Positions 1 through 64,000 of a DNA stretch of 64,000 nt are shown here, piece after piece. The notes beneath the pieces were generated by a model. It was not told the DNA's origin, ran no database searches, and saw only the letters and a program-made list of their open reading frames with translations. The stretch covers positions 496,001 through 560,000 of the forward strand of contig NZ_JAUSVX010000002.1 of assembly GCF_030814995.1 (NCBI RefSeq), written 5' to 3'. Source of the DNA: Labrys wisconsinensis (GTDB taxonomy: Bacteria; Pseudomonadota; Alphaproteobacteria; Rhizobiales; Labraceae). The position numbers and the translations under genes are program-made. Each line of letters begins with the position of its first letter. Position 1 is the stretch's first letter.

Positions 1-717
1 GATCCCAACCTGCAGGACACGGCGATCCGCCTCGCCGCGCCCTCGGCCGCCCATTGGCTGGGGACGGACGGGTTCGGCCGCGACCTGCTCTCGCGTCTCG
101 TCTACGGCGCCCGGCCGACGCTGCTGATCGTCGTGCTGGTCGGGGCATTCATGGCGCCGGTCGGCGTCGCGGTCGGCATGGTCGCCGGCTTCTTCGGCGG
201 CCTGACCGAGCGGGCGCTGATGATGCTCTGCGACATCGTGATGTCGTTCCCGCGCCTGCTCCTTGCCTTCGCCTTCGTGGCGATCCTCGGCCCGGGCCTG
301 CTCAACGGCGTCATCGCCCTCGCCCTGACCAGCTGGCCCGCCTATGCCCGCCAGGCCAGGGTCGAGACGGAGGCCCTGCGCCGCAGCGACTATCTCGCCG
401 CCGCGGAGATGGTGGGCATCCGTGGGCCGCGCCTGTTCGCCGGGCACATCCTGCCGCTGGTGCTGCCGTCGGCGATCGTGCGCCTCGCCCTCGATCTCGG
501 CGGCATCATCCTGGCGGCCGCGGGCCTGGGATTCCTCGGGCTCGGCGTGCGCCCGCCCACGGCCGAATGGGGCTCGATGGTGGCGGAGGGCACGCAAGTG
601 ATCTTCGACCAGTGGTGGATCGCCGCCGCCCCGGGCGCCGCCATCTTCCTCACCAGCCTCGCCTTCAACCTGGTCGCCGACGGCTTGCGCGACCTCATGG
701 ATCCTCGCCATGGCTGA
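1..717 (+). CDS. ABC transporter permease, DppC/NikC type (5' end cut by window)
   Basis: Inner-membrane permease of a peptide/nickel-type (Dpp/Opp/Nik) ABC importer. The reading frame is open from base 1, so the start codon and first membrane segment lie outside the window. Near the start it has the family motif HWLGTDGFGRDLLSR, and around bases 364-450 the EAA loop (EALRRSDYLAAAEMVGIRG) that docks on the ATPase. Several hydrophobic segments follow, and the C-terminus is the usual short FNLVADGLRDLMDP tail. The stop overlaps the next gene by 8 bp, consistent with an operon with the two ATPases downstream. The substrate (peptide, nickel or other) cannot be told from this part. Confidence 0.93.
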   Translation, partial: DPNLQDTAIRLAAPSAAHWLGTDGFGRDLLSRLVYGARPTLLIVVLVGAFMAPVGVAVGMVAGFFGGLTERALMMLCDIVMSFPRLLLAFAFVAILGPGLLNGVIALALTSWPAYARQARVETEALRRSDYLAAAEMVGIRGPRLFAGHILPLVLPSAIVRLALDLGGIILAAAGLGFLGLGVRPPTAEWGSMVAEGTQVIFDQWWIAAAPGAAIFLTSLAFNLVADGLRDLMDPRHG

Positions 718-1539
718 GCCGCTGCTGAGCGTGGAGGACCTGCACGTGGCGGCCATGGACGAGGGCGGCTCGCGTCCGGTGCTGCGCGGCATCTCCTTCG
801 CCGTCGGCCGGGAGCGCGTCGCCCTCGTGGGGGAATCCGGTTCCGGCAAGTCGATGACGGCCCGCGCCATTCTCGGGCTGCTGCCGCGCGGCCTGCGCCG
901 GACCGGCGGGCGCGTCGTGCTGGGGGGCACGGACCTCGCCGGGCTCGACGCCCGTGCCTGGCAGGGCCTGCGCGGCAAGGCCGTCGGCCTGGTGCTGCAG
1001 GATCCGAAGTTCTCGCTCAATCCGGCCCATCGCGTCGGCCGGCAGGTCGAGGAGACGCTGCTCCTGCACACGCGGCTGTCGCGGACCGAGCGACGGGAGC
1101 GTGCGCTGGACATGCTGGCGAAGGTCGGCCTCGACGATCCCTTGCGCGTCTATCGCAGCTATCCCGGCGAGCTGTCGGGCGGCATGGGCCAGCGTGTGAT
1201 GATCGCGGCGATGCTGATCGCCGAACCGGCGCTCCTGATCGCGGACGAGCCGACATCGGCGCTGGACCAGGCCGTGCGCGGCCAGATCCTCGACCTCCTG
1301 CGGGGCCTCGCCGAGGAGCGGGGCATGGGCCTTCTCCTGATCAGCCACGACCTGCAGCAGGTCGCCAGCTTCGCGCATCGCGTCCTGGTGATGCATCGCG
1401 GCGCCATCGTCGACCGCCTGGCGGCCGAGCAGCTCGCCGATGCAACCCATCCCTATACCCGGGCCCTGTGGCAGGCGCGCCCGTCCGCGGCGACCCACGG
1501 CACCCGGCTGCCGACGGCGGCATGGCAGGAGGCGGCCCG

Positions 1540-1543
<4 letters not shown>
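710..1543 (+). CDS. ABC transporter ATP-binding protein, DppD/NikD type
   Basis: First of two ATPase subunits that power the Dpp/Nik-type importer. The 277-residue protein shows a Walker A loop (GESGSGKS), a Q-loop region (LQDPKFSLNPAHRVG), an ABC signature (LSGGMGQRV), Walker B with D-loop (LLIADEPTSALD) and a switch histidine (LLISHDL). It ends soon after the HPYTRAL segment typical of the OppD/DppD/NikD group, and lacks the longer C-terminal extension with a possible iron-sulfur motif of DppD proteins, so it is closer to the NikD size. It overlaps the permease by 8 bp and the next ATPase by 4 bp (ATGA). Confidence 0.93.
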
Positions 1544-2244
<701 letters not shown>

Positions 2245-2283
2245 GCGGGATCTCCGATTGCGGCATGTCCGGCCTCGCCAAGG

Positions 2284-2868
2284 TCAGGCGCCGAGGTCGA
2301 GGCGCATCAACGGGCGGCGAGGGGAACGCCGGGCAATCTCGCGGAAGCCGAGCTTGCTGAACACCGAGGCAATGCCGGTGAAGCCGTCGCCCCAGACGAG
2401 CGGCCTGTCCGCCTCGACCGGGCAGACCTCGATCGCGGTGGCGCCGGCACGGCGCGCCATGTCGATGGCCGCCAGCGACAGCTCGCGCATCAGGCCGCGC
2501 CGCGTGTAGCCCTTGCGCACGAAGAAGCAGGTCAGGGCATAGACGATGCCCGCATCGGACAGGCCCTCGACGGGTTTCGACACTTTCGTCGTTTCGAACC
2601 GGGCGAAGTTGCGGCGCTGGCCGACGGCGCACCAGCCGATGGCCAGGTCGTTCTCATAGGCCAGCACACCAGGCGCGGGGCCGCGGACGACGATCTGGTG
2701 AAACATCGCCTTGCGATCCGCCTTCGGCATCACGAGATAGTCCGCGCGCCGCAGCCTCGGCCACAAGCACCAGCAGCCGGAATTGCCGCCGCGGTCGGGG
2801 CCGAACAGGGTCTCGAAATCGGCCCAGCGATCGGGCGTCAATGCATGGAACGAGATCGGCTCGTGCAT
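2284..2868 (-). CDS. GNAT-family N-acetyltransferase
   Basis: 194-residue protein with a GNAT-like fold: an N-terminal part with Trp/Cys-rich sequence (NSGCWCLWPRLR), a central strand (GVLAYENDLAIGWCAVGQR), and an acetyl-CoA loop region near FVRKGYTRRGLMRELSLAA, which matches the R/Q-x-x-G-x-G/A pyrophosphate-binding loop. I chose the ATG at 2868 rather than the in-frame ATG at 2901 because AGGAGAGG sits 4 bases before it. The acyl acceptor is unknown. It lies alone between the Nik-type operon (convergent) and an OsmC gene on the same strand. Confidence 0.85.
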   Translation of the reverse strand: MHEPISFHALTPDRWADFETLFGPDRGGNSGCWCLWPRLRRADYLVMPKADRKAMFHQIVVRGPAPGVLAYENDLAIGWCAVGQRRNFARFETTKVSKPVEGLSDAGIVYALTCFFVRKGYTRRGLMRELSLAAIDMARRAGATAIEVCPVEADRPLVWGDGFTGIASVFSKLGFREIARRSPRRPLMRLDLGA

Positions 2869-2947
2869 GTCCCTCTCCTGAGCGTTTCCGTTTTGTTCCA
2901 TATGTGACCAGTCTTGTCCAGCGTCCTCGAACGCAGGACGGACGCCC

Positions 2948-3379
2948 TCAATGCGGATCCGCGCGCGATACCTCGAAGGCCGGCTGGTCGCGCAGCGTGT
3001 TGCTGACCGTGCAGATGGTCTCGGCAGCGGCGACGATGGCGTCCTTGGCCGCTTCGTCGAGATCGCCGTCGACGCCGAGGACGATGTGGAACCGTTCGAC
3101 GCGCGAGGGCCCGTCCGCCGCCTTGCTGCCGCTCACGGTGGCGCTGAGCTCCGCGACCTTGTCGAGCATCCCGAGCTCGCTCGCCGCGATCCGGGCGCTG
3201 AGGACGAGGCAGGCGGAGAGCGAGGCGTAGAGCAGGTCGAGCGGATTGAAGCCGGGCTCCGACGGACGCGTGACCACGGAGAGCTCGCCGCCGGTGACGG
3301 AGGCCACGGAGGGCTGCCCGGTGCGCCCGAGCCTCGCCGTCGCGCCCGTCGCCCGGGTCTTGATGGTTCCAAGGGCCAT
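2948..3379 (-). CDS. OsmC/Ohr-family peroxide-detoxification protein
   Basis: 143-residue OsmC-fold protein. Members reduce organic hydroperoxides with a pair of cysteines acting across the dimer. The two conserved cysteines are visible, one in YASLSACLVLSAR and one in ETICTVSNTL, along with the family segment GFNPLDLLYASLSAC. The ATG at 3379 is preferred over the longer in-frame ORF (from 3439) because GGAAGGAG is placed 6 bases upstream. Sequence resembles the YhfA/SaoC-like OsmC branch more than Ohr; substrate not assignable from sequence. Divergent from metQ, with an inverted-repeat region between them. Confidence 0.88.
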   Translation of the reverse strand: MALGTIKTRATGATARLGRTGQPSVASVTGGELSVVTRPSEPGFNPLDLLYASLSACLVLSARIAASELGMLDKVAELSATVSGSKAADGPSRVERFHIVLGVDGDLDEAAKDAIVAAAETICTVSNTLRDQPAFEVSRADPH

Positions 3380-3479
3380 TGCTGCTCCTTCCCTGCTGTG
3401 CTCGGCGGGCCATGTCGGCGGCGCATGGCTGCATCGCATGGCGCCCTGCGTGCGATTATTCTATGTCTACCGGCGATAT

Positions 3480-3509
3480 AGAACAACATGTTCTCTTGAA
3501 AGAACGTTC
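3480..3509. promoter_or_regulatory. Overlapping inverted repeats between osmC-like gene and metQ
   Basis: AGAAC-N5-GTTCT-N6-AGAAC-GTTC is present at 3480-3509, followed at 3513-3528 by a second near-perfect palindrome (CCGTTTT-AA-AAAACGG). The spacing does not fit the alphaproteobacterial LexA box (GTTC-N7-GTTC). It lies in the only intergenic space that could hold promoters for both divergent genes, so an operator for a dimeric regulator is an inference from symmetry and place alone. Confidence 0.4.
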
Positions 3510-3616
3510 CGTCCGTTTTAAAAAACGGCCGACGAGCAGCCGGACCTGCCGGCGGAGCGCCGCCGAAGGCCGTCCGCATGCCTGGCCGGTGCGCCAGCGA
3601 TTTTCAGGAGATGTCC

Positions 3617-4435
3617 ATGAGGATGAACCCGCTCCGCCGCGTCCTGATCCAGGCGGCGCTGCTGCTGCCGGCCCTGGCGGCGCCGATCCTGGGCGCAGGC
3701 CATGCCCGCGCCGACGACACGACGGTGCGCGTCGGCATCATGAGCGCCGAGGACGAGGACGTCTGGGCCGTGGTGTCCGAGGAGGCCAGGAAGCGCGGCC
3801 TCACCGTCAAGCTCACCGTCTTCAACGACTATACCCAGCCCAACGAGGCGCTGGAGAACGGCGAGCTCGACGCCAACGCCTTCCAGCACAAGCCCTACCT
3901 CGACAACCAGATCAAGACGCGCGGCTACCACATCGTGCCCGTCGGCTACACGGCGGTCTGGCCGATCGGGCTCTATTCGCGCAAGGTCCACAAGGTGGCG
4001 GACCTGCCGAACGGCGCGGTGATCGGCGTGCCGAACGATCCGAGCAACGAGGGGCGGGCCTTGCGCCTGCTGGAGCACGAGGGCCTGATCAAGCTCAAGC
4101 CCGAATCCGGCATCCTGGCGACGACGCTGGACATCGTCGACAATCCCAGGAACCTCGCGATCAAGGAGCTCGATGCCGGCATCGTCGGCCGCTCGATCGA
4201 CGATCTCGACGCCGCGGTCGTCAACACGGACTGGGCGCTGAAGTCGAACCTGACCCAGGCCGACCGCATCGCCACCGAGCCGGTGGCAGACAACCCCTAT
4301 CGCAACTTCATCGCCGTCAAAGCGGGGCACGAGACCGATCCCTGGGTGAAGACGCTGGTCGCCTCCTACGAGAACGACACGGTGCGCGAGGCCCTGGCCA
4401 GGATCTACAAGGGCACGGCCCTGCCGGCCTGGTGA
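3617..4435 (+). CDS. metQ: Methionine ABC transporter substrate-binding protein (NlpA/MetQ family)
   Basis: Periplasmic methionine-binding component of the MetNIQ importer. 272 residues from the ATG at 3617, which has CAGGAG 6 bases upstream (an ATG at 3611 would abut the Shine-Dalgarno). A signal peptide (LIQAALLLPALAAPILGAG) ends near HARA-DD. It has no lipobox cysteine, so unlike E. coli MetQ it is probably soluble. Family segments include YTQPNEALENGELDANAFQH and VGYTAVWPIGLYS. It is followed by a strong hairpin and then metN and metI, which fix its role. No SAM-II riboswitch was recognisable upstream. Oxidised or formylated methionine are possible alternative ligands. Confidence 0.92.
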   Translation: MRMNPLRRVLIQAALLLPALAAPILGAGHARADDTTVRVGIMSAEDEDVWAVVSEEARKRGLTVKLTVFNDYTQPNEALENGELDANAFQHKPYLDNQIKTRGYHIVPVGYTAVWPIGLYSRKVHKVADLPNGAVIGVPNDPSNEGRALRLLEHEGLIKLKPESGILATTLDIVDNPRNLAIKELDAGIVGRSIDDLDAAVVNTDWALKSNLTQADRIATEPVADNPYRNFIAVKAGHETDPWVKTLVASYENDTVREALARIYKGTALPAW

Positions 4436-4457
4436 ACTCGGCCGCAACGAGGTTTTC

Positions 4458-4484
4458 GTCATGCGCCGGTCTCCGGCGCATGAC
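4458..4484 (+). terminator. 12-bp perfect hairpin between metQ and metN
   Basis: GTCATGCGCCGG (4458-4469) and CCGGCGCATGAC (4473-4484) pair perfectly around a 3-base TCT loop, followed by GCTGTTTT. It sits 22 bases after the metQ stop and 20 bases before metN. It could terminate part of the transcripts or protect the metQ 3' end, giving more binding protein than transporter. That role is inferred; the stem itself is plain in the sequence. Confidence 0.7.
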
Positions 4485-4504
4485 GCTGTTTTGAGGACGC
4501 AGCG

Positions 4505-5647
4505 ATGACGGCACATCCCAGGGCGGAGGACGGGCAGGCGGCGGACGGGGCGCTGCCGGGCGCGGCCGATGCGGCGCCCCGGCCGTCCGAAACGATGCTG
4601 CGCCTCGTCCATGTCGCCAAGCGCTTCGGGGCGGTGGCGGCGATCGACGACGTCTCGCTGGAGGTTCGGCGCGGCGAGATCCTGGGCGTGATCGGACGCA
4701 GCGGCGCCGGCAAATCCACCCTGATCCGTTGTCTCAACGGCCTGGAGAAGCCGGATTCCGGTCGCGTCGAGATCCAGGGGCGGGACATCGTGCCGCTCGG
4801 CGAGGGCGAGCTGCGCCGGGTGCGCGGCCGCATCGGCATGATCTTCCAGCACTTCAACCTGCTTTCGGCCAAGACCGTGGCCGACAATGTCGCCCTGCCG
4901 CTGAAGATTGCGGGATGGCCGCGCCACCAGCGCCGGGAGCGGGTTGCGGCGCTGCTGCAGCTGGTCGGCCTGGAGGCGAAGGCCTCGGCCTATCCCGCGC
5001 AGCTCTCGGGCGGGCAGAAGCAGCGTGTCGGCATCGCCCGGGCGCTTGCCGCCGATCCGGCGCTGCTGCTTTCGGACGAGGCGACGTCCGCGCTCGATCC
5101 GGAGACGACCGCCTCGATCCTGGCGCTGCTGCGCGACATCAACCGCAAGCTCGGGCTCACCATCGTGCTCATCACCCACGAGATGAGCGTGATCCGCGCC
5201 ATCGCCGACCGGGTGGTGGTGCTCGATCACGGCCGCATCGCGGAGGAGGGCGACACCGCCGCCCTGTTCGCGCGCCCGCGCACCGAGATCACCCGCCGCC
5301 TGCTGGCGCCGGGCGAGATGCCGGCCACCGGCGAGGCGGCGGAGAGCCCCGGCATCCTGCCCATGGGCCTCGCCGCGGCCTGGGCGCCGGGGCTCGACGC
5401 GGTGTTCCGCCTCACCCTCGCGGGCGGCCTGGCCGAGCGCCCGGTTCTGACCGACCTCGCCGCCGCCACCGGCGCAGCCCCGATCATCCTGCGGGCGCAG
5501 GCCTCGGGTGTGCGCGAGGCGGCTGCCACCACCATCCTCTTCGCCGCTCGCGACGCGACGCCCGAGCTCATCGACCGGATCGAACGCCATCTCGCGGCAG
5601 CCGGCGCCACCGTGGAGATCCTCGGCTATGCCCAGCGTTCCGCTTGA
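4505..5647 (+). CDS. metN: Methionine ABC transporter ATP-binding protein
   Basis: ATPase of the methionine importer, 380 residues, a little longer than typical MetN because of about 30 extra residues at the N-terminus. The nucleotide-binding domain carries GRSGAGKST (Walker A), LSGGQKQRV (signature), [16 protein letters not shown] (Walker B and D-loop) and LITHEM (switch). Residues from about 285 to the end form the C-terminal NIL (C2) domain that binds methionine and inhibits transport when the cell is replete, so the transporter should be trans-inhibited. The last 20 bases overlap metI, showing translational coupling. Confidence 0.95.
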
Positions 5648-6281
5648 ACCCCTGCTTGCTGCGCTGCAGCAGACCGTGGTGATGACGCTGGTCTCCGGCG
5701 CCATCAGCTTCGTCGTCGGCCTGCCCCTCGGCCTCGTTCTGGTCGGCACCGCGCCGGGTGGGATCTGGGAGAACGCCTGGGTCAACAAGGGGCTGGGGGC
5801 GGTGGTCAACGCCTTCCGCTCGCTGCCCTTCATCATTCTGCTGGTGGCGCTGATCCCGCTGACCCGGCTCCTCGTCGGCACCTCGATCGGCACGGCGGCG
5901 GCCGTCGTGCCGCTGTCGATCTCCGCCATCCCCTATTTCGGACGCGTGTCGGAGGTCTGCCTGCGCGAGGTCGACCGCGGCCTGATCGAGGCGGTCAAGG
6001 CCATGGGCGGCGGCAGCTGGACGATCATCCGCGAGGTGCTGGTGCCCGAGGCCCTGCCGAGCCTGATCTCCGGCTTCACCGTCACGCTGGTGCTGCTGAT
6101 CGGCGCCTCGGCCATGGCCGGTGCGGTGGGGGCGGGCGGGCTCGGCGATCTCGCCATCCGCTACGGCTATCAGCGCTTCGAGACTTCGGTCATGATCGCG
6201 GTGATCGTCGTGCTGATCGCGCTGGTGTCGCTGGTGCAGGCCGGAGGCGACAGGCTGGCGCGGGTCTTCGACCATCGCTGA
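5628..6281 (+). CDS. metI: Methionine ABC transporter permease
   Basis: Integral membrane subunit of MetNIQ, 217 residues, the standard length of the family. About five hydrophobic helices can be read, with the EAA coupling loop around [24 protein letters not shown]. The ATG at 5628 lies inside the 3' end of metN and gives the expected start [13 protein letters not shown]; the frame is open upstream but out of family range. It is followed after 22 bases by the methionine gamma-lyase remnant. Confidence 0.94.
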
Positions 6282-6303
6282 GGCAGATCTTTCGGGAGGT
6301 GTG

Positions 6304-6705
6304 ATGCCGGACAGGCCGAACAGAAGACAGGGGCCTTCCACCCGGGCCATCCATCCCGGCTACGATCCGGCGAGCGCGCAGGGCGCGCTGACGCCGCCGG
6401 TCTCCATGACCTCGACCTTGCTCTCCATGAAACCCGCATGCACGACCCACGCGACCTCGAGGCGCCGGAGCTCGGCTCAGGCGATTGCCGAGATGACCGC
6501 CATTCATCCGGCTGTCGCGTCCCTGTCCTATCCGGGCCTGCCGGCCCCGCCTGATTCGGAGCTCGATGGCGGTGTCGTTGCGGGAGTTGCCTTGATGGAC
6601 GCCCTTGCGCTGGTCAGCCGCGCCGTCGGCCTTGAGAACACCGAGGATCTCCTGGACGATGTCGAGCAGGCGCTTGCCGCGGCAGCGCGGGGAGGGCGGC
6701 CATGA
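6304..6705 (+). pseudogene. Methionine gamma-lyase remnant (several internal deletions)
   Basis: An open frame of 133 codons made of pieces of a roughly 400-residue PLP-dependent trans-sulfuration enzyme. Recognisable in order: the N-terminus of methionine gamma-lyase (STRAIHPGYDP, GALTPPVSMTST); a short unmatched stretch; HPAVASLSYPGLP from the small domain; ELDGG-x5-ALMDALALVSRAV from further on; and the C-terminal end GLENTEDLLDDVEQAL. The cofactor-binding domain with the catalytic lysine is gone, so no lyase activity is possible. The ribosome site GGGAGG (6294-6299) and the ATGA overlap with the next gene survive, so it may still serve translational coupling. Placement next to metNI fits a former methionine-catabolism unit. 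Confidence 0.82.
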
Positions 6706-7316
6706 CGGTGCTGCCGATCGTGCGCGTCGGCGATCCCGTGCTGCGGAGCCGGGCCGACGAGGTGCCGCTCGAGGCGATCGCCTCGCCCGAGATCCAGAGC
6801 CTGATCGACGACATGATCGCCACCATGCGCGATGCGCCGGGCGTCGGCCTGGCGGCGCCGCAGGTCGGCCAGGCCCGCCGCATCATCGTGGTGGAGGATC
6901 CGCCGCAGGCGATCGAACGCCTGAGCGAGGAGCAGCGCCAGGACCGGCAGCGGACTGCGGCGTTTCCCCTGCAAGTCTTCGTCAATCCGCGCCTGCGCCT
7001 CCCGGCCGAAGGCCGGAAGGTCGTCTTCCCGGAGGGCTGCCTCAGCATTCCCGGCTATGCCGGGCTGGTCGAGCGCGATCTCGATGTCGAGATCGCCTTC
7101 TTCGATCGGCATGGCACGTTCCACGACTGGATGCCGCTCACGGGCTGGCCGGCCCGAATCGTCCAGCACGAGGTCGACCATCTCGACGGCGTGCTCTACA
7201 CCGACCGCCTCGTGCCGGGCTCGCTGATGGCAGAGGAGACGATGCGCCAACGCCTGCAGGAGCAGTCGGTCGCCGCATTGATCGCGGATTGCTCCCGGGA
7301 AGGGGAGGTCGGGTGA
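6702..7316 (+). CDS. def: Peptide deformylase
   Basis: Metalloprotease that removes the formyl group from N-terminal formylmethionine. 204 residues with all three family motifs: GVGLAAPQ (residues about 46-53), EGCLS (metal cysteine) and HEVDHLDG (HExxH metal site with catalytic Glu). An insertion of about 20 residues (DPPQAIERLSEEQRQDRQRT) lies between motifs 1 and 2, which is unlike the housekeeping def of E. coli. It is not next to fmt, as a housekeeping def usually is, and sits behind a methionine importer and a lyase remnant. It is therefore likely a second copy, perhaps acting on scavenged formylmethionine peptides; that role is inference. Confidence 0.93.
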   Translation: MTVLPIVRVGDPVLRSRADEVPLEAIASPEIQSLIDDMIATMRDAPGVGLAAPQVGQARRIIVVEDPPQAIERLSEEQRQDRQRTAAFPLQVFVNPRLRLPAEGRKVVFPEGCLSIPGYAGLVERDLDVEIAFFDRHGTFHDWMPLTGWPARIVQHEVDHLDGVLYTDRLVPGSLMAEETMRQRLQEQSVAALIADCSREGEVG

Positions 7317-7485
7317 GCCTGGAGATCGGTTCCGGCGCCCGGGATCGGCGGCCTATGCGGGGCGGCCGCATTTTGCCATACATGCATCGTTTCATGGCGT
7401 GGGCGTGGGGGCGGCGATGCCTCGCTCGCCCGGGATCTCGGGCATTTGCGTCCGCGCGGGATGCGACAATGATTGGGCATCGATC

Positions 7486-8037
7486 ATGAACTTGAACAGG
7501 GTCCTCTATTTCGGCGATTTCGTCGCCAGTCCGCTCGCCATCCTCGGCCTCGCCCTGGTCGTGCTGGCGCAGCGCGACCTCTCAGCGTTCGGCCTGTGGC
7601 TCCTGGCCTTCGCCGTCGGCTGCGGCGCCTGGACCCTGGTCGAGTATATCGTGCATCGATGGGTGTATCACAATGTGAGATTCTTCGACGAAATGCACGA
7701 TGCGCACCATCAGGACCCGTTGAGCATGATCGGCGCTCCGTCCTTCGTCAGCATCGCGATGATCTTTCTGGTGTTCTACGCGCCCCTGTTCTTCATCGAT
7801 CGAACGGTGGCCGGCGGCTTCACCGGCGGTATCCTGCTCGGCTATCTCGCCTATACCCTCGTGCACCACGCTTCGCACCATTGGAAGCTGAAGCCCGGCG
7901 GCCTGCTCTATCGCGCGCGGCTGCGGCACATGGCCCACCATTTCCACGGCGTGGAAGGCAATTACGGGGTGACCACCGCGTTCTGGGACCACGTCTTCGC
8001 CACCTATATCGAACCGCGGCGGCGGCGCGCGTCCTGA
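7486..8037 (+). CDS. Sterol desaturase/fatty acid hydroxylase superfamily membrane protein
   Basis: 183-residue membrane protein with about four hydrophobic helices and the histidine boxes of the di-iron hydroxylase superfamily: HRWVYH (57-62), HDAHH (71-75), HHASHH (127-132) and HMAHHFH (148-154). The histidines form a cytoplasmic di-iron centre that hydroxylates or desaturates lipids such as fatty acids, sterols or carotenoids. The length is close to the short carotenoid/ceramide hydroxylase types. The ATG at 7486 is the first codon giving family sequence. No lipid pathway genes are adjacent, so the substrate is open. Confidence 0.85.
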   Translation: MNLNRVLYFGDFVASPLAILGLALVVLAQRDLSAFGLWLLAFAVGCGAWTLVEYIVHRWVYHNVRFFDEMHDAHHQDPLSMIGAPSFVSIAMIFLVFYAPLFFIDRTVAGGFTGGILLGYLAYTLVHHASHHWKLKPGGLLYRARLRHMAHHFHGVEGNYGVTTAFWDHVFATYIEPRRRRAS

Positions 8038-8293
8038 GGCTGCGCCAACGGTATCGGGGGCAATCTGTGGCCGCTGCATTCTGAATTCTGCATCGATGCG
8101 CTCGGCGTGACCGCGATGCGGCAGCCGGCCACGCGACGACGCTGGGCCATGGGCGCTGCGTCCCGATCCCCGTCAAGCACCCGACATCGAGATCGCTTAC
8201 TCCAGCGCTATATTGACGGAAGGCTGCCGCCCCGCCGATCATCGTCGTCAAGCGGAAGCGGCCAGTCCTGCCCCGATCGACATGGAGAGCGCA

Positions 8294-8812
8294 ATGTCCG
8301 ACCTCGTCGCCATCATCTATCCCACGGAAGAGCAGGCCGAATCCGTCCGCAAGACGCTGTTCGAGCTGCAGAAGGAATATGTGATCGAGCTCGGCGACGC
8401 GGTGATCGCGGTGAAGGCTGCCGACGGCTCCGTCAAGCTCAACCAGCTCTTCAACACCACGGCGGTCGGCGCCCTGTCCGGCGGTTTCTGGGGGCTGCTG
8501 ATCGGCACCATCTTCCTGATGCCGGTGATCGGGGCGGCCCTCGGCGCGGCGTCGGGCGCCGTCGGCGGCGCCCTGACCGATTTCGGCATCAACGATGCCT
8601 TCATGAAGGACCTGTCGAGCAGCCTCCAGCCCGGGAACGCCGCCCTGTTCGTCCTCATCCGCAAGATGACCGCCGACAAGGTGCTGGATGCGGTGAAGGG
8701 CACCGGCGGGACGGTTCTCAAGACCTCCCTCGACCACAGCAAGGAGCAGGCGCTGCGCGACGCGATCGCCGGCCTGCCCCCCGTGCCGCCGGCTGCTCCG
8801 GCCGCGTCCTGA
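8294..8812 (+). CDS. DUF1269 domain membrane protein
   Basis: 172-residue protein of the DUF1269 family, whose function is unknown. The ATG at 8294 has GGAGAG 4 bases upstream and is preferred to the ATG at 8282. The N-terminal part reads like a small alpha/beta domain ([19 protein letters not shown]), followed by a glycine-rich hydrophobic double segment at about residues 54-97 ([16 protein letters not shown], then a Gly/Ala-rich stretch). The C-terminus ends in a proline/alanine tail. In other bacteria such proteins are often linked to envelope or stress functions. It stands alone here. Confidence 0.8.
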
Positions 8813-8865
8813 CGCCTGCAGTCCGCAGCGCCGCCATCGTCGGCGCTGCGGCCGGACCAAGACCC

Positions 8866-10077
8866 ATGGACATTCCCGATTGCATCGTGCGTCCGCGCGG
8901 ACCGTGGGCGGTGGCCCCACAGTCCCGCGGCCGGCTGGTGCCCGAGCCGCCGTCGCCGACCCGCACCGACTTCCAGCGCGATCGCGACCGGATCATCCAT
9001 TCCACCGCGTTCCGACGCCTCAAGCACAAGACGCAGGTTTTCGTCACCCACGAGGGCGACCATTACCGCACGCGTCTCACCCACAGCATCGAGGTGGCGC
9101 AGATCGCCCGCTCGATCGCCCGCTCCCTGGCTCTCGACGAGGATCTCGCCGAGGCGCTCGCGCTGGCGCACGATCTCGGCCATACGCCTTTCGGCCATAC
9201 CGGCGAGGACGCCCTCGACGAGGCCATGCGCCCCTATGGCGGCTTCGATCACAACGCCCAGTCCCTGCGCATCGTCACCCGGCTCGAGCAGCGCTACGCC
9301 GCCTTCGACGGCCTGAACCTCGCCTGGGAGACGCTGGAAGGCCTGGTCAAGCACAACGGACCGATGGTCGCGCCGGACGGGACGCCGCTCGGCGCCTATG
9401 TCTCACGCGGCATCCCGGCCGCCATCCTGGAATACCAGGCGCTGCAGGATCTGGAGCTTGCGAGCTATGCCAGCGCCGAGGCCCAGGCCGCGGCCGTGGC
9501 TGACGACATCGCCTACAATGCGCACGATATCGACGACGGCCTGCGCGCCGGCCTGTTCCAGCTCGACGATCTCGCGGTGGTGCCGCTGGTGGCCGAGCTG
9601 CTCGCCGAGATCGGCGCACGCCATCCCGGGCTCGACCGGGCCCGCACCGCCCACGAGCTGATGCGCCGCATCATCACCCGTCTGGTGGAGGACGTCATCG
9701 GCCTCGGGCGCCGCGCTTTCGAGAGCGGCCGCTATCGGTCGGCCGACGATGTCCGCCGCGCCGGCCATGCCCTCGTCGGCTTCTCGCCGGCCATGGCCGG
9801 CGCCGATCGGGCGATCAAGGATTTCCTCTATCCCAACATGTACCGGGCGCCGCGGGTGATGAAGATCCGCATCGCGGCGGCCGAGGTCGTCGTGAACCTG
9901 TTCCAGCGCCTGTTCCACGACATCGCGGCCCTGCCGCCGGAATGGCAGCAGGGGCTGGCGGGAGCGGACGAGAACAAGCGCGCCCGCCGCGTCGCGGACT
10001 ATATTGCCGGCATGACCGATACGTTCGCGCTCAGCGAGCATCGGCGCCTGTTCGACAGCGCGCCGGATCTGCGATAG
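8866..10077 (+). CDS. dgt: Deoxyguanosinetriphosphate triphosphohydrolase-like protein (HD domain)
   Basis: Hydrolyses dNTPs to deoxynucleoside and triphosphate. 403 residues, the usual size of the dGTPase type-2 (non-enterobacterial) group. Metal-binding HD-domain residues are visible: His73 in LTHSIEV, His102-Asp103 in [11 protein letters not shown], and the conserved DYHTD-like substrate segment is represented by [15 protein letters not shown] near the N-terminus. In this bacterial order dgt stands directly upstream of argS; here the following gene is the shortened ArgRS-like protein. Start ATG at 8866 gives the common N-terminus. Confidence 0.92.
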
Positions 10078-10173
10078 GACGCGCGCCCCGAGGCAGATCC
10101 CGAAGTCTCGGCGGGGGTTGGCGGACCGGCCCGGTGTTCCGATCCGTGAAACGCCGCCGAGCGCGCACGCGTC

Positions 10174-11277
10174 ATGGATGTATTCGCCCTGTTCGAAGCC
10201 CATGTCCGGGCCGCGCTCGCGGCCGAGGGCGCCATCACCGGCGTCGCCGATCCCGCCGGCATCACCGTCGAGACGGCGCGCGAGCCCGGACGCGGCGATC
10301 TCACCACCACGGCGGCGATGGCGTTCGCCGCTGCGTCCGGCCTGCCGCCGCGCGATCTCGCCGAACGCCTGGCGGCGCGCCTCGCCCGCCTGCCCGGCGT
10401 GACCCGGGCCGAGGCGGCCGGGCCGGGATTCGTCAATCTCAGCCTCGCCCCCGCGGTCTGGGCCGATGTGCTCGCCGCGATCCTGGCCACCGGCAACGCC
10501 TATGGGCGCAGCGCCGCGGCGCCGGGCGGGGCGGCCCGGGTCGGACGCGTCGAGCCGGAGGCGATCGGGCTGCTCGATCCCGACCATGGACGCCAGGCAG
10601 TCCTCGCCGACGCGCTGGCCGGCCTGCTCGAGGCGGCCGGACGCGTGGTGCGGCGGGTGCCGATGGTCGATGGCCCGCGGAAGGCGCGCACATGCGGCCC
10701 GGTCAGGGTCCTCAGCCGCGGCCGGCCGCTCGGTGGGGTGCCGAGCTTCGGCGCGCTGGCGGAGGAGGCCGGCTGGGACGCCGTGCGCTTCGCGATGCTG
10801 TCGGTCCCCGACGAAGCTCCGCTCGCTCTCGACCTGGCTGCGCTGGTCGACCTCTCCTGGGACAATCCGCTCTTTCGCGTGCACTATGCCCATGCCCGCT
10901 GCCGCTCGGCGTTCCGGGCCGCGCGGGAGACGGCGGCCGGCCTCGCCGATCGGGATGCCCTGCGCAGCGCGGATTTCGCCCTGCTCGTGGACGAGCGTGA
11001 AACGATGCTCCTGAAACGGCTCGCCCGCTACCCCAGGCTGATCGGGGAGGCGGCCGCTGTACATCGGCCGCATCGGGTGGCATTTTATCTCGGCGAGCTC
11101 GCCGACGATTTCCATGCCTATTGGAATTGGGGCAGAAATACCCCAGATTTACGGTTCATTAGGGATGAAAGTGGAAGCTTGACCCGTGCTCGCCTGGCGC
11201 TCGTGCTCGGCGTCGAGACGGTGCTGGCCTCCGGCCTCGCCTTGCTGGGTGTGTCCGCGCCGGACGAATTGCGCTGA
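10174..11277 (+). CDS. ArgRS-like protein lacking the catalytic core
   Basis: 367 residues against about 580-600 for arginyl-tRNA synthetase. Residues 1-110 match the ArgRS N-terminal (D-loop binding) domain, ending GPGFVNLSLAP and NAYGRS. Residues about 122-165 match the beginning of the Rossmann core, but the HIGH motif (normally HVGHGR) reads DPDHGR at 135-140. About 200 residues are then missing, and sequence resumes at VRVLSRGRP where the KMSK loop should follow but does not (GGVPSFGALAEEAG). From about 200 (DAVRFAMLS, DNPLFRVHYAHARC) to the end the anticodon-binding domain is well kept. Aminoacylation is not possible. It sits at the canonical argS locus after dgt, with normal codon use. 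Either a decaying gene or a retained tRNA-binding paralog. Confidence 0.85.
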   Translation: MDVFALFEAHVRAALAAEGAITGVADPAGITVETAREPGRGDLTTTAAMAFAAASGLPPRDLAERLAARLARLPGVTRAEAAGPGFVNLSLAPAVWADVLAAILATGNAYGRSAAAPGGAARVGRVEPEAIGLLDPDHGRQAVLADALAGLLEAAGRVVRRVPMVDGPRKARTCGPVRVLSRGRPLGGVPSFGALAEEAGWDAVRFAMLSVPDEAPLALDLAALVDLSWDNPLFRVHYAHARCRSAFRAARETAAGLADRDALRSADFALLVDERETMLLKRLARYPRLIGEAAAVHRPHRVAFYLGELADDFHAYWNWGRNTPDLRFIRDESGSLTRARLALVLGVETVLASGLALLGVSAPDELR

Positions 11278-11340
11278 CATCGTTTGTCTTCATGACCGGA
11301 AGATTACGGTGGATGCTGCCCAAGAGGGCCTGGAACGACG

Positions 11341-12900
11341 ATGAACGAGTCGATGAACCGCCGTTACGCCCGTGACGACTTCGCTCAGCAGAGCGCAGCG
11401 CCGGAGGATCCGCTTGCCGAGCTGGCGCGGATCGTCAACAAGAACGACCCCTTCGCCGACCTGTTCAACGAGGCCCGCACCGCTCCGGCCGGCCAGCAGC
11501 GTGCCGCGCAGCCGACGGCGCCGGCCGACGACCTGTTCGAGGGCGATCTGCGCGGCAGCTACGATCCGCAGCAGGAGACCGCCCGGACCGCGCCACGCTT
11601 CCGCGGCCAGGCGGCCCCTTCCTATGGCGGACTCTCGCGCGGCCAGGCGCAGGCCTCGGGCGGCGCACGAGCGGCAGCCGTGCCGATCGCCGACGAGGAC
11701 GACGCTGCCTATCACCCCTCCCACGCCTATGCCGCGCCCGCGGACGGGCCTTATACCGAGACCGGTGGCGCCCCCCTCGACGACGAATTGCGCGCCGCGC
11801 CCTATGTCGCCGAGGATGCCGAAGAGGACTATCGCCAGTCGCGCGGACGCGGCATCGCCGGCATCGGTATCCTTGTCGGCCTGGTCGCCCTGGCGGCGAT
11901 CGGCGGCGGCGCGGCCTATGCCTGGAAGAGCGGCGTGTTCGATTCGGGCACGATGATGGGCACCCGCGGCGAGCCGCCCCTGATCGTGGCCAGCAAGGAG
12001 CCGACCAAGATCAAGCCGGAGGCGCCGGCCTCCACCGACATGCCGACGACGACGAAGGAGATCTTCGATCGCGTCAGCCAGGACCGGACCGAGGTTCCCG
12101 AGCGGATCATGCCGCGCGAGGAGCAGCCGGTCGCCATCGCCGCCGCCGTCCCCGACGCGCCCAAGCCGGCGGCCCCGCCGCCCGCGCTGCCGCCCCTGCC
12201 GGCCGAGCAGACCGGCGCGGTCGCGCCGCCGCCGCTGCCGACCCGTGGCCTGCCGGCCGCTCTCGCGCCCCCTTCCGAGCCCCGGCGCGTCAAGACCGTC
12301 AAGGTGCTGGCGGATGGCACGATCGTCACCGGCGAGGCGCAGGCTGCGCCATCCGCCGACCCTCAGCAGCCCGTCGTCGACGCCGGCGTGCCCTCGCTCG
12401 CCGTCCCGCAGATAACGACCGCCGACACCCCGCTGACCGCGCCGCCGGGGCAGGCGCCTGCGGCCGCCGATACGCCGGACGCTGCCGCGGCGCCGCCTGC
12501 GCCCAGGCCGGTCGCCGTGCCGCCGGTGCGGCCGAAGAGGATCGCAGCCGCGCCGGTGAAGCCGGCCGAGGCGCCGCCCGCGGCTCCGGCTGCCGACCAG
12601 CCGCACATGCAGGTCGCCTCCCTCGAGGCGAGCCCGCCGGAGGCCACCGGCAGCGGCTTCGTCGTGCAGGTCTCCTCGCAGAAGAGCCAGGCCGATGCGA
12701 TCGCCGCCTTCCAGGCCTTGCAGCGCAAGTTTCCCGCCGTGGTGGGCGGCATGAAGCCTTCGATCAAGAAGGCTGAGGTCGGCGACAAGGGCACGTTCTA
12801 CCGCGTCCGGGTCGGCGGCTGGCAGGCGCGGGACCAGGCCACGACCTTCTGCGTCAAGCTCAAGGCGGCGGGTGGCGACTGCGTCGTCACGCGCAACTGA
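11341..12900 (+). CDS. SPOR-domain cell-division/envelope protein
   Basis: 519-residue single-span protein. Residues 1-170 are cytoplasmic and acidic, one transmembrane helix lies at about 171-194 (GIAGIGILVGLVALAAIGGG), then a long Pro/Ala-rich periplasmic linker, and a C-terminal SPOR domain at about 436-519 (GFVVQVSSQKSQADAIAAF; FYRVRVGGW). SPOR domains bind denuded glycan strands at the division septum. The pairing with nagZ downstream, conserved in this group, fits a role in envelope or division. The N-terminal PLAELARIVNKNDPF segment is a conserved feature of alphaproteobacterial homologs. Confidence 0.88.
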   Translation: MNESMNRRYARDDFAQQSAAPEDPLAELARIVNKNDPFADLFNEARTAPAGQQRAAQPTAPADDLFEGDLRGSYDPQQETARTAPRFRGQAAPSYGGLSRGQAQASGGARAAAVPIADEDDAAYHPSHAYAAPADGPYTETGGAPLDDELRAAPYVAEDAEEDYRQSRGRGIAGIGILVGLVALAAIGGGAAYAWKSGVFDSGTMMGTRGEPPLIVASKEPTKIKPEAPASTDMPTTTKEIFDRVSQDRTEVPERIMPREEQPVAIAAAVPDAPKPAAPPPALPPLPAEQTGAVAPPPLPTRGLPAALAPPSEPRRVKTVKVLADGTIVTGEAQAAPSADPQQPVVDAGVPSLAVPQITTADTPLTAPPGQAPAAADTPDAAAAPPAPRPVAVPPVRPKRIAAAPVKPAEAPPAAPAADQPHMQVASLEASPPEATGSGFVVQVSSQKSQADAIAAFQALQRKFPAVVGGMKPSIKKAEVGDKGTFYRVRVGGWQARDQATTFCVKLKAAGGDCVVTRN

Positions 12901-12914
12901 GCAGCGTCTCGTGG

Positions 12915-12953
12915 CGCGCAAAGTCTTCCCGCCCGCCGGGAAGGCTTTGCGCG
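12915..12953 (+). terminator. Long hairpin between SPOR gene and nagZ
   Basis: CGCGCAAAG-T-CTTCCCG (12915-12931) pairs with CGGGAAG-G-CTTTGCGCG (12937-12953), a 17-pair stem with one G-U pair and a 5-base loop. It begins 15 bases after the SPOR-gene stop and lies before nagZ. Only a weak T-rich tail (TCTGGATTTCT) follows, so partial termination or a 3'-end stabiliser is more likely than full termination. Confidence 0.65.
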
Positions 12954-12981
12954 TCTGGATTTCTCTCCTCCCGGGTGCCCG

Positions 12982-14004
12982 ATGCCTGTTTCGGCTGTGA
13001 TTCTTGGTTGTGCCGACCCGGCGCTGACGCCGGAGGAACGGGCCTTCTTCCGCGACGCCGATCCCTGGGGCTTCATCCTGTTCCGCCGCAATATCGGCAC
13101 GCCGCAGGAGGTGCGGGCGCTCACGGCCGCGCTGCGCGAGGCGGTCGGCCGCGAGGCGCCGGTGCTGGTCGACCAGGAAGGCGGGCGCGTCCAGCGCCTC
13201 GGCCCGCCGCATTGGCCGAAATATCCGCCGGGCCGCCATTACGGGCGCGTCCATGCCAATGATCCGGTGACACGCCGCGAGATCACCCGCCTCGCCGCCC
13301 GCCTCATCGCCCATGACCTCACGACGGTCGGCATCAATGTCGACTGCATCCCGGTGCTGGACGTGCCGGCGCCCGGATCGCACGAGATCGTCGGCGACCG
13401 GGCCTACGGGGCCGACGCAGTGACGGTCGGCACGCTCGGCCGCGCCGCCGCGGAGGGCCTGCTGGCAGGTGGCGTGCTGCCGGTCATCAAGCATGTCCCC
13501 GGCCATGGCCGGGCGACGGTCGACAGCCACCTGACGCTGCCCGTGGTCGACGCGCCGCTGGCCGAGCTCGAGGCCTCGGACTTTCTGCCCTTCCGCATGC
13601 TGTCCGACATGCCGATCGGCATGAGCGCCCATGTCGTCTACACCGCGATCGATCCGGCCGCGCCCTGCACCACGTCGAGGACGGTGATCCGGCGGGTGGT
13701 TCGCGGCGCGATCGGCTATGACGGCCTGCTGGTGAGCGACGACCTGTCGATGCAGGCCCTGGCCGGTTCCCTGGGCGAGCGCGCTGCCGCAGCCTTCGCC
13801 GCGGGCTGCGATGTCGGGCTGCACTGCAACGGACGGATGGAGGAGATGCTGCAGGTGATGGACGCAGCCCCGCGGCTCGCCGGCAAGGCCCGCCGCCGTG
13901 CCGAGGCGGCGCTGGCCCGCATCCGCCACCTGCCCGAGCCGGTCGACGTGGCCGAAGCGCGGGCGCGGCTCGACGCCGCCCTCGCCACGCTGCAGGCCGC
14001 CTGA
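12982..14004 (+). CDS. nagZ: Beta-N-acetylhexosaminidase (glycoside hydrolase family 3)
   Basis: Cytoplasmic enzyme of peptidoglycan recycling that removes GlcNAc from anhydromuropeptides. 340 residues, the normal NagZ length. The mobile catalytic loop motif reads KHVPGHGRATVDSH from residue 170 (normally KHFPGHG-D-T-DSH), and the nucleophile region is SDDLSMQAL at 252-260. The active-site His/Asp dyad is therefore present; Arg replaces the usual Asp in the middle of the loop. Start ATG at 12982. Upstream is the SPOR gene; downstream scpA begins 1 base after the stop. Confidence 0.93.
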   Translation: MPVSAVILGCADPALTPEERAFFRDADPWGFILFRRNIGTPQEVRALTAALREAVGREAPVLVDQEGGRVQRLGPPHWPKYPPGRHYGRVHANDPVTRREITRLAARLIAHDLTTVGINVDCIPVLDVPAPGSHEIVGDRAYGADAVTVGTLGRAAAEGLLAGGVLPVIKHVPGHGRATVDSHLTLPVVDAPLAELEASDFLPFRMLSDMPIGMSAHVVYTAIDPAAPCTTSRTVIRRVVRGAIGYDGLLVSDDLSMQALAGSLGERAAAAFAAGCDVGLHCNGRMEEMLQVMDAAPRLAGKARRRAEAALARIRHLPEPVDVAEARARLDAALATLQAA

Positions 14005-14005
14005 G

Positions 14006-14803
14006 ATGGCCGGGCCGTTCGACTTCACCCAGTCGGACGATCGGGCCAGCGATGACCCGACGCTGGTGGTCGACGTCGACGGCTTCGAAGGCCCGCTCGA
14101 CCTCTTGCTCGAGCTGTCGCGGCGCCAGAAGGTCGACCTTGCCCGCATCTCCATCCTGGCGCTCGCCGAGCAGTATCTCGCCTTCATCGAGGCGGCGCGC
14201 AAGCTGCGCCTGGAGCTGGCGGCCGACTATCTCGTCATGGCGGCCTGGCTGGCCTATCTCAAGTCGCGTCTGCTGCTGCCCGAGCCGCCCAAGGGCGAGG
14301 AGCCGCCGGCCGCCGAGCTCGCCGCTGCGCTGGCCTTCCGCCTCAAGCGCCTGGAGGCGATGCGGACGGCCTCGGAAAGCCTGCAGGGGCGCCCGCAGCT
14401 CGGGCGCGAGGTGTTCTTCCGCGGCATGCCGGAGGGGGTGAGGCGCAGCGACGCCCCCCGTTACGAGGCGACGCTCTACGACCTCCTCTCCGCCTATGCC
14501 CGGCAGCGCCAGCGCTCGGTGCTGGCGCGCGTGCGCCTGCCCGACCGCAACGTCTGGACGCTGGCCGAGGCGCGCGAGCTGCTCGAGCGCCTGGTCGGCC
14601 CGGCGCACGACTGGACCAGCCTCACCGACTTCCTCCTGGACTATCTCGCCGATCCCGCCACCCGCGCCACGGTCAAGGCGTCGAGCTTCTCGGCCAGCCT
14701 GGAGCTCGCCAAGGAGGGCAGGCTCGATTTGAGGCAGGACAAGGCCTTCGCGCCGATCTATATCCGCGGCAGGGGCGCCCGCGGCCGCGCGGGCGAGACA
14801 TAG
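14006..14803 (+). CDS. scpA: Segregation and condensation protein A (kleisin)
   Basis: Kleisin subunit that bridges the SMC heads together with ScpB in chromosome condensation. 265 residues from the ATG at 14006, which directly follows the nagZ stop. The N-terminal ScpA signature is clear (DGFEGPLDLLLELSRRQKVD, then ILALAEQYLAFI and YLVMAAWLAYLKSRLLLP), and a C-terminal winged-helix part follows. scpB starts 11 bases later, so the pair is co-translated, as in most bacteria. The N-terminal 20 residues are acidic and variable. Confidence 0.95.
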   Translation: MAGPFDFTQSDDRASDDPTLVVDVDGFEGPLDLLLELSRRQKVDLARISILALAEQYLAFIEAARKLRLELAADYLVMAAWLAYLKSRLLLPEPPKGEEPPAAELAAALAFRLKRLEAMRTASESLQGRPQLGREVFFRGMPEGVRRSDAPRYEATLYDLLSAYARQRQRSVLARVRLPDRNVWTLAEARELLERLVGPAHDWTSLTDFLLDYLADPATRATVKASSFSASLELAKEGRLDLRQDKAFAPIYIRGRGARGRAGET

Positions 14804-14814
14804 AGGACTCCCGA

Positions 14815-15504
14815 TTGGGCAAGCTCGAGCCCGCCACGGATGCACCGGAGGCATCGGCCGTCCAGGAGCATGTCAGGCTCGTGGAGGCCCTGCTGTTCGC
14901 TGCCGTCGAGCCGCTCGACGAGGCGGCGCTGCGGGCGCGGCTGCCGGACGGCGTCGACCTGCCGGCCGTGCTCGCCGCCCTGCGGCAGGACTATGCCGGC
15001 CGGGGCGTCAACCTCGTGCGGCTCGGCGGCCGCTGGGCCTTCCGCACGGCCTCGGACCTCGCCTGGCTGATGGCCCCCGATGCGGCGGAGCCGAAGAAGC
15101 TTTCCCGCGCCGCCCTGGAGACGCTGGCGATCATCGCCTATCACCAGCCGGTGACGCGGGCCGAGATCGAGGAGATCCGCGGCGTCTCCATCTCCAAGGG
15201 CACGCTGGACCTGCTGCTCGAGACCGGCTGGGCCCGGCTGCGCGGGCGCCGCCGCGTGCCGGGGCGGCCGGTGACCTACGGCACCACCCCGGCTTTCCTC
15301 GACCATTTCGGGCTCGACGGCATCGGCGACCTGCCGGGGCTGGACGAGCTGAAGGGCGCCGGCCTCCTCGACGGGCGCCTGCCGCCCGGCTTCAGCGTGC
15401 CCATGCCGTCCGACGACAGCGCCTTGACGCCGGACGAGGAGCCGCTCGACGCGGCCGACCTGTCGATGTCCTTCCCGCCGCCGGAGCCCGAGGAGGGCGC
15501 CTGA
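14815..15504 (+). CDS. scpB: Segregation and condensation protein B
   Basis: Winged-helix partner of ScpA in the SMC-kleisin complex. 229 residues. The start is a TTG at 14815, supported by AGAGGA 7 bases upstream; no ATG or GTG gives the right N-terminus. Family segments: VEALLFAAVEPLDEAALRAR, LSRAALETLAIIAYHQPVTR, EIRGVSISKGTLDLLLETGW, and RRRVPGRPVTYGTT. A C-terminal acidic tail rich in Asp and Pro extends past the two winged helices. The TTG start may lower translation compared with scpA. Confidence 0.94.
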   Translation: MGKLEPATDAPEASAVQEHVRLVEALLFAAVEPLDEAALRARLPDGVDLPAVLAALRQDYAGRGVNLVRLGGRWAFRTASDLAWLMAPDAAEPKKLSRAALETLAIIAYHQPVTRAEIEEIRGVSISKGTLDLLLETGWARLRGRRRVPGRPVTYGTTPAFLDHFGLDGIGDLPGLDELKGAGLLDGRLPPGFSVPMPSDDSALTPDEEPLDAADLSMSFPPPEPEEGA

Positions 15505-15682
15505 TCTTCGTCGCTCATTCGCCGCCGTGGGCGCAGCGCCGCAGGCCCGGCTCCATGTTTGATTCGGCCGAAGTCCTTGTTTTTGCCGCGGCGGCCGCAT
15601 AGCTTGCAGTCATGATCGGGTCGTGAGCGTCGCCGTCGATGGGACATCGCATCCGGGGCGCTGAACACCTTGGGAGGTTTTC

Positions 15683-15916
15683 ATGGGTGGCTTGAGTCTT
15701 TGGCATTGGATCGTCGTTCTCATCATCGTCATGCTGCTGTTCGGGCGCGGCAAGGTGTCCGACCTGATGGGCGACGTCGCGAAGGGCATCAAGTCCTTCA
15801 AGAAGGGCATGGCCGACGATGAGCCGGTGGCCGCGTCCTCCACGCCGAACGAGTCGGTGAAGACGATCGACAACCAGGCCGGCACGCCGGTGAAGCCCGA
15901 GCAGAAGGTCGGCTGA
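15683..15916 (+). CDS. tatA: Sec-independent translocase subunit TatA
   Basis: Pore-forming component of the twin-arginine export system. 77 residues: one N-terminal membrane helix ([19 protein letters not shown]), the FGRGK hinge, the amphipathic helix ([20 protein letters not shown]), and an acidic tail. GGGAGG lies about 6 bases before the ATG. It is preceded by 178 bases without a gene after scpB, which likely contain the tat promoter, though I could not pick a convincing one. tatB and tatC follow. Confidence 0.96.
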
Positions 15917-15988
15917 CCTCTGCGCTTCCCTTGGACGCCCGGCGCGTAAGCGCGGCGCAGCCGCCCTCTTTGCCGGACAACTTGTGCG

Positions 15989-16426
15989 ATGCTGGATATC
16001 GGATGGACTGAGCTCCTGCTGATCGCCGTCGTGGCGATCGTGGTCATCGGGCCGAAAGAGCTGCCCGAGGCCTTGCGCTCGCTTGGCCGGATGACGACCA
16101 GGCTGCGCCGCATGGCCGGCGAGTTCCAGAGCCAGTTCAACCAGGCATTGCGCGAAGCCAACCTGGAAGACGTGAAGCGCGACTTCGATTCGATCCGCCA
16201 GTCGGCTTCGTCGCTGGGTGGCGGCTTCAACCCGATGGCGCTGGCGCGCGACGAGATCCGGGGCGCCATCACCGGCTCCGCCGTCGCACCCTCGGCCGTG
16301 GTCGATACGGCGCTGACCAGCTCGGCAGCGGTCTCGGCCGCGCCGCCGAGCGTGGTGGCCGAGCCGGAGACGCCGCCGGAGCCCATTCCCTCGGCCTTCG
16401 CGACGTCGTCGGCCTTCAAGCGATAG
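15989..16426 (+). CDS. tatB: Sec-independent translocase subunit TatB
   Basis: 145-residue TatB. It has the N-terminal helix with Glu near its start ([20 protein letters not shown]), the [14 protein letters not shown] hinge and amphipathic helix, and a longer Ala/Pro-rich tail than TatA. With TatC it forms the receptor for twin-arginine signal peptides. tatC begins 4 bases after its stop. Exported clients with twin-arginine-like signals occur in this window (54036 phosphoesterase, 62519 binding protein). Confidence 0.95.
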
Positions 16427-16430
16427 ACCC

Positions 16431-17228
16431 ATGACCCAGGAGGACATCGACGCCACGAAGGCTCCGTTGCTGGAGCATCTGATCGAGTTGCGATCACGGC
16501 TGATCAAGTCGATGATCGCCTTCGTGGTGCTGTTCATCTGCTGCTTCTTCGTCGCCAAGCCGATCTACAACATCCTGCTCTGGCCGTTCGAATGGGCGGC
16601 GTCGCAGGCGGGCGTGCCGGACGTCAGGCTGATCTACACGGCGCCGCTCGAATATTTCTTCACCCAGATCAAGGTGGCGATGTTCGGCGCCGCCTTCATC
16701 GGCTTTCCCGTGGTGGCGACGCAGATCTACATGTTCGTGGCGCCGGGGCTCTACCGCCACGAGCGCGACGCCTTCCTGCCCTATCTCATCGCCACGCCGA
16801 TCTTCTTCCTGATCGGGGCGCTGATGGTGTTCTTCTTCGCCATGCCGATGGTGATGAAGTTCTCGCTGGCGATGCAGCAGGCCGGCGGCGACGGCCGGGC
16901 GGCGATCCAGCTCCTGCCCAAGGTGGAAGACTATCTCAGCCTGATCATGACGCTGATCTTCGCCTTCGGCATCACCTTCCAGCTTCCCGTGGTCCTGACG
17001 CTGCTCGGGCGCATCGGCATCATCGACTCCGCCTTCCTGCAGGCCAAGCGGCGCTACGCCATCGTCATCGTGTTCATCATCGCGGCGCTGCTGACCCCGC
17101 CCGACGTGGTCAGCCAGTTGTCGCTTGCCGTCCCCGGCCTCCTCCTTTACGAACTCTCGATCTATTCGGTCCGCCTGGTCGAGAAACGGCGAGCGGCCGC
17201 CGAGGCGCAGGCGACGTCCGCGACCTGA
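16431..17228 (+). CDS. tatC: Sec-independent translocase subunit TatC
   Basis: Six-helix membrane protein that recognises twin-arginine signals. 265 residues. Conserved parts: [20 protein letters not shown] at the N-terminus, [16 protein letters not shown], and [19 protein letters not shown] before the last helices. The stop is 52 bases before serS. tatABC is complete and in the standard order. Confidence 0.96.
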
Positions 17229-17279
17229 CGGGCGGTGCGCCTGCCTTCTCCCGCCGGGCCCCGGTGCGGGAGAGGTTCG

Positions 17280-18677
17280 ATGTATGACGTGAAGTGGATC
17301 CGCGACAATCCGGGTCTCTTCGACGAGGGCCTGGCCCGGCGCGGCGCAGTGCCGCCGGCATGGCGCTCCGAGCATATCCTGGCGCTCGAGGCCGAGCGCC
17401 GCGCCATCGTCACGCGCCTGCAGGCCTCCCAGGAACGCCGCAACGCCGCCTCCAAGGAGATCGGCCAGGCCAAGGCGCGCAAGGACGAGGCCGCGGCTCA
17501 GGCGCTGATGGCGGAGGTCGCGGCGCTGAAGCAGTCCATGCCGGCGGACGAGGCCGTCTTGCGGACGGCCGACGCCGCGCTCAACCGGCTGCTCTCGGAG
17601 ATTCCAAACCTGCCGGCGGACGACGTGCCGCTCGGCGCCGACGAGCACGGCAATGTCGAGCGGCAGACCCGTTACGGCATGCCGCGCGCCTACACGTTTG
17701 CGCCGCGCGAGCATTTCGAGATCGGCGAAGGGCTCGGCCTGATGGATTTCGAGACGGCGGCCAAGCTGTCGGGCGCCCGTTTCGTGGTGCTGAAGCGCGG
17801 GCTGGCCCGACTCGAGCGCGCCATCGGCCAGTACATGCTCGACACGCATGTCGGCGAGCACGGCTATATCGAGGTCAACCCGCCACTGCTCGTGCGCAGC
17901 GAGACGATGTTCGGCACGGCGCAGCTGCCGAAGTTCCGCGACGATCAGTTCTTCGCCGGCACCCATGACGGCGTCGACGGGCAGTACGAGACCGCCATCG
18001 ACAGGATCGCCGCGGGCGCTGCGGCGTCCGAGGCCCTGCAGGCGGCGCGCGAGGAGGCGAACCAGCGGCGGCTGTGGCTGATTCCCACCGCCGAGGTCCC
18101 GCTCACCAACCTGGTGCGCGAGGCCATCACGCCCGAGGAGGAGCTGCCGCTGCGCCTCACTGCGCTGAGCCATTGCTTCCGGGCCGAAGCCGGCGCTGCC
18201 GGGCGCGACACCCGCGGCATGATCCGCCAGCACCAGTTCCAGAAGGTGGAGCTCGTCTCGATCACCACGCCGGAGGAGAGCCGGGCCGAGCACGAGCGCA
18301 TGCTGGCCTGCGCCGAGGCGGTGCTGAAGGGGCTCGACCTGCATTACCGCGTGATGACGCTGTGCACCGGCGACATGGGCTTTGCCAGCCAGAAGACCTA
18401 TGACATCGAGGTCTGGCTGCCGGGGCAGGGCGCCTTCCGCGAGATCTCGTCCTGCTCGGTCTGCGGCGATTTCCAGGCCCGGCGCATGAATGCGCGCTAC
18501 CGCCCGCGCGGCGGCGGCCAGCCCCGCTACGTCCACAGCCTCAACGGGTCCGGCGTCGCCGTCGGGCGGGCGCTGGTGGCGGTGCTGGAGACCTACCAGA
18601 ACGCCGACGGCTCGGTCACGGTGCCCGAGGTGCTGCTCCCCTACATGGGCGGCATCCGGCGCCTCGAGACGGCCTGA
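17280..18677 (+). CDS. serS: Seryl-tRNA synthetase
   Basis: Class II synthetase charging tRNA-Ser (and tRNA-Sec). 465 residues from the ATG at 17280, which has GGGAGAGG 4 bases upstream; the in-frame codon at 17235 adds 15 residues that are not family sequence. Residues 1-110 form the long coiled-coil arm that grips the tRNA. Motif 2 ([20 protein letters not shown]) and motif 3 ([15 protein letters not shown]) are intact. An insertion with [17 protein letters not shown] before motif 2 makes it slightly longer than E. coli SerRS. Part of the tat-serS-surE-pcm run. Confidence 0.95.
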
Positions 18678-18748
18678 CGGCCCCTTCCTCCCGGCCATGC
18701 CGGGCAGGCGAACCTTCCCATCACGCTGATTCCCGCGAAAGGCTTCCG

Positions 18749-19525
18749 ATGCGCATCCTGCTCACCAACGACGACGGCATCCATGCGCCGGGGCTGGTCG
18801 CATTGGAGGCCATTGCCCGCGCCCTCTCCGACGACGTCGTGGTCATCGCTCCGGAGACCGACCAGTCCGGCGTCTCCCATTCGCTGTCCTTGAGCGATCC
18901 CTTGCGCGTGCGCCACATCGGCGAAGGCCGCTATGCCGTGCGCGGCACGCCGACCGACTGCGTGCTGATGGGCGTGCAGCACATCCTCAAGGACAAGAAG
19001 CCGGACCTGGTGCTCTCCGGCGTCAACCGCGGCCAGAACATCGCCGAGGACGTCACCTATTCCGGCACCATCGCCGGCGCGATGGAGGGCACGCTGCTCG
19101 GCATTCCCTCGGTGGCGCTGAGCCAGGGCTACGGCTTCGGCAGCGACAACCGCAAGCCGCGCTGGCGCTGCGCCGAGACCCACGCGCCGGGGATCATCCG
19201 CAAGCTCCTGGCCCACGGCTTCGCCAAGGGCGTGCTGTTCAACGTCAACTTCCCCGACTGCGAGCCGGAGGAGGTCGTCGGCATCTCCACCACCATCCAA
19301 GGGCGGCGCGATGTCGCGGCGCTGATGGACGTGGTGGAACGCGAGGACTATCGCGGCAACCTCTACTACTGGCTGGCACCGCGCCGGGAGCGGCCGACGC
19401 CACTGGAGGGGACGGACCTGTGGGCGATGTACCAGAAGCGCATCTCGGTGACGCCGCTGAAGCTCGACCTCACGGACGTGGCGGCGCTGGAGCGCCTCGC
19501 CGAGGTGTTCGACGGGATCAAATGA
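18749..19525 (+). CDS. surE: 5'/3'-nucleotidase SurE
   Basis: Metal-dependent survival-protein phosphatase that dephosphorylates 5' and 3' nucleoside monophosphates. 258 residues. The metal-binding signature is at the very start (MRILLTNDDGIHAPGL), followed by VIAPETDQSGVSHSLS, GTPTDCVLMGV and SGVNRGQNIAEDVTYSGT. The stop overlaps the pcm start (ATGA), the classic surE-pcm pair tied to stationary-phase survival. Confidence 0.95.
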   Translation: MRILLTNDDGIHAPGLVALEAIARALSDDVVVIAPETDQSGVSHSLSLSDPLRVRHIGEGRYAVRGTPTDCVLMGVQHILKDKKPDLVLSGVNRGQNIAEDVTYSGTIAGAMEGTLLGIPSVALSQGYGFGSDNRKPRWRCAETHAPGIIRKLLAHGFAKGVLFNVNFPDCEPEEVVGISTTIQGRRDVAALMDVVEREDYRGNLYYWLAPRRERPTPLEGTDLWAMYQKRISVTPLKLDLTDVAALERLAEVFDGIK

Positions 19526-20193
19526 GCGAGCCGTCGCCGCCGGCCGTGGAATCGGCCCATGCGCAGGAGATGATGGCCTTCATCCTGCGCCTGCGCTCGC
19601 GCGGGCTGACGGACCAGAAGGTGCTGAACGCCGTCTCGACCCTGCCGCGGCCGGTCTTCGTCCTGCCGGCGCATGCCGGGCTCGCCTGGGGCGACTATGC
19701 CCTGCCGATCCAGTGCGGCCAGACCATCACGCCGCCGGTGCTGGTGGCGACCATCGCCGAGCGCCTGGAGATCGAGCCCGAGCACCGTGTCCTCGAGATC
19801 GGCACGGGATCGGGCTATCTCACGGCGGTCCTGGCGCGCCTGGCCAGGCGGGTGCTGACCATCGACCGCTGGCGCACCCTGGTGACGGAGGCGGAGGAGC
19901 GGCTGCGCGCCGTCGCCATTCTCAATGTCACCATGATGGTGGCGGACGGGCGCGAGGGCTGGAAGGTGCAGGCCCCGTTCGATCGCATCGTCACCACAGC
20001 GGCCGTGCCCGAGATTCCCCGGGTGCTGCTCGACCAGCTCGCTCCCGGGGGCCGGCTGATCGCGCCGGTCGGGGAGGCGGGGGCCGAGCAGCGCCTCGTC
20101 ATGCTCACCCGGGGCGGGGAGGGGACTGGCGAGACCACGATCATGGCGGTCCGCGCCTCGCCGATGCGCGCAGGCGTCGCCGACCGCCTGTGA
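19522..20193 (+). CDS. pcm: Protein-L-isoaspartate O-methyltransferase
   Basis: Repairs isoaspartyl residues in aged proteins using S-adenosylmethionine. 223 residues from the ATG at 19522 overlapping the surE stop. The family segments are visible: QTITPPVLVATIAERL, the SAM-binding motif VLEIGTGSGYLTAVLARL, and GGRLIAPVGEAGAEQRL. The usual FxxPPYxD-like catalytic region is FDRIVTTAAVPEIP. Last gene before a 147-base gap that contains a short hairpin. Confidence 0.94.
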   Translation: MSEPSPPAVESAHAQEMMAFILRLRSRGLTDQKVLNAVSTLPRPVFVLPAHAGLAWGDYALPIQCGQTITPPVLVATIAERLEIEPEHRVLEIGTGSGYLTAVLARLARRVLTIDRWRTLVTEAEERLRAVAILNVTMMVADGREGWKVQAPFDRIVTTAAVPEIPRVLLDQLAPGGRLIAPVGEAGAEQRLVMLTRGGEGTGETTIMAVRASPMRAGVADRL

Positions 20194-20274
20194 GGCCGGG
20201 CCGGCGACGTGGGATTACCCATCCCAGGTTGCATAAATCCTGAACGACGCTCGCAAAATTCGCATGGCGCTTAA

Positions 20275-20298
20275 GCCCTTGTTTACCCCAACAAGGGC
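20275..20298 (+). terminator. Short hairpin between pcm and the LysM/M23 gene
   Basis: GCCCTTGT (20275-20282) pairs with ACAAGGGC (20291-20298) around an 8-base loop. There is no T-run after it (CTAATGAC follows), so its use as a terminator is doubtful. It could equally be part of the leader of the downstream gene, whose ATG is at 20341. Confidence 0.4.
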
Positions 20299-20340
20299 CT
20301 AATGACGGCATCGATTTGTTGCGTTCTGTGAGCGTTGCCC

Positions 20341-22041
20341 ATGCGTACCTCGGTCGAGTTTGTCCGTCCGCGCCATCTGACGCGTGTCGCCGTTGTCGCT
20401 CTCCTCGCTGGTCTCGCCGCGGGCTGCAGCTCTGATACGATGCGCTTTTCGGAGAACCCCTTCTCCGATCCCTTCCGGTCCCAGCCGCAGCAGACCGCCG
20501 CCATCCAGCCGGCTCCGGCCTATCCGACCCCACGGGTGCGGGCGCAGCCGCTGCCGCCGGTCGGCAGCGTCGCCGCCCAGCCGCTGCCGCCGCTCGCGCC
20601 CGTGGCCTCGGTGCCGGCGGCGGGCGCGCCCCGGCCGATATACGGCTACAACCAGCCAGTGCAGAGCGCGCGTCCGGCCCAGCCCGTGGTGACTGGCAGC
20701 GTCCAATCCGCGAGCCCGCGCATCGGCGGCTTCAAGGGGGGCGGCTGGAGTGCCGCCGGCGGCACGGTGGTCGCGGCCGGCGCCGGCGACAGCGTCTACA
20801 CCCTGTCGAATCGCTATGGCGTTCCCGCCGACGCCATCATGAGCGTGAACGCCCTGTCCGCACCGAACCTCGTGCCCGGCCAGCGCATCACCATTCCGGT
20901 TTACAGCACCGTCAGCGCGGCTCCGCCGCCACCGCCGAGCGTGGCGCAGCCGTTGCCCGCGGCCCAGCCGCTGCGGGCGGAGGCGCCCGTCGCCAAGCCG
21001 GTCCGCACGGTGGCGGTGCAGCCCCAGCATGTGCCCGAGCCCGAGCCGATCGTGCCGCCCAGGCCGGTCGCGCAGGCCTTGCCGGCGGCGCCCAGGCCCG
21101 CCGAGCCGAAGGCGACGGTGCTGGCGCAGGAGGGCGGCCTCCATGTGGTCAAACCGGGCGAGACGCTGACCTCGATCGCGCTGGCCTATGGCACGACCCG
21201 GCCGCGGCTGGCGCATGACAATGGCATCGACGAGTGGACGAATGTGCGCATCGGCCAGAAGCTGAAGGTGCCCGGCGCGAACACCGCCGCGGCCAAGCCG
21301 GCTGCCGTCAAGCCGGTGCATGTCGCTACGGTCAAGCCCGAGCCGGCCATGGCCGAGCAGCCGGTCAAGCCGGCTCGTCTGGCCGCCAAGCCGGCTGCGC
21401 CCGTCAAGCCCGTCAAGCCCGTGCAGGTCGCCGCGGTGAAGCCCGAGCCGGTCGCCAAGCCCGCGCCGGCCGCCAAGCCGATGGCCGCGCCCAAGGCGAC
21501 AGCCAAGGTCGTCGCGCCGGTGGAGCCCAAGCCGGTGCAGACGGCCACGATCAAGCCGCAGCCCGCGCAGCCCCAGCCGGCGCAGCCCGAGCCTGCTGCC
21601 ACGGCCAGCATCCCGGCCCAGAAGGAGGACGCGCCCCAGCAGGCGGCGCTCGAGACGCCGGCGCAGCGTAGCAACACGCCGGAGTTCCGCTGGCCGGTGC
21701 GGGGCCGGGTGATCCAGAGCTTCGGCCAGAGTGGTGACGGCATCAACATTGCCGTTCCCGAAGGCACCGATGTGCGCGCGGCCGAGAATGGCGTCGTCGC
21801 CTATGCCGGCAACGAGCTCAAGGGCTATGGCAACCTGGTGCTGATCCGCCATGCCGACGGCTACGTCACGGCCTATGCCCATGCCAAAGATCTGAACGTC
21901 AAGCGTGGCGATACCGTCAAGCGCGGCCAGGTGATCGCCACGGCCGGCCAGACCGGCAACGTCACCTCGCCCCAGCTGCTGTTCGAGCTGCGCAAGGGCG
22001 CGCAGCCGGTCGATCCGCGGCCCTATCTCTCCGGTACCTGA
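20341..22041 (+). CDS. NlpD-like lipoprotein: two LysM domains and a degenerate M23 (LytM) domain
   Basis: 566-residue envelope lipoprotein. A signal peptide with lipobox LAAGC puts the acylated cysteine at residue 29. Two LysM glycan-binding domains lie at about 140-188 and 263-310, then a Lys/Pro/Ala-rich linker, then a LytM fold at about 448-560 (WPVRGRVIQSFGQ; GYGNLVLIRHADGYVTAYAH). Zinc ligands of active M23 peptidases are lost: the H/D pair reads GDGINIA, and the HxH motif is SPQLLFE. This is the pattern of NlpD/EnvC-type amidase activators. ATG at 20341 chosen over the TTG at 20335. Follows pcm, as nlpD does in many proteobacteria. Confidence 0.9.
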   Translation: MRTSVEFVRPRHLTRVAVVALLAGLAAGCSSDTMRFSENPFSDPFRSQPQQTAAIQPAPAYPTPRVRAQPLPPVGSVAAQPLPPLAPVASVPAAGAPRPIYGYNQPVQSARPAQPVVTGSVQSASPRIGGFKGGGWSAAGGTVVAAGAGDSVYTLSNRYGVPADAIMSVNALSAPNLVPGQRITIPVYSTVSAAPPPPPSVAQPLPAAQPLRAEAPVAKPVRTVAVQPQHVPEPEPIVPPRPVAQALPAAPRPAEPKATVLAQEGGLHVVKPGETLTSIALAYGTTRPRLAHDNGIDEWTNVRIGQKLKVPGANTAAAKPAAVKPVHVATVKPEPAMAEQPVKPARLAAKPAAPVKPVKPVQVAAVKPEPVAKPAPAAKPMAAPKATAKVVAPVEPKPVQTATIKPQPAQPQPAQPEPAATASIPAQKEDAPQQAALETPAQRSNTPEFRWPVRGRVIQSFGQSGDGINIAVPEGTDVRAAENGVVAYAGNELKGYGNLVLIRHADGYVTAYAHAKDLNVKRGDTVKRGQVIATAGQTGNVTSPQLLFELRKGAQPVDPRPYLSGT

Positions 22042-22083
22042 GACACTTTCGTCTTCGCGCGAGACCCCGAGACGAATGTGAGG

Positions 22084-22111
22084 AGCGGCCCGGCGTCAGC
22101 GTCGGGCCGCT
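22084..22111. terminator. Hairpin between convergent nlpD-like and DUF815 genes
   Basis: AGCGGCCCG (22084-22092) and CGGGCCGCT (22103-22111) form a 9-bp GC-rich stem with a 10-base loop, followed by TTCC. It lies 43 bases after the nlpD-like stop and before the end of the opposite-strand DUF815 gene, a usual place for a shared terminator. Confidence 0.6.
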
Positions 22112-22152
22112 TCCTCGCGTGCGCACGCCGAAGGGACCGCCTTGCGCCGCCG

Positions 22153-23016
22153 TCAGGCCAGGGTCCTGCCGAGGCGGCCGGCGAGGTCCTGCACGTACTG
22201 CCAGGCGGTGCGGCCGGAGCGCGCACCGCGCGTCGTCGCCCATTCCAGCGCTTCCGACCGGACCCGGTCGCGATCCGCCTCCAGGCCGAAATGCTCGGCA
22301 TAGCCGAACACCATGGCGAGATAGTCGTCCTGGCTGCAGCGGTGAAATCCGAGCCACAGGCCGAAGCGGTCGGACAGCGACACCTTCTCCTCGACCGCCT
22401 CGCCGGGATTGATCGCGGTCGAGCGTTCGTTGTCGATCATGTCGCGCGGCATCAGGTGCCGGCGGTTGGAGGTGGCGTAGAAGACGACATTGTCCGGCCG
22501 GCCTTCGACGCCGCCGTCGAGGGCCGCTTTCAGCGACTTGTACGAGGTATCGTCGGAATCGAAGGAGAGGTCGTCGCAGAACACGATGAAGCGGCATGCC
22601 GCGCCGCGGATCAGGCCCATGAGCTCGGGCAGCGTCTCGATGTCCTCGCGATGGATCTCGACCAGCTTCAGCCCGCCGATGCGCCCGTTCACGTCGGCAT
22701 GGGACGCCTTGACCAGCGAGGACTTGCCCATGCCGCGAGCGCCCCAGAGCAGGGCATTGTTGGCCGGCAGCCCCCTGGCGAAGCGCTCGGTGTTCTCCAC
22801 CAGGATGTCGCGCACCAGGTCGATGCCCCGGAGCAGCGGCATCGCCACGCGGTTCACCTTGGCGACCGGAGCCAGCCGATGCTCCTGTGCCTGCCAGACG
22901 AAGGCTTCGGCGGCGTCGAAATCGGGTTTCGGGCGGGGCGGCGGCGCCATGCGCTCCAGGGCGTCGGCGATGCGCTGGAGCAGGGGGGCGAGTTCGGCGA
23001 GGGACGGTTCGGTCAT
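22153..23016 (-). CDS. DUF815-family AAA ATPase
   Basis: 287-residue ATP-binding protein of the DUF815 family. Walker A is GARGMGKSSLVK, and a Walker B-like segment is RFIVFCDDLSFD; a sensor-like ATSNRRHLMPRDM segment and an arginine-rich C-terminal lid follow. The family is widespread in proteobacteria and its cellular role is not established. An N-terminal helix (LAPLLQRIADALERM) precedes the core. It is divergent from yajC; the 235 bases between them carry the yajC promoter and leader. Confidence 0.88.
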   Translation of the reverse strand: MTEPSLAELAPLLQRIADALERMAPPPRPKPDFDAAEAFVWQAQEHRLAPVAKVNRVAMPLLRGIDLVRDILVENTERFARGLPANNALLWGARGMGKSSLVKASHADVNGRIGGLKLVEIHREDIETLPELMGLIRGAACRFIVFCDDLSFDSDDTSYKSLKAALDGGVEGRPDNVVFYATSNRRHLMPRDMIDNERSTAINPGEAVEEKVSLSDRFGLWLGFHRCSQDDYLAMVFGYAEHFGLEADRDRVRSEALEWATTRGARSGRTAWQYVQDLAGRLGRTLA

Positions 23017-23157
23017 GACGGGATGGCCATAGCGTGGAAGGCGAGGGGAGGGAAGGGCCGGCGAAGCCGTCCGGGCCAGCGAAGCCGTCCGGGCTGGCGC
23101 GGCCAGGCCTGGCGGTGCAGCATGGACGCGTTTTAATGCCGGGCCATCCGGTTCGAT

Positions 23158-23185
23158 TTGCTTTCATAAAGTCCATCGCTATAGT
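23158..23185 (+). promoter_or_regulatory. Putative sigma-70 promoter of yajC-secDF
   Basis: TTGCTT (23158-23163) and TATAGT (23180-23185) are 16 bases apart. The predicted start near 23192 would place the large hairpin at 23198 at the very 5' end of the transcript. The match is moderate and rests on sequence only. Confidence 0.45.
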
Positions 23186-23197
23186 CCGCGCAAATTC

Positions 23198-23239
23198 GCG
23201 GCCGGCAAGTTTCTGACCAGCTTGCCCGGCCGCTTTTTT
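23198..23239 (+). terminator. Terminator-like leader hairpin with T6 tail before yajC
   Basis: GCGGCCGG-CAAG (23198-23209) pairs with CTTGC-CCGGCCGC (23221-23233), with one bulged base and an 11-base loop, followed at once by TTTTTT (23234-23239). This has all the marks of an intrinsic terminator, but the T-run is followed directly by GGAGG (23240-23244) and the yajC ATG at 23252. It can only act on transcripts coming from the short upstream leader, so it may attenuate yajC-secDF or shield and stabilise its 5' end. Confidence 0.75.
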
Positions 23240-23251
23240 GGAGGACGGTTG

Positions 23252-23596
23252 ATGTTCGTGACGCCCGCCTTTGCACAGTCGGCGCCTGGCGCCGGCGGCG
23301 GCGATCTGCTCGCGGGCCAGTTCGGGATGATCATCCCGCTGGTCCTGATGTTCGTGATCTTCTACTTCCTGCTGATCCGTCCGCAGCAGAAGCGGCAACG
23401 CCAACACCAGGAGCTGATCAAGAACGTGCGGCGCGGCGACATCGTCATCACCAATGGCGGCCTGGTCGGCAAGGTGACGAAGGCCGGCGATGGCGACAGC
23501 GAGATCGAGGTCGAGATCGCCGAAGGCGTGCGCGTGAAGATCGTGCGCGGCATGCTCGCCGACGTGCGCGCCAAGGGCGAGCCGGTCAAGGCCTGA
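23252..23596 (+). CDS. yajC: Preprotein translocase subunit YajC
   Basis: Small accessory membrane protein of the Sec translocon that associates with SecDF. 114 residues from the ATG at 23252, with GGAGG 7 bases upstream. One transmembrane helix (MIIPLVLMFVIFYFLLIRPQ) is followed by the conserved QQKRQRQHQELIKNVRRGD stretch and a small beta domain (GGLVGKVTKAGD). secD starts 28 bases after it. The N-terminus MFVTPAFAQSAPGAGGG is typical for the order. Confidence 0.95.
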   Translation: MFVTPAFAQSAPGAGGGDLLAGQFGMIIPLVLMFVIFYFLLIRPQQKRQRQHQELIKNVRRGDIVITNGGLVGKVTKAGDGDSEIEVEIAEGVRVKIVRGMLADVRAKGEPVKA

Positions 23597-23624
23597 GGCC
23601 CGACGCGGCAGAGCGGAGCGCGCC

Positions 23625-25226
23625 ATGAACTATACACGCTGGAAAACGGCGGCCATCCTCGGCACGATCCTGATCGGACTGTGGCTCGCCCTGCCCAACC
23701 TCTATCCGGAGTCCTGGCGTTCGGCCATGCCGCGCTGGCTGCCGCACCAGCCGGTGACGCTCGGCCTCGACCTGCAGGGCGGCTCCCAGCTCCTTCTCGA
23801 GGTCGACCAGGCAGCGGTGCTGAAGGACCAGGTGGAAGCCCTGCGCGAGGACGCCCGGCGCACGCTGCGCGATGCCAAGATCGGCTTCACCAATCTCGGC
23901 GTGCAAGGCCGCTCGGTGCAGCTCACCCTGCGCGACCCCAACGACCAGACGCGGGCGCTCGACGTCCTCAGGCCGCTCGGCGCTCCGGCCAACGCCGCCC
24001 TGTTCACCGGCGGCGACCAGCGCTCGGCCGACGTCAGCTCCGGCGACAATGGCCAGATCAAGCTGACGGTGACGGATTTCGGGCTGAACGACCGCATGTC
24101 GCGGGTGCTGTCGCGGTCGATGGAGATCATCGGCATCCGCGTCAACCAGCTCGGCACCACCGAGCCCTCGATCCAGCGCCAGGGCGCCGACCGCATCCTG
24201 GTGCAGCTGCCGGGCCTGCAGGACCCCTCGCACTTCAAGGACATCCTCGGGCAGACGGCCAAGCTCGAGTTCCGGCTCGTCGATCCGAACGTCTCGCCGG
24301 AGCAGGCGCTGCAGACCCGGCCGCCGGCCGATTCGGAGATCCTGATGTCGGAGGACGGCAAGGTCCCCTATGTCGTGGAGAAGCGCGTCATGGTGGCGGG
24401 CGAGGATCTCACCGACGCCCAGGCGAGCTTCGACCAGCAGAACCGCGAGCCGGTGGTCAGCTTCCGCTTCAACACCCGCGGCGCCCAGCAGTTCGGCCGG
24501 GTGACGCAGGAGAATGTCGGCCGGCCCTTCGCCATCGTCCTCGACAACAAGGTGATCTCGGCCCCGAACATCCGCGAGCCGATCCTCGGCGGCTCGGGCC
24601 AGATCTCCGGCAACTTCACCACGCAGAGCGCCAACGACCTCGCCCTGCTGCTGCGCTCGGGCGCGCTGCCCGCGCCGATGACCGTGGTCGAGGAGCGCAC
24701 TGTCGGCCCCGGCCTCGGCGCCGACTCGATCCGGGCCGGCGAGCTGGCGGCCGTGACCGGATCGGGCCTGGTGGTCCTGTTCATGATCCTGACCTACGGC
24801 CTGTTCGGCATCATCGCCTCCGTCGCCGTCGCCATCAATGTCGGCCTGATCTTCGGTATCCTGTCGCTGCTCGGCGCCACGCTGACGCTGCCGGGCATTG
24901 CCGGCGTGGTGCTGACGGTGGGCATCGCGGTCGACAGCAACGTACTGATCTACGAGCGCATCCGCGAGGAGGTGAGGGCGGGGCGCTCGGTGCTGATGGC
25001 GCTCGATGCCGGCTTCTCCCGCGCGCTGGCGACCATCCTCGATTCCAACATCACCACCTTCATCGCCGCGGCGGCGCTGTTCATGGTCGGCACCGGCGCG
25101 GTGAAGGGCTTTGCCGTCACCCTCGGCGTCGGCATCATCACCACGGTGTTCACCGCCTTCACGGTGACGCGCCTGCTGGTCTCCTGGTGGTATCGCGGGT
25201 TCAAACCCCGCACGATCCCGATCTGA
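23625..25226 (+). CDS. secD: Protein translocase subunit SecD
   Basis: Proton-driven Sec accessory protein that pulls substrates into the periplasm. 533 residues: N-terminal helix (TAAILGTILIGLWLALP), large periplasmic P1 domain (LGLDLQGGSQLLLEVD near its start, LEFRLVDPN, RFNTRGAQQFG), and five C-terminal helices with the SecD signature (GVVLTVGIAVDSNVLIYERI). secF follows directly: the secD stop ends at 25226 and a GTG codon begins at 25227, although the better secF start is 25239. Confidence 0.96.
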   Translation: MNYTRWKTAAILGTILIGLWLALPNLYPESWRSAMPRWLPHQPVTLGLDLQGGSQLLLEVDQAAVLKDQVEALREDARRTLRDAKIGFTNLGVQGRSVQLTLRDPNDQTRALDVLRPLGAPANAALFTGGDQRSADVSSGDNGQIKLTVTDFGLNDRMSRVLSRSMEIIGIRVNQLGTTEPSIQRQGADRILVQLPGLQDPSHFKDILGQTAKLEFRLVDPNVSPEQALQTRPPADSEILMSEDGKVPYVVEKRVMVAGEDLTDAQASFDQQNREPVVSFRFNTRGAQQFGRVTQENVGRPFAIVLDNKVISAPNIREPILGGSGQISGNFTTQSANDLALLLRSGALPAPMTVVEERTVGPGLGADSIRAGELAAVTGSGLVVLFMILTYGLFGIIASVAVAINVGLIFGILSLLGATLTLPGIAGVVLTVGIAVDSNVLIYERIREEVRAGRSVLMALDAGFSRALATILDSNITTFIAAAALFMVGTGAVKGFAVTLGVGIITTVFTAFTVTRLLVSWWYRGFKPRTIPI

Positions 25227-25238
25227 GTGGAGAGCGCG

Positions 25239-26177
25239 GTGCGCCATCTTCGTATCGTTCCCGACAACACCAATTTCGGCTTCGTCCGCTTCCGCCGATT
25301 CAGCTTTCCGATCTCGGCGGCGCTGTCGATCCTGGCCCTGGTGTTCTTCTTCACCCACGGGCTCAACTACGGCATCGACTTCAAGGGCGGCACGCTGATG
25401 GAGGTGCGCGCCTCCTCCGGCCAGATCGATATCGGCGCCATGCGCACGAGCATCGAGGGCCTGGGCCTCGGCGAGGTGCAGCTGCAGGAGATCGGCGGCA
25501 ACGGCGAGGTGCTGATCCGCATCGCCCAGCAGCCCGGCGGCGACGCCGAGCAGCAGGTGGCGGCGACCAAAGTGCGCTCGACGCTCGGAACGGGCTATGT
25601 CTACGAGCGGGTCGAGGTGATCGGCCCGCGCGTGTCGCAGGAACTGGTGACGCTCGGCACGGTTGGCATCTTCTTCGCCATCGGCGCCATCCTGGTCTAT
25701 CTGTGGTTCCGCTTCGACTGGCAGTTCGCGGTCGGCGCCATGATCGCCAACGTGCACGATCTGGTGCTGACCATCGGCTTCATGTCGGTGACGCAGATCG
25801 ACTTCGATCTCACCAGCGTGGCGGCGCTGCTGACGATCCTCGGCTATTCGCTGAACGACACCGTCGTCATCTACGACCGTATCCGCGAGCTCCTGCGCAA
25901 GTACAAGAAGATGCCGATGGCGGAGCTGCTCGACAACGCCACCAACGCCACCCTGTCGCGCTCGATCATCACCCACGTCACGGTGACGCTGGCGCTGCTG
26001 GCGTTGCTCCTGTTCGGCGGCCGGGCCATCCACAGCTTCACCGCGACGATGATGTTCGGCGTGGTGCTGGTCGGTACCTACACCTCGATCTTCATCGCTT
26101 CGCCGATTCTGATCTATCTCGGCCTGCGGCCGGGCGGCCCCACGGCCGCCGACGGCAAGGACGGCGGCGAAAAGTGA
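25239..26177 (+). CDS. secF: Protein translocase subunit SecF
   Basis: Partner of SecD, 312 residues. The start is taken as the GTG at 25239, which has GGAGAG 4 bases upstream and gives the N-terminus MRHLRIVPDNTNFGFVRFRR seen in related SecF; a GTG at 25227 would add four residues. Features: the first helix, the short periplasmic region with GIDFKGGTLMEVRA, and the conserved SLNDTVVIYDRIRE motif. Its stop overlaps the next gene (GTGA). Confidence 0.95.
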   Translation: MRHLRIVPDNTNFGFVRFRRFSFPISAALSILALVFFFTHGLNYGIDFKGGTLMEVRASSGQIDIGAMRTSIEGLGLGEVQLQEIGGNGEVLIRIAQQPGGDAEQQVAATKVRSTLGTGYVYERVEVIGPRVSQELVTLGTVGIFFAIGAILVYLWFRFDWQFAVGAMIANVHDLVLTIGFMSVTQIDFDLTSVAALLTILGYSLNDTVVIYDRIRELLRKYKKMPMAELLDNATNATLSRSIITHVTVTLALLALLLFGGRAIHSFTATMMFGVVLVGTYTSIFIASPILIYLGLRPGGPTAADGKDGGEK

Positions 26178-26557
26178 CGGGCGAAGGCGGCCGGCGCTTC
26201 CTGCCGCAGCGGCTGCCGATCGACGGCTACGGCGCCGGCGGCTTTCGCTTCGGCGACATGTCGCATCGCGGCTCCCTGCTCGGCCTGCCCTCGGGCATGC
26301 ATGCCTGGGCCGTCGCCGGCCCCGCCGAGTTCTCCGAGGCGGCGTTCGGCCCGGTGTTCGAGGAGGCGGCGGCGATCGACATCCTGCTGATCGGCGCGGG
26401 GCGCGATCCCGTCGTCCTGGCGGAAGCGTTGCGCTGGCGCTTCCGGGACGTCAGGATCAGCGTCGACGTGATGACGACCAGCGCCGCGGCGATGACCTGG
26501 AACGTGCTGCTGGCGGAGGACCGGCGCGTCGCCGCGGCTTTGATCGCCGTGCCCTGA
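26174..26557 (+). CDS. Mth938-like domain (DUF498) protein, NDUFAF3 homolog
   Basis: 127-residue protein starting at a GTG (26174) that overlaps the secF stop. It matches the Mth938/DUF498 fold: LPIDGYGAGGFRFGDMSHRG, then GAGRDPVVLAEALRWRF, then MTTSAAAMTWNVLLAEDRRV at the C-terminus. The human relative NDUFAF3 is an assembly factor of respiratory complex I, and the bacterial gene is commonly found next to secDF. The next gene is a phytoene-synthase-like protein related to NDUFAF6, a second complex I factor. The role in bacteria is inferred from these relatives. Confidence 0.87.
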   Translation: MTGEGGRRFLPQRLPIDGYGAGGFRFGDMSHRGSLLGLPSGMHAWAVAGPAEFSEAAFGPVFEEAAAIDILLIGAGRDPVVLAEALRWRFRDVRISVDVMTTSAAAMTWNVLLAEDRRVAAALIAVP

Positions 26558-26562
26558 GGCGC

Positions 26563-27414
26563 GTGACAGCCATGACCGAGACCGCCAGCGCCGATGCCGC
26601 CCATTGCGAGGCCCTGGTGCGCGATGTCGATCGCGACCGCTGGCTGGCGACGCTGCTGGCGCCGCCGGCGCATCGCGCCGCGCTGCTGGCGCTCTATGCC
26701 TTCAACGCCGAGGTGTCGCGCGTGCGCGACGTCGTGTCCGCGCCGCTGCCCGGCGAGGTGCGGCTGCAATGGTGGCGCGACATGCTGGCCGGCGAGGCGA
26801 GGGGCGATCCCGGCGCCCATCCCGTGGCGGCGGCGCTGCAGCAGGCCATCGCCCGCTATCGCCTGCCGCAGGCCGCCTTCCTCGGCCTGATCGAGGCGCG
26901 CACCCACGATCTCTACGACGACCCCGTGCCGACCCTGACCGATCTGGAGGGATATTGCGGCGAGACCTCCTCGGCCCTGATGCGGCTGGCGAGCCTCGTG
27001 CTGGCGGACGGCGGGGATGCGGGCTCGCCGGACGCGGCCGGCCATGCCGGCGTCGCCCATGGCCTGACCGGCCTGCTGCGCAGCTTCGCCCGCCACGCCG
27101 CCCGTGGCCAGATCCTGGTGCCGCAGGCGGTGCTGGACCGGCACGGCGCCGCCAGGGACGATATTCTCGGCGGCCGCGCCACGCCGGCGGTGAAGGCGGC
27201 GCTGGCGGAGATGCGCGGCCATGCCCGACGCCATCTCGCGGCGGCCGAAGCGCTGCGTGCAGCGGTCCCCCGAGCGGTGCGCGCGGCGTTCCTGCCGCTG
27301 GCGCTGGTGCGTCCCTATCTCGGCCTGATGGAGCGGGCCGGCTACGAGCCGTTCCGCGATGCCGTCGAGCTGCCGCAATGGCGGCGGCAATGGGCGCTCT
27401 GGCGCGCCCCCTGA
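26563..27414 (+). CDS. Squalene/phytoene synthase-family protein, NDUFAF6-like
   Basis: 283 residues from a GTG at 26563; an ATG at 26572 is a close alternative. It has the all-helical prenyl-synthase fold: LLALYAFNAEVSRVRDVV, LQWWRDMLAG, EARTHDLYDDPVPTLTDLEG and YCGETSSALMRLA. The first aspartate-rich motif of real phytoene synthases (DxxxD) is replaced by NAEVSRV, so prenyl transfer is doubtful. This pattern and the partner gene point to the NDUFAF6 type (complex I assembly) rather than carotenoid or hopanoid synthesis. No carotenoid or hopanoid genes are near. Confidence 0.83.
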   Translation: MTAMTETASADAAHCEALVRDVDRDRWLATLLAPPAHRAALLALYAFNAEVSRVRDVVSAPLPGEVRLQWWRDMLAGEARGDPGAHPVAAALQQAIARYRLPQAAFLGLIEARTHDLYDDPVPTLTDLEGYCGETSSALMRLASLVLADGGDAGSPDAAGHAGVAHGLTGLLRSFARHAARGQILVPQAVLDRHGAARDDILGGRATPAVKAALAEMRGHARRHLAAAEALRAAVPRAVRAAFLPLALVRPYLGLMERAGYEPFRDAVELPQWRRQWALWRAP

Positions 27415-27438
27415 CCCGCCCCCACCAGGCAGCAGCCG

Positions 27439-28848
27439 TCACTCCGTCGCGGCGCGTCCGGTCCCGTCCATCCAGGCCGCCAGGTCCGTGAGCGCCCGGC
27501 GGGTCAGCGCCCGCTTCTTGGCCGCAGTCTTCTCGGCGCCGCGCAGGCGCCGGCCGTCTTCGGCCTTGGGCACGACGTCCAGTGGCGGGAACAGGCCGAA
27601 ATTGACGTTCATCGGCTGGAACGAGCGCGGTCCGGCGTCGAGCGTGACGATATGGCCGCCGGTGATGTGGCCGAGCAGCGCGCCCATGCCGGTCGTGGCC
27701 GGGGGCGGGGCGGGCAGGGCGCCGAGCCGCTCGGCGGCGGCAAAGCGGCCGGCCATCAGGCCGACGGCGGCACTCTCCACATAGCCTTCGCAGCCGGTGA
27801 TCTGGCCGGCGAAGCGCAGGCGCGGCTGCGCCTTCAGCCGCAGCGTGGCGTCGAGCAGCAGCGGCGAGTTGAGGTATGTGTTGCGGTGGAGGCCGCCGAG
27901 GCGGGCGAACTCGGCGCCTTCGAGGCCCGGGATCATCCGCAGGATCCGCGCCTGCTCGGCATGTCTCAGCTTCGTCTGGAAGCCGACCATGTTGTAGAGC
28001 GTGCCGAGCGCGTTGTCCTGGCGCAGCTGCACGATGGCGTGGGGCTTGACCGTGGGGTCGCGCGGATTGGTGAGGCCAACAGGCTTCATCGGCCCGAATC
28101 GCAGGGTCTCCCTGCCGCGTTCGGCCATCACCTCGATCGGCAGGCAGCCGTCGAAATAGGGCGTGCCCTCCCATTCCTTGAAGGCGGTCTTCTCCCCGGC
28201 GAGCAGGGCGTCGAGGAAGGCGTCGTATTGCTCGCGCGTCATCGGGCAATTGATGTAGTCGGCGCCGCTGCCGCCCGGCCCCGGCTTGTCATAGCGCGAC
28301 TGGAACCAGGCGATCTCCATGTCGATCGAATCGCGGTGCACGATCGGCGCAATGGCGTCGAAGAAGGCGAGCGAGCTTTCGCCGGTGAGCGCGGTGATGG
28401 CTTCGGCAAGGGCGGGCGAGGTGAGGGGGCCGGTGGCGAGGATGACGCTGTCCCACGCCGCCGGCGGCAGCCCGGCAATCTCCTCGCGCCGGATCTCGAC
28501 CAGCGGCTCGTCCGCGAGGCGCGCGGTCACGGCACCGGCGAAGCCGTCGCGGTCGACCGCCAGCGCGCCGCCGGCCGGCACCTGGTGCGCGTCTCCGCAC
28601 GCCATGATCAGCGACCCGAGGCGGCGCATCTCCTCGTGCAGCAGGCCGACGGCATTGGTCTGCGCATCGTCGGATCGGAAGGAGTTGGAGCAGACGAGCT
28701 CGGCGAAATCGCCGGTCTTGTGCGCCTCGGTGCCGCGCACCGGGCGCATCTCGTGCAGGACGACGGGCACACCGGCCCGGGCGATCTGCCAGGCGGCTTC
28801 GGAGCCGGCCAGGCCGGCGCCGACGACATGAACAGGGGATAGCCTCAT
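27439..28848 (-). CDS. trmFO: Methylenetetrahydrofolate-tRNA-(uracil-5-)-methyltransferase
   Basis: Folate- and FAD-dependent enzyme that makes ribothymidine at position 54 of tRNA. 469 residues. The N-terminal FAD fingerprint is [18 protein letters not shown]; further family segments are [31 protein letters not shown], and [20 protein letters not shown] conserved Cys region occurs in the last. Convergent with the phytoene-synthase-like gene (24-base gap). The start ATG at 28848 gives [12 protein letters not shown], normal for the family. Confidence 0.95.
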
Positions 28849-28905
28849 GGCGCGGTTCTATCCCCGGCTCTCGGCCGAGGCAATGCCGGCTACGCAAACA
28901 GAAAA

Positions 28906-28935
28906 GCGCCCGCCGACGGGAGGTTCGGCGGGCGC
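28906..28935 (-). terminator. Intrinsic terminator of the DUF1127 gene
   Basis: GCGCCCGCCGA (28906-28916) and TCGGCGGGCGC (28925-28935) form an 11-bp perfect stem with an 8-base loop. Read on the minus strand the stem is followed by TTTTCTGTTT, so it terminates transcription coming from the DUF1127 gene at 29240-29085, ahead of trmFO. Confidence 0.78.
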
Positions 28936-29084
28936 TTCACGGAAGCAACGCAAGAAAACGCAGGCTGCTTCCGATAGGAGGATCCGGCGGTAAGCCCCTT
29001 CACCCGGCTTCAACCACGCGAAGGGAGCTTGGATTCCAACGTGCAGGCAGGTTCGGGAGAACCTGCTCGCAGACCGGCCCGGCG

Positions 29085-29240
29085 TCAGGCGCGGGCGGCT
29101 TCGCGGGCAATGCTCCGGACATCGGCGGGATTGATGCCGATATCGAACAGATCACGCGCGGTCAGACGGCGGAGCTCCGCCAGGGTCTCGCGCTCACGGC
29201 GCCAGATGCGCAGACGCTCGATCAACGCAGCGAACAACAT
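29085..29240 (-). CDS. DUF1127-family small protein
   Basis: 51-residue arginine-rich protein read as the minus-strand complement of 29240-29085. It is the DUF1127 pattern: RLRIWRRERETLAELRRL, then TARDLFDIGINPADV, ending in REAARA. In other alphaproteobacteria such proteins affect RNA turnover and phosphate or carbon metabolism. The GATATGCATATC palindrome and other AT-rich inverted repeats lie upstream, and a strong terminator lies downstream, so it forms its own transcription unit. The putative ribosome site is AAAGG about 9 bases before the ATG. Confidence 0.85.
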   Translation of the reverse strand: MLFAALIERLRIWRRERETLAELRRLTARDLFDIGINPADVRSIAREAARA

Positions 29241-29350
29241 GGGATGTGCCTTTCATCGTCCCCGCGACGGAACGGATTTCCCGTCGCCCTTTCGAGAGGC
29301 AATATGATCGATGTTGCATTGCACAGGTAGAGGGTGCGACGCACAACAGT

Positions 29351-29442
29351 CATGCAAATCTGCATGGCAGCCGCGGTAACATGTCAGGAAAGGGTCATAA
29401 ATGCCTGTAGTTCGCCATATTTCAATGCGGGATATGCATATC
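29351..29442. promoter_or_regulatory. AT-rich region with two palindromes upstream of the DUF1127 gene
   Basis: CATGCA-AATC-TGCATG (29351-29366) and the 12-base perfect palindrome GATATGCATATC (29431-29442) lie in an unusually AT-rich stretch between the uvrA stop (29450) and the DUF1127 start (29240). They may be operators or curved promoter DNA for the minus-strand DUF1127 gene. No consensus promoter was picked with certainty. Confidence 0.4.
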
Positions 29443-29449
29443 AATCAGG

Positions 29450-32374
<2,925 letters not shown>

Positions 32375-32465
32375 GCGGTCGATCCTGACGGATTTGAAGT
32401 TGGTTCGTGGCCCCAGACATAGTGGGTCCGGGCCGCAGAATGAAGCGGCTTGACGCGAAAGACAA

Positions 32466-32480
32466 GAACATTTGGAGAAC
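32466..32480 (-). promoter_or_regulatory. LexA (SOS) box upstream of uvrA
   Basis: GAAC-ATTTGGA-GAAC, which is GTTC-TCCAAAT-GTTC on the minus strand, a perfect match to the alphaproteobacterial LexA direct repeat GTTC-N7-GTTC. It ends 92 bases before the uvrA start and partly overlaps a possible -35 (TTGTCT) followed 17 bases later by CATTCT. This is a textbook arrangement for a LexA-repressed promoter. Confidence 0.85.
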
Positions 32481-32507
32481 TTATCCAGAAGCAGACGCGG
32501 ATCCGCG

Positions 32508-33932
32508 CTAGCCGTAATAGGTCTCCAGGCTGATCCACAGGGCGCCGGCGAAGCCGACCATGGCCAGCAGGGCGGTCCAGGCGCCGGCGGAGAGGCCGAG
32601 CAGTGGCCCGCCGCTGGTGCGCAGCAGGATCAGCGGCAGCGGCGCGAGCGGATAGAGGTAGCGTCCCTGGAAGCCCTGGATCGTCGGGCTGCCGTAGCCG
32701 GTCCACTGGATGTAGAGCAGGGTGAGGATGAGCACGATGCCGGCGACGAAGATCGCCACCGCGAGCCAGCGCACCGTCCGGGCGTAGTCGGCGGCCCTGC
32801 TGGTGGGGTCCGAGACCAGGACGAAAAGCAGGAGCGCGAAGAGCACGGCATAGGCCGGCGCGGGAAAGCTCACGGGCGGGCCGAACACGCCGAGGAAGCC
32901 GGTCACGCTGTCGTAGAGCAGGGGCGTCTGCACCAGGGTGCGGCCGAGCACCGCGGCATAGCCGAGCGGGTCGGACAGGATCAGGGCGACCTGCCGGTCC
33001 GGCTGCACCAGGCCCGCCCAGGTGCGGTACTCGATGCCCGAGAAATAGGTCAGCTTCAGCGCCAGCATCCAGGCGAAGCTGGCCAGGGCGCCGGGCAGGA
33101 CGATCAGCGCCATGGCCCCGGCATAGGCGCGCGTCGAGGCGAAGCGTGCCCGCGGGATGGCGAACGCCAGCAGCGGCAGCACGAGATAGGCGGTCTTGCA
33201 TTGCGCCAGCACGAAGGCGGCAGCGGCGAGCCGCAGCAGCGCGCCTGTGCCGATGGCGTCGCGCCGCACGGTCTCGGCGAGGATCATGGCGGCCAGCAGG
33301 AAGGCGAGGCCGGTGGTGAGCTGATCGGCATCGAGGGTGCTGCGGGTGAAGGTGACGGTCGGCAGCAGGGCGAGCGCGCACAGGGCGAACCTGTGCGAGG
33401 GCATGGTGCGGATGGCGAGGGCGGTGAGGCCGATGCCGGCGATGAGGCCGCCTAGCCGGCCGAGATAGAACAGGACGAGGGGCGGCAGCCCCAGGGCGCC
33501 GCCGAGCCACAGCAGCGGCACCTGCGGCGTGTAGGAGAGGGGATGCAGCACCGCGATGGGATTGGGCTGCAGCGTCTTCTCCGGCCCGTCCAGCGGGATC
33601 GCCGCGGCTCGCCGCCAGGTGTCGAGGGAGTAGCCGTAGGGCGGCTGCGAGCCGGAGGGGAAGGCGGCCCAGCCGGCATCGATGAGGTCGACGATGCCGG
33701 GCCGCACGGCGGCCGGCTCGATCAGCGGGTGGCCGGCGGCGATGGCGGCGGCGCGCTGGAAATTGAAGGTCTCGTTGCCGCCGCCGAGCGGCGGGATGGC
33801 GGCGACGAAGACCAGGCCGAACAGCGTGGCCAGAACGAGGAACAGCCGGTCGGGCCGCGTGAGCAGGCGCTGGAGCATCGGGGCGAGCCGTTGGAGAGCA
33901 GGGATGAAGTCGGCGCAACCATAAGGCTGCAT
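32508..33932 (-). CDS. DUF2142-family polytopic membrane protein
   Basis: 474-residue membrane protein with about ten or more hydrophobic helices. Features of the DUF2142 group: a large first loop containing [12 protein letters not shown] and [13 protein letters not shown]-like sequence, [17 protein letters not shown], and [18 protein letters not shown] near the C-terminus. The fold resembles glycosyltransferase-type (GT-C) proteins used in surface polysaccharide work, but no catalytic role is established. There is no polysaccharide cluster near, and it sits alone upstream of the uvrA promoter. Confidence 0.82.
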
Positions 33933-34007
33933 CGTTAAAGCGGAGATTCGTCAACACGGCCGGGGCGAGCCGTGCTATCGGGCGGGCGGCCGACGAGGGA
34001 GGCAGCC

Positions 34008-34430
34008 ATGATCGAGATCACCCCGACCCTCCACATCGACGAGAGCGAGATCGAGGAAAGCTTCGTGCGCGCCTCGGGGCCGGGCGGCCAGAACGTCAAC
34101 ACCACGTCGACGGCCGTGCAGCTGCGCTTCGATGTCCGGCGCTCGCCGTCGCTGCCCAACGACGTCGCGGTCCGCCTGATGAAGCTGGCCGGCAGCCGAC
34201 TGACCCAGGACGGCGTCATCGTCATCGCGGCCCAGACTCATCGCAGCCAGAAGATGAACCGCGAAGAGGCGCTGGCACGGCTGGTGGAGCTGATCCGCGA
34301 GGCGACGGCCCGTCCGAAGCCGCGGCGGCCGACCAAGCCGACCAAGGCGTCGCAGGAGCGGCGCCTGCAGCACAAGGACAAGCGCTCCACGGTCAAGGCC
34401 GGGCGGCGCAGCCGTCCGGCGGAGGACTAA
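34008..34430 (+). CDS. arfB: Alternative ribosome-rescue factor (peptidyl-tRNA hydrolase)
   Basis: Class I release-factor-like protein (YaeJ/ICT1 family) that frees stalled ribosomes. 140 residues from the ATG at 34008, with GAGGGAGG 5 bases upstream. The catalytic GGQ lies in ASGPGGQNVNTTSTAVQLRF, and the C-terminal tail is rich in Lys and Arg (RRPTKPTKASQERRLQHKDK), as needed to enter the mRNA channel of a stalled ribosome. No codon-recognition domain is present. Two hairpins follow the stop. Confidence 0.93.
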   Translation: MIEITPTLHIDESEIEESFVRASGPGGQNVNTTSTAVQLRFDVRRSPSLPNDVAVRLMKLAGSRLTQDGVIVIAAQTHRSQKMNREEALARLVELIREATARPKPRRPTKPTKASQERRLQHKDKRSTVKAGRRSRPAED

Positions 34431-34435
34431 AGCGT

Positions 34436-34530
34436 TTTGCGATTTGGCGGACTCGCCAAGCATCGCAAAGACGCGTCGAAACAAAGAGTTAGAGCAAAGA
34501 AGCGTTTCCGTCCAAACGCGCTTTGCTCTA
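34436..34530. terminator. Two stacked hairpins between convergent arfB and HAD genes
   Basis: First hairpin: TTTGCGAT (34436-34443) and GGCG pair with CGCC and ATCGCAAA (34462-34469), with a small internal loop. Second: TAGAGCAAAG-A-AGCGTTT (34490-34507) pairs with AAACGC-G-CTTTGCTCTA (34514-34530) around a 6-base loop. They fill nearly the whole gap between the two converging genes and probably act as a bidirectional terminator. The GAGCAAAG core recurs at 47391. Confidence 0.7.
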
Positions 34531-34538
34531 GCGAGAGC

Positions 34539-35201
34539 TCAGTCGTCGAGGCCGAGGAGGACGCGCACCTCATCCATGGTTTCGGCGATGTGGTCGGCGC
34601 CGGCGGCCCGCAGCCGCTCGGCGCTGGCGGGGCCGCTGTGCAGCCCGCCGGTGAAGCCGAGCGCCGTCATGCCCGCGGCCTTGGCGGCGGTGACGCCGGC
34701 GACGCTGTCCTCGACAACGATGGTCTGCGCCGGCGCCACGCCGAGCTGACCGGCGGCATAGAGGAACAGGTCCGGCGCCGGCTTGCCGCGCTCCACCAGC
34801 TTGGAGCAGTAGATGTGCGGATAGAACGATTCGAACAGGTCGGTCAGGCTCAGCCCGAGCCCGAGCTTGGCCGGCGGGCTGTTCGAGGCGACGCAGAACG
34901 GCACCGGCAGGCGTTCGAGCAGCTCGCGCACGCCGTCGATCGCCCGCAGCCGGTCCCGGTAGGACTGCATCAGCAGCGCGGTGGTCCGCTGCGCGAAGTC
35001 CGGCGCCAGGCGCAGGGCAAATTCGCGCTCGATGGTGCTTTCCATGTCGGCCTGGGTCATGCCGAGGAACAGGCTCATGCAGCGCTCGGCCGTCATCGGC
35101 ACGCCGAGATCGGTCAGCATGTGCGCCGTGGCTTCCGCCGACAGGATCTCGCTGTCGATGAGGACGCCGTCGCAGTCGAAGATCACCAGGGAATAACGCA
35201 T
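34539..35201 (-). CDS. HAD-superfamily phosphatase (subfamily IA)
   Basis: 220-residue haloacid dehalogenase-type phosphatase. Motif I is DCDGVLIDSE (residues 9-18; Asp nucleophile and acid/base Asp), motif II is VASNSP, motif III KPAPDLFLYAA, and motif IV VVEDSVAGVTAAKAAGM. The helical cap lies between motifs I and II. The pattern resembles phosphoglycolate or sugar-phosphate phosphatases (YieH/beta-phosphoglucomutase-like), but the substrate cannot be fixed. Alone on its strand, between the arfB terminator and the ArsR gene. Confidence 0.9.
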   Translation of the reverse strand: MRYSLVIFDCDGVLIDSEILSAEATAHMLTDLGVPMTAERCMSLFLGMTQADMESTIEREFALRLAPDFAQRTTALLMQSYRDRLRAIDGVRELLERLPVPFCVASNSPPAKLGLGLSLTDLFESFYPHIYCSKLVERGKPAPDLFLYAAGQLGVAPAQTIVVEDSVAGVTAAKAAGMTALGFTGGLHSGPASAERLRAAGADHIAETMDEVRVLLGLDD

Positions 35202-35288
35202 CGCACCGATCGGGAGACAGGGGCTGCTTCGTCGGCCGGCGATGCCGCCCGTGTCAAGCGGGAAGATGCCGGCCGGCGGGCCGGCGCG

Positions 35289-35660
35289 TCAGGGCAGGGC
35301 GGTTCGCCGCGGCTCGGGAGCGCCCTCGCCGGCCGGGTCTGCGCTCTCCTCCGCGACAATCAGGGCCAGCAGGCCGGGCAGCTTCGCCTCGATCTCGGCC
35401 CGGCGCAGGCCCGCCGTGCGGCAATTGCCGCGGTCTGTCTGCCGGATCAGGCCGGCCCGGCGCAGCACGCGGAAATGATGGGTGAGCGTCGCCTTGGCCA
35501 CGGGCAGGCCGAAGGACGCGCAGGTGCGCTCCGTGCCGGCGGGCGCCCGTGCGAGCTCGGCGATCACGCGCCGGCGCAAGGGATCGGCGAGGGCGGCCAG
35601 CACGGGGCCGAGCCCGATCTCGGCCGGTTCCAGGGACTCGTTCTCATCCACGGGCGGCAT
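35289..35660 (-). CDS. ArsR/SmtB-family helix-turn-helix regulator
   Basis: 123 residues from the ATG at 35660 (GAGG 2 bases before it); an open frame reaches ATGs at 35690-35720, but those codons lie inside the two operator palindromes, so the short start is preferred. The winged-helix is clear: LAALADPLRRRVIAELARA, then AKATLTHHFRVLRRAGLIRQ, then DRGNCRTAGLR. It has no ArsR-type metal cysteine cluster (a single Cys in RTCASFG and one in GNCRT). Divergent from the SDR gene it probably controls. Confidence 0.87.
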   Translation of the reverse strand: MPPVDENESLEPAEIGLGPVLAALADPLRRRVIAELARAPAGTERTCASFGLPVAKATLTHHFRVLRRAGLIRQTDRGNCRTAGLRRAEIEAKLPGLLALIVAEESADPAGEGAPEPRRTALP

Positions 35661-35673
35661 GGCCTCGATTACA

Positions 35674-35726
35674 GGTACGCATTGCATCGTACCTTGGGGC
35701 TTGATAGGTACGATATCCATCGTACC
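35674..35726. promoter_or_regulatory. Pair of 20-bp palindromic operators between ArsR and SDR genes
   Basis: GGTACG-CATTGC-ATCGTACC lies at 35674-35693 and GGTACG-ATATCC-ATCGTACC at 35707-35726. Their centres are 33 bases apart, about three helical turns. The sequence GGTACGAT..ATCGTACC is a perfect inverted repeat in the second copy. They lie upstream of the ArsR ATG at 35660 and 115 bases before the SDR start, as expected for self-regulation and control of the divergent gene. Confidence 0.8.
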
Positions 35727-35840
35727 AATGCGTGAGTGCCCTGTCCAATGCCGGTCCGCGCCCGATCGGCCCGGACGGGAAAGCGGGCAGGGCCCATCGA
35801 GCCTCCCCGCCCCCTTGCCTCGAATTCAGGAATTTTCGCC

Positions 35841-36584
35841 ATGCTCATGCCTTTGCTTGGAAAATCCGCCATCGTCACCGGTGGTGGCCGCGGCATTGGC
35901 GCGGCGATCGCCCGTGCCCTGGCGGCCGACGGCGCCGATGTGGCGGTCACCTATGCGACCCGGCCCGACAGCGCCGAGGCCGTGGCCGCCGACATCCGCG
36001 CGGCCGGACGGCGGGCGCTGGCGCTGCGGGCCGACGGCGCCGACGCCGCGGCGCTGGGCGGCGCCGTGGACGAAGCCGCGGCCTCGTTCGGACGGCTCGA
36101 CATCCTGGTCAACAATGCCGGCATGTTTCCGGTCGCAACCATCGAGGACGCGACGCTCGATGCGTTCGACCGGACCATCGCCGTCAATCTGCGCGCCGCC
36201 TTCGTCGCCACCCGGGCCGCCCTGCGGCACATGGGCGAAGGCGGTCGCATCATCGCCATCGGCAGCAGCCTGGTCGAGCGGGTCGGGCGGCCGGGCCTCG
36301 GGCTCTATGCCATGAGCAAGGCGGGGCTGAGCGGGCTCACCAAGGCGCTGGCGCGCGACCTCGGACCGCGCGGCATCACCGCCAACATCGTCCATCCCGG
36401 GCCGACGGATACGGAGATGAATCCGGCCGCCGGCGCGCGGGCCGACCAGGCGCGCGCGGCCATGGCGGTGCCGCGCTACAGCATGCCGTCCGAGGTCGCC
36501 GCGCTCGTCGCCTGGCTGGCGAGCCCGGCGGCCCAGACCGTCACCGGCGCCGCCTTCACCATCGACAGCGGCACCAACGCCTGA
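35841..36584 (+). CDS. Short-chain dehydrogenase/reductase (SDR)
   Basis: 247-residue classical SDR. Cofactor motif TGGGRGIG (residues about 14-21), NNAG loop (LVNNAGMFPV), catalytic Ser in IAIGSSLVE and Tyr-x-x-x-Lys in YAMSK. The AGGAA about 10 bases before ATG 35841 supports the start; the frame is open upstream without family sequence. The NADP(H) preference and the substrate are unknown. Regulation by the divergent ArsR-type protein through the operator pair is likely, so an inducing compound that it reduces or oxidises may be the signal. Confidence 0.9.
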   Translation: MLMPLLGKSAIVTGGGRGIGAAIARALAADGADVAVTYATRPDSAEAVAADIRAAGRRALALRADGADAAALGGAVDEAAASFGRLDILVNNAGMFPVATIEDATLDAFDRTIAVNLRAAFVATRAALRHMGEGGRIIAIGSSLVERVGRPGLGLYAMSKAGLSGLTKALARDLGPRGITANIVHPGPTDTEMNPAAGARADQARAAMAVPRYSMPSEVAALVAWLASPAAQTVTGAAFTIDSGTNA

Positions 36585-36655
36585 GCGGCGGACCCACCGA
36601 TCCGCAGCGGCATGGGGAGGGTGCTTCCGCACGAAGAAAATTCGCATAAGATATA

Positions 36656-37954
36656 TTATGGAATGTTTTTGTGTCGCCGGACGCGCATCAGGATGAACCA
36701 GGCGACCGCCGCCACCACGACCGGGATCGCCGCGGCGGTCACGACCTCCTTGTCGATCGTGAGGCCCAGGGCCGGCAGCAGCCCGGCGAGATGGCCGATC
36801 AGCCCGACCACATAGTAGCTCACCGCCGCGATCGACAGGCCTTCGACCGTGTGCTGCAGCCTGAGCTGCAGGCGCGTGCGCTCGCTCAGCGTCGACAGGA
36901 TGTCGCGGTTCTGGCGCTCCAGCTCGATGTCGACCTTGGTGCGCAGGAGCTGCGCCGCCCGCGCCAGCCGGCTCGACAGGCTGGCCTGCCGCGCCTCGAT
37001 CGCGGCGCAGGTGCGCAAGGCCGGCGTCATCCGGCGGCTGAGGAAGCTGTCGAAGGTCTCGCCGCCGGCCGCTGCTTCGCCGTGGATCGCCGCCAGGCGC
37101 CCCTGGACGATGCCGTGATAGGCGCGGGTCGCGCCGAATCGGAACAGGGATTCGGCGACGCCGGCCTCCAGCTCCGCCGCCAGGGCTGCAATGCGGTCGA
37201 GCAGCCTCTGGTTGGCGTCCAGGCCGTCGACCCGGGTCATCTCCCGGGTGATCTCGACCAGGCTGCGTTCGATCCGGGCGATCGGCTCGCTCAGTCGCTG
37301 AGCCTCCGGCAGCCCGAGCAGCGCCAGCAGGCGGTAGGTCTCGAGCTCCAGCAGGCGCTGGGCCAGCGCGCCGGTGCGCGTCGGGTCGAGCCCCTGGTTG
37401 ACGACCAGGATGCGCACGAAGCCGTCGGCGCCGGCCTTGAAATCGGTGGAGACCCGGGCGGCGCCGTCCTCGACCGTCACCGAGCAGAGCGAGGCGGCGT
37501 CGAATATGGCGGCGAGGTCCGGCGTGGCCTCGGGCCGGACGAGCTGGAGGTCGACCGAGACCAGATGCCGGCCGGGCTGCTCGATCAGCCCCATCGGCCA
37601 GGCGAGCTCCCCGGCCTGCCGGATGAACAGCGACCCGTCGCCGTCGGCGAGCTGCCAGCAATAGGTGGTGAACTCGCCGTGCTGCTCCCAGCGCAGCGCC
37701 TTGTCGCCGAAGACGGTGCGAAACTGCCTGACGCCGTCGCGTGGCTGCTCCACGCCGCGCTCGGCGCAGAAGCGCACCAGCGCCGCCCGGTCGGCCTCGG
37801 CCTCCGCCGCGTCGGTCAGGAAGGCGAAGTGCAGGAGCCGCCGCGGCGTCCCCAGCGGCCGGAACGGGCGGGCGTGCACTTCCTCCAGCACCGTGCCCCG
37901 GTGCTCGTGGGCACGCAGCGTCGCGACCGTCGGGGCTTCTTGGGTGCCGTCCAT
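36656..37954 (-). CDS. DUF3422-family membrane-anchored protein
   Basis: 432 residues from the ATG at 37954 (GGGA 7 bases upstream; an in-frame ATG at 38005 would add 17 residues). A DUF3422 protein: LRAHEHRGTVLEEVHARPF near the N-terminus, FTTYCWQLADGDG, long helical and coiled-coil middle (LVEITREMTRVDGLDANQRL), and a C-terminal pair of membrane helices (GLSIAAVSYYVVGLIGHLAG; VVTAAAIPVVVAAVAWFILM) ending in a basic tail. Function unknown. Convergent with the SDR gene. Confidence 0.87.
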   Translation of the reverse strand: MDGTQEAPTVATLRAHEHRGTVLEEVHARPFRPLGTPRRLLHFAFLTDAAEAEADRAALVRFCAERGVEQPRDGVRQFRTVFGDKALRWEQHGEFTTYCWQLADGDGSLFIRQAGELAWPMGLIEQPGRHLVSVDLQLVRPEATPDLAAIFDAASLCSVTVEDGAARVSTDFKAGADGFVRILVVNQGLDPTRTGALAQRLLELETYRLLALLGLPEAQRLSEPIARIERSLVEITREMTRVDGLDANQRLLDRIAALAAELEAGVAESLFRFGATRAYHGIVQGRLAAIHGEAAAGGETFDSFLSRRMTPALRTCAAIEARQASLSSRLARAAQLLRTKVDIELERQNRDILSTLSERTRLQLRLQHTVEGLSIAAVSYYVVGLIGHLAGLLPALGLTIDKEVVTAAAIPVVVAAVAWFILMRVRRHKNIP

Positions 37955-38060
37955 GACTGTTCCCGTGGCGCCGCGCCGGGGCAGGGCGCGGCCATCGCCC
38001 ATCATTCGCCCGTGTGGCGGCGTCTGTCGAGATGGCGCAGCCCCCTGCCCCGCCGCTCGC

Positions 38061-38123
38061 GGGCAAGCCGGCGCGCCTCGTGGGCAAGCCGGCGCGCCTC
38101 GTGGGCAAGCCGGTGCGCCTCAG
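38061..38123. repeat. 21-bp tandem repeat, three copies
   Basis: The unit GGGCAAGCCGGCGCGCCTCGT is repeated at 38061-38081 and 38082-38102, with a third copy at 38103-38123 diverging at its end. It lies between the DUF3422 start and the end of the Na/Pi-cotransporter gene; the third copy reaches into the last codon region of the latter. Likely slippage-derived; no function seen. Confidence 0.85.
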
Positions 38124-39781
38124 GCGACCGTCTTCTTCTTGCGCAGGCGCGAGGTGGAGAGCTCGCCGCCGGCCTCGAGGATCGGATAGGCCACTGTGGT
38201 GAGATGCGCGATGATGCGCTTGAGGTCGCGGATGATGTCCATGTGCAGCGAGCTGGTCTCGATCGAGGCGAGCGTGCCGGCGCGCAGCCGGGCGATATGA
38301 CTTTCGGCGGCGGAGCGCTCGAAGCTGCGGATGCGGTCCTTCACCTCGACCAGCCGCCGCGCCATCTCCACGTCCTGGGTCATGAACACCGTGATGGCCA
38401 GGCGCATCTGCTCGACCGTCTCGCGGTGCAGCGCCCGGATGTCGGACCAGCCCTCCTGCGAGAAATGCAGGCCCAGCCGCTGCTTCTTGGCGGCGAGCTC
38501 GAGCAGCGTCTTGTCCAGGATGTCGCCGACATGTTCCAGATTGGTGGTGAACAGGATGAGGTCGAAGGCCTTGCGGCTCATGTCCTCGTCGAGCGCGGTG
38601 CGGGTAAGGCGCGTCAGATAGAGCTTGATGCTCTCCTGCAGCTGGTCGACCCTGGTGTCGAGGCGGCTGATCTGCTTGCGCCTGACGTCGTCGGTCTCCT
38701 CGAAGGTGACGATGGCCTCGCGCAGCATCACCTCGACGATCTCGGCCAGGTGCATCACCTCACGGGAGGCGGCGACCAGGGCGACGGAGGGACGGTCGAA
38801 ATCGGCCTCGTCCAGCAGCGAGAGCTGCTTTTCGGCCACGGGTTCCTCCGGCTCCGGCATCAGGCGCGCCAGCAGGCCCGCGGTCGTGTCGACCAGCGGC
38901 AGGAAGGCGAGGGCGAGCACGAGGTTGAACGCCGTGTGGGTGTTCGCCACCTGGCGGGCCGGATCGGCGTCGATCGCGGCGATCACGGGCGCGATCCAGT
39001 CGATTGCCGGCAGCACGGCGATGGCGCCGATCAGCCGGGTGGCGAGGTTGCCCGCCAGCGCCCGGCGCACGTCGATCGGCGACCGCAGGGAAAGGCCGAG
39101 CGGCGCCAGGCCCGAACCGATATTGGCGCCGAGGGCGAGCACCATGGCCAGGTGCGTATCGATCACCCCTGCCCCGGCCAGCGACATGATCAGCAGGATG
39201 ATCGCCACGCTCGAATGCACCAGCCAGGCCAGGGCCGCGCCGATCACCAGGGCGAGCACGGGCTCGTCCGACAGCTGCTGGAAGACCAGCACCAGCACGT
39301 CGTTCGAGCGCAGCGGGCCGGCGACCTGGCCGACCAGCCCGAGCGACATGATCATCAGGCCGAGGCCGATGCCGACGCGCCCGACGTTCTGCACCACGGG
39401 CGAGCGGGCGAGCATGAAGGCGACCACGCCGAAGAGGATCAGCAGCGGCATCAGCGCGCTGACGTCGAAGGACAGGGCCTGGACCACCAGGGTCGTGCCG
39501 ATATTGGTGCCGAGCAGCACTGCCAGCGCCATGGCCAGGCTCAGGAAGCCGCGCTCCAGGAAGGACATCACCAGCAGTGTCGATCCGGTGGAGCTCTGCA
39601 GGGCCGTCGCCACTCCCGCCCCGGCGAGGCAGGCGCGGACCCGGTTCGCCGTGGCCCGGCCGATCACCCGCCGCAGCCGCTCGCCGAAGGCGCGCATGAT
39701 CCCGGTCTTCACCAGGCGCGTGGACCACAGGAGGAGCGCGATTCCGGCGAGAAGATCGAGCAGAAAGTGCTGTCCGGCCAT
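38120..39781 (-). CDS. Na/Pi cotransporter family protein with PhoU-like C-terminus
   Basis: 553 residues from the ATG at 39781 (in-frame ATG at 39823 gives 14 more residues outside the family). The membrane part holds the two inverted repeats of the NptA/type II Na-phosphate transporters: GVATALQSSTGSTLLVMSFL and ALAWLVHSSVAIILLIMSLA, with LGTNIGTTLVVQAL and ALGANIGSGLAPLG. The last 200 residues form a helical PhoU-like domain (TNLEHVGDILDKTLLELAAK). It probably moves phosphate with sodium, and the PhoU-like part may gate it. No pst genes nearby. Confidence 0.9.
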   Translation of the reverse strand: MAGQHFLLDLLAGIALLLWSTRLVKTGIMRAFGERLRRVIGRATANRVRACLAGAGVATALQSSTGSTLLVMSFLERGFLSLAMALAVLLGTNIGTTLVVQALSFDVSALMPLLILFGVVAFMLARSPVVQNVGRVGIGLGLMIMSLGLVGQVAGPLRSNDVLVLVFQQLSDEPVLALVIGAALAWLVHSSVAIILLIMSLAGAGVIDTHLAMVLALGANIGSGLAPLGLSLRSPIDVRRALAGNLATRLIGAIAVLPAIDWIAPVIAAIDADPARQVANTHTAFNLVLALAFLPLVDTTAGLLARLMPEPEEPVAEKQLSLLDEADFDRPSVALVAASREVMHLAEIVEVMLREAIVTFEETDDVRRKQISRLDTRVDQLQESIKLYLTRLTRTALDEDMSRKAFDLILFTTNLEHVGDILDKTLLELAAKKQRLGLHFSQEGWSDIRALHRETVEQMRLAITVFMTQDVEMARRLVEVKDRIRSFERSAAESHIARLRAGTLASIETSSLHMDIIRDLKRIIAHLTTVAYPILEAGGELSTSRLRKKKTVA

Positions 39782-39850
39782 GCCAAACACCCTTGCTATC
39801 TTTAGCCGGCTTCTATCGTACAACTCCTTGGAACTCTAGATGTTTCATTG

Positions 39851-40669
39851 TCACAATCCGTCGCCTGAGGACAAATCTCCGACGATTTCGAACCGCATGC
39901 CGTCATAGGCCGGCTCCACATGGGGCGGCAGCTGCGCCTTCAGCGTCGCATAGTCCATGTCGGTGTGCATATTCGTCAGGATCGCGCGTTTCGGACGCAG
40001 ACGTTCGATCCATTCCAGCGCCTCGGGCAGGGACCAGTGGCTCGGATGCGGTTGCGGGCGCAGAGCATCGACGACCCAGACGTCGAGCCCCCGCAACGCC
40101 TCCAGGCTCTCGTCGGGCAACCCGTTCACGTCGCTGGAATAGGCCATGCCGCCGATGCGGAAGCCGAGCGAGTCGATGTCGCCATGGTGCTGGCGGAAGG
40201 GGACGGCGCGCACCGTGCCTCCTGCCCCGGCGACGGCGACGGCGCCTTCGATGCGGTGCAGCGTCAGGATCGGCGGATATTGCGACCCCGGCGGCGTCTC
40301 GAAACAATAGGCGAAGCGGTGGCGCAGCAGCGTTCCCGTCCGCTCGTCGGCATGGACCGCGACCAGCCGGCGCTTGTAGATCGCCAGCACGCGGAGGTCG
40401 TCGATGCCGTGGGTGTGATCGGCATGCTCGTGGGTGTAGAGCACCCCGTCCACCCACTGGACCTCGGCGTCCAAGAGCTGGCTGCGAACGTCCGGCCCGG
40501 TGTCGACGAGCACGGTGGTGCGGCCCTGCGGCGCGATGTTCTCGACCAGCAGCGCGCAGCGGCGGCGGCGGTTGCGCGGCTCCTGCGGATCGCAGCTGCC
40601 CCAGCCATAGCCGACGCGCGGCACGCCGCCGGAGGAGCCGCAGCCGAGGATGGTGGCGATCAGCGCCAT
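39851..40669 (-). CDS. MBL-fold metallo-hydrolase (PhnP-like)
   Basis: 272 residues from the ATG at 40669. Metallo-beta-lactamase fold with the metal motif THEHADHTHG, additional ligands in RQHHGDIDS (His) and TNMHTDMDY, and the GCGSSGGVPRVGYGWGSCDP start typical of the PhnP/RNase Z-like subgroup present in this operon in many alphaproteobacteria. PhnP itself hydrolyses cyclic ribose phosphates, but no phn genes accompany this one. It follows tatD with 25 bases between, last gene of the dacC-tmk-holB-metG-tatD run. Confidence 0.9.
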   Translation of the reverse strand: MALIATILGCGSSGGVPRVGYGWGSCDPQEPRNRRRRCALLVENIAPQGRTTVLVDTGPDVRSQLLDAEVQWVDGVLYTHEHADHTHGIDDLRVLAIYKRRLVAVHADERTGTLLRHRFAYCFETPPGSQYPPILTLHRIEGAVAVAGAGGTVRAVPFRQHHGDIDSLGFRIGGMAYSSDVNGLPDESLEALRGLDVWVVDALRPQPHPSHWSLPEALEWIERLRPKRAILTNMHTDMDYATLKAQLPPHVEPAYDGMRFEIVGDLSSGDGL

Positions 40670-40694
40670 GGCGCGCCGCCCCACGCCCGGCCCG

Positions 40695-41495
40695 TCACGC
40701 CGCCACCTCGATCCCGGCCGGCCTCGGCATCCTGGCGAACAGCCGGAAGGCGTTGGCCGTGGTGATGCGGGCGATCTCGGCCTCGTCGACACCGATGGTC
40801 TCGGCCAGGACGCGGGCGGTGTTGACCACGTAGGCCGGCTCGTTGCGCTTGCCGCGCCAGGGCGCGGGCGCGAGATAGGGCGCGTCCGTCTCCACCAGCA
40901 GCCGCTCGGGCGGGATCTCGCGCGCGATCTCGCGCAGCTCCTCGGACTTCTTGAAGGTGAGGATGCCGGAAAAGGAGACGTAGAGGCCGAGCGCCACGCC
41001 GCGCCGGGCGAGCCCGGCGCCGGAGGAGAAGCAATGCAGGACGGCCGTGAAGGCCCCCTGCCCCATCTCGTCCTCGAGGATGTCGGCCACGTCCTCGTCC
41101 GCCTCGCGGGCGTGGATCACCAGCGGCAGGCCGGTGCGGCGCGCCGCGGCGATGTGCCGGCGGAAGCCGCGCGCCTGCACGTCGCGCGGGCTCTTGTCGT
41201 AGTGATAGTCGAGCCCCGCCTCGCCGATCGCCACGACCTTGGGATGGGCGGCCAGCGCCAGGATCTCGTCGAGGGTGACGTCGTCCTCCTCCGCCGCATG
41301 ATGGCAATGGGTGCCGACCGAGCCGTAGACGTCGTCATAGCGCTCGACCAGGGCACGGATCTGGTGGAAGCGGCGCACGCGCGTCGAGATGGTGATCATA
41401 CGGCCGATGCCGGCGGCACGGGCGCGCGCCACCACGGCGTCGACCTCCGGCGCGAAATCCGGAAAGTCGAGATGGCAATGGCTGTCGATCAGCAT
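40695..41495 (-). CDS. tatD: TatD-family deoxyribonuclease
   Basis: 266-residue TIM-barrel metal hydrolase acting as a 3'-5' DNase. Start at ATG 41495 (GAGG 8 bases upstream); the longer frame to 41555 would overlap metG. Metal motif SHCHLDFPDF at the N-terminus, then GEAGLDYHYD, VIHAREADEDV, and the C-terminal LLVETDAPYLAPAPWRGKRN. Found directly behind metG, an arrangement also known from Gram-positive bacteria and alphaproteobacteria. Despite its name it is not linked to the Tat export genes at 15683-17228. Confidence 0.94.
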   Translation of the reverse strand: MLIDSHCHLDFPDFAPEVDAVVARARAAGIGRMITISTRVRRFHQIRALVERYDDVYGSVGTHCHHAAEEDDVTLDEILALAAHPKVVAIGEAGLDYHYDKSPRDVQARGFRRHIAAARRTGLPLVIHAREADEDVADILEDEMGQGAFTAVLHCFSSGAGLARRGVALGLYVSFSGILTFKKSEELREIAREIPPERLLVETDAPYLAPAPWRGKRNEPAYVVNTARVLAETIGVDEAEIARITTANAFRLFARMPRPAGIEVAA

Positions 41496-41529
41496 GGCGC
41501 CGGCCTCGCAGCGGCGGAACCCGTCCGTG

Positions 41530-43083
41530 TCATGCCGGCTCCGCGGCCTCGACATAGCGCGGGAACACGCCCTTGGGCTCCGGCAGCTCGACGTCCGGCG
41601 ACAGCCGGCCCTCGGCGCCGAGATGGCTGAAGTCGCGCGCGTCCTCGGGCACGGCGAGGAGGTCGAGCAGCGCCGCGGCGGCCGTCGGCGTCACCGGCTG
41701 GGCCAGGATGGCGATCTGGCGCACCACCTCGATGGTGACGTAGAGCACCGTCTCCATGCGGGCCGGGTCGGTCTTCTTCAGCTTCCAGGGCTCCTCGGCG
41801 GCGAAATAGCGGTTGGCCTCGGCCACGACCGCCCACATGTCGGCGAGCATGGTGTGCAGCGCGAACTGGAACATGGCGTCGCGCGCCTTCCAGACGAGGG
41901 CGTCCGCGGCGGCCAGGAGCTCGGCGTCGGAGGGCAGCAGGTCGCCCGGGCTCGGGATCCGGCCATCGCAGTTCTTGGCGATCATCGACAGCGAGCGCTG
42001 GGCCAGGTTGCCGAGGTCGTTGGCCAGATCGGCATTGGTGCGGTTGACGATCGCCTCGTGCGAATAGTTGCCGTCCTGTCCGAACGGCACCTCGCGCAGG
42101 AAGAAATAGCGCAGCTGGTCGACCCCGTAGTGCTCGGCGAGCGTGAAGGGGTCGATGACGTTGCCGACCGACTTCGACATCTTCTCGCCGCGGTTGAACA
42201 GGAAGCCGTGGCCGAAGACGCGGCGCGGCAGCGGCAGGCCGGCCGACATCAGGAAGGCCGGCCAGTACACGGCGTGGAAGCGCACGATGTCCTTGCCGAT
42301 GATGTGGACATTGGCCGGCCAGAACCTGGCGCGTTCGGCGTTCTCGTCGGGAAAGCCGGTGGCGGTGAGGTAGTTGGTCAGCGCGTCGACCCAGACATAC
42401 ATCACATGCTTGGGCGCGCCCGGGACCGGGATGCCCCAGTCGAACGTGGTGCGGCTCATCGACAGGTCGCGCAGGCCCGACTTGACGAAGCTGACGATCT
42501 CGTTGCGCCGCTCCGCCGGCCCGATGAAGTCGGGATGGGCCTCGTAATGGGCGAGCAGCCGGTCGGCGAACTGGCCCAGGCGGAAGAAATAGCTCTCCTC
42601 CTCCACCCATTCCACCGGCGTGCCGGTCGGGGCGCGGCGCGAGCCGTCCTCGAGCACGGTCAGCTCCGTCTCGTCGTAATAGGCCTCGTCCCGCACCGAG
42701 TACCAGCCGGAATAGGTGGAGAGATAGATGTCCCCGGCCGCGACCATGCGCTCCCAGATCGCCTTGGACGCCTCGTGGTGGCGCGGCTCGGTGGTGCGGA
42801 TGAAGTCGTCGTTGGAGGCGTTGAGCGCCGTGGCCATGGCGCGGAACACTTCCGAATTGCGGTCCGCCAGCTCGCTGGCGGTCAGGCCTTCCTTGGCCGC
42901 CGTCTGCAGCATCTTCTGGCCGTGCTCGTCGGTGCCGGTGAGGAAGAACACGTCGTAGCCGTCCAGCCGGCGGAACCGGGCGATGGCGTCGGTGGCGATC
43001 AGCTCATAGGCATGGCCGATATGCGGGCGGCCGTTGGGGTAGGAGATCGCCGTGGTGATGAAATAGGTGTCTTGCTCGGACAT
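41530..43083 (-). CDS. metG: Methionyl-tRNA synthetase
   Basis: Class I synthetase, 517 residues, the short alphaproteobacterial type. HIGH motif in [17 protein letters not shown] in [11 protein letters not shown], and the [15 protein letters not shown] segment. Only one cysteine was seen (AKNCDGRI), so the zinc-knuckle found in E. coli-type enzymes is absent and the connective peptide must fold without zinc. The C-terminal tRNA-binding (EMAP-like) extension is also missing. It lies 24 bases after the holB stop. Confidence 0.96.
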
Positions 43084-43107
43084 ATCGGAAGCACCTCCCG
43101 TCGGGTG

Positions 43108-44148
43108 TCAGGATCGTGACGCCCGAGCGAGCATGGAGAACGTGGAGAGGACGAACGGCTTGCGCTCGAGGTTGTAGACCTCCACGTCGCGTGCCGCATC
43201 GCGGGCTTTGTCCCATACCTCCGCCCAGCGTGCAAGGCGATGGGCCGGCGCGCCCTGCTCGACCGTCAGGCGCTCGTGCAGCCAGTCCTCCAGAAAGGCC
43301 AGCATCAGCTCGAAATTGGCGTCCCCGGCCTTGCCGGCGCAGCGGTCGGCGAGGGCGTGCACGGCGGCGACGTCGATGTCGGGCAGGCGCGCCAGCAGCG
43401 CCAGCAGCGCCTGGTGCAGCGCCACCCCCTCCCCCTCCGCCAGCACCAGCGTCCGGCGCACGCTGCCCTGGGCGATGCGCGCCGCGCCCTCCAGCGCCGG
43501 GCGCGGCAGGTCGGGCCGCGCCAGCGCCGCCGCCCGCACCGTGTCGTCCGCGCTCAACGCTTCCAACGTCAGCCGGCGGCAGCGCGAGCGGATGGTCGGC
43601 AGCAGCCGGCCGGGCTGGTGGGAGACGATCAGGAACAGGGCGCGGGCCGGCGGCTCCTCCAGCACCTTCAGCAAGGCGTTGGCGCCTGCGGCGTTGAAGT
43701 CGTCGGCGGCGTCGACGATGGCGATGCGCCAGCCCCCGCCTCCGGCCGTGGAGCCGAAGAAGGCGACGGCCTGCCTGACATCCTCGACCTTGATCACCGC
43801 ACCGAAGCTCTTGCGATCGTCGTTGAGGGTGCGGCGCAGCACCTTGAGGTCGACATGGGACTGGGAGGCGACCTGCCGCGCCGCCGGCACCTGCGGCGGC
43901 ACGGCGAGGTCGGTGCAATCCTGCGTCGTCGTCGGATCGGGATGGGTGAGGACGAACTTGGCCATGCGGTAGGCGAGCGTCGCCTTGCCGATGCCTTCCG
44001 GGCCGCCGAGGATCCAGGCATGGTGGATGCGGCCCGAGCGGTAGGCCTCGAGCAGTGCCCGCTCGGCCGCGTCGTGCCCGATCAGGGCGGCGGTCTCGCG
44101 CGGATGCGGCGTATCGTCGAGGCGGTCGATTTCGGGCGTGTCGCTCAA
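43108..44148 (-). CDS. holB: DNA polymerase III delta-prime subunit
   Basis: Clamp-loader subunit, 346 residues. AAA+ P-loop GGPEGIGKATLAYR, Walker B-like IVDAADDFN, NALLKVLEEPP and the SRC finger in RSRCRRLTLEA. The start is a TTG at 44148 with GAGG 9 bases upstream; no ATG/GTG is nearer that keeps the HPRETAALIGHDAAE segment. It follows tmk with 12 bases between; tmk-holB linkage is widespread in bacteria and supports the assignment. Confidence 0.94.
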   Translation of the reverse strand: MSDTPEIDRLDDTPHPRETAALIGHDAAERALLEAYRSGRIHHAWILGGPEGIGKATLAYRMAKFVLTHPDPTTTQDCTDLAVPPQVPAARQVASQSHVDLKVLRRTLNDDRKSFGAVIKVEDVRQAVAFFGSTAGGGGWRIAIVDAADDFNAAGANALLKVLEEPPARALFLIVSHQPGRLLPTIRSRCRRLTLEALSADDTVRAAALARPDLPRPALEGAARIAQGSVRRTLVLAEGEGVALHQALLALLARLPDIDVAAVHALADRCAGKAGDANFELMLAFLEDWLHERLTVEQGAPAHRLARWAEVWDKARDAARDVEVYNLERKPFVLSTFSMLARASRS

Positions 44149-44160
44149 CGCGGGCGATCC

Positions 44161-44841
44161 TCAGCTCGGCAGGGCCAGCCGCTCGGTTACGACACGCAGC
44201 ACCTCCCCCGCAACAGCCTCGACGTCGCGCGCGGCATCCACCACGGCGCAGCGCGCCGGTTCCGCCTCGGCGATGGCGAGGAAGGCCTGGCGCAGGCGCT
44301 CGTGAAACGCCAGCCCCTCGCTCTCGAAACGGTCGGCGGCCCCGCCGCGCGCCCTGGCACGCTTCAATCCCTCAACGGCTGGCAGGTCGAGGATCAGGGT
44401 GAGATCCGGCCTGGTGTCGGCGACGACGACGCGCTCCAGCGTTCGGATCATCTCCGGCGCGATGTTGCCGAGCACGCCCTGATAGGCTCTCGTCGAATCG
44501 ACGAAGCGGTCGCACAGCACCCATTGACCGCGCGCCAGCGCCGGCCGGATGGTCTGCGAGAGATGGTCGTCGCGCGCGGCGAAGAACAGCACCGTCTCGG
44601 CAAAGGGGCCATAGGGCTTGGCCCCGCCGGAGAGCAGCACCTCGCGCAGGGCCTCGGCGCCGGGAGAGCCACCCGGCTCGCGCGTCATCGCCAGCTCGAT
44701 GCCCCGCCCGCGCAGCGATTCGGCGAGGCGCCGGATCTGCGTCGACTTGCCGGCCCCCTCCCCGCCCTCGAAGGTGATGAAACGCCCGCGCGGCCCACCG
44801 TCCGCCCTCGCCTGCCCCGCGCTCACGCCAGCTCCCGTCAC
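44161..44841 (-). CDS. tmk: Thymidylate kinase
   Basis: Phosphorylates dTMP to dTDP. 226 residues. P-loop [18 protein letters not shown], the DR-x motif [13 protein letters not shown], and the LID region with [17 protein letters not shown]. The start is GTG at 44841, overlapping the stop of the dacC-like gene by 4 bases (GTGA), so its translation is probably coupled to the upstream gene. About 18 extra residues precede the P-loop. Confidence 0.95.
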
Positions 44842-46064
44842 GATCGTTCCGCCCGGCCGCGGACCAGCCCCACGCCGAATTCATAAAGCGCATCGAGCGC
44901 CCGTTTGCCCAGCCCGCCCACGGGGACGTCCGCGCCGGCCCTGACCGGGATCTCCAGCGCGACGATGCCTTCGCGCAGCACCTGCAGGCGCCCCACCGCA
45001 TCGCCGCGCCGCACCGGCGCGGGCAGCGGCCCATCATAGACGATGCGCGCCTGGAGCTGGTCCTTGCTGTCGGTGCGCACCGGCAGCCTTACCGGACCGT
45101 CGGCGACGAGCGGCACCGTCCAGCTGGTGCCCCCGAAGACGCTGGCCTCGCCGATGGTCTCGCCCGCGGCGAACATTTCCTTCGGCTCGAAGGACTTGAA
45201 GCCCCATTCGAGGATACGTGCCGCCTCGTCCGCCCGCTCCTTGACGCTCTTGAGCCCGTGCACGACCAGGACGAGGCGGCGGCCGTCGCGCATGGCCGAG
45301 GCGGCAAGGCCGAAGCCGGCGCTGTCGGAGGCGCCGGTGGCGCCGCCGTCCGTGCCGGCGACCGCCGTGAGCAGCGGGTTGCGGTTGAGCTGGCGGATCC
45401 GGTTCCAGGTGAATTCCTTCTCGCCGTAGACGGCGTAGATCTGCGGATGATGATCGACCAGATACTGCACCAGCACGGCAAGGTCCCGCGCGGTGGTGTG
45501 CTGGTCGGGATCGGCGAAGCCGGTGACGTTGCTGAAATGGGTGTGCGTCATGCCGATCGCGGCGGCGAGCGCGTTCATGCGCACGACGAACGCATCCTCG
45601 GAGCCGGCGATGCCCTCGGCCATGATCAGGCAGGCGTCGTTCGCCGCCTGCACCATGGCGCCGCGCAGGAGGTCGGCGACGCGGATCCGGCTTTTCAGCG
45701 CGGCGAACATGGTGGCGCTGCGCGAGGGCGCGCCGCCCTTGCGCCAGGCCTGCTCCGACACGGGATACTCGGTGTCGAGGCTGGTCTCGCCCTTGGCCAG
45801 GGCTTCGGCCACGACAGCCACGGTCATCATCTTGGCCATGGCCGCCGGCTCGACCGGCCGGTCGACGTTCCTGCCCAGCAGCAGCATGCCCGAGGAGGCA
45901 TCGAGCAGCAGCGCCACCGGGGCGCTGGTCTCGAACGGCTCGGCCCGCGCCGCGGAGGCCGCGACGAGCGCCAGACAGATCAGGACGAGTGTCCGAAACA
46001 CGATGCCGAGCCGCCGATCGAACGCACACAGCGAGAAATGGTCATTCCAAGTCCCGAATTCCAT
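44838..46064 (-). CDS. D-alanyl-D-alanine carboxypeptidase homolog without catalytic residues
   Basis: 408-residue PBP5/DacC-type protein (peptidase S11). A signal peptide ([16 protein letters not shown]) precedes the domain; GTG at 46001 is an alternative start. The fold is fully recognisable, with a C-terminal PBP5 beta domain (about 300-390) and terminal amphipathic helix. All three active-site motifs are changed: SxxK reads A75-M-A-K78, SxN reads A140-A-N142, and KTG reads A242-T-G244, each with alanine in place of the key Ser, Ser or Lys. The open frame is intact and of normal length. Transpeptidase/carboxypeptidase activity is not expected. First gene of the tmk-holB-metG-tatD-MBL run and coupled to tmk. 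Confidence 0.9.
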
Positions 46065-46182
46065 GCCATCATCGGCCGGGAGTGTTGCGAAACCGCAAAG
46101 CCGCAGCCGAGCTGCAAAATATGGTGCGCGCGCGCCGCTGCCCCTTCACGGCCGACGCGGGAGAGGCTACCCAGGCCTCACC

Positions 46183-47352
46183 ATGGCCGACACCTCCACC
46201 ACTGCAATCCTGATCGTCGGGGCCGGGCCGGCGGGGCTCGCGACCGCCCTGACGCTGGCGGCGCGCGGCACGGCGGCGACGCTGGTCGGGCCGGCGGGCG
46301 ATCCCGGCGACACCCGCACCACTGCCCTTCTGGACGGCAGCGTCTCGGCGCTGCGGCAGGCCGGCGCCTGGGAGGCGGCGAGCACCCATGCCGCGCCGCT
46401 GCGGGTGATGGCGATCGTCGATGCCACGAGCCGGCTGATGCGGGCCCCGCCCGTCTCCTTCGCCGCCGCGGAGATCGGCCTCGACGCCTTCGGCTGGAAC
46501 ATCGCCAATGCTGATCTCGTCGCCGCGCTCGAGGCGACGGCGGCGGCCGAGCCGCGCATCGCGCGCGCGCGACAGCGCGTGGTCTCTGTCGCGATCGATG
46601 CGTCTGCGGTGCATCTGCGGCTCGAGGACGGCAGCGTGCTGAGCGGGGCGCTGGCGGTGGCGGCGGACGGCCGTCGCTCGCCGCTGCGCGAGGCTGCCGG
46701 CATCGCGGTCGCGCAATGGCGCTATCCCCAGGCGGCCCTCGCCCTCAATGTCGAGCACACCCGCCGGCATCGCGACGTCTCGACGGAGTTCCACACCGAG
46801 ACCGGTCCCTTCACCCTGGTGCCCCTGCCGGGCGATCGCTCGAGCCTGGTCTGGGTGATGGCCTCGGCCGAGGCGGAACGGCGTGCGGCGCTGACCGACG
46901 CGGCGCTGGCCGAGGAGATCGAGCGCCAGAGCCACTCCCTGCTCGGCAAGATCCGGATCGCCGGGCGGCGCTCGGTCTGGCCGATGGCGGGCCTGGCGGC
47001 GACGCGCCTCGCGGGCGAGCGCGTCGCGCTGGTCGGCGAGGCGGCGCATGTCTTCCCGCCGATCGGGGCCCAGGGCTTCAACCTGACGATGCGCGACATC
47101 GTCGCGCTGGCTGACGCCGCGGCCCATGCACCGGACCCGGGCGCGACCGAGGTGCTCGACGCCTATGCCGCGGCGCGGCGGCTGGACGTCGCCGCGCGCA
47201 CCGCCACCGTCGACCTGCTCAATCGCTCGCTGCTCTCCGGCTTCCTGCCGCTGCAGGGCGCGCGCGGGCTCGGCCTGCACCTGCTCGACCGCGTCGGGCC
47301 GCTGCGGCGCCTGGCGATGCGCCAGGGCCTCGCGACCCGCCTCGGTTCTTGA
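46183..47352 (+). CDS. UbiH/UbiF-family FAD-dependent monooxygenase
   Basis: 389-residue flavoprotein hydroxylase from the ATG at 46183. FAD motif ILIVGAGPAGLATALTLAA, an Arg-containing TRTTALLDGSV segment, AADGRRSPLREAAGI (DG motif), and the second FAD motif VGEAAHVFPPIGAQGFNL. This is the ubiquinone-ring hydroxylase family, and it likely acts in aerobic ubiquinone synthesis, though the exact ring position cannot be told. Divergent from the dacC-like gene with 118 bases between. An inverted repeat follows the stop. Confidence 0.88.
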   Translation: MADTSTTAILIVGAGPAGLATALTLAARGTAATLVGPAGDPGDTRTTALLDGSVSALRQAGAWEAASTHAAPLRVMAIVDATSRLMRAPPVSFAAAEIGLDAFGWNIANADLVAALEATAAAEPRIARARQRVVSVAIDASAVHLRLEDGSVLSGALAVAADGRRSPLREAAGIAVAQWRYPQAALALNVEHTRRHRDVSTEFHTETGPFTLVPLPGDRSSLVWVMASAEAERRAALTDAALAEEIERQSHSLLGKIRIAGRRSVWPMAGLAATRLAGERVALVGEAAHVFPPIGAQGFNLTMRDIVALADAAAHAPDPGATEVLDAYAAARRLDVAARTATVDLLNRSLLSGFLPLQGARGLGLHLLDRVGPLRRLAMRQGLATRLGS

Positions 47353-47390
47353 CGCGGCCGCCGCCCTCCGATACGCGCCATTCCAAGTTG

Positions 47391-47417
47391 GAGCAAAGCG
47401 GTGAACCCGCTTTGCTC
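47391..47417 (+). terminator. Hairpin of the GAGCAAAGCGG type after the UbiH-like gene
   Basis: GAGCAAAGCGG (47391-47401) pairs perfectly with CCGCTTTGCTC (47407-47417) around TGAAC. It lies 38 bases after the monooxygenase stop and before the acyltransferase start at 47452. It has no T-tail. The same GAGCAAAG/CTTTGCTC core forms the second hairpin at 34490-34530, suggesting a dispersed repeat family. Confidence 0.7.
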
Positions 47418-47451
47418 GGGCGTCGGCGCGGCCGGCGATCGAGGAAAAAGC

Positions 47452-48357
47452 GTGAGCGGCGAGAAGGTGCGGCGCAGGCACAAGGGGCCACGGTGGTGGC
47501 GTCGGCTGCGCTATATGATCGAGTATGCCGCGCTGCGCTTCGTCGGCTTCGTGATGCGGCTGCTGCCGATGGATACGGCGTCCGGCTTCATGGGCTGGTG
47601 CTGGCGCATGATGGCGCCGCGCCTGCGCCGCCATCCCCGCGCGCTGGCGCATCTCGCCCTGGCCTATCCGGAGAAGAGCGCGGCGGAGCGCGAGCGCATC
47701 GCCCTCGCCATGTGGACCAATCTCGGCCGCGTCTTCGCCGAAAGCTTCTTCGTCGAGCGCCTGCTCGCCTCCGGCCGGATCGAGGATCGGGTGGCGCCGC
47801 TGCTCGAAACGCTCAAATCGTCGCATCGCGGCATCGTCTTCGTCTCCGCTCACTACGGCAACTGGGAGCTGGCGATCACGCCGACCATGACGGCGGGCAT
47901 CAAGGCCGCCGGCGTCTACCAGCGCGTGAAGAACGACTATGTCGAGGCGCTGCTGATGGCGCTCCGGCGCGAGCGCTATCCGCGCGGCCTCTTCGCCAAG
48001 GGAACGGACATCGCCCGCAGGCTGATGCGCGTCGCGCGCGAGGGGGGCGCGGTCGCGATGCTGGCGGACCTGCGCGACCGCGGCGGCCTGCCCGTGCCGT
48101 TCTTCGGCCGCCTCGCGCCGTCGACGAACTTCCCGGCGGCGCTGTGCCGGAGCACCGACGCGGCGCTGGTCGCCGCGCGGGTGATCCGGGTCAAGGGCGC
48201 CCGCTTCATCATCGAGGCGGAGGTGATCCAGGTGCCGCGCACGGACGATCGCGACGCCGACATTGCCGAGACGACCCGCCGGATCCAGAGCAAGTTCGAG
48301 GGCTGGATCCGCGAATATCCCGACCATTGGATGTGGGCGCACCGGCGCTGGGGCTGA
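47452..48357 (+). CDS. LpxL/HtrB-type lysophospholipid acyltransferase
   Basis: 301-residue membrane-associated acyltransferase from a GTG at 47452 with GAGG 7 bases upstream; the GTG at 47401 lies inside a hairpin and is disfavoured. The catalytic HX4E motif is in SAHYGNWELA, followed by GVYQRVKNDYVEALL and the ADLRDRGGLPVPFFGR segment. LpxL/LpxM enzymes add secondary acyl chains to lipid A. The C-terminus PDHWMWAHRRW is the common end. No other lipid A genes are near, so phospholipid acylation is also possible. Confidence 0.88.
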   Translation: MSGEKVRRRHKGPRWWRRLRYMIEYAALRFVGFVMRLLPMDTASGFMGWCWRMMAPRLRRHPRALAHLALAYPEKSAAERERIALAMWTNLGRVFAESFFVERLLASGRIEDRVAPLLETLKSSHRGIVFVSAHYGNWELAITPTMTAGIKAAGVYQRVKNDYVEALLMALRRERYPRGLFAKGTDIARRLMRVAREGGAVAMLADLRDRGGLPVPFFGRLAPSTNFPAALCRSTDAALVAARVIRVKGARFIIEAEVIQVPRTDDRDADIAETTRRIQSKFEGWIREYPDHWMWAHRRWG

Positions 48358-48436
48358 AATCCCGCGCCTTGATCATCGTGCGCCAACGGCGATAAAGCAC
48401 CGATCATGCTGTCCGCACGACAGGACAAGAAGACCA

Positions 48437-48769
48437 ATGCATAAGATCCGCGAGGCCAAGTTCGGCATCGGCCAGGTGGTGCGCCACCGCCACTATCCCT
48501 TCCGGGGCGTGATCTTCGATGTCGACCCGGAATTCGCCAACACCGAGGAATGGTGGCTGTCCATTCCCGAGGAGGTCCGGCCGGCCAAGGAGCAGCCCTA
48601 CTATCATCTCTTCGCCGAGAACGAGGAGACCGAATATGTCGCCTATGTCTCGGAGCAGAATCTGCTGATCGACGACAGCGGCGCGCCGGTGCGCCATCCC
48701 CAGGTCACGGCGGTGTTCGACCGCAACGGTGCCGGCGGCTATCGGGTCAAGGCGCAGTCGCGCCATTAG
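48437..48769 (+). CDS. hspQ: Heat shock protein HspQ (hemimethylated-DNA-binding family)
   Basis: 110 residues from the ATG at 48437. It matches the YccV/HspQ domain: AKFGIGQVVRHRHYPFRGVI, then DVDPEFANTEEWW, QPYYHLFAENEETEYVAYVS and QNLLIDDSG. In E. coli HspQ enhances Lon degradation of specific proteins and binds hemimethylated DNA in vitro. Stand-alone gene, convergent with the IalB pair; a 20-bp perfect palindrome ends it. Confidence 0.92.
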   Translation: MHKIREAKFGIGQVVRHRHYPFRGVIFDVDPEFANTEEWWLSIPEEVRPAKEQPYYHLFAENEETEYVAYVSEQNLLIDDSGAPVRHPQVTAVFDRNGAGGYRVKAQSRH

Positions 48770-48786
48770 GCCGGGTCGGCGAAGGC

Positions 48787-48806
48787 GGCGCCCCGGCCGG
48801 GGCGCC
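48787..48806. terminator. 20-bp GC palindrome between hspQ and the IalB-family gene
   Basis: GGCGCCCCGGCCGGGGCGCC is a perfect palindrome just after the hspQ stop (48769) and before the end of the opposite-strand gene (48821). It is flanked by AAGGC and TTCC. It can serve as a hairpin terminator in both directions, though T-runs are short. Confidence 0.6.
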
Positions 48807-48820
48807 TTCCGAGAGCCGCG

Positions 48821-49465
48821 CTATTGCGCCGCCTTGTTGAGAGCGTCCTGGGCGGCCTTCTCGATCCGCTTGCGCACGTCCTCCTGCTGGTTCTGCACGG
48901 TCTTGGGGTCGACCGGCGCGCCGTCGAAGATCTTGCCGAAATCCTCCAGGCCGATCGGGAACACGACGCCGCGGCCCTGCACGTTGAGCAGTTGCAGGTT
49001 GAGCGTCTTGCCCTGCTTCATCATGCCGATCAGGGCGTCGGTCACGTCGGCCTCGACGTAGCAGGCGCTGGGAAGGCACACGGTGAACTTGCCCGGCACC
49101 GGCGGATTCTGGTCGACGACCACGCGCACGCCCGGCTGGATCTGCATGCCGGGCGGCACGGCGATCATCATCAGGCGCCTGCCGTTCCTCTCCTGGCGAA
49201 CCTCGACCGAGGCCAGGGTTTCGCCGGTCTCGGCGCGCAGGTCGCGCACGATCTGGCAGAACTCCTTCTTGGTCTGCGGGTCCGTGGCGCAGCTCTTGAT
49301 CCAGTCCGGCTGCAGGCCGGCGATCGCCGGCGCGGCGCTGCCCTGGCCGGCGGCGTCCGCGGCAGCGGGCTGGCCTGCGGCAGGGGCTGCCGGCTGCTGG
49401 GCGAGGGCCGGTGCGGCCATCAGCCCCAGGGTCGCGACGGCGGTCGCAAGGAGACGAAGCGACAT
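48821..49465 (-). CDS. Invasion-associated locus B (IalB) family protein, copy 1
   Basis: 214-residue exported protein: signal peptide LLATAVATLGLMAAPALA ending before QQPAAPAAGQ, an Ala/Pro-rich spacer, and the IalB domain (DWIKSCATDPQTKKEFCQI; VPPGMQIQPGVRVVVDQ; CLPSACYVEADV; LNVQGRGVVFPIGL). Four cysteines in the C-x(n)-C and C-x5-C positions likely make disulfides. The family occurs widely in rhizobia and Bartonella; only the Bartonella protein has a known invasion role. Paralogous to the next gene upstream (49625-50296), about 159 bases away on the same strand. Confidence 0.9.
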   Translation of the reverse strand: MSLRLLATAVATLGLMAAPALAQQPAAPAAGQPAAADAAGQGSAAPAIAGLQPDWIKSCATDPQTKKEFCQIVRDLRAETGETLASVEVRQERNGRRLMMIAVPPGMQIQPGVRVVVDQNPPVPGKFTVCLPSACYVEADVTDALIGMMKQGKTLNLQLLNVQGRGVVFPIGLEDFGKIFDGAPVDPKTVQNQQEDVRKRIEKAAQDALNKAAQ

Positions 49466-49570
49466 CGATCCAGTCCTCTGTTCAGGAGCACTCGCGCGGC
49501 TCGCTCGATCTGCCGGCCTTGCGCCACGCCGAGAATGACAAAGTCGGACTTTCCGCGCCAGATCCGAACG

Positions 49571-49598
49571 AAAACGGCGCCCCTGTCCGGGAGCGCCG
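49571..49598 (-). terminator. Terminator of the upstream IalB paralog
   Basis: Read on the minus strand, CGGCGC-T-CCC (49598-49589) pairs with GGG-GCGCCG (49583-49575) around a 5-base loop, with one bulge, followed by TTTT. It lies just after the stop of the 49625-50296 gene and separates the two paralogs into different transcripts or sets their ratio. Confidence 0.65.
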
Positions 49599-49624
49599 CA
49601 ATTCGAGACCGATCGGGCCCGCGC

Positions 49625-50296
49625 TTACTGCGCCGGGGGCTGGCCGGCGGCCTGCTGGGCCTTCTTGGCGGCTTCCTCGAGCTTCTTGCGCAGCTGCTCC
49701 TGCTCGTTCTGCACGACCTTGGGGTCGATCGGCGCGCCGTCGAGCGCCTTGCCGAAGCCCTTGAGGCCGATCGGGAACACCACGCCGCGGCCCTGCACGT
49801 TGAGCGCCTGCAGGTTGAGCGTCGTGCCCTTCTTCATCACGCCGATCAGGGCATCGGTCGCGTCGGTCTCTGCCAGGCAGACGTTGGGGAAGCAGACCGA
49901 GAACTTGCCGCCCACCGGCGGCTGCTGGTCGATGACCACGCGCACGCCCGGCTGGATCTGCATGCCCGGCGGGATGGCCATGATCAGGAGGCGCTTGCCC
50001 CCCTTGTCCTGGCGAATCGCCACGGAAGCGAGGGTCTGGCCGGTCTCGGCGCGCAGGTCGCGCGAGGTCTGGCAGAGCTCCTTCTTGCTCTGCGGATCGG
50101 TGGAGCAGAGCTTGACCCAGTCCGGCTGGGGACCGGAAATCGCCGGCGTGGCGTTGCCCTGGTCGGCATCCGCGGCGGCCTGATCGGCAGCCGGCGCGGC
50201 CGGCGCTGCGGGCTTGGCCGGCTGCTGCTGGGCGAAGGCCGGGGCAGCCATCAGCCCCAGGGCGGCGACGGTGGTCGCAAGAAGACGAAACGACAT
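49625..50296 (-). CDS. Invasion-associated locus B (IalB) family protein, copy 2
   Basis: 223 residues from the ATG at 50296 (the frame is open to 50368 but the signal peptide LLATTVAALGLMAAPAFA sets the start). Nearly colinear with copy 1: DWVKLCSTDPQSKKELCQ, IPPGMQIQPGVRVVIDQ, CFPNVCLAETDAT, LNVQGRGVVFPIGL. The linker is longer and richer in Ala/Asp/Gln, and the C-terminal helix ends in KAQQAAGQPPAQ. The pair comes from a tandem duplication: even the DNA around the starts (CGACATCGATCCA) is alike. Divergent from the SBP gene at 50542. Confidence 0.9.
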   Translation of the reverse strand: MSFRLLATTVAALGLMAAPAFAQQQPAKPAAPAAPAADQAAADADQGNATPAISGPQPDWVKLCSTDPQSKKELCQTSRDLRAETGQTLASVAIRQDKGGKRLLIMAIPPGMQIQPGVRVVIDQQPPVGGKFSVCFPNVCLAETDATDALIGVMKKGTTLNLQALNVQGRGVVFPIGLKGFGKALDGAPIDPKVVQNEQEQLRKKLEEAAKKAQQAAGQPPAQ

Positions 50297-50541
50297 CGAT
50301 CCAATCCTTGGGTCCGGGGGCGCGCCGGTCGACGGGCCGCCGGCGCTGTCAATCCTGGCTGCCCTCACTCCGCGCTAAAGATGGCGTGAGCGTGACGGCG
50401 TCGGCGGGCTGCATAGCTCAAGCGCGAACGGGTTTCCAGCGTCGTTTTGGCCCGCCGGACGGGTTTTCCAGACGCCGCCAGCGGCGGGAATCGCCGAAGA
50501 CGGCATGATACATTGATGCCGGCCGGTCCGAATCGCCGGTC

Positions 50542-52395
50542 ATGTCGCTGTTCATGGAGTTGTGCATCGTGCCGATGCCGGTCCGCGCCGCCGCGCTGAT
50601 CCCGCTCATCGCCCTCGCCACGGCGGCGCTGGCCGAGCCGAGGCCTTCGATCGCCATGCGCGGCGAGCCGGCCCTGCCGGCTGACTTCAAGGCCTTTCCC
50701 TATGTCGATGCGGATGCGCCGCAGGGCGGCAGCGTCGCCTACGCGGTGCTCGACAGCTTCGACAGCCTCAACCCTTTCATCATCGGCGGCGCCCCCTCCC
50801 CCGGCACCAACACGCTGATCTACGAGACGCTGATGCGACGCTCGCAGGACGAGCCGTTCTCGCTCTATCCGCTGCTGGCGCAGACGATCGAGACGCCTGA
50901 CGACCGCTCCTGGGTCGAGTTCAAGCTCGATCCGCACGCCCGCTTCTCGGACGGGAAGCCGGTGACCACGGCCGATGTCGCCTTCTCCTTCGAGCTTCTG
51001 AAGACGAGGGGGCGGCCGCAGTATCGAACGCCCTTCGCTCTGGTCAAGGCCGTGGAGGTCAAGGACGACCGGACGATTCGCTTCCAGTTCTTCGACGGCA
51101 GCAATCGCGAACTGCCCCTCATCCTGGCCGGCAGCCTGGTGATCCTGCCCAAGCACGCCATCGATCCCGACACATTCGAGCGCACGACGCTCAAGCCCAT
51201 GATCGGCTCGGGACCCTATGTCTTTGCCGACATCCGCCCGGGTCAGCGCGTGCTGTTCCGCAAGAACCCGGACTGGTGGGGCCGGGATCTGCCGTCCAAC
51301 CGCGGCTTGTTCAATTTCAAGGAGATCCGCTACGACTTCTTTCGCGACGACAATGCCATGTTCGAGGCGTTCAAGACGGGCGGCTACGACGTCAGGCCGG
51401 AGGGCGAGGCGGCGCGCTGGGCGACCGAGTACGACTTCCCGGCGGTGCGGGAGGGCCGTGTCCGCAAGCAGGAGATCGTCAACGGCCTGCCCAAGGCGAT
51501 GAGCGCGCTCGTGTTCAACACGCGCCGCGAAATCTTCCATGATCCCCTGGTGCGCGAGGCGCTGGCCACGGTGCTCGACTTCGAGTGGATCAACCGCAAC
51601 CTCTATTTCGGCCTCTACGCCCGGACCTGCAGCTTCTTCGAGGCATCGGTGCTGTCCTCCTGCGGCCGGCCGGCCGACGACCGGGAGCGGGCGCTGCTCG
51701 CGCCCTTCCCGGATGCGGTGCGTCCCGACGTGGCGGCCGGGACATGGCGGCCGCCGGTCTCGGATGGCAGCGGCCGCGATCGCGTCATGGCCCGTCGGGC
51801 GATCGCCCTGCTCAAGCAGGCCGGCTGGGCCGCGAAGGACGGCGTGATGCAGTCCGCGAGCACCGGGCAGCCGCTGCGCTTCGAGATGGTGCTGCCCGAC
51901 CAGACCTTCATGCGATTGGCCCTGACCTACGCGGAGGCGCTGAAGCGCATCGGTGTCCAGATGCAGATCCGGCTGGTGGATTCGGCCCAGTATCAGAGGC
52001 GCAAGCAGAACTACGACTTCGACATGACCCAGTTCGCCTGGCAGTCCTCGCTGTCGCCCGGCATCGAGCAGCTGACGCGCTGGGGCTCGCAGTCGGCCGA
52101 TGTGCAGGCGCCCGGCTACTTCAACTTCGCCGGCGTCAAGAGCCCGGCCGTCGACGCCATGATCAAGGCTCTGCTCGCCGCACGCACGGAGGAGGATATG
52201 GTGGCCGCCACGCGAGCCCTCGACCGGGTGCTCATCTCCGGCCACTATGTCGTTCCGCTCTTCTACGCGCCAAAGCTGTGGATCGCGCGCTGGGACCGCA
52301 CCGTGAGGCCGGACAAGCCGGCCCAGGCAGTGGGAGCTTACGGCGACGTCCTGGCCAGCGACCCGATTCTCGCCCATATGCGCTCGACACCATGA
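50542..52395 (+). CDS. Extracellular solute-binding protein family 5 (YejA/OppA-like)
   Basis: 617-residue periplasmic oligopeptide-type binding protein. Signal peptide with hydrophobic core ALIPLIALATAALA (cleavage before EPRPS). The start is uncertain: ATG 50542 is the first, but GTG 50569 or ATG 50575 would give a more usual short signal. Family parts: FPYVDADAPQGGSVAY, DSLNPFIIGG, IYETLMRRS and KLDPHARFSDGKPVTTADV near the N-terminus; YNFDMT-like YDFDMTQFAW near the C-terminus. It resembles YejA. No permease or ATPase lies near; the next gene overlaps by 4 bp (ATGA) and encodes an adenylate-forming enzyme. Confidence 0.9.
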   Translation: MSLFMELCIVPMPVRAAALIPLIALATAALAEPRPSIAMRGEPALPADFKAFPYVDADAPQGGSVAYAVLDSFDSLNPFIIGGAPSPGTNTLIYETLMRRSQDEPFSLYPLLAQTIETPDDRSWVEFKLDPHARFSDGKPVTTADVAFSFELLKTRGRPQYRTPFALVKAVEVKDDRTIRFQFFDGSNRELPLILAGSLVILPKHAIDPDTFERTTLKPMIGSGPYVFADIRPGQRVLFRKNPDWWGRDLPSNRGLFNFKEIRYDFFRDDNAMFEAFKTGGYDVRPEGEAARWATEYDFPAVREGRVRKQEIVNGLPKAMSALVFNTRREIFHDPLVREALATVLDFEWINRNLYFGLYARTCSFFEASVLSSCGRPADDRERALLAPFPDAVRPDVAAGTWRPPVSDGSGRDRVMARRAIALLKQAGWAAKDGVMQSASTGQPLRFEMVLPDQTFMRLALTYAEALKRIGVQMQIRLVDSAQYQRRKQNYDFDMTQFAWQSSLSPGIEQLTRWGSQSADVQAPGYFNFAGVKSPAVDAMIKALLAARTEEDMVAATRALDRVLISGHYVVPLFYAPKLWIARWDRTVRPDKPAQAVGAYGDVLASDPILAHMRSTP

Positions 52396-53951
52396 TCCTG
52401 ACCGCTTCCCAACGCCCCGGCGCCGGCCGCGTCACCCTCGACCAGCTGGTGCAGCACCATGCGCAGCGCCAGGGCGAGGCGCTCGCGCTCATGGACGCGC
52501 CAGACCGGCCGCTGTGGACCGAAGGCCGGCCGCGCCGTCTGACCTGGGCACAGGTCGAGGCGGCGACCGCGGCCGTGGCCGGCCGCCTCACCGAGCTCGG
52601 CCTCGCCACCGACAATGTGGTGGCGATCCAGGGCCCCAATGCCAGCGATACGCTGATCGCCATCCTCGGCTGCCTCAGGGCCCAGCTGGTGCCGGCGCCG
52701 ATGCCGGCGAACTGGCGCAATGCCGAGGCGGCGGAGGCGATCGTCCGCATCGGCGCCAAGGCGATCTTCGCCGCGACCCGGGCCGGCCCCGCCCACCCGG
52801 CCGATGCGCTGCGCTACGTCGCAGCCGAGACGTTCGCCATCCGCTTCGTCTGCGGCTTCGGGGCCGAGACGCCGGACGGCGTGGTGCCCTTCGAGGACTG
52901 CATCGCCACGCCGCGGCCGCCGGCTGCTTCCGCCCGGGGAACCCGGATGGGCAACCCGGCGGAGCACCTGGCCGCCGTCACCTGGGATTGCGGCAGCCAC
53001 GGCCCCTTCCCGGTCGCCCGCAACCACAACGAATGGCTGGCCGCCGGCCTCGCCGTGCTCTCCGGGCTGGGGCTGGATCGCGAGTCGGTGCTGCTCTCCA
53101 CCCTGTCGCCCTGCGGCTTCGCCGGCCTCGCCACCGGCCTCGTGCCCTGGCTGATGTCGGGATGCGCGCTGGTGCTGCACCAGGCCTTCGACGCCACGGT
53201 GTTCGGCGTGCAGGTCGAACGCCATGCGGTGACCCATGCCGTCCTGCCGGAGGTGGTGGCCACAGCCGGCCGGCGCGAGGGCCTGCTGCAGGGGCCGTCG
53301 CTGCGCGGCATCGCCTCGGTCACCCGCCGTGCCGACCTCCCCATGGGCCCCAGCATCGAGGACGGTCCCCGCACCAGCGCCTTCGCGGTGCTCGGCGAGC
53401 TCGGGCTGACGGCCGTCACCCCCGGGGCCGACGGCACCCCGACCCTGCCCCTGGCATCCCCCGCGCAGGCGGAGGGCGTCGACGCGGCCGGGATCACCTT
53501 CGAGGTCGACCCCGGCGGGATGCTGCGGCTGCGCGGCGCCATGGTGCCGCGGGCGGCTTTTCCGGGCTCGGAGCGAGGCGCCGCCTATCCCCTGGCGACG
53601 GACGGCTGGGTCTCGACCGGCTTCCCCGCCACGGCGGATGGCGGGCATGCCCGCATCGAGGGCCCGCGCCGGGACGTCCTCACCATCGGCGGCCATACGC
53701 TGTCGCTCGCCGCGCTCGACAGCCTCTATTCCGATGTGCCGGGTGCGATGGCGGTGAACGCCGTGGCGCGTCCCGATACCCTCCTCGGCCAGCGCCTGGT
53801 GCTGGAGGCCATGCCCGAAGCAGGCTCGGAGCTGACCACCGTGTCGCTGGCCATGCATGCGGAGACAAAGTCGGCCTCGCCGCTCGCCATGACCGCGGAC
53901 GCCTTCATCGGCGACCGCCGCAAGTCGGCCCGGCTCGCCGGCGCAGCCTGA
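52392..53951 (+). CDS. Divergent class I adenylate-forming enzyme (acyl-CoA synthetase-like)
   Basis: 519 residues from an ATG that overlaps the SBP stop. It has the ANL-superfamily outline: LTWAQVEAATAAVAGRLTEL, VAIQGPNASDTLIAILGCL (cofactor-independent start), ALVLHQAFDATVFG, and near the C-terminus DGWVSTGFPA and RRDVLTIGGHTLSLAALD (A7-A8-like). But the ATP-phosphate loop (normally TSGTTGxPK) reads TWDCGSHGPFPVARNHNEW, and the A5 motif is FAVLGELGLTAV. Typical adenylation is therefore uncertain. The coupling to an orphan peptide-binding protein is unusual. Function not assigned. Confidence 0.75.
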   Translation: MILTASQRPGAGRVTLDQLVQHHAQRQGEALALMDAPDRPLWTEGRPRRLTWAQVEAATAAVAGRLTELGLATDNVVAIQGPNASDTLIAILGCLRAQLVPAPMPANWRNAEAAEAIVRIGAKAIFAATRAGPAHPADALRYVAAETFAIRFVCGFGAETPDGVVPFEDCIATPRPPAASARGTRMGNPAEHLAAVTWDCGSHGPFPVARNHNEWLAAGLAVLSGLGLDRESVLLSTLSPCGFAGLATGLVPWLMSGCALVLHQAFDATVFGVQVERHAVTHAVLPEVVATAGRREGLLQGPSLRGIASVTRRADLPMGPSIEDGPRTSAFAVLGELGLTAVTPGADGTPTLPLASPAQAEGVDAAGITFEVDPGGMLRLRGAMVPRAAFPGSERGAAYPLATDGWVSTGFPATADGGHARIEGPRRDVLTIGGHTLSLAALDSLYSDVPGAMAVNAVARPDTLLGQRLVLEAMPEAGSELTTVSLAMHAETKSASPLAMTADAFIGDRRKSARLAGAA

Positions 53952-54035
53952 GCCCCGGCGGCGCCCGGGTCACGTCGCCGTCACCGGATCTGCCTAGCCT
54001 CCCCGCGTCCCGAGAGACCAGCGAGGAGAGATAGG

Positions 54036-55766
54036 ATGGCTGAGAGCGAGCGGAGCGGCCCGTCGCGGCGCGACGTGCTGATCGCGGCGGCCGCCGGCGG
54101 CGCCGCCATGGCTCTGGCCGCGCCGGCCGGCGCGGCGGAGGCGAGTGCGGCTGCGGCAACGAGCGCCGCCGCGGCGACGAGCGCCGCTGGGGTGACGGGC
54201 GTGGTCTTCGAGAGCGCCTCCGGCGCCGCCCGCCAGCCCGGCGACAAGGGCCTTGCCGGCGTGCTGGTGTCGAACGGGCGCGAAGTCGTCGCGACCGATT
54301 CGGACGGGCGCTACACCCTGCCCGTGTCGGACGAGAGCGTGGTGTTCGTGATCAAGCCGGCGGGGTACATGACCCCGGTCGACCCGGTGACGCAGCTGCC
54401 GCGATTCCACTATATCCACCAGCCGGCGGGGTCGCCGGCCGCGCTCGGGCTGACCTTCGAGGGCATCGCCCCGACCGGACCGCTGCCGGCCTCTGTGGAT
54501 TTCGCTCTGAAGTCGCAGGAGGAGCCGAAGGCCTTCGAGGTGGTGCTGTTCACCGATCCGCAGCCGGAATCGGACGCCGAGGTCGATTTCATCCGCGAGG
54601 ACGTGGTCGACGCGCTCGCCGGCACCACGGCCAAGTTCGGGCTCACCGCCGGCGACATCATGTTCGACGACCTGTCGCTCTACGACCGCCTCAACCGTAT
54701 CATCGGCACCATCGGCATTCCCTGGTACAATATCGGCGGCAACCACGACTTCAATTTCGAGGCGCCCGGCCGGAAATATTCGCGCGAGACCTTCAAGCGC
54801 GTCTTCGGCCCGCCCCACTACGCCTTCGCCTATGCCGATGCCGTGTTCCTGATGCTCGACGATGTCGAGTACAAGGGCACCAACCCGGCCAAGCCCCACG
54901 GGGCCGGAGCCTATGAAGGCCGGCTCGACCCGGACCAGCTCGCCTTCGTCAAGAACGTCCTCGCCGCCGTGCCGCAGGACAAGCTGATCGTCGCGGTGCT
55001 GCACATCCCGCTGCAGAACTATCTCGATGACCAGGGGCCGGACGTGAACCTGACCAACCGGGCCGAGTTCTTCGCCCTGTTCGAAGGACGGCGCTTCACG
55101 GTGAGCTTCTCCGGCCACACCCACACGACGGAGCACCATTATTTCGGCGAGGCCGAAGGCTGGCCCTCGCCCGTGCCGCATCACCACCATGTGCTCACCG
55201 CCGTGTCCGGCTCGTGGTGGAGCGGCCCCTACGACCATCGCGGCGTCGCCGTGGCCGACAGCCGCGACGGCAGCCCGAACGGCTTCCACATCCTGTCGAT
55301 CGACGGCAACAGCTACACCACCCGCTTCGTGCCGGCGAAGGAGCCGAACCAGCGGCAGGTGCGCCTCTCCGTCGACAGCCGCTTCCATCGTGCCGACAAG
55401 GAGGTGAAGCGCGATTTCCGGCCCGGCCAGCTCCTGTCCTCACCGATCGCGCTCGCCGCCGTGCCGGCCACGACCATCATCGCCAACGTCTTCGACGGCG
55501 GGCCGAAGACCAAGGTGACGATGCGCATCGGCAAGGCCGCGCCGATCGAGATGACCCGCAAGACCATGCCCGACCCCTTTGTCGAGGATGTCTTCGCCCG
55601 CAACGAGGCGGTGAAGAAGCCCTGGATCAAGGCCGAGCCCTCCTCGCATGTCTGGGTGGCGCGCCTGCCGGCGACGCTCGGGCCCGGGACTCACCGGGTC
55701 ACGGTCGAGGCGGTCACCGAATATGGCGGCAGCGTCAGCGGCACGCTGGCGCTCGAGGTCGCCTGA
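54036..55766 (+). CDS. Tat-exported calcineurin-like phosphoesterase
   Basis: 576 residues. The N-terminus SRRDVLIAAAAGGAAMALAA is a twin-arginine-like signal. An N-terminal beta domain (GVLVSNGREVVATDSDGRYT) precedes the metallophosphoesterase core: VLFTDPQPES (Asp), TAGDIMFDDL (GD), GGNHDFN (GNHD), AVLHIPL (His) and FSGHTHTTEHHYF (GHTH). A C-terminal beta domain (metallophos_C) follows from about 420. The order of domains fits the exported phosphodiesterase group with MetallophosN and C domains. The substrate is unknown; phosphate scavenging is plausible. GAGGAGAGA lies before ATG 54036. Confidence 0.9.
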   Translation: MAESERSGPSRRDVLIAAAAGGAAMALAAPAGAAEASAAAATSAAAATSAAGVTGVVFESASGAARQPGDKGLAGVLVSNGREVVATDSDGRYTLPVSDESVVFVIKPAGYMTPVDPVTQLPRFHYIHQPAGSPAALGLTFEGIAPTGPLPASVDFALKSQEEPKAFEVVLFTDPQPESDAEVDFIREDVVDALAGTTAKFGLTAGDIMFDDLSLYDRLNRIIGTIGIPWYNIGGNHDFNFEAPGRKYSRETFKRVFGPPHYAFAYADAVFLMLDDVEYKGTNPAKPHGAGAYEGRLDPDQLAFVKNVLAAVPQDKLIVAVLHIPLQNYLDDQGPDVNLTNRAEFFALFEGRRFTVSFSGHTHTTEHHYFGEAEGWPSPVPHHHHVLTAVSGSWWSGPYDHRGVAVADSRDGSPNGFHILSIDGNSYTTRFVPAKEPNQRQVRLSVDSRFHRADKEVKRDFRPGQLLSSPIALAAVPATTIIANVFDGGPKTKVTMRIGKAAPIEMTRKTMPDPFVEDVFARNEAVKKPWIKAEPSSHVWVARLPATLGPGTHRVTVEAVTEYGGSVSGTLALEVA

Positions 55767-55797
55767 TCAGCGAGGGCGAGACCGCCCCTCCTCCCCC

Positions 55798-57204
55798 CTA
55801 TTCGGCGGCCCAGCGCGTCGCGCCGGGCCGCCGGTGAGCCGCGGCGGGATGGTGGCCGGGCAGGCGTGCCTGCCCCGGCCCCCGGAGCTTTTCGCGCAGC
55901 GTCCCGGGCTCATAGTCGCGCTTGTAGATGCCGCGGCGCTGCAGCTCCGGCACCACGAGGTCGACGAAATCGACGAAGCTCTCGGGCGTGACGACATAGC
56001 TCAGGTTGAAGCCGTCGACATCGGTGGCGTCGATCCAGTCCTGGAAGGCATCGGCGATCCCGGCAGGATCGCCGACGAACAAGGGCAGGCCGCCGCCGAT
56101 GCCGGTGGCCAGCGCCAGGTCCCGGACCGTCCAGGTCCTGACCGCGTTCGGGCCGGCAATCTCCTCGACGGCGGAATGGATGGCGTCGTTGCGCTCGTGG
56201 CGGATCGGCTCGTCCGGCCCGTAGCGGGAGAGGTCGATGCCGGTCCAGCCCGACAGGAGCGCCAGGGCGCCCTCCTCGCTGACATAGGACCGGTACTCCG
56301 CGAGCTTGGCCTGCGCTTCCGCTTCACTGCGGCCGGGCACCACGGTGGCGCGGCAGAACACCAGGATCTCGCTGGGATCGCGGCCATGGCGGGCGGCGCG
56401 GGCGCGCAGATCGGCGACGGTCGCGGCCATCGCCGTCTTGGAGTGCCCGCCGATGAACACGCATTCGGCGTGGCGGGCGGCGAAGTCGCGGCCCTTGGGC
56501 GAGGCGCCGGCCTGGTAGAGCAGCGGCGTGCGCTGCGGCGAGGGCTCGCTGAGGTGGAGCGCATCGACGCGGTAGTGCTCGCCCTCGTGGCGGACGCGGT
56601 GCACCTTGTCCGGATGGGCGAAGATGCCGGCCTCCCGGTCGATGACGACGGCGTCGTCCTCCCAGCTGCCTTCCCACAGCTTGTAGACCACGGCCATGTA
56701 TTCCTCGGCGATGTCGTAGCGCCGGTCGTGCCCGGTCTGGCGTGCCTGCCCCAGGCCCTTGGCGGCGCTGTCGAGATAGCCGGTGACGATGTTCCAGCCG
56801 ATGCGCCCCTTGGTGAGGTGGTCGAGGGTGGAGATCCGGCGGGCGAAGGTGTAGGGCGGCTCGTAGGACAGCGTGCAGGTGACGCCGAAGCCGAGATGCT
56901 CGGTGACGGCGGCCATGGCCGGCACCAGCAGGAGCGGATCGTTGAGCGGCACCTGCGCGCCGTTGCGGATCGCCGCATCGGGATTGCCGGCGAAGACGTC
57001 GTAGACGCCGAGCACGTCGGCCAGGAACAGGCCGTCGAACCGGCCGCGCTCCAGGGTGCGCGCCAGGAAGGTCCAGTAGTCGAGGTCCTTGTAGCTGGTC
57101 GAGCGGTCGCGCGGGTGCCGCCACAGGCCCGGCGAGAGATGGCCGGCGCAGTTCATGTCGAAGGCGTTGAGGCGGATCTGCTTGGTCATGCTGGGGTTGG
57201 TCAT
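55798..57204 (-). CDS. LLM-class flavin-dependent monooxygenase (NtaA/SnaA/DszA family)
   Basis: 468-residue FMN/reduced-flavin monooxygenase. Family segments: AGHLSPGLWRHPRDRSTSYK near the N-terminus, FDGLFLADVLGVYD, TLDHLTKGRIGWNIVTGYLD, QAGASPKGRDFAARHAE and a C-terminal GFNLSYVVTPESF. The subfamily includes nitrilotriacetate monooxygenase, dibenzothiophene-sulfone monooxygenase and related desulfurising enzymes. A Ssu/Tau-like transporter and a DszC/SfnB-like enzyme lie nearby, so sulfur release from organosulfur compounds is the likely use. A reductase for FMNH2 is not present in the window. Confidence 0.88.
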   Translation of the reverse strand: MTNPSMTKQIRLNAFDMNCAGHLSPGLWRHPRDRSTSYKDLDYWTFLARTLERGRFDGLFLADVLGVYDVFAGNPDAAIRNGAQVPLNDPLLLVPAMAAVTEHLGFGVTCTLSYEPPYTFARRISTLDHLTKGRIGWNIVTGYLDSAAKGLGQARQTGHDRRYDIAEEYMAVVYKLWEGSWEDDAVVIDREAGIFAHPDKVHRVRHEGEHYRVDALHLSEPSPQRTPLLYQAGASPKGRDFAARHAECVFIGGHSKTAMAATVADLRARAARHGRDPSEILVFCRATVVPGRSEAEAQAKLAEYRSYVSEEGALALLSGWTGIDLSRYGPDEPIRHERNDAIHSAVEEIAGPNAVRTWTVRDLALATGIGGGLPLFVGDPAGIADAFQDWIDATDVDGFNLSYVVTPESFVDFVDLVVPELQRRGIYKRDYEPGTLREKLRGPGQARLPGHHPAAAHRRPGATRWAAE

Positions 57205-57221
57205 GCAAGGGGCCTGGGCGC

Positions 57222-58073
57222 TCAGGGTGCCGGCTTGACGAATTTCAGGATGAAGCGGTCGCTCTCGCCGATCGCCGCGTATTTCGCCCGGTCCTGATCG
57301 CCGAGGCGGAAGGTCGGCGGCAGGGCCCAGACGCCGGCCGGATAGTCCTTGGTATCCTTGGGATTGGCGTTCACCTCGGAGCTGCCGACGAAGCGGAAGC
57401 CGGCGGCCTCGGCGAAGCCGATCGCCACGTCCTGGCGGACATAGCCGGACTTGGCCAGCGGATCCTGCGGCTCTCCGGGCTTGCCGCGATGCTCCTCGAC
57501 CCCGAGGATGCCGCCCGGCTTCAGGGCCTTGTAGAACGCCCCGAACGCGCCCTGCGTCTCGCCGGCGGCCATCCAGTTGTGAATGTTGCGAAAGGTCAGG
57601 ACGAAATCGGCGCTGCCCGGCGGGGCGATGTCGTGCCGGTCCGCGGCGAACTCGCTGACGGCGACCTTGCCGTAGTCGGCGGGGTCGGCGGCGATCTTGG
57701 CCTTGAAGCCGGCATTGTCCTTCTGCACCTCGGCGGAGGGCGAGGCCGCCTCGCCGTTCGCGGCGGTGTAGCGGCCGTGCTCGCGCAGATAGGGCGCGAG
57801 GATCTCGGTCCAGTAGCCGCCGGCGCCCGGCAGGATCTCCACCACATCGCTGTCCGGCCGGACGCCGAAGAAGGTCAGGACCTCCAGCGGGTGGCGATAG
57901 GGATCACGGACCCGGTTCTTCTCGGAGCGCTGCGGCCCCGCGACCAGGCGCTGGAGCTGGTCGGCCGGCTCCTGCGCCGTCGCCGGCAGGGCGGCCGCGA
58001 CGGCGACCAGCAGGGCGAGGATGCGAAGCGGCGGCGAGAGCCTCGATCGGCGCATGGGCACGGCGATGATCAT
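57222..58073 (-). CDS. Exported class I SAM-dependent methyltransferase-like protein
   Basis: 283 residues with a clear signal peptide (LRILALLVAVAAALPATAQ). After a helical start (RNRVRDPYRHPLEVLTFF-like segment) comes a Rossmann-type methyltransferase fold: VVEILPGAGGYWTEILAPYL (motif I), ADFVLTFRNIHNWMA and LKPGGILGVEEHRGKPGE. SAM is not normally available outside the cytoplasm, so either the export signal is misread or the activity differs. Proteins of this kind are known in proteobacteria as predicted methyltransferases of unknown role. It is divergent from the SsuC-like permease. Confidence 0.82.
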   Translation of the reverse strand: MIIAVPMRRSRLSPPLRILALLVAVAAALPATAQEPADQLQRLVAGPQRSEKNRVRDPYRHPLEVLTFFGVRPDSDVVEILPGAGGYWTEILAPYLREHGRYTAANGEAASPSAEVQKDNAGFKAKIAADPADYGKVAVSEFAADRHDIAPPGSADFVLTFRNIHNWMAAGETQGAFGAFYKALKPGGILGVEEHRGKPGEPQDPLAKSGYVRQDVAIGFAEAAGFRFVGSSEVNANPKDTKDYPAGVWALPPTFRLGDQDRAKYAAIGESDRFILKFVKPAP

Positions 58074-58167
58074 GACGGCGTTCCTTCCTGGCTCCGCGCG
58101 GCGATCGCCGCCCGCGGACCACGGCTCCGATCATGCGCCGCGTTCGACCGTTCAACGAGTGCCACCT

Positions 58168-58196
58168 ATATTGTATATAAATTCCATAGACAATAT
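58168..58196. promoter_or_regulatory. AT-rich inverted repeat between MTase-like and SsuC-like genes
   Basis: ATATTGT (58168-58174) and ACAATAT (58190-58196) flank a spacer that holds TATATAAATTC (58174-58184). The same 11-base word occurs in reverse at 62473-62483 between the SfnB-like gene and its divergent neighbour. Both sit in divergent promoter regions of the sulfur-related cluster, so a common regulator or promoter element is inferred. Confidence 0.6.
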
Positions 58197-58262
58197 CAAA
58201 CTATAAACCTATCGTCCGGCTTCGGCAGCGGCAGCATCTGGGCTGCGTCGAAGGAGTGGGCG

Positions 58263-59105
58263 ATGACGATCCAGACGGCGGACCGGCTTGACGAGGCTGA
58301 TCTCGGGCACGGAGCGGCCCGCCCGCTGCGCCAGGCGGTCTGGCAGGGCATCGAGCCGGTGGTCAAGAATTCCGTCGCCATCGTCCTGTTCCTGCTGCTT
58401 TGGGAGATCGCGCCACGGCTCGGCCTGATCAACCGCACCTTCCTGCCGCCCTTCTCCGAGATCATCGCTAGGGGCGTGGACTACGCTCTCGCCGGCAAGC
58501 TCCTGCCGCAGATCCTGGTCAGCGTCGGGCGCGCGGCCGGCGGGTTCGGGCTGGGCGTCGTCACGGCCGTGCCGCTCGGCATCCTGCTCGGCTGGTACAA
58601 GCCGCTCGAGGCCTATCTCAACCCGCTGCTGCAGCTGCTGCGCCAGACCAATCCGGTGTCGCTGTTCCCGGCCTTCATCCTGTTCTTCGGCATCGGCTAC
58701 GCCACCAACATTGCCATCATCTACTGGGTCGTGGTCTGGCCGATCCTGCTCGGCACGGTGAACGGGGTGCGCCATGTCGATCCGGCCCTGGTCAAATATG
58801 CCCGCTCGGTCGGCCTGCCGAGCCGCAAGCTGTTCACCAAGGTGATCCTGCCCGCCTCGGTGCCCTCGATCATCACCGGCATGCGCCTGGCCGCGACCTA
58901 TTCCTTCCTGATGCTGGTGGTGTCGGAGATGGTCGGGGCGAGCAGCGGCCTCGGCTACCTCATCGTCAACGCCCAGTACCTGATGAGCATCCACCTGCTC
59001 TATGTCGGCGTCATCGTCCTCGCCCTGCTCGGCATCGCCAGCAACTGGGCCCTGGTCGGGCTGGAGCGGCGCCTGACCGGCTGGAAGCAGGACATCCAGT
59101 CCTGA
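58263..59105 (+). CDS. ABC transporter permease, SsuC/TauC type
   Basis: Inner-membrane permease of a sulfonate/nitrate/taurine-type importer, 280 residues from the ATG at 58263 (AAGGAG 6 bases upstream). The SsuC/TauC pattern includes LPPFSEIIARG, RAAGGFGLGVVTAVPLGILL, the EAA-like loop KYARSVGLPSRKLFTKVILP, and a last helix LLYVGVIVLALLGIASNWAL. The following two genes encode the binding protein and ATPase. Gene order permease-SBP-ATPase is less common than SBP first. Ligand not fixed; the neighbouring monooxygenases favour a sulfonate, sulfone or similar organosulfur compound. Confidence 0.92.
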   Translation: MTIQTADRLDEADLGHGAARPLRQAVWQGIEPVVKNSVAIVLFLLLWEIAPRLGLINRTFLPPFSEIIARGVDYALAGKLLPQILVSVGRAAGGFGLGVVTAVPLGILLGWYKPLEAYLNPLLQLLRQTNPVSLFPAFILFFGIGYATNIAIIYWVVVWPILLGTVNGVRHVDPALVKYARSVGLPSRKLFTKVILPASVPSIITGMRLAATYSFLMLVVSEMVGASSGLGYLIVNAQYLMSIHLLYVGVIVLALLGIASNWALVGLERRLTGWKQDIQS

Positions 59106-59171
59106 CCCCGTTCATCGGCCCGGCGGCCGGCGGCCGCGGCCCCTCCAACTGCACCATCGATGGAGACAGAC

Positions 59172-60236
59172 GTGACCCTGCCCCTGCTGCGCCGTGCCCT
59201 CGGACGCGCCACCCGTATCGCCGCGCTCGCCCTTGCGGCGGCGGCCCTCGCACCGGCCGTGCCGCGTCCGGCTGCGGCGGACGAGCTGAAGCCGGTCAAG
59301 ATCTTCTTCCCGCCGCTGAACCAGGGCTGGACCGCCGGCTACGAGCTGATCGAGGTGGCGGACGCCCGGGGCTTCTTCGCCAAATACGGCATCAAGGCCG
59401 AGCTCACCGTGGTGCCCTGGGACCAGTATACCGTGGCCCTCGACAGCGGCGCGCTCGACCTCGCCCCCTTCTCCGACTACGCCTATTTCATCAACGTCTA
59501 CGACAAGGGCCTGAAGGCCAAGGAGGTCGTCTCCTCCACCCTGCCCTTCAACCCCGCCAATGCCGGCGACGGCCTGATCGTCCTCGCCGACGGTCCGATC
59601 AAGACGCCGCAGGACCTCAAGGGCAAGCGCATCGGCACGCAATGGCCGAGCTTTTCCGGCGTCTGGTTCGCCATCGACTGGCTGACCAAGCACGGCGTCA
59701 CCAAGGATGACGTGACCATCGTGCCGGTGCCGCAGGCCCAGTACGAGCAGGTGCTGCAGCAGGGCGGGATCGACGCGATCATCGCCTACTCCCCGCTCGA
59801 CATCCAGCTGCGCCGCAAGGGCGGCTATCGCCAGCTGTTCTCCTCCGCCGACATTGCCGGGCGCTTCATCACCCGCGGCGGCACCATGGCCTCCGACAAG
59901 TTCATCGCCGAGCATCCCGACCTGGTGAAGGGCTATGTCTCGGCCATCGCCGACGCCGCCGACTGGGCCAACGCCCATCCCGCCGAGGTGATCAAGCTCG
60001 GCGTCGACCGCGGCCGGCTCGATCCGCAATATCTGCCCGACCTCTACAACAAGGAGGGCAAGGAGGATTACAGCCATCTGCGCTGGGCGGTGCACGGCCT
60101 CAACGTCGAGGAGGATCTCGCCTTCTGGTTGAAGCTGGTGGAGGACGCCGACATCGTGCCGAAGGGCAAGCACAAGCCGTCCGACTTCTACACCAACGCC
60201 TTCAACCCCTATGCGGCGCAGGCTGCGGCGAACTGA
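59172..60236 (+). CDS. ABC transporter substrate-binding protein, SsuA/TauA (NMT1-like)
   Basis: 354 residues from a GTG at 59172 with GGAG 6 bases upstream; the ATG at 59160 would add four residues and has no ribosome site. Signal peptide IAALALAAAALAPAVPRPAA. The mature part reads ELKPVKIFFPPLNQGWTAGY, then VALDSGALDLAPFSDYAYFI, LKGKRIGTQWPSFSGVWFAI and GFSV-type helix regions, typical of the NMT1/THI5-like binding proteins used for sulfonates, nitrate and thiamine precursors. Between its permease and ATPase. Confidence 0.91.
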   Translation: MTLPLLRRALGRATRIAALALAAAALAPAVPRPAAADELKPVKIFFPPLNQGWTAGYELIEVADARGFFAKYGIKAELTVVPWDQYTVALDSGALDLAPFSDYAYFINVYDKGLKAKEVVSSTLPFNPANAGDGLIVLADGPIKTPQDLKGKRIGTQWPSFSGVWFAIDWLTKHGVTKDDVTIVPVPQAQYEQVLQQGGIDAIIAYSPLDIQLRRKGGYRQLFSSADIAGRFITRGGTMASDKFIAEHPDLVKGYVSAIADAADWANAHPAEVIKLGVDRGRLDPQYLPDLYNKEGKEDYSHLRWAVHGLNVEEDLAFWLKLVEDADIVPKGKHKPSDFYTNAFNPYAAQAAAN

Positions 60237-60281
60237 ACCCCTGCGCGCCGCGCGCGCCCATCGCGTTCAACGGGAGCCGCC

Positions 60282-61130
60282 ATGAGCAGCGTCATTCAGA
60301 TCCAGAATGTCGGCAAGACCTTCGCCCTGCGCGCCGCCGGGCGTCGGGGCGCGCCCGAGCGCTTCACGGCCCTGGAGGCGATCAACCTGGAGATCGCAGC
60401 CGGCGAGTTCTTCGTCCTCGTCGGGCCGAGCGGCTGCGGCAAGTCGACTCTGCTCGACCTCATCGGCGGGCTGACCCGTCCCAGCAGCGGCCGCATCCTG
60501 ATCGACGGCAAGCCGGTGACCGGACCGGCCCTCGACCGCGGCATGGTGTTCCAGCAATACGCCCTGTTCCCCTGGCGGACCGCCCTCGAGAACGTCGCGT
60601 TCGGGCTGGAGGCCAAGGGCGTCGCCCGGCGCGAGCGCGTGGAGAAGGCACGGCACTTCCTCGACATGGTCGGCCTTTCCGGCTTCGGCGAGCGCTATCC
60701 CCACGAGCTCTCCGGCGGCATGCGCCAGCGGGTGGCGATCGCCCGGAGCCTGGCCTATGACCCCGATATCCTCCTGATGGACGAGCCCTTCGCCGCGCTC
60801 GACGCCCAGACCCGCGAGATCCTGCAGGGCGAGCTCCTGCGCATCTGGGAGGCTTCGGGCAAGACCATCGTGTTCATCACCCACGGCATCGACGAGGCGG
60901 TGTATCTCGGCCAGCGCGTGGCGGTGATGACCTCGCGGCCGGGACGCATCAAGCAGGTGCTCGACATCCCGCTCGAACGCCGCTCGCGCGAGGACGACCT
61001 GCGTGCCGCGCCGGACTTCGCCCGGCTGCGGCACGAGGTCTGGACGCTGCTGCGCAGCGAGTTTCAGAAGGCGGAAAGCCTGGAGCGGGCGGAGCTCTCG
61101 GCGAGCCCCGGCGCCAGGGTGGCGGGATGA
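60282..61130 (+). CDS. ABC transporter ATP-binding protein, SsuB/TauB type
   Basis: ATPase of the Ssu/Tau-like importer, 282 residues. Walker A GPSGCGKSTLLDLIGG, Q-loop VFQQYALFPWRTALENV, signature LSGGMRQRVAIARSL, Walker B ILLMDEPFAALDAQTRE, H-loop VFITHGIDEAVYLGQRVAVM. The VFITHGIDEAVYL segment and the FPWRTALENV element are typical of the nitrate/sulfonate/taurine group. It closes the transporter operon; the next gene is on the other strand. Confidence 0.94.
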   Translation: MSSVIQIQNVGKTFALRAAGRRGAPERFTALEAINLEIAAGEFFVLVGPSGCGKSTLLDLIGGLTRPSSGRILIDGKPVTGPALDRGMVFQQYALFPWRTALENVAFGLEAKGVARRERVEKARHFLDMVGLSGFGERYPHELSGGMRQRVAIARSLAYDPDILLMDEPFAALDAQTREILQGELLRIWEASGKTIVFITHGIDEAVYLGQRVAVMTSRPGRIKQVLDIPLERRSREDDLRAAPDFARLRHEVWTLLRSEFQKAESLERAELSASPGARVAG

Positions 61131-61161
61131 GGCGCCGTTCCGGCGCGCCGGGGCATCGGCA

Positions 61162-62385
61162 TCAGGGCTGGCCGATGCGCCACTGATAGGGCGGCGGCGT
61201 GCCGTTGACGGCGAAGTCGCCGACGATGCGGTCCTTGTAGATGCGCGGATTGTGCGAGGCGAGCGTGCGTGCGTTGCGCCAGTGCCGGTCGAAGCTGGTG
61301 CTGCGCCTCGTGGCGGAGGCGCCGAGCGCGTCGAACAGCAGGGTGACGGCGTCCAGGATCAGGTTCGAGACCACGGTCTGGGCCTGCGCCGTCTCCAGCT
61401 CGGCGATGGCGTTGGCCGCCTCCTCCACCGCGGCATCGCCGGCGAAACGCGCGTCGAAGGCCCGCTGCAGCGCCTGCGCCGTCTTCAGCACGATGGCGCC
61501 GGCACCATAGGCGGCGCCCCGCACCCGTCCGACGATCTGCAGCACCTGGGCGTCCTGGCTGGAGCGCGGACCGGCGGCGTGGGTATAGGTGCGCCGCCGC
61601 TCCGCCACCGCCTTGGCGACGTCGTTCGACGCGGCGCGGCCGATGCCGGCGAGCGTGGCGAGGTGCACGAGCTGATAGAAGGCCGCCGAATATTTGAACC
61701 GGTCCTCGTCGGCGATGACGTCGCCCTCCTCCACCGGCACGTCGGTGAAGGTCGAGGTGCCGCTCGCGGTCAGGATCTGGCCGAACCCGTCCCAGTCGTC
61801 GACCACCTCGACCCCCGGGGCCCGGCGGGAGACCACGGCTGTCAGGGACGCGCCGTCCTCGCCGCTCGCGCCGATGTCGATCCAATCGGCAAAGAGCGAG
61901 CCGGTGGTGTAGAACTTCGCGCCGTTGACCACCAGGCCGTGCCCGTTTCGCGTCACCTTGGTGGAGAAGGCCGCCTGCTTGGCATCGCCGATCTCTGACC
62001 AGGCGTTGCCGGCGATCTCGCCGCCGGCGAGGCGCGGGAACCAGCGCTGGCGCCGCTCGGCCGAGCGGGCGTTGACCACGTCCTCGGCGAAGCCGAAATG
62101 GGCACGCAGGGCCTGCGTGACGTTGGAATCGGCCGCCGACAATTCGATCAGGAGGTTGAACAGCTCCGGCAGGCTGGCGCCGTCGCCGCCGTGCTCGCGC
62201 GGGACGCGCACGGCGCCGAAGCGGGCGTCCTTCAGCCACTGGATCGGCTCGTGCGGCAGGGTGCGATCGAGCTCGCGTGCGACCGCGCCCTCGCCGATGC
62301 GCTGGAAGATCGGACGAAACCGCGCCGCCAGGCCTTCATAGGTCTCGCTCGGGCCCGAGCCCCAGCCCAATTCGATCTGAGTCAT
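61162..62385 (-). CDS. Acyl-CoA dehydrogenase-family monooxygenase (DszC/SfnB-like)
   Basis: 407-residue flavoprotein with the acyl-CoA dehydrogenase fold. Conserved: VPREHGGDGASLPELFNLLI, RFGFAEDVV-like substrate segment, GEIAGNAWSEIGDAKQAAFS, TRNGHGLVVNGAKFYTTGS, GIGRAASNDVAKAV and the C-terminal SFDRHWRNARTLASHNP (His-Trp-Arg-Asn signature). The SxxxG and DRHWRNAR pattern marks the SfnB/DszC/thermophilic sulfoxidase group that oxidises reduced sulfur compounds using FMNH2, rather than beta-oxidation. AGGA 4 bases before ATG 62385. Confidence 0.87.
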   Translation of the reverse strand: MTQIELGWGSGPSETYEGLAARFRPIFQRIGEGAVARELDRTLPHEPIQWLKDARFGAVRVPREHGGDGASLPELFNLLIELSAADSNVTQALRAHFGFAEDVVNARSAERRQRWFPRLAGGEIAGNAWSEIGDAKQAAFSTKVTRNGHGLVVNGAKFYTTGSLFADWIDIGASGEDGASLTAVVSRRAPGVEVVDDWDGFGQILTASGTSTFTDVPVEEGDVIADEDRFKYSAAFYQLVHLATLAGIGRAASNDVAKAVAERRRTYTHAAGPRSSQDAQVLQIVGRVRGAAYGAGAIVLKTAQALQRAFDARFAGDAAVEEAANAIAELETAQAQTVVSNLILDAVTLLFDALGASATRRSTSFDRHWRNARTLASHNPRIYKDRIVGDFAVNGTPPPYQWRIGQP

Positions 62386-62453
62386 GTGTCCTGCCGGCTT
62401 GCTGGTTCAGCTACTCCTCCCGTGCGGGAGCGATCCGCTTCATAGCGTGTCAA

Positions 62454-62489
62454 ATAATCTATTTACAAGGTAGAATTTATATAGATTAT
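62454..62489. promoter_or_regulatory. 9-bp perfect inverted repeat upstream of SfnB-like and SBP genes
   Basis: ATAATCTAT (62454-62462) and ATAGATTAT (62481-62489) are perfect inverted repeats separated by 18 bases, within a very AT-rich stretch between divergent genes starting at 62385 (minus) and 62519 (plus). The spacer contains GAATTTATATA (62473-62483, overlapping the right arm), the reverse of TATATAAATTC at 58174. It is a likely operator and promoter region. Confidence 0.65.
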
Positions 62490-62518
62490 GGCAGGCAATC
62501 GCCATCGAGGAGCCTGCC

Positions 62519-63535
62519 ATGGCCGCTTCCGATCTCGCCCCCACCTTCGGCCGCCGCGGTCTCATCAAGGCCGGCCTCGTCGCCGGCGCCGCCCTTGCGC
62601 TCGGCAAGGCCGGCCTGGTCTCGGCCGCCCGCGCCGCCGACGACGTGCCCTCCCTTGCCGGCAAGCGCATCGCCATCAGCGCCACCGGCACGGACCATTA
62701 CTGGGACCTCAAGGCCTATCAGGCCCAGATCGAGGAGGTGAAGCGCCTCGGCGGCGAGCCGATCGGGCTCGACGCCGGCCGCGACGACAAGAAGCTCGTC
62801 GCCCAGCTCCAGACCCTGATCGCCCAGCGCCCCGATGCGGTGATCCAGACACTGGGCACCCTCAGCGTCATCGACCCCTGGCTGAAGAAGATCAAGGATG
62901 CCGGCATCCCGGTGTTCACCGCCGACGTTCCCAGCACCAACAGCATCAACAACACCACCTCCGACAATTTCGGCATCGGCTCTAGCCTGGCGCTGCGACT
63001 GGTCGCCGACATCGGCGGCGAAGGCGACATCGTGGTGTTCAACGGCTTCTACGGCGTGCCCGTCTGCGCCATCCGCTATGACGAGCTCAGGCACGTCCTG
63101 AAATATTATCCGCGGGTGAAGATCGTCCAGCCGGAGCTGCGCGACGTCATTCCCAACACCGTGCAGGACGCCTTCGCCCAGGTGACCGCCGTGCTCGCCA
63201 AATATCCGGAGAAGGGCTCGATCAAGGCGATCTGGTCGGCCTGGGACGTGCCCCAGCTCGGCGCTACCCAGGCCCTGGTCGCCGCCGGCCGCACCGAGGT
63301 GCGCACCTATGGCGTCGACGGCAGCCCGGAGGTGCTGGACCTGGTCAAGGACCCGAAGTCGCCGGCCGCGGCGGTCGCGGCCCAGCAGCCGGCCCTGATC
63401 GGCAAGACCGCGGTGCAGACCGTGGCGCGCTATCTCGGCGGTCAGAAGACCCTGCCGCAGGAGACCTACATCGCCTCGATCCTCGCCACCAAGGACAATG
63501 CCGCCGAGGTCCAGAAGACCCTCGGCCAGGTGTGA
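62519..63535 (+). CDS. Sugar-type ABC transporter substrate-binding protein (periplasmic binding protein domain 4)
   Basis: 338-residue binding protein with a twin-arginine-like signal (GRRGLIKAGLVAGAALALGK). The mature domain fits the ribose/xylose-type type I periplasmic fold: KRIAISATGTDHYWDLKAYQ, EEVKRLGGEPIGLDAGRDDK, FTADVPSTNSINNTTSDNFG, IKAIWSAWDVPQLGATQALV, and YGVDGSPEVLDLVKDP. GAGGAG 7 bases upstream of ATG 62519. The following gene encodes the ATPase of the same importer type. Cargo unclear; related systems sit next to flavin monooxygenases in other genomes. Confidence 0.88.
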   Translation: MAASDLAPTFGRRGLIKAGLVAGAALALGKAGLVSAARAADDVPSLAGKRIAISATGTDHYWDLKAYQAQIEEVKRLGGEPIGLDAGRDDKKLVAQLQTLIAQRPDAVIQTLGTLSVIDPWLKKIKDAGIPVFTADVPSTNSINNTTSDNFGIGSSLALRLVADIGGEGDIVVFNGFYGVPVCAIRYDELRHVLKYYPRVKIVQPELRDVIPNTVQDAFAQVTAVLAKYPEKGSIKAIWSAWDVPQLGATQALVAAGRTEVRTYGVDGSPEVLDLVKDPKSPAAAVAAQQPALIGKTAVQTVARYLGGQKTLPQETYIASILATKDNAAEVQKTLGQV

Positions 63536-63590
63536 TCCTTTCGTCGGCCCGCCCCGTGCCGGCCGGTGCGGGGCCGTAGGGAACTCCTCG

Positions 63591-64000
<410 letters not shown>

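What the first reader, a model, noticed from the sequence alone, without database searches (positions are those of the whole stretch)
44838..46064. DacC/PBP5 homolog with alanine at the key residue of all three active-site motifs
The S11 peptidase family needs Ser in SxxK, Ser in SxN and Lys in KTG. Here the DNA encodes A75-MAK, A140-AN and A242-TG (codons at 45840-45842, 45645-45647 and 45339-45341), while the rest of the 408-residue fold, the signal peptide and the C-terminal PBP5 domain look intact. Random decay would not be expected to change all three catalytic side chains to alanine and leave the frame open. It suggests a selected pseudoenzyme: a muropeptide or pentapeptide binder, a decoy for beta-lactams, or a scaffold. 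Its GTGA overlap with tmk could also keep the frame open through translational coupling.
Basis: partly seen in the sequence, partly recalled or inferred. Interest (0 to 1): 0.78.

Follow-up and report, generated by a model that had tools for sequence, protein, structure and literature searches.

The report
Dead cell-wall enzyme kept by selection
A cell-wall trimming enzyme (a PBP5-type carboxypeptidase) has lost its key catalytic residues in this bacterium, and relatives in the same bacterial order have lost them several separate times, yet the protein is kept nearly intact, which suggests that it has a second, non-enzymatic job.

Summary
Window 44838-46064(-) encodes an S11/PBP5 protein with Ala75, Ala140 and Ala242 in place of the catalytic Ser, Ser and Lys. 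It is not an oddity of one genome. All 5 held genomes of the genus (Labrys) lack all three residues. Of 174 genomes of the order (Hyphomicrobiales) whose ortholog I read, 63 lack at least one catalytic residue, in 13 of 46 families. Outside the order 99 of 100 are intact. The larger trees need 10-13 changes of state, at least 7-8 forced by well-supported branches. The altered genes are not simply decaying: dN/dS is 0.05-0.13 in 18 of 20 close pairs, the fold is predicted with pLDDT 93 and matches PBP5. The window genome keeps two intact S11 paralogs and no other PBP5_C protein. Best reading: a pseudoenzyme kept for a non-catalytic role, recruited repeatedly in this order. Which role (scaffold, partner of an active enzyme, peptide receptor) is not shown. 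A covalent beta-lactam decoy is unlikely because the nucleophile is gone. Ten literature searches listed no description of it.

The parts
44838..46064 (-). dac: PBP5-type S11 protein with no catalytic Ser, Ser or Lys (408 aa as called; 387 aa if it starts at GTG 45999-46001)
45840..45842 (-). codon GCC, Ala75 in place of the nucleophile Ser of SxxK (Lys78 kept at 45831-45833)
45645..45647 (-). codon GCG, Ala140 in place of Ser of SxN (Asn142 kept at 45639-45641)
45339..45341 (-). codon GCC, Ala242 in place of Lys of KTG (Thr243, Gly244 kept)
   Evidence: A/S/V in the genus
45999..46001 (-). alternative GTG start that fits where relatives start
   Evidence: inference
44844..44912 (-). C-terminal helix, residues 385-407, the likely membrane anchor as in PBP5
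   Evidence: AlphaFold2 model; best hydrophobic moment 0.58 against 0.41 +/- 0.12 for shuffles (weak); role inferred
44161..44841 (-). tmk, thymidylate kinase; its called GTG overlaps the dac stop (GTGA)
43108..44148 (-). holB, DNA polymerase III delta' subunit
41530..43083 (-). metG, methionyl-tRNA synthetase
40695..41555 (-). tatD-type DNase
46183..47352 (+). divergent FAD-binding monooxygenase-type gene (start approximate); most relatives read have rlpA upstream of dac instead

Best explanation
The gene encodes a pseudoenzyme: an exported, probably membrane-anchored PBP5 that cannot do D-Ala-D-Ala carboxypeptidase chemistry but is kept by selection for a non-catalytic job in the cell wall. 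Shown: the three catalytic side chains are absent; the same loss holds in all 5 held genomes of the genus, and loss has arisen repeatedly within Hyphomicrobiales; the rest of the protein is under purifying selection; the predicted fold is PBP5; intact S11 paralogs remain in the genome. Inferred: the cell moved the carboxypeptidase chemistry to the paralogs, which left this protein with a second function that PBP5 in this order already had. The mechanism I think most likely is a scaffold or allosteric partner. The two-domain body, held at the membrane by its C-terminal helix, would position or activate another wall enzyme (an intact S11 paralog, or the lytic transglycosylase RlpA encoded next to it in most relatives), much as degenerate Csd2 pairs with Csd1 in Helicobacter. 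That specific role I put at about 0.35; that it is a selected non-catalytic protein at about 0.85.
For: Loss of all three residues in 5 of 5 genus genomes. 63 of 174 order genomes read, in 13 of 46 families, altered, against 1 of 100 genomes (each of its own family) outside the order. 10 changes in a careful 100-row tree (8-10 over bootstraps, at least 7 forced, 0% of 200 bootstrap trees unite the altered rows); 13 changes, at least 8 forced, in a quick 255-row tree, with 14 all-altered clades; 8 changes, at least 6 forced, in the first quick tree of 158 rows. dN/dS 0.052-0.132 in 18 of 20 altered pairs with dS up to 0.7, against 0.025-0.299 in the 8 intact pairs with dS up to 0.7. Of 30 columns at least 97% conserved in 173 intact rows, altered rows lose most at K242 (5 of 82 keep it), S140 (9 of 81), T243 (53 of 82) and S75 (57 of 81); R263 (61 of 82), D239 (66 of 82) and R228 (68 of 82) also slip, and the other 23 stay at 93% or more, with R277 82 of 82. 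Only one PBP5_C gene and no S13 gene in the window genome; its two other S11 genes are intact. 22 of 22 S11 paralog loci read in 12 other altered genomes are intact, at least one per genome. AlphaFold2 pLDDT 93.2; the first 20 PDB matches are PBP5 and PBP6. rlpA upstream in 41 of 45 altered and 59 of 65 intact order loci with enough flank. A degenerate wall peptidase that forms a heterodimer with its active paralog has a precedent in Csd1-Csd2 (PMC5053510, passages).
Against: No biochemistry: inactivity and partner binding are inferred. In E. coli, dead PBP5(S44G) neither complements shape defects nor localises to the septum (PMC2909392, passages), which speaks against a non-catalytic role there. 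The altered proteins are less conserved than intact ones at the same tmk divergence in 5 of 6 bins (for example median identity 0.69 against 0.79 at tmk identity 0.75-0.80), and two f35 pairs reach dN/dS 0.34-0.37. Nine of the 45 order genomes searched gave no match at E 1e-50 (they were included because they had none at 1e-60), so the gene seems dispensable in some lineages. rlpA is not next to dac in Labrys (3 of 3 loci with enough flank; the window), which weakens a strict RlpA partnership.
Confidence: 0.65

Rival explanations
1. Non-turnover peptide receptor: the pocket still binds D-Ala-D-Ala-ended stem peptides without cutting them, and so marks, protects or senses pentapeptides.
For: In 33 altered rows of Rhizobiaceae-like and Aurantimonadaceae genomes, positions 140, 242 and 243 vary over 5, 5 and 7 residues, while S75, K78, N142, D143 and R277 are each kept 33 of 33, so part of the pocket is still constrained (for the 15 rows known only from the named scan, N142 and D143 were part of the search pattern). 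In 19 Labrys and Kaistia-type rows K78, N142 and R277 are kept 19 of 19. R277 aligns with a pocket Arg of PBP5 (Arg248; role and numbering recalled).
Against: Lys242 and Thr243, thought to bind the substrate carboxylate (recalled), are among the residues lost or drifting. E. coli PBP5(S44G) loses septal localisation, which its authors link to inability to bind substrate (PMC2909392, passages). The kept residues may only support the fold.
Confidence: 0.2
2. Slow decay: the enzyme became redundant, lost its residues by relaxed selection, and the frame survives only because an upstream frame is needed for coupled translation or transcription of tmk.
For: GTGA overlap with tmk in the window. 56 of 82 altered genes overlap or abut tmk by projected distance. 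Somewhat lower conservation than intact orthologs. Intact paralogs provide redundancy.
Against: dN/dS 0.05-0.13 in 18 of 20 close altered pairs, in the range of tmk for most of the same pairs. 22 of 82 altered genes lie more than 20 nt from tmk. 23 of 30 conserved columns stay at 93% or more. Outside the order, where 54 of 59 tmk genes found overlap or abut, 99 of 100 are intact. The gene persists in a 1.5-Mb genome (G164).
Confidence: 0.12
3. Changed enzyme: the protein has gained another activity that does not need the S11 residues.
For: In many altered rows Ser75 (57 of 81) and Lys78 (76 of 81) are kept, so a nucleophile with its base remains there.
Against: In Labrys and Kaistia-type rows the Ser is Ala in 19 of 19, leaving no S11 nucleophile. 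New conserved polar residues were not looked for systematically.
Confidence: 0.06
4. Beta-lactam decoy: the protein soaks up beta-lactams in the periplasm.
For: Soil bacteria meet beta-lactams (recalled), and the fold is that of a penicillin-binding protein.
Against: Without the Ser nucleophile there is no covalent trapping; E. coli S44G abolishes in vitro penicillin binding (PMC2909392, passages). It remains possible only for lineages that keep Ser75.
Confidence: 0.03

Closest known systems
PBP5 / DacA of E. coli and PBP5 of P. aeruginosa (Peptidase family S11)
   Same: Two-domain architecture with PBP5_C, predicted fold (Foldseek ranks 1-20 are PBP5 or PBP6 chains, TM by target length 0.81-0.88), hydrophobic N-terminus, C-terminal helix
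   Different: No catalytic Ser, Ser or Lys; scores far below the NCBIfam cut-offs for the DacD and DacA equivalogs (220.7 against 610 and 207.9 against 694 bits)
Intact tmk-linked PBP5 orthologs in Hyphomicrobiales and other Alphaproteobacteria
   Same: Upstream of tmk (same strand in 107 of 111 intact order rows and 59 of 62 of the first outside set), usually after rlpA in the order; 41-52% identity among the intact ones that one search lists
   Different: They keep S..K, S.N and K[TS]G (111 of 174 order genomes, 99 of 100 outside)
Csd2 of Helicobacter pylori, a degenerate LytM peptidase that heterodimerises with active Csd1 (PMC5053510, passages)
   Same: A wall-peptidase homolog without a working catalytic site, kept beside an active paralog
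   Different: Different fold (metallopeptidase); a partner is proven there, only proposed here
PBP5(S44G) of E. coli, laboratory mutant (PMC2909392, passages)
   Same: A PBP5 without its nucleophile
   Different: It does not complement and is mislocalised in E. coli, whereas the natural versions here are conserved

Membership tests
Active S11 D-Ala-D-Ala carboxypeptidase (DacA/PBP5) | Ser nucleophile of SxxK | tested here: not met
   Ala75; A in 5 of 5 genus genomes
Active S11 D-Ala-D-Ala carboxypeptidase (DacA/PBP5) | Lys of SxxK | tested here: met
   Lys78
Active S11 D-Ala-D-Ala carboxypeptidase (DacA/PBP5) | Ser of SxN (its Asn142 is kept) | tested here: not met
   Ala140
Active S11 D-Ala-D-Ala carboxypeptidase (DacA/PBP5) | Lys of KTG | tested here: not met
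   Ala242
Active S11 D-Ala-D-Ala carboxypeptidase (DacA/PBP5) | NCBIfam equivalog cut-off for DacD or DacA | tested here: not met
   220.7 against 610 and 207.9 against 694 bits; no intact ortholog was scored for comparison
Active S11 D-Ala-D-Ala carboxypeptidase (DacA/PBP5) | Carboxypeptidase activity and penicillin binding | not testable with these tools
   needs purified protein
PBP5 fold and family by descent | Peptidase_S11 plus PBP5_C domains | tested here: met
PBP5 fold and family by descent | PBP5 three-dimensional fold | tested here: met
   model pLDDT 93.2; Foldseek 4k91, 6ntz, 1nzo, 3it9
PBP5 fold and family by descent | Signal peptide and C-terminal amphipathic anchor | tested here: inconclusive
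   hydrophobic N-terminal stretch and predicted helix 385-407; no dedicated predictor was run, and the hydrophobic moment is only about 1.4 SD above shuffles
Pseudoenzyme | Homolog of an enzyme with catalytic residues missing | tested here: met
Pseudoenzyme | Protein-level purifying selection after the loss | tested here: met
   dN/dS 0.057-0.086 within three Labrys pairs
Pseudoenzyme | Demonstrated non-catalytic function | not testable with these tools
   needs genetics and pull-downs

The most novel reading that the evidence does not exclude
In Hyphomicrobiales, an order known for polar growth and for its own LD-transpeptidases, the tmk-linked PBP5 has a second, non-catalytic function that matters more than its chemistry. 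Once paralogs carry the chemistry, its active site is dismantled again and again (at least 7-8 changes of state forced by well-supported branches, by different residue routes, one of them removing the SxxK Lys and SxN Asn instead), which makes these proteins a natural series of separation-of-function mutants of PBP5. If the unspecified 'dac' that is synthetically lethal with loss of the order-specific LD-transpeptidases in Agrobacterium is this gene, the genetic interaction would be that of a pseudoenzyme.
Probability: 0.35. Interest if true: 0.85.

Novelty: new variant of a known kind. Interest (0 to 1): 0.72.

Why it matters
PBP5 is the textbook housekeeping carboxypeptidase, and as far as I know (recalled) no non-enzymatic role is established for it. 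A recurrent loss of its catalytic residues, almost confined to one order in this sample and with the protein kept, says that such a role may exist and gives many natural proteins in which to study it, including an intact/altered sister pair (L069 and L068). It also warns that genes annotated 'DacC' or 'D-alanyl-D-alanine carboxypeptidase' in these bacteria may have no such activity, which changes how their wall metabolism and genetic screens are read.

Tried and rejected
Rejected: sequencing error (same residues missing in 5 genomes); one founder event (0% of 200 bootstrap trees); a second PBP5_C protein elsewhere in the window genome (none); loss of rlpA linkage as the cause (rlpA upstream in 41 of 45 altered loci with enough flank); an S13 carboxypeptidase as substitute (none in the window genome).

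Led nowhere: which locus 'dac' is in the Agrobacterium screen (section 9 and the passages I saw of PMC11527210 give no locus tag; supplements are not readable here); PMC4045076 is not held; passages of PMC8546619 and PMC6107284 do not mention this gene; ten literature searches listed no paper that I recognised, from titles and starts of abstracts, as describing the phenomenon.

Limits of the counts. The 174 order genomes are those I read; 397 were sampled (351 and 353 with a match) and further genomes of family f16 came. They were mostly best-ranked hits of two queries that are themselves altered proteins, plus the Kaistia family searched on purpose and a set from under-sampled families, so 63 of 174 is not an unbiased prevalence; families are the fairer unit, and many genera have one genome only. 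Nineteen rows known only from the named scan, which was pattern-selected for altered motifs, are left out of 63 of 174 but are in the trees and. Rows dropped before counting: L281 and L282 (truncated) and L387 (truncated, outside the order). L071/L104 is a fragment without the first two motifs and counts as altered on its third motif only. Outside the order tmk was found beside dac in 59 of 62 and 32 of 39 loci, so orthology of the rest rests on similarity. A long-branch artefact may join Labrys with families f11, f13, f25 and f42 in the 255-row tree; the number of losses is a range. The dN/dS pairs (27 altered, 15 intact) were chosen by me, share members, and for distant pairs are saturated; two tmk values (dN above 2) are frame artefacts. 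tmk distances are projected from tblastn hits.

Full report
Observation. The neighbouring motif residues Lys78, Asn142, Thr243 and Gly244 are in place. Pfam assigns Peptidase_S11 and PBP5_C. The downstream genes are tmk, holB, metG and tatD on the same strand, and upstream lies a divergent FAD-binding monooxygenase-type gene. The start is uncertain by about 21 residues.

The genus. The window genome lies in a genus of five held genomes; three of the others match named Labrys assemblies at this locus. Each of the five has one ortholog, the other four at 57-60% identity to the window protein, and all five lack the Ser, Ser and Lys: AMAK, AAN and ATG, STG or VTG. So positions 75 and 140 are fixed as Ala in these five, and 242 varies.

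The order and beyond. I read the ortholog in 174 genomes of the order: 111 intact (S..K, S.N, K[TS]G) and 63 with at least one of these residues changed. The changed ones fall in 13 of 46 families and 27 of 104 genera, and in 26 of those 27 genera every genome read is changed, though many genera have one genome. The sample leans towards altered proteins (see Tried and rejected). Named examples, from a separate scan selected by motif, are Kaistia and Prosthecomicrobium (AMAK or AMVK, AGN, STG), Bosea (SMAK, AGN, QTG), Aureimonas and Aurantimonas (SLAK, AAN, mostly GTG), and Rhizobium sp. CFBP 8762 (SLAK, AAN, AMG). Four genomes coded f35 took another route: they lost the Lys of SxxK and the Asn of SxN but kept Ser, Ser and Lys. 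Outside the order I read the ortholog with full motifs in 100 genomes, each of its own family: 62 of 62 intact in the first set and 37 of 38 in the second, the exception being a 0.9-Mb genome with SGG and no tmk in the stretch read. By family, 13 of 46 against 1 of 100 gives Fisher p 9e-7, which ignores kinship between families.

Repeated loss. With the catalytic columns removed, a careful tree of 100 rows needs 10 changes between intact and altered (8-10 over bootstraps; at least 7 forced by starred branches; 0% of 200 bootstrap trees put the altered rows on one side). A quick tree of 255 rows needs 13, at least 8 forced, with 14 all-altered clades; the first quick tree of 158 rows needed 8, at least 6 forced. 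These counts allow regain, so they are not strictly losses, but the rows outside the order used for rooting are intact. The three rows with a single change (L061 TTG, L125 ETG, L147 MTG) have lost only the Lys of KTG, which suggests that this residue tends to go first. L068 (AGN, ITG) and L069 (intact) are sister rows.

Selection. Of 27 altered pairs compared, the 20 with dS up to 0.7 have dN/dS 0.052-0.132 in 18 and 0.34-0.37 in the two f35 pairs; the 8 intact pairs (of 15) with dS up to 0.7 have 0.025-0.299 (Nei-Gojobori, pairwise, so rough). At equal tmk divergence the altered proteins are less conserved in 5 of 6 bins, a mild relaxation. Of 30 columns at least 97% conserved in 173 intact rows, altered rows give up mainly positions 242, 140, 243 and 75, slip to 74-83% at R263, D239 and R228, and stay at 93% or more in the other 23; Gly111, Asp143, Asn179, Gly182, Gly240, Gly270 and Arg277 are kept in every altered row that can be read there. 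In 33 altered rows of the Rhizobiaceae-like and Aurantimonadaceae groups, positions 140, 242 and 243 vary over 5, 5 and 7 residues, while Ser75, Lys78, Asn142 and Arg277 are kept 33 of 33 (in the 15 of these rows that come from the named scan alone, Asn142 and often Ala140 were part of the search pattern). There has thus been time to drift, and the rest of the pocket is still held.

Structure. AlphaFold2 with 80 aligned sequences gives pLDDT 93.2 with a C-terminal helix at 385-407. Foldseek ranks PBP5 and PBP6 chains first (4k91, 6ntz, 3ita, 3it9, 1nzo). Rank 23 is an integrative model of a DacA with a partner, YxkC (9a4z), a reminder that such proteins can have partners.

What else the cell has. 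The window genome has three S11 genes: this one and two intact paralogs. It has one PBP5_C domain, in this gene, and no S13 gene; other carboxypeptidase families were not searched. In 12 altered genomes from other lineages, 30 of 44 S11 matches became readable loci: 8 are altered tmk-linked orthologs, and 22 of 22 others are intact, at least one per genome. So the loss looks specific to this ortholog. rlpA lies upstream in 41 of 45 altered and 59 of 65 intact order loci with enough flank; the four altered loci without it are three Labrys and Prosthecomicrobium. The window genome has RlpA-type (DPBB) genes elsewhere.

How it may work. Established knowledge: S11 enzymes need the SxxK Ser as nucleophile, and E. 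coli PBP5 with Ser44 replaced has no penicillin binding, no carboxypeptidase activity, no complementation and little septal localisation (PMC2909392, passages). So the window protein should be dead as a carboxypeptidase and unable to trap beta-lactams covalently (inference). What selection keeps is the exported two-domain body. I judge a scaffold or allosteric partner most likely, by analogy with Csd2 (PMC5053510, passages), and a non-cutting peptide receptor next. In Agrobacterium, 'the DD-carboxypeptidase dac' is synthetically essential with the order-specific LD-transpeptidases (PMC11527210, section 9 and passages). Whether that dac is this gene is not stated in what I saw. Sinorhizobium has four annotated genes of this kind, one called dac (PMC7327166, passages). 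These are leads, not evidence.

Novelty. Ten searches of the open-access library, judged from their listings, showed no paper that describes this; subscription journals are mostly not held, so it may be described elsewhere. I class it as a new variant of a known kind: a pseudoenzyme form of PBP5, recurrent in one order.

Noticed in passing
window 48821-49465(-) and 49625-50368(-): Two neighbouring paralogs with an IalB domain (PF06776, E 3e-27 and 2e-30) lie a few genes from dac; an IalB-domain protein, RgsG, is among the polar growth factors of Sinorhizobium (PMC7327166, passages).
   Followed up: partly
L157, L158, L172, L182 (genomes coded f35): PBP5 orthologs that keep both Ser and the KTG Lys but have lost the SxxK Lys (SMAT) and the SxN Asn (SGG or SGT): a complementary route to a dead active site.
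   Followed up: partly
L207 (genome G164, 1.5 Mb): A small genome keeps an altered ortholog (NGN, GFG) upstream of tmk plus two intact S11 paralogs; a fast-evolving row.
   Followed up: no
L068 and L069 (genomes G306 and G019): Sister rows of one genus, one altered (AGN, ITG) and one intact: a recent loss and a good experimental pair.
   Followed up: no
genomes coded f18, f46 and f4: Seven of seven genomes searched from these families (chosen because they had no match) gave no PBP5 match at E 1e-50, so the gene may be lost altogether there.
   Followed up: no
L384 (genome G472, 0.9 Mb, outside the order): The only altered one of 100 outside the order: SGG in place of SGN, no tmk in the stretch read.
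   Followed up: no
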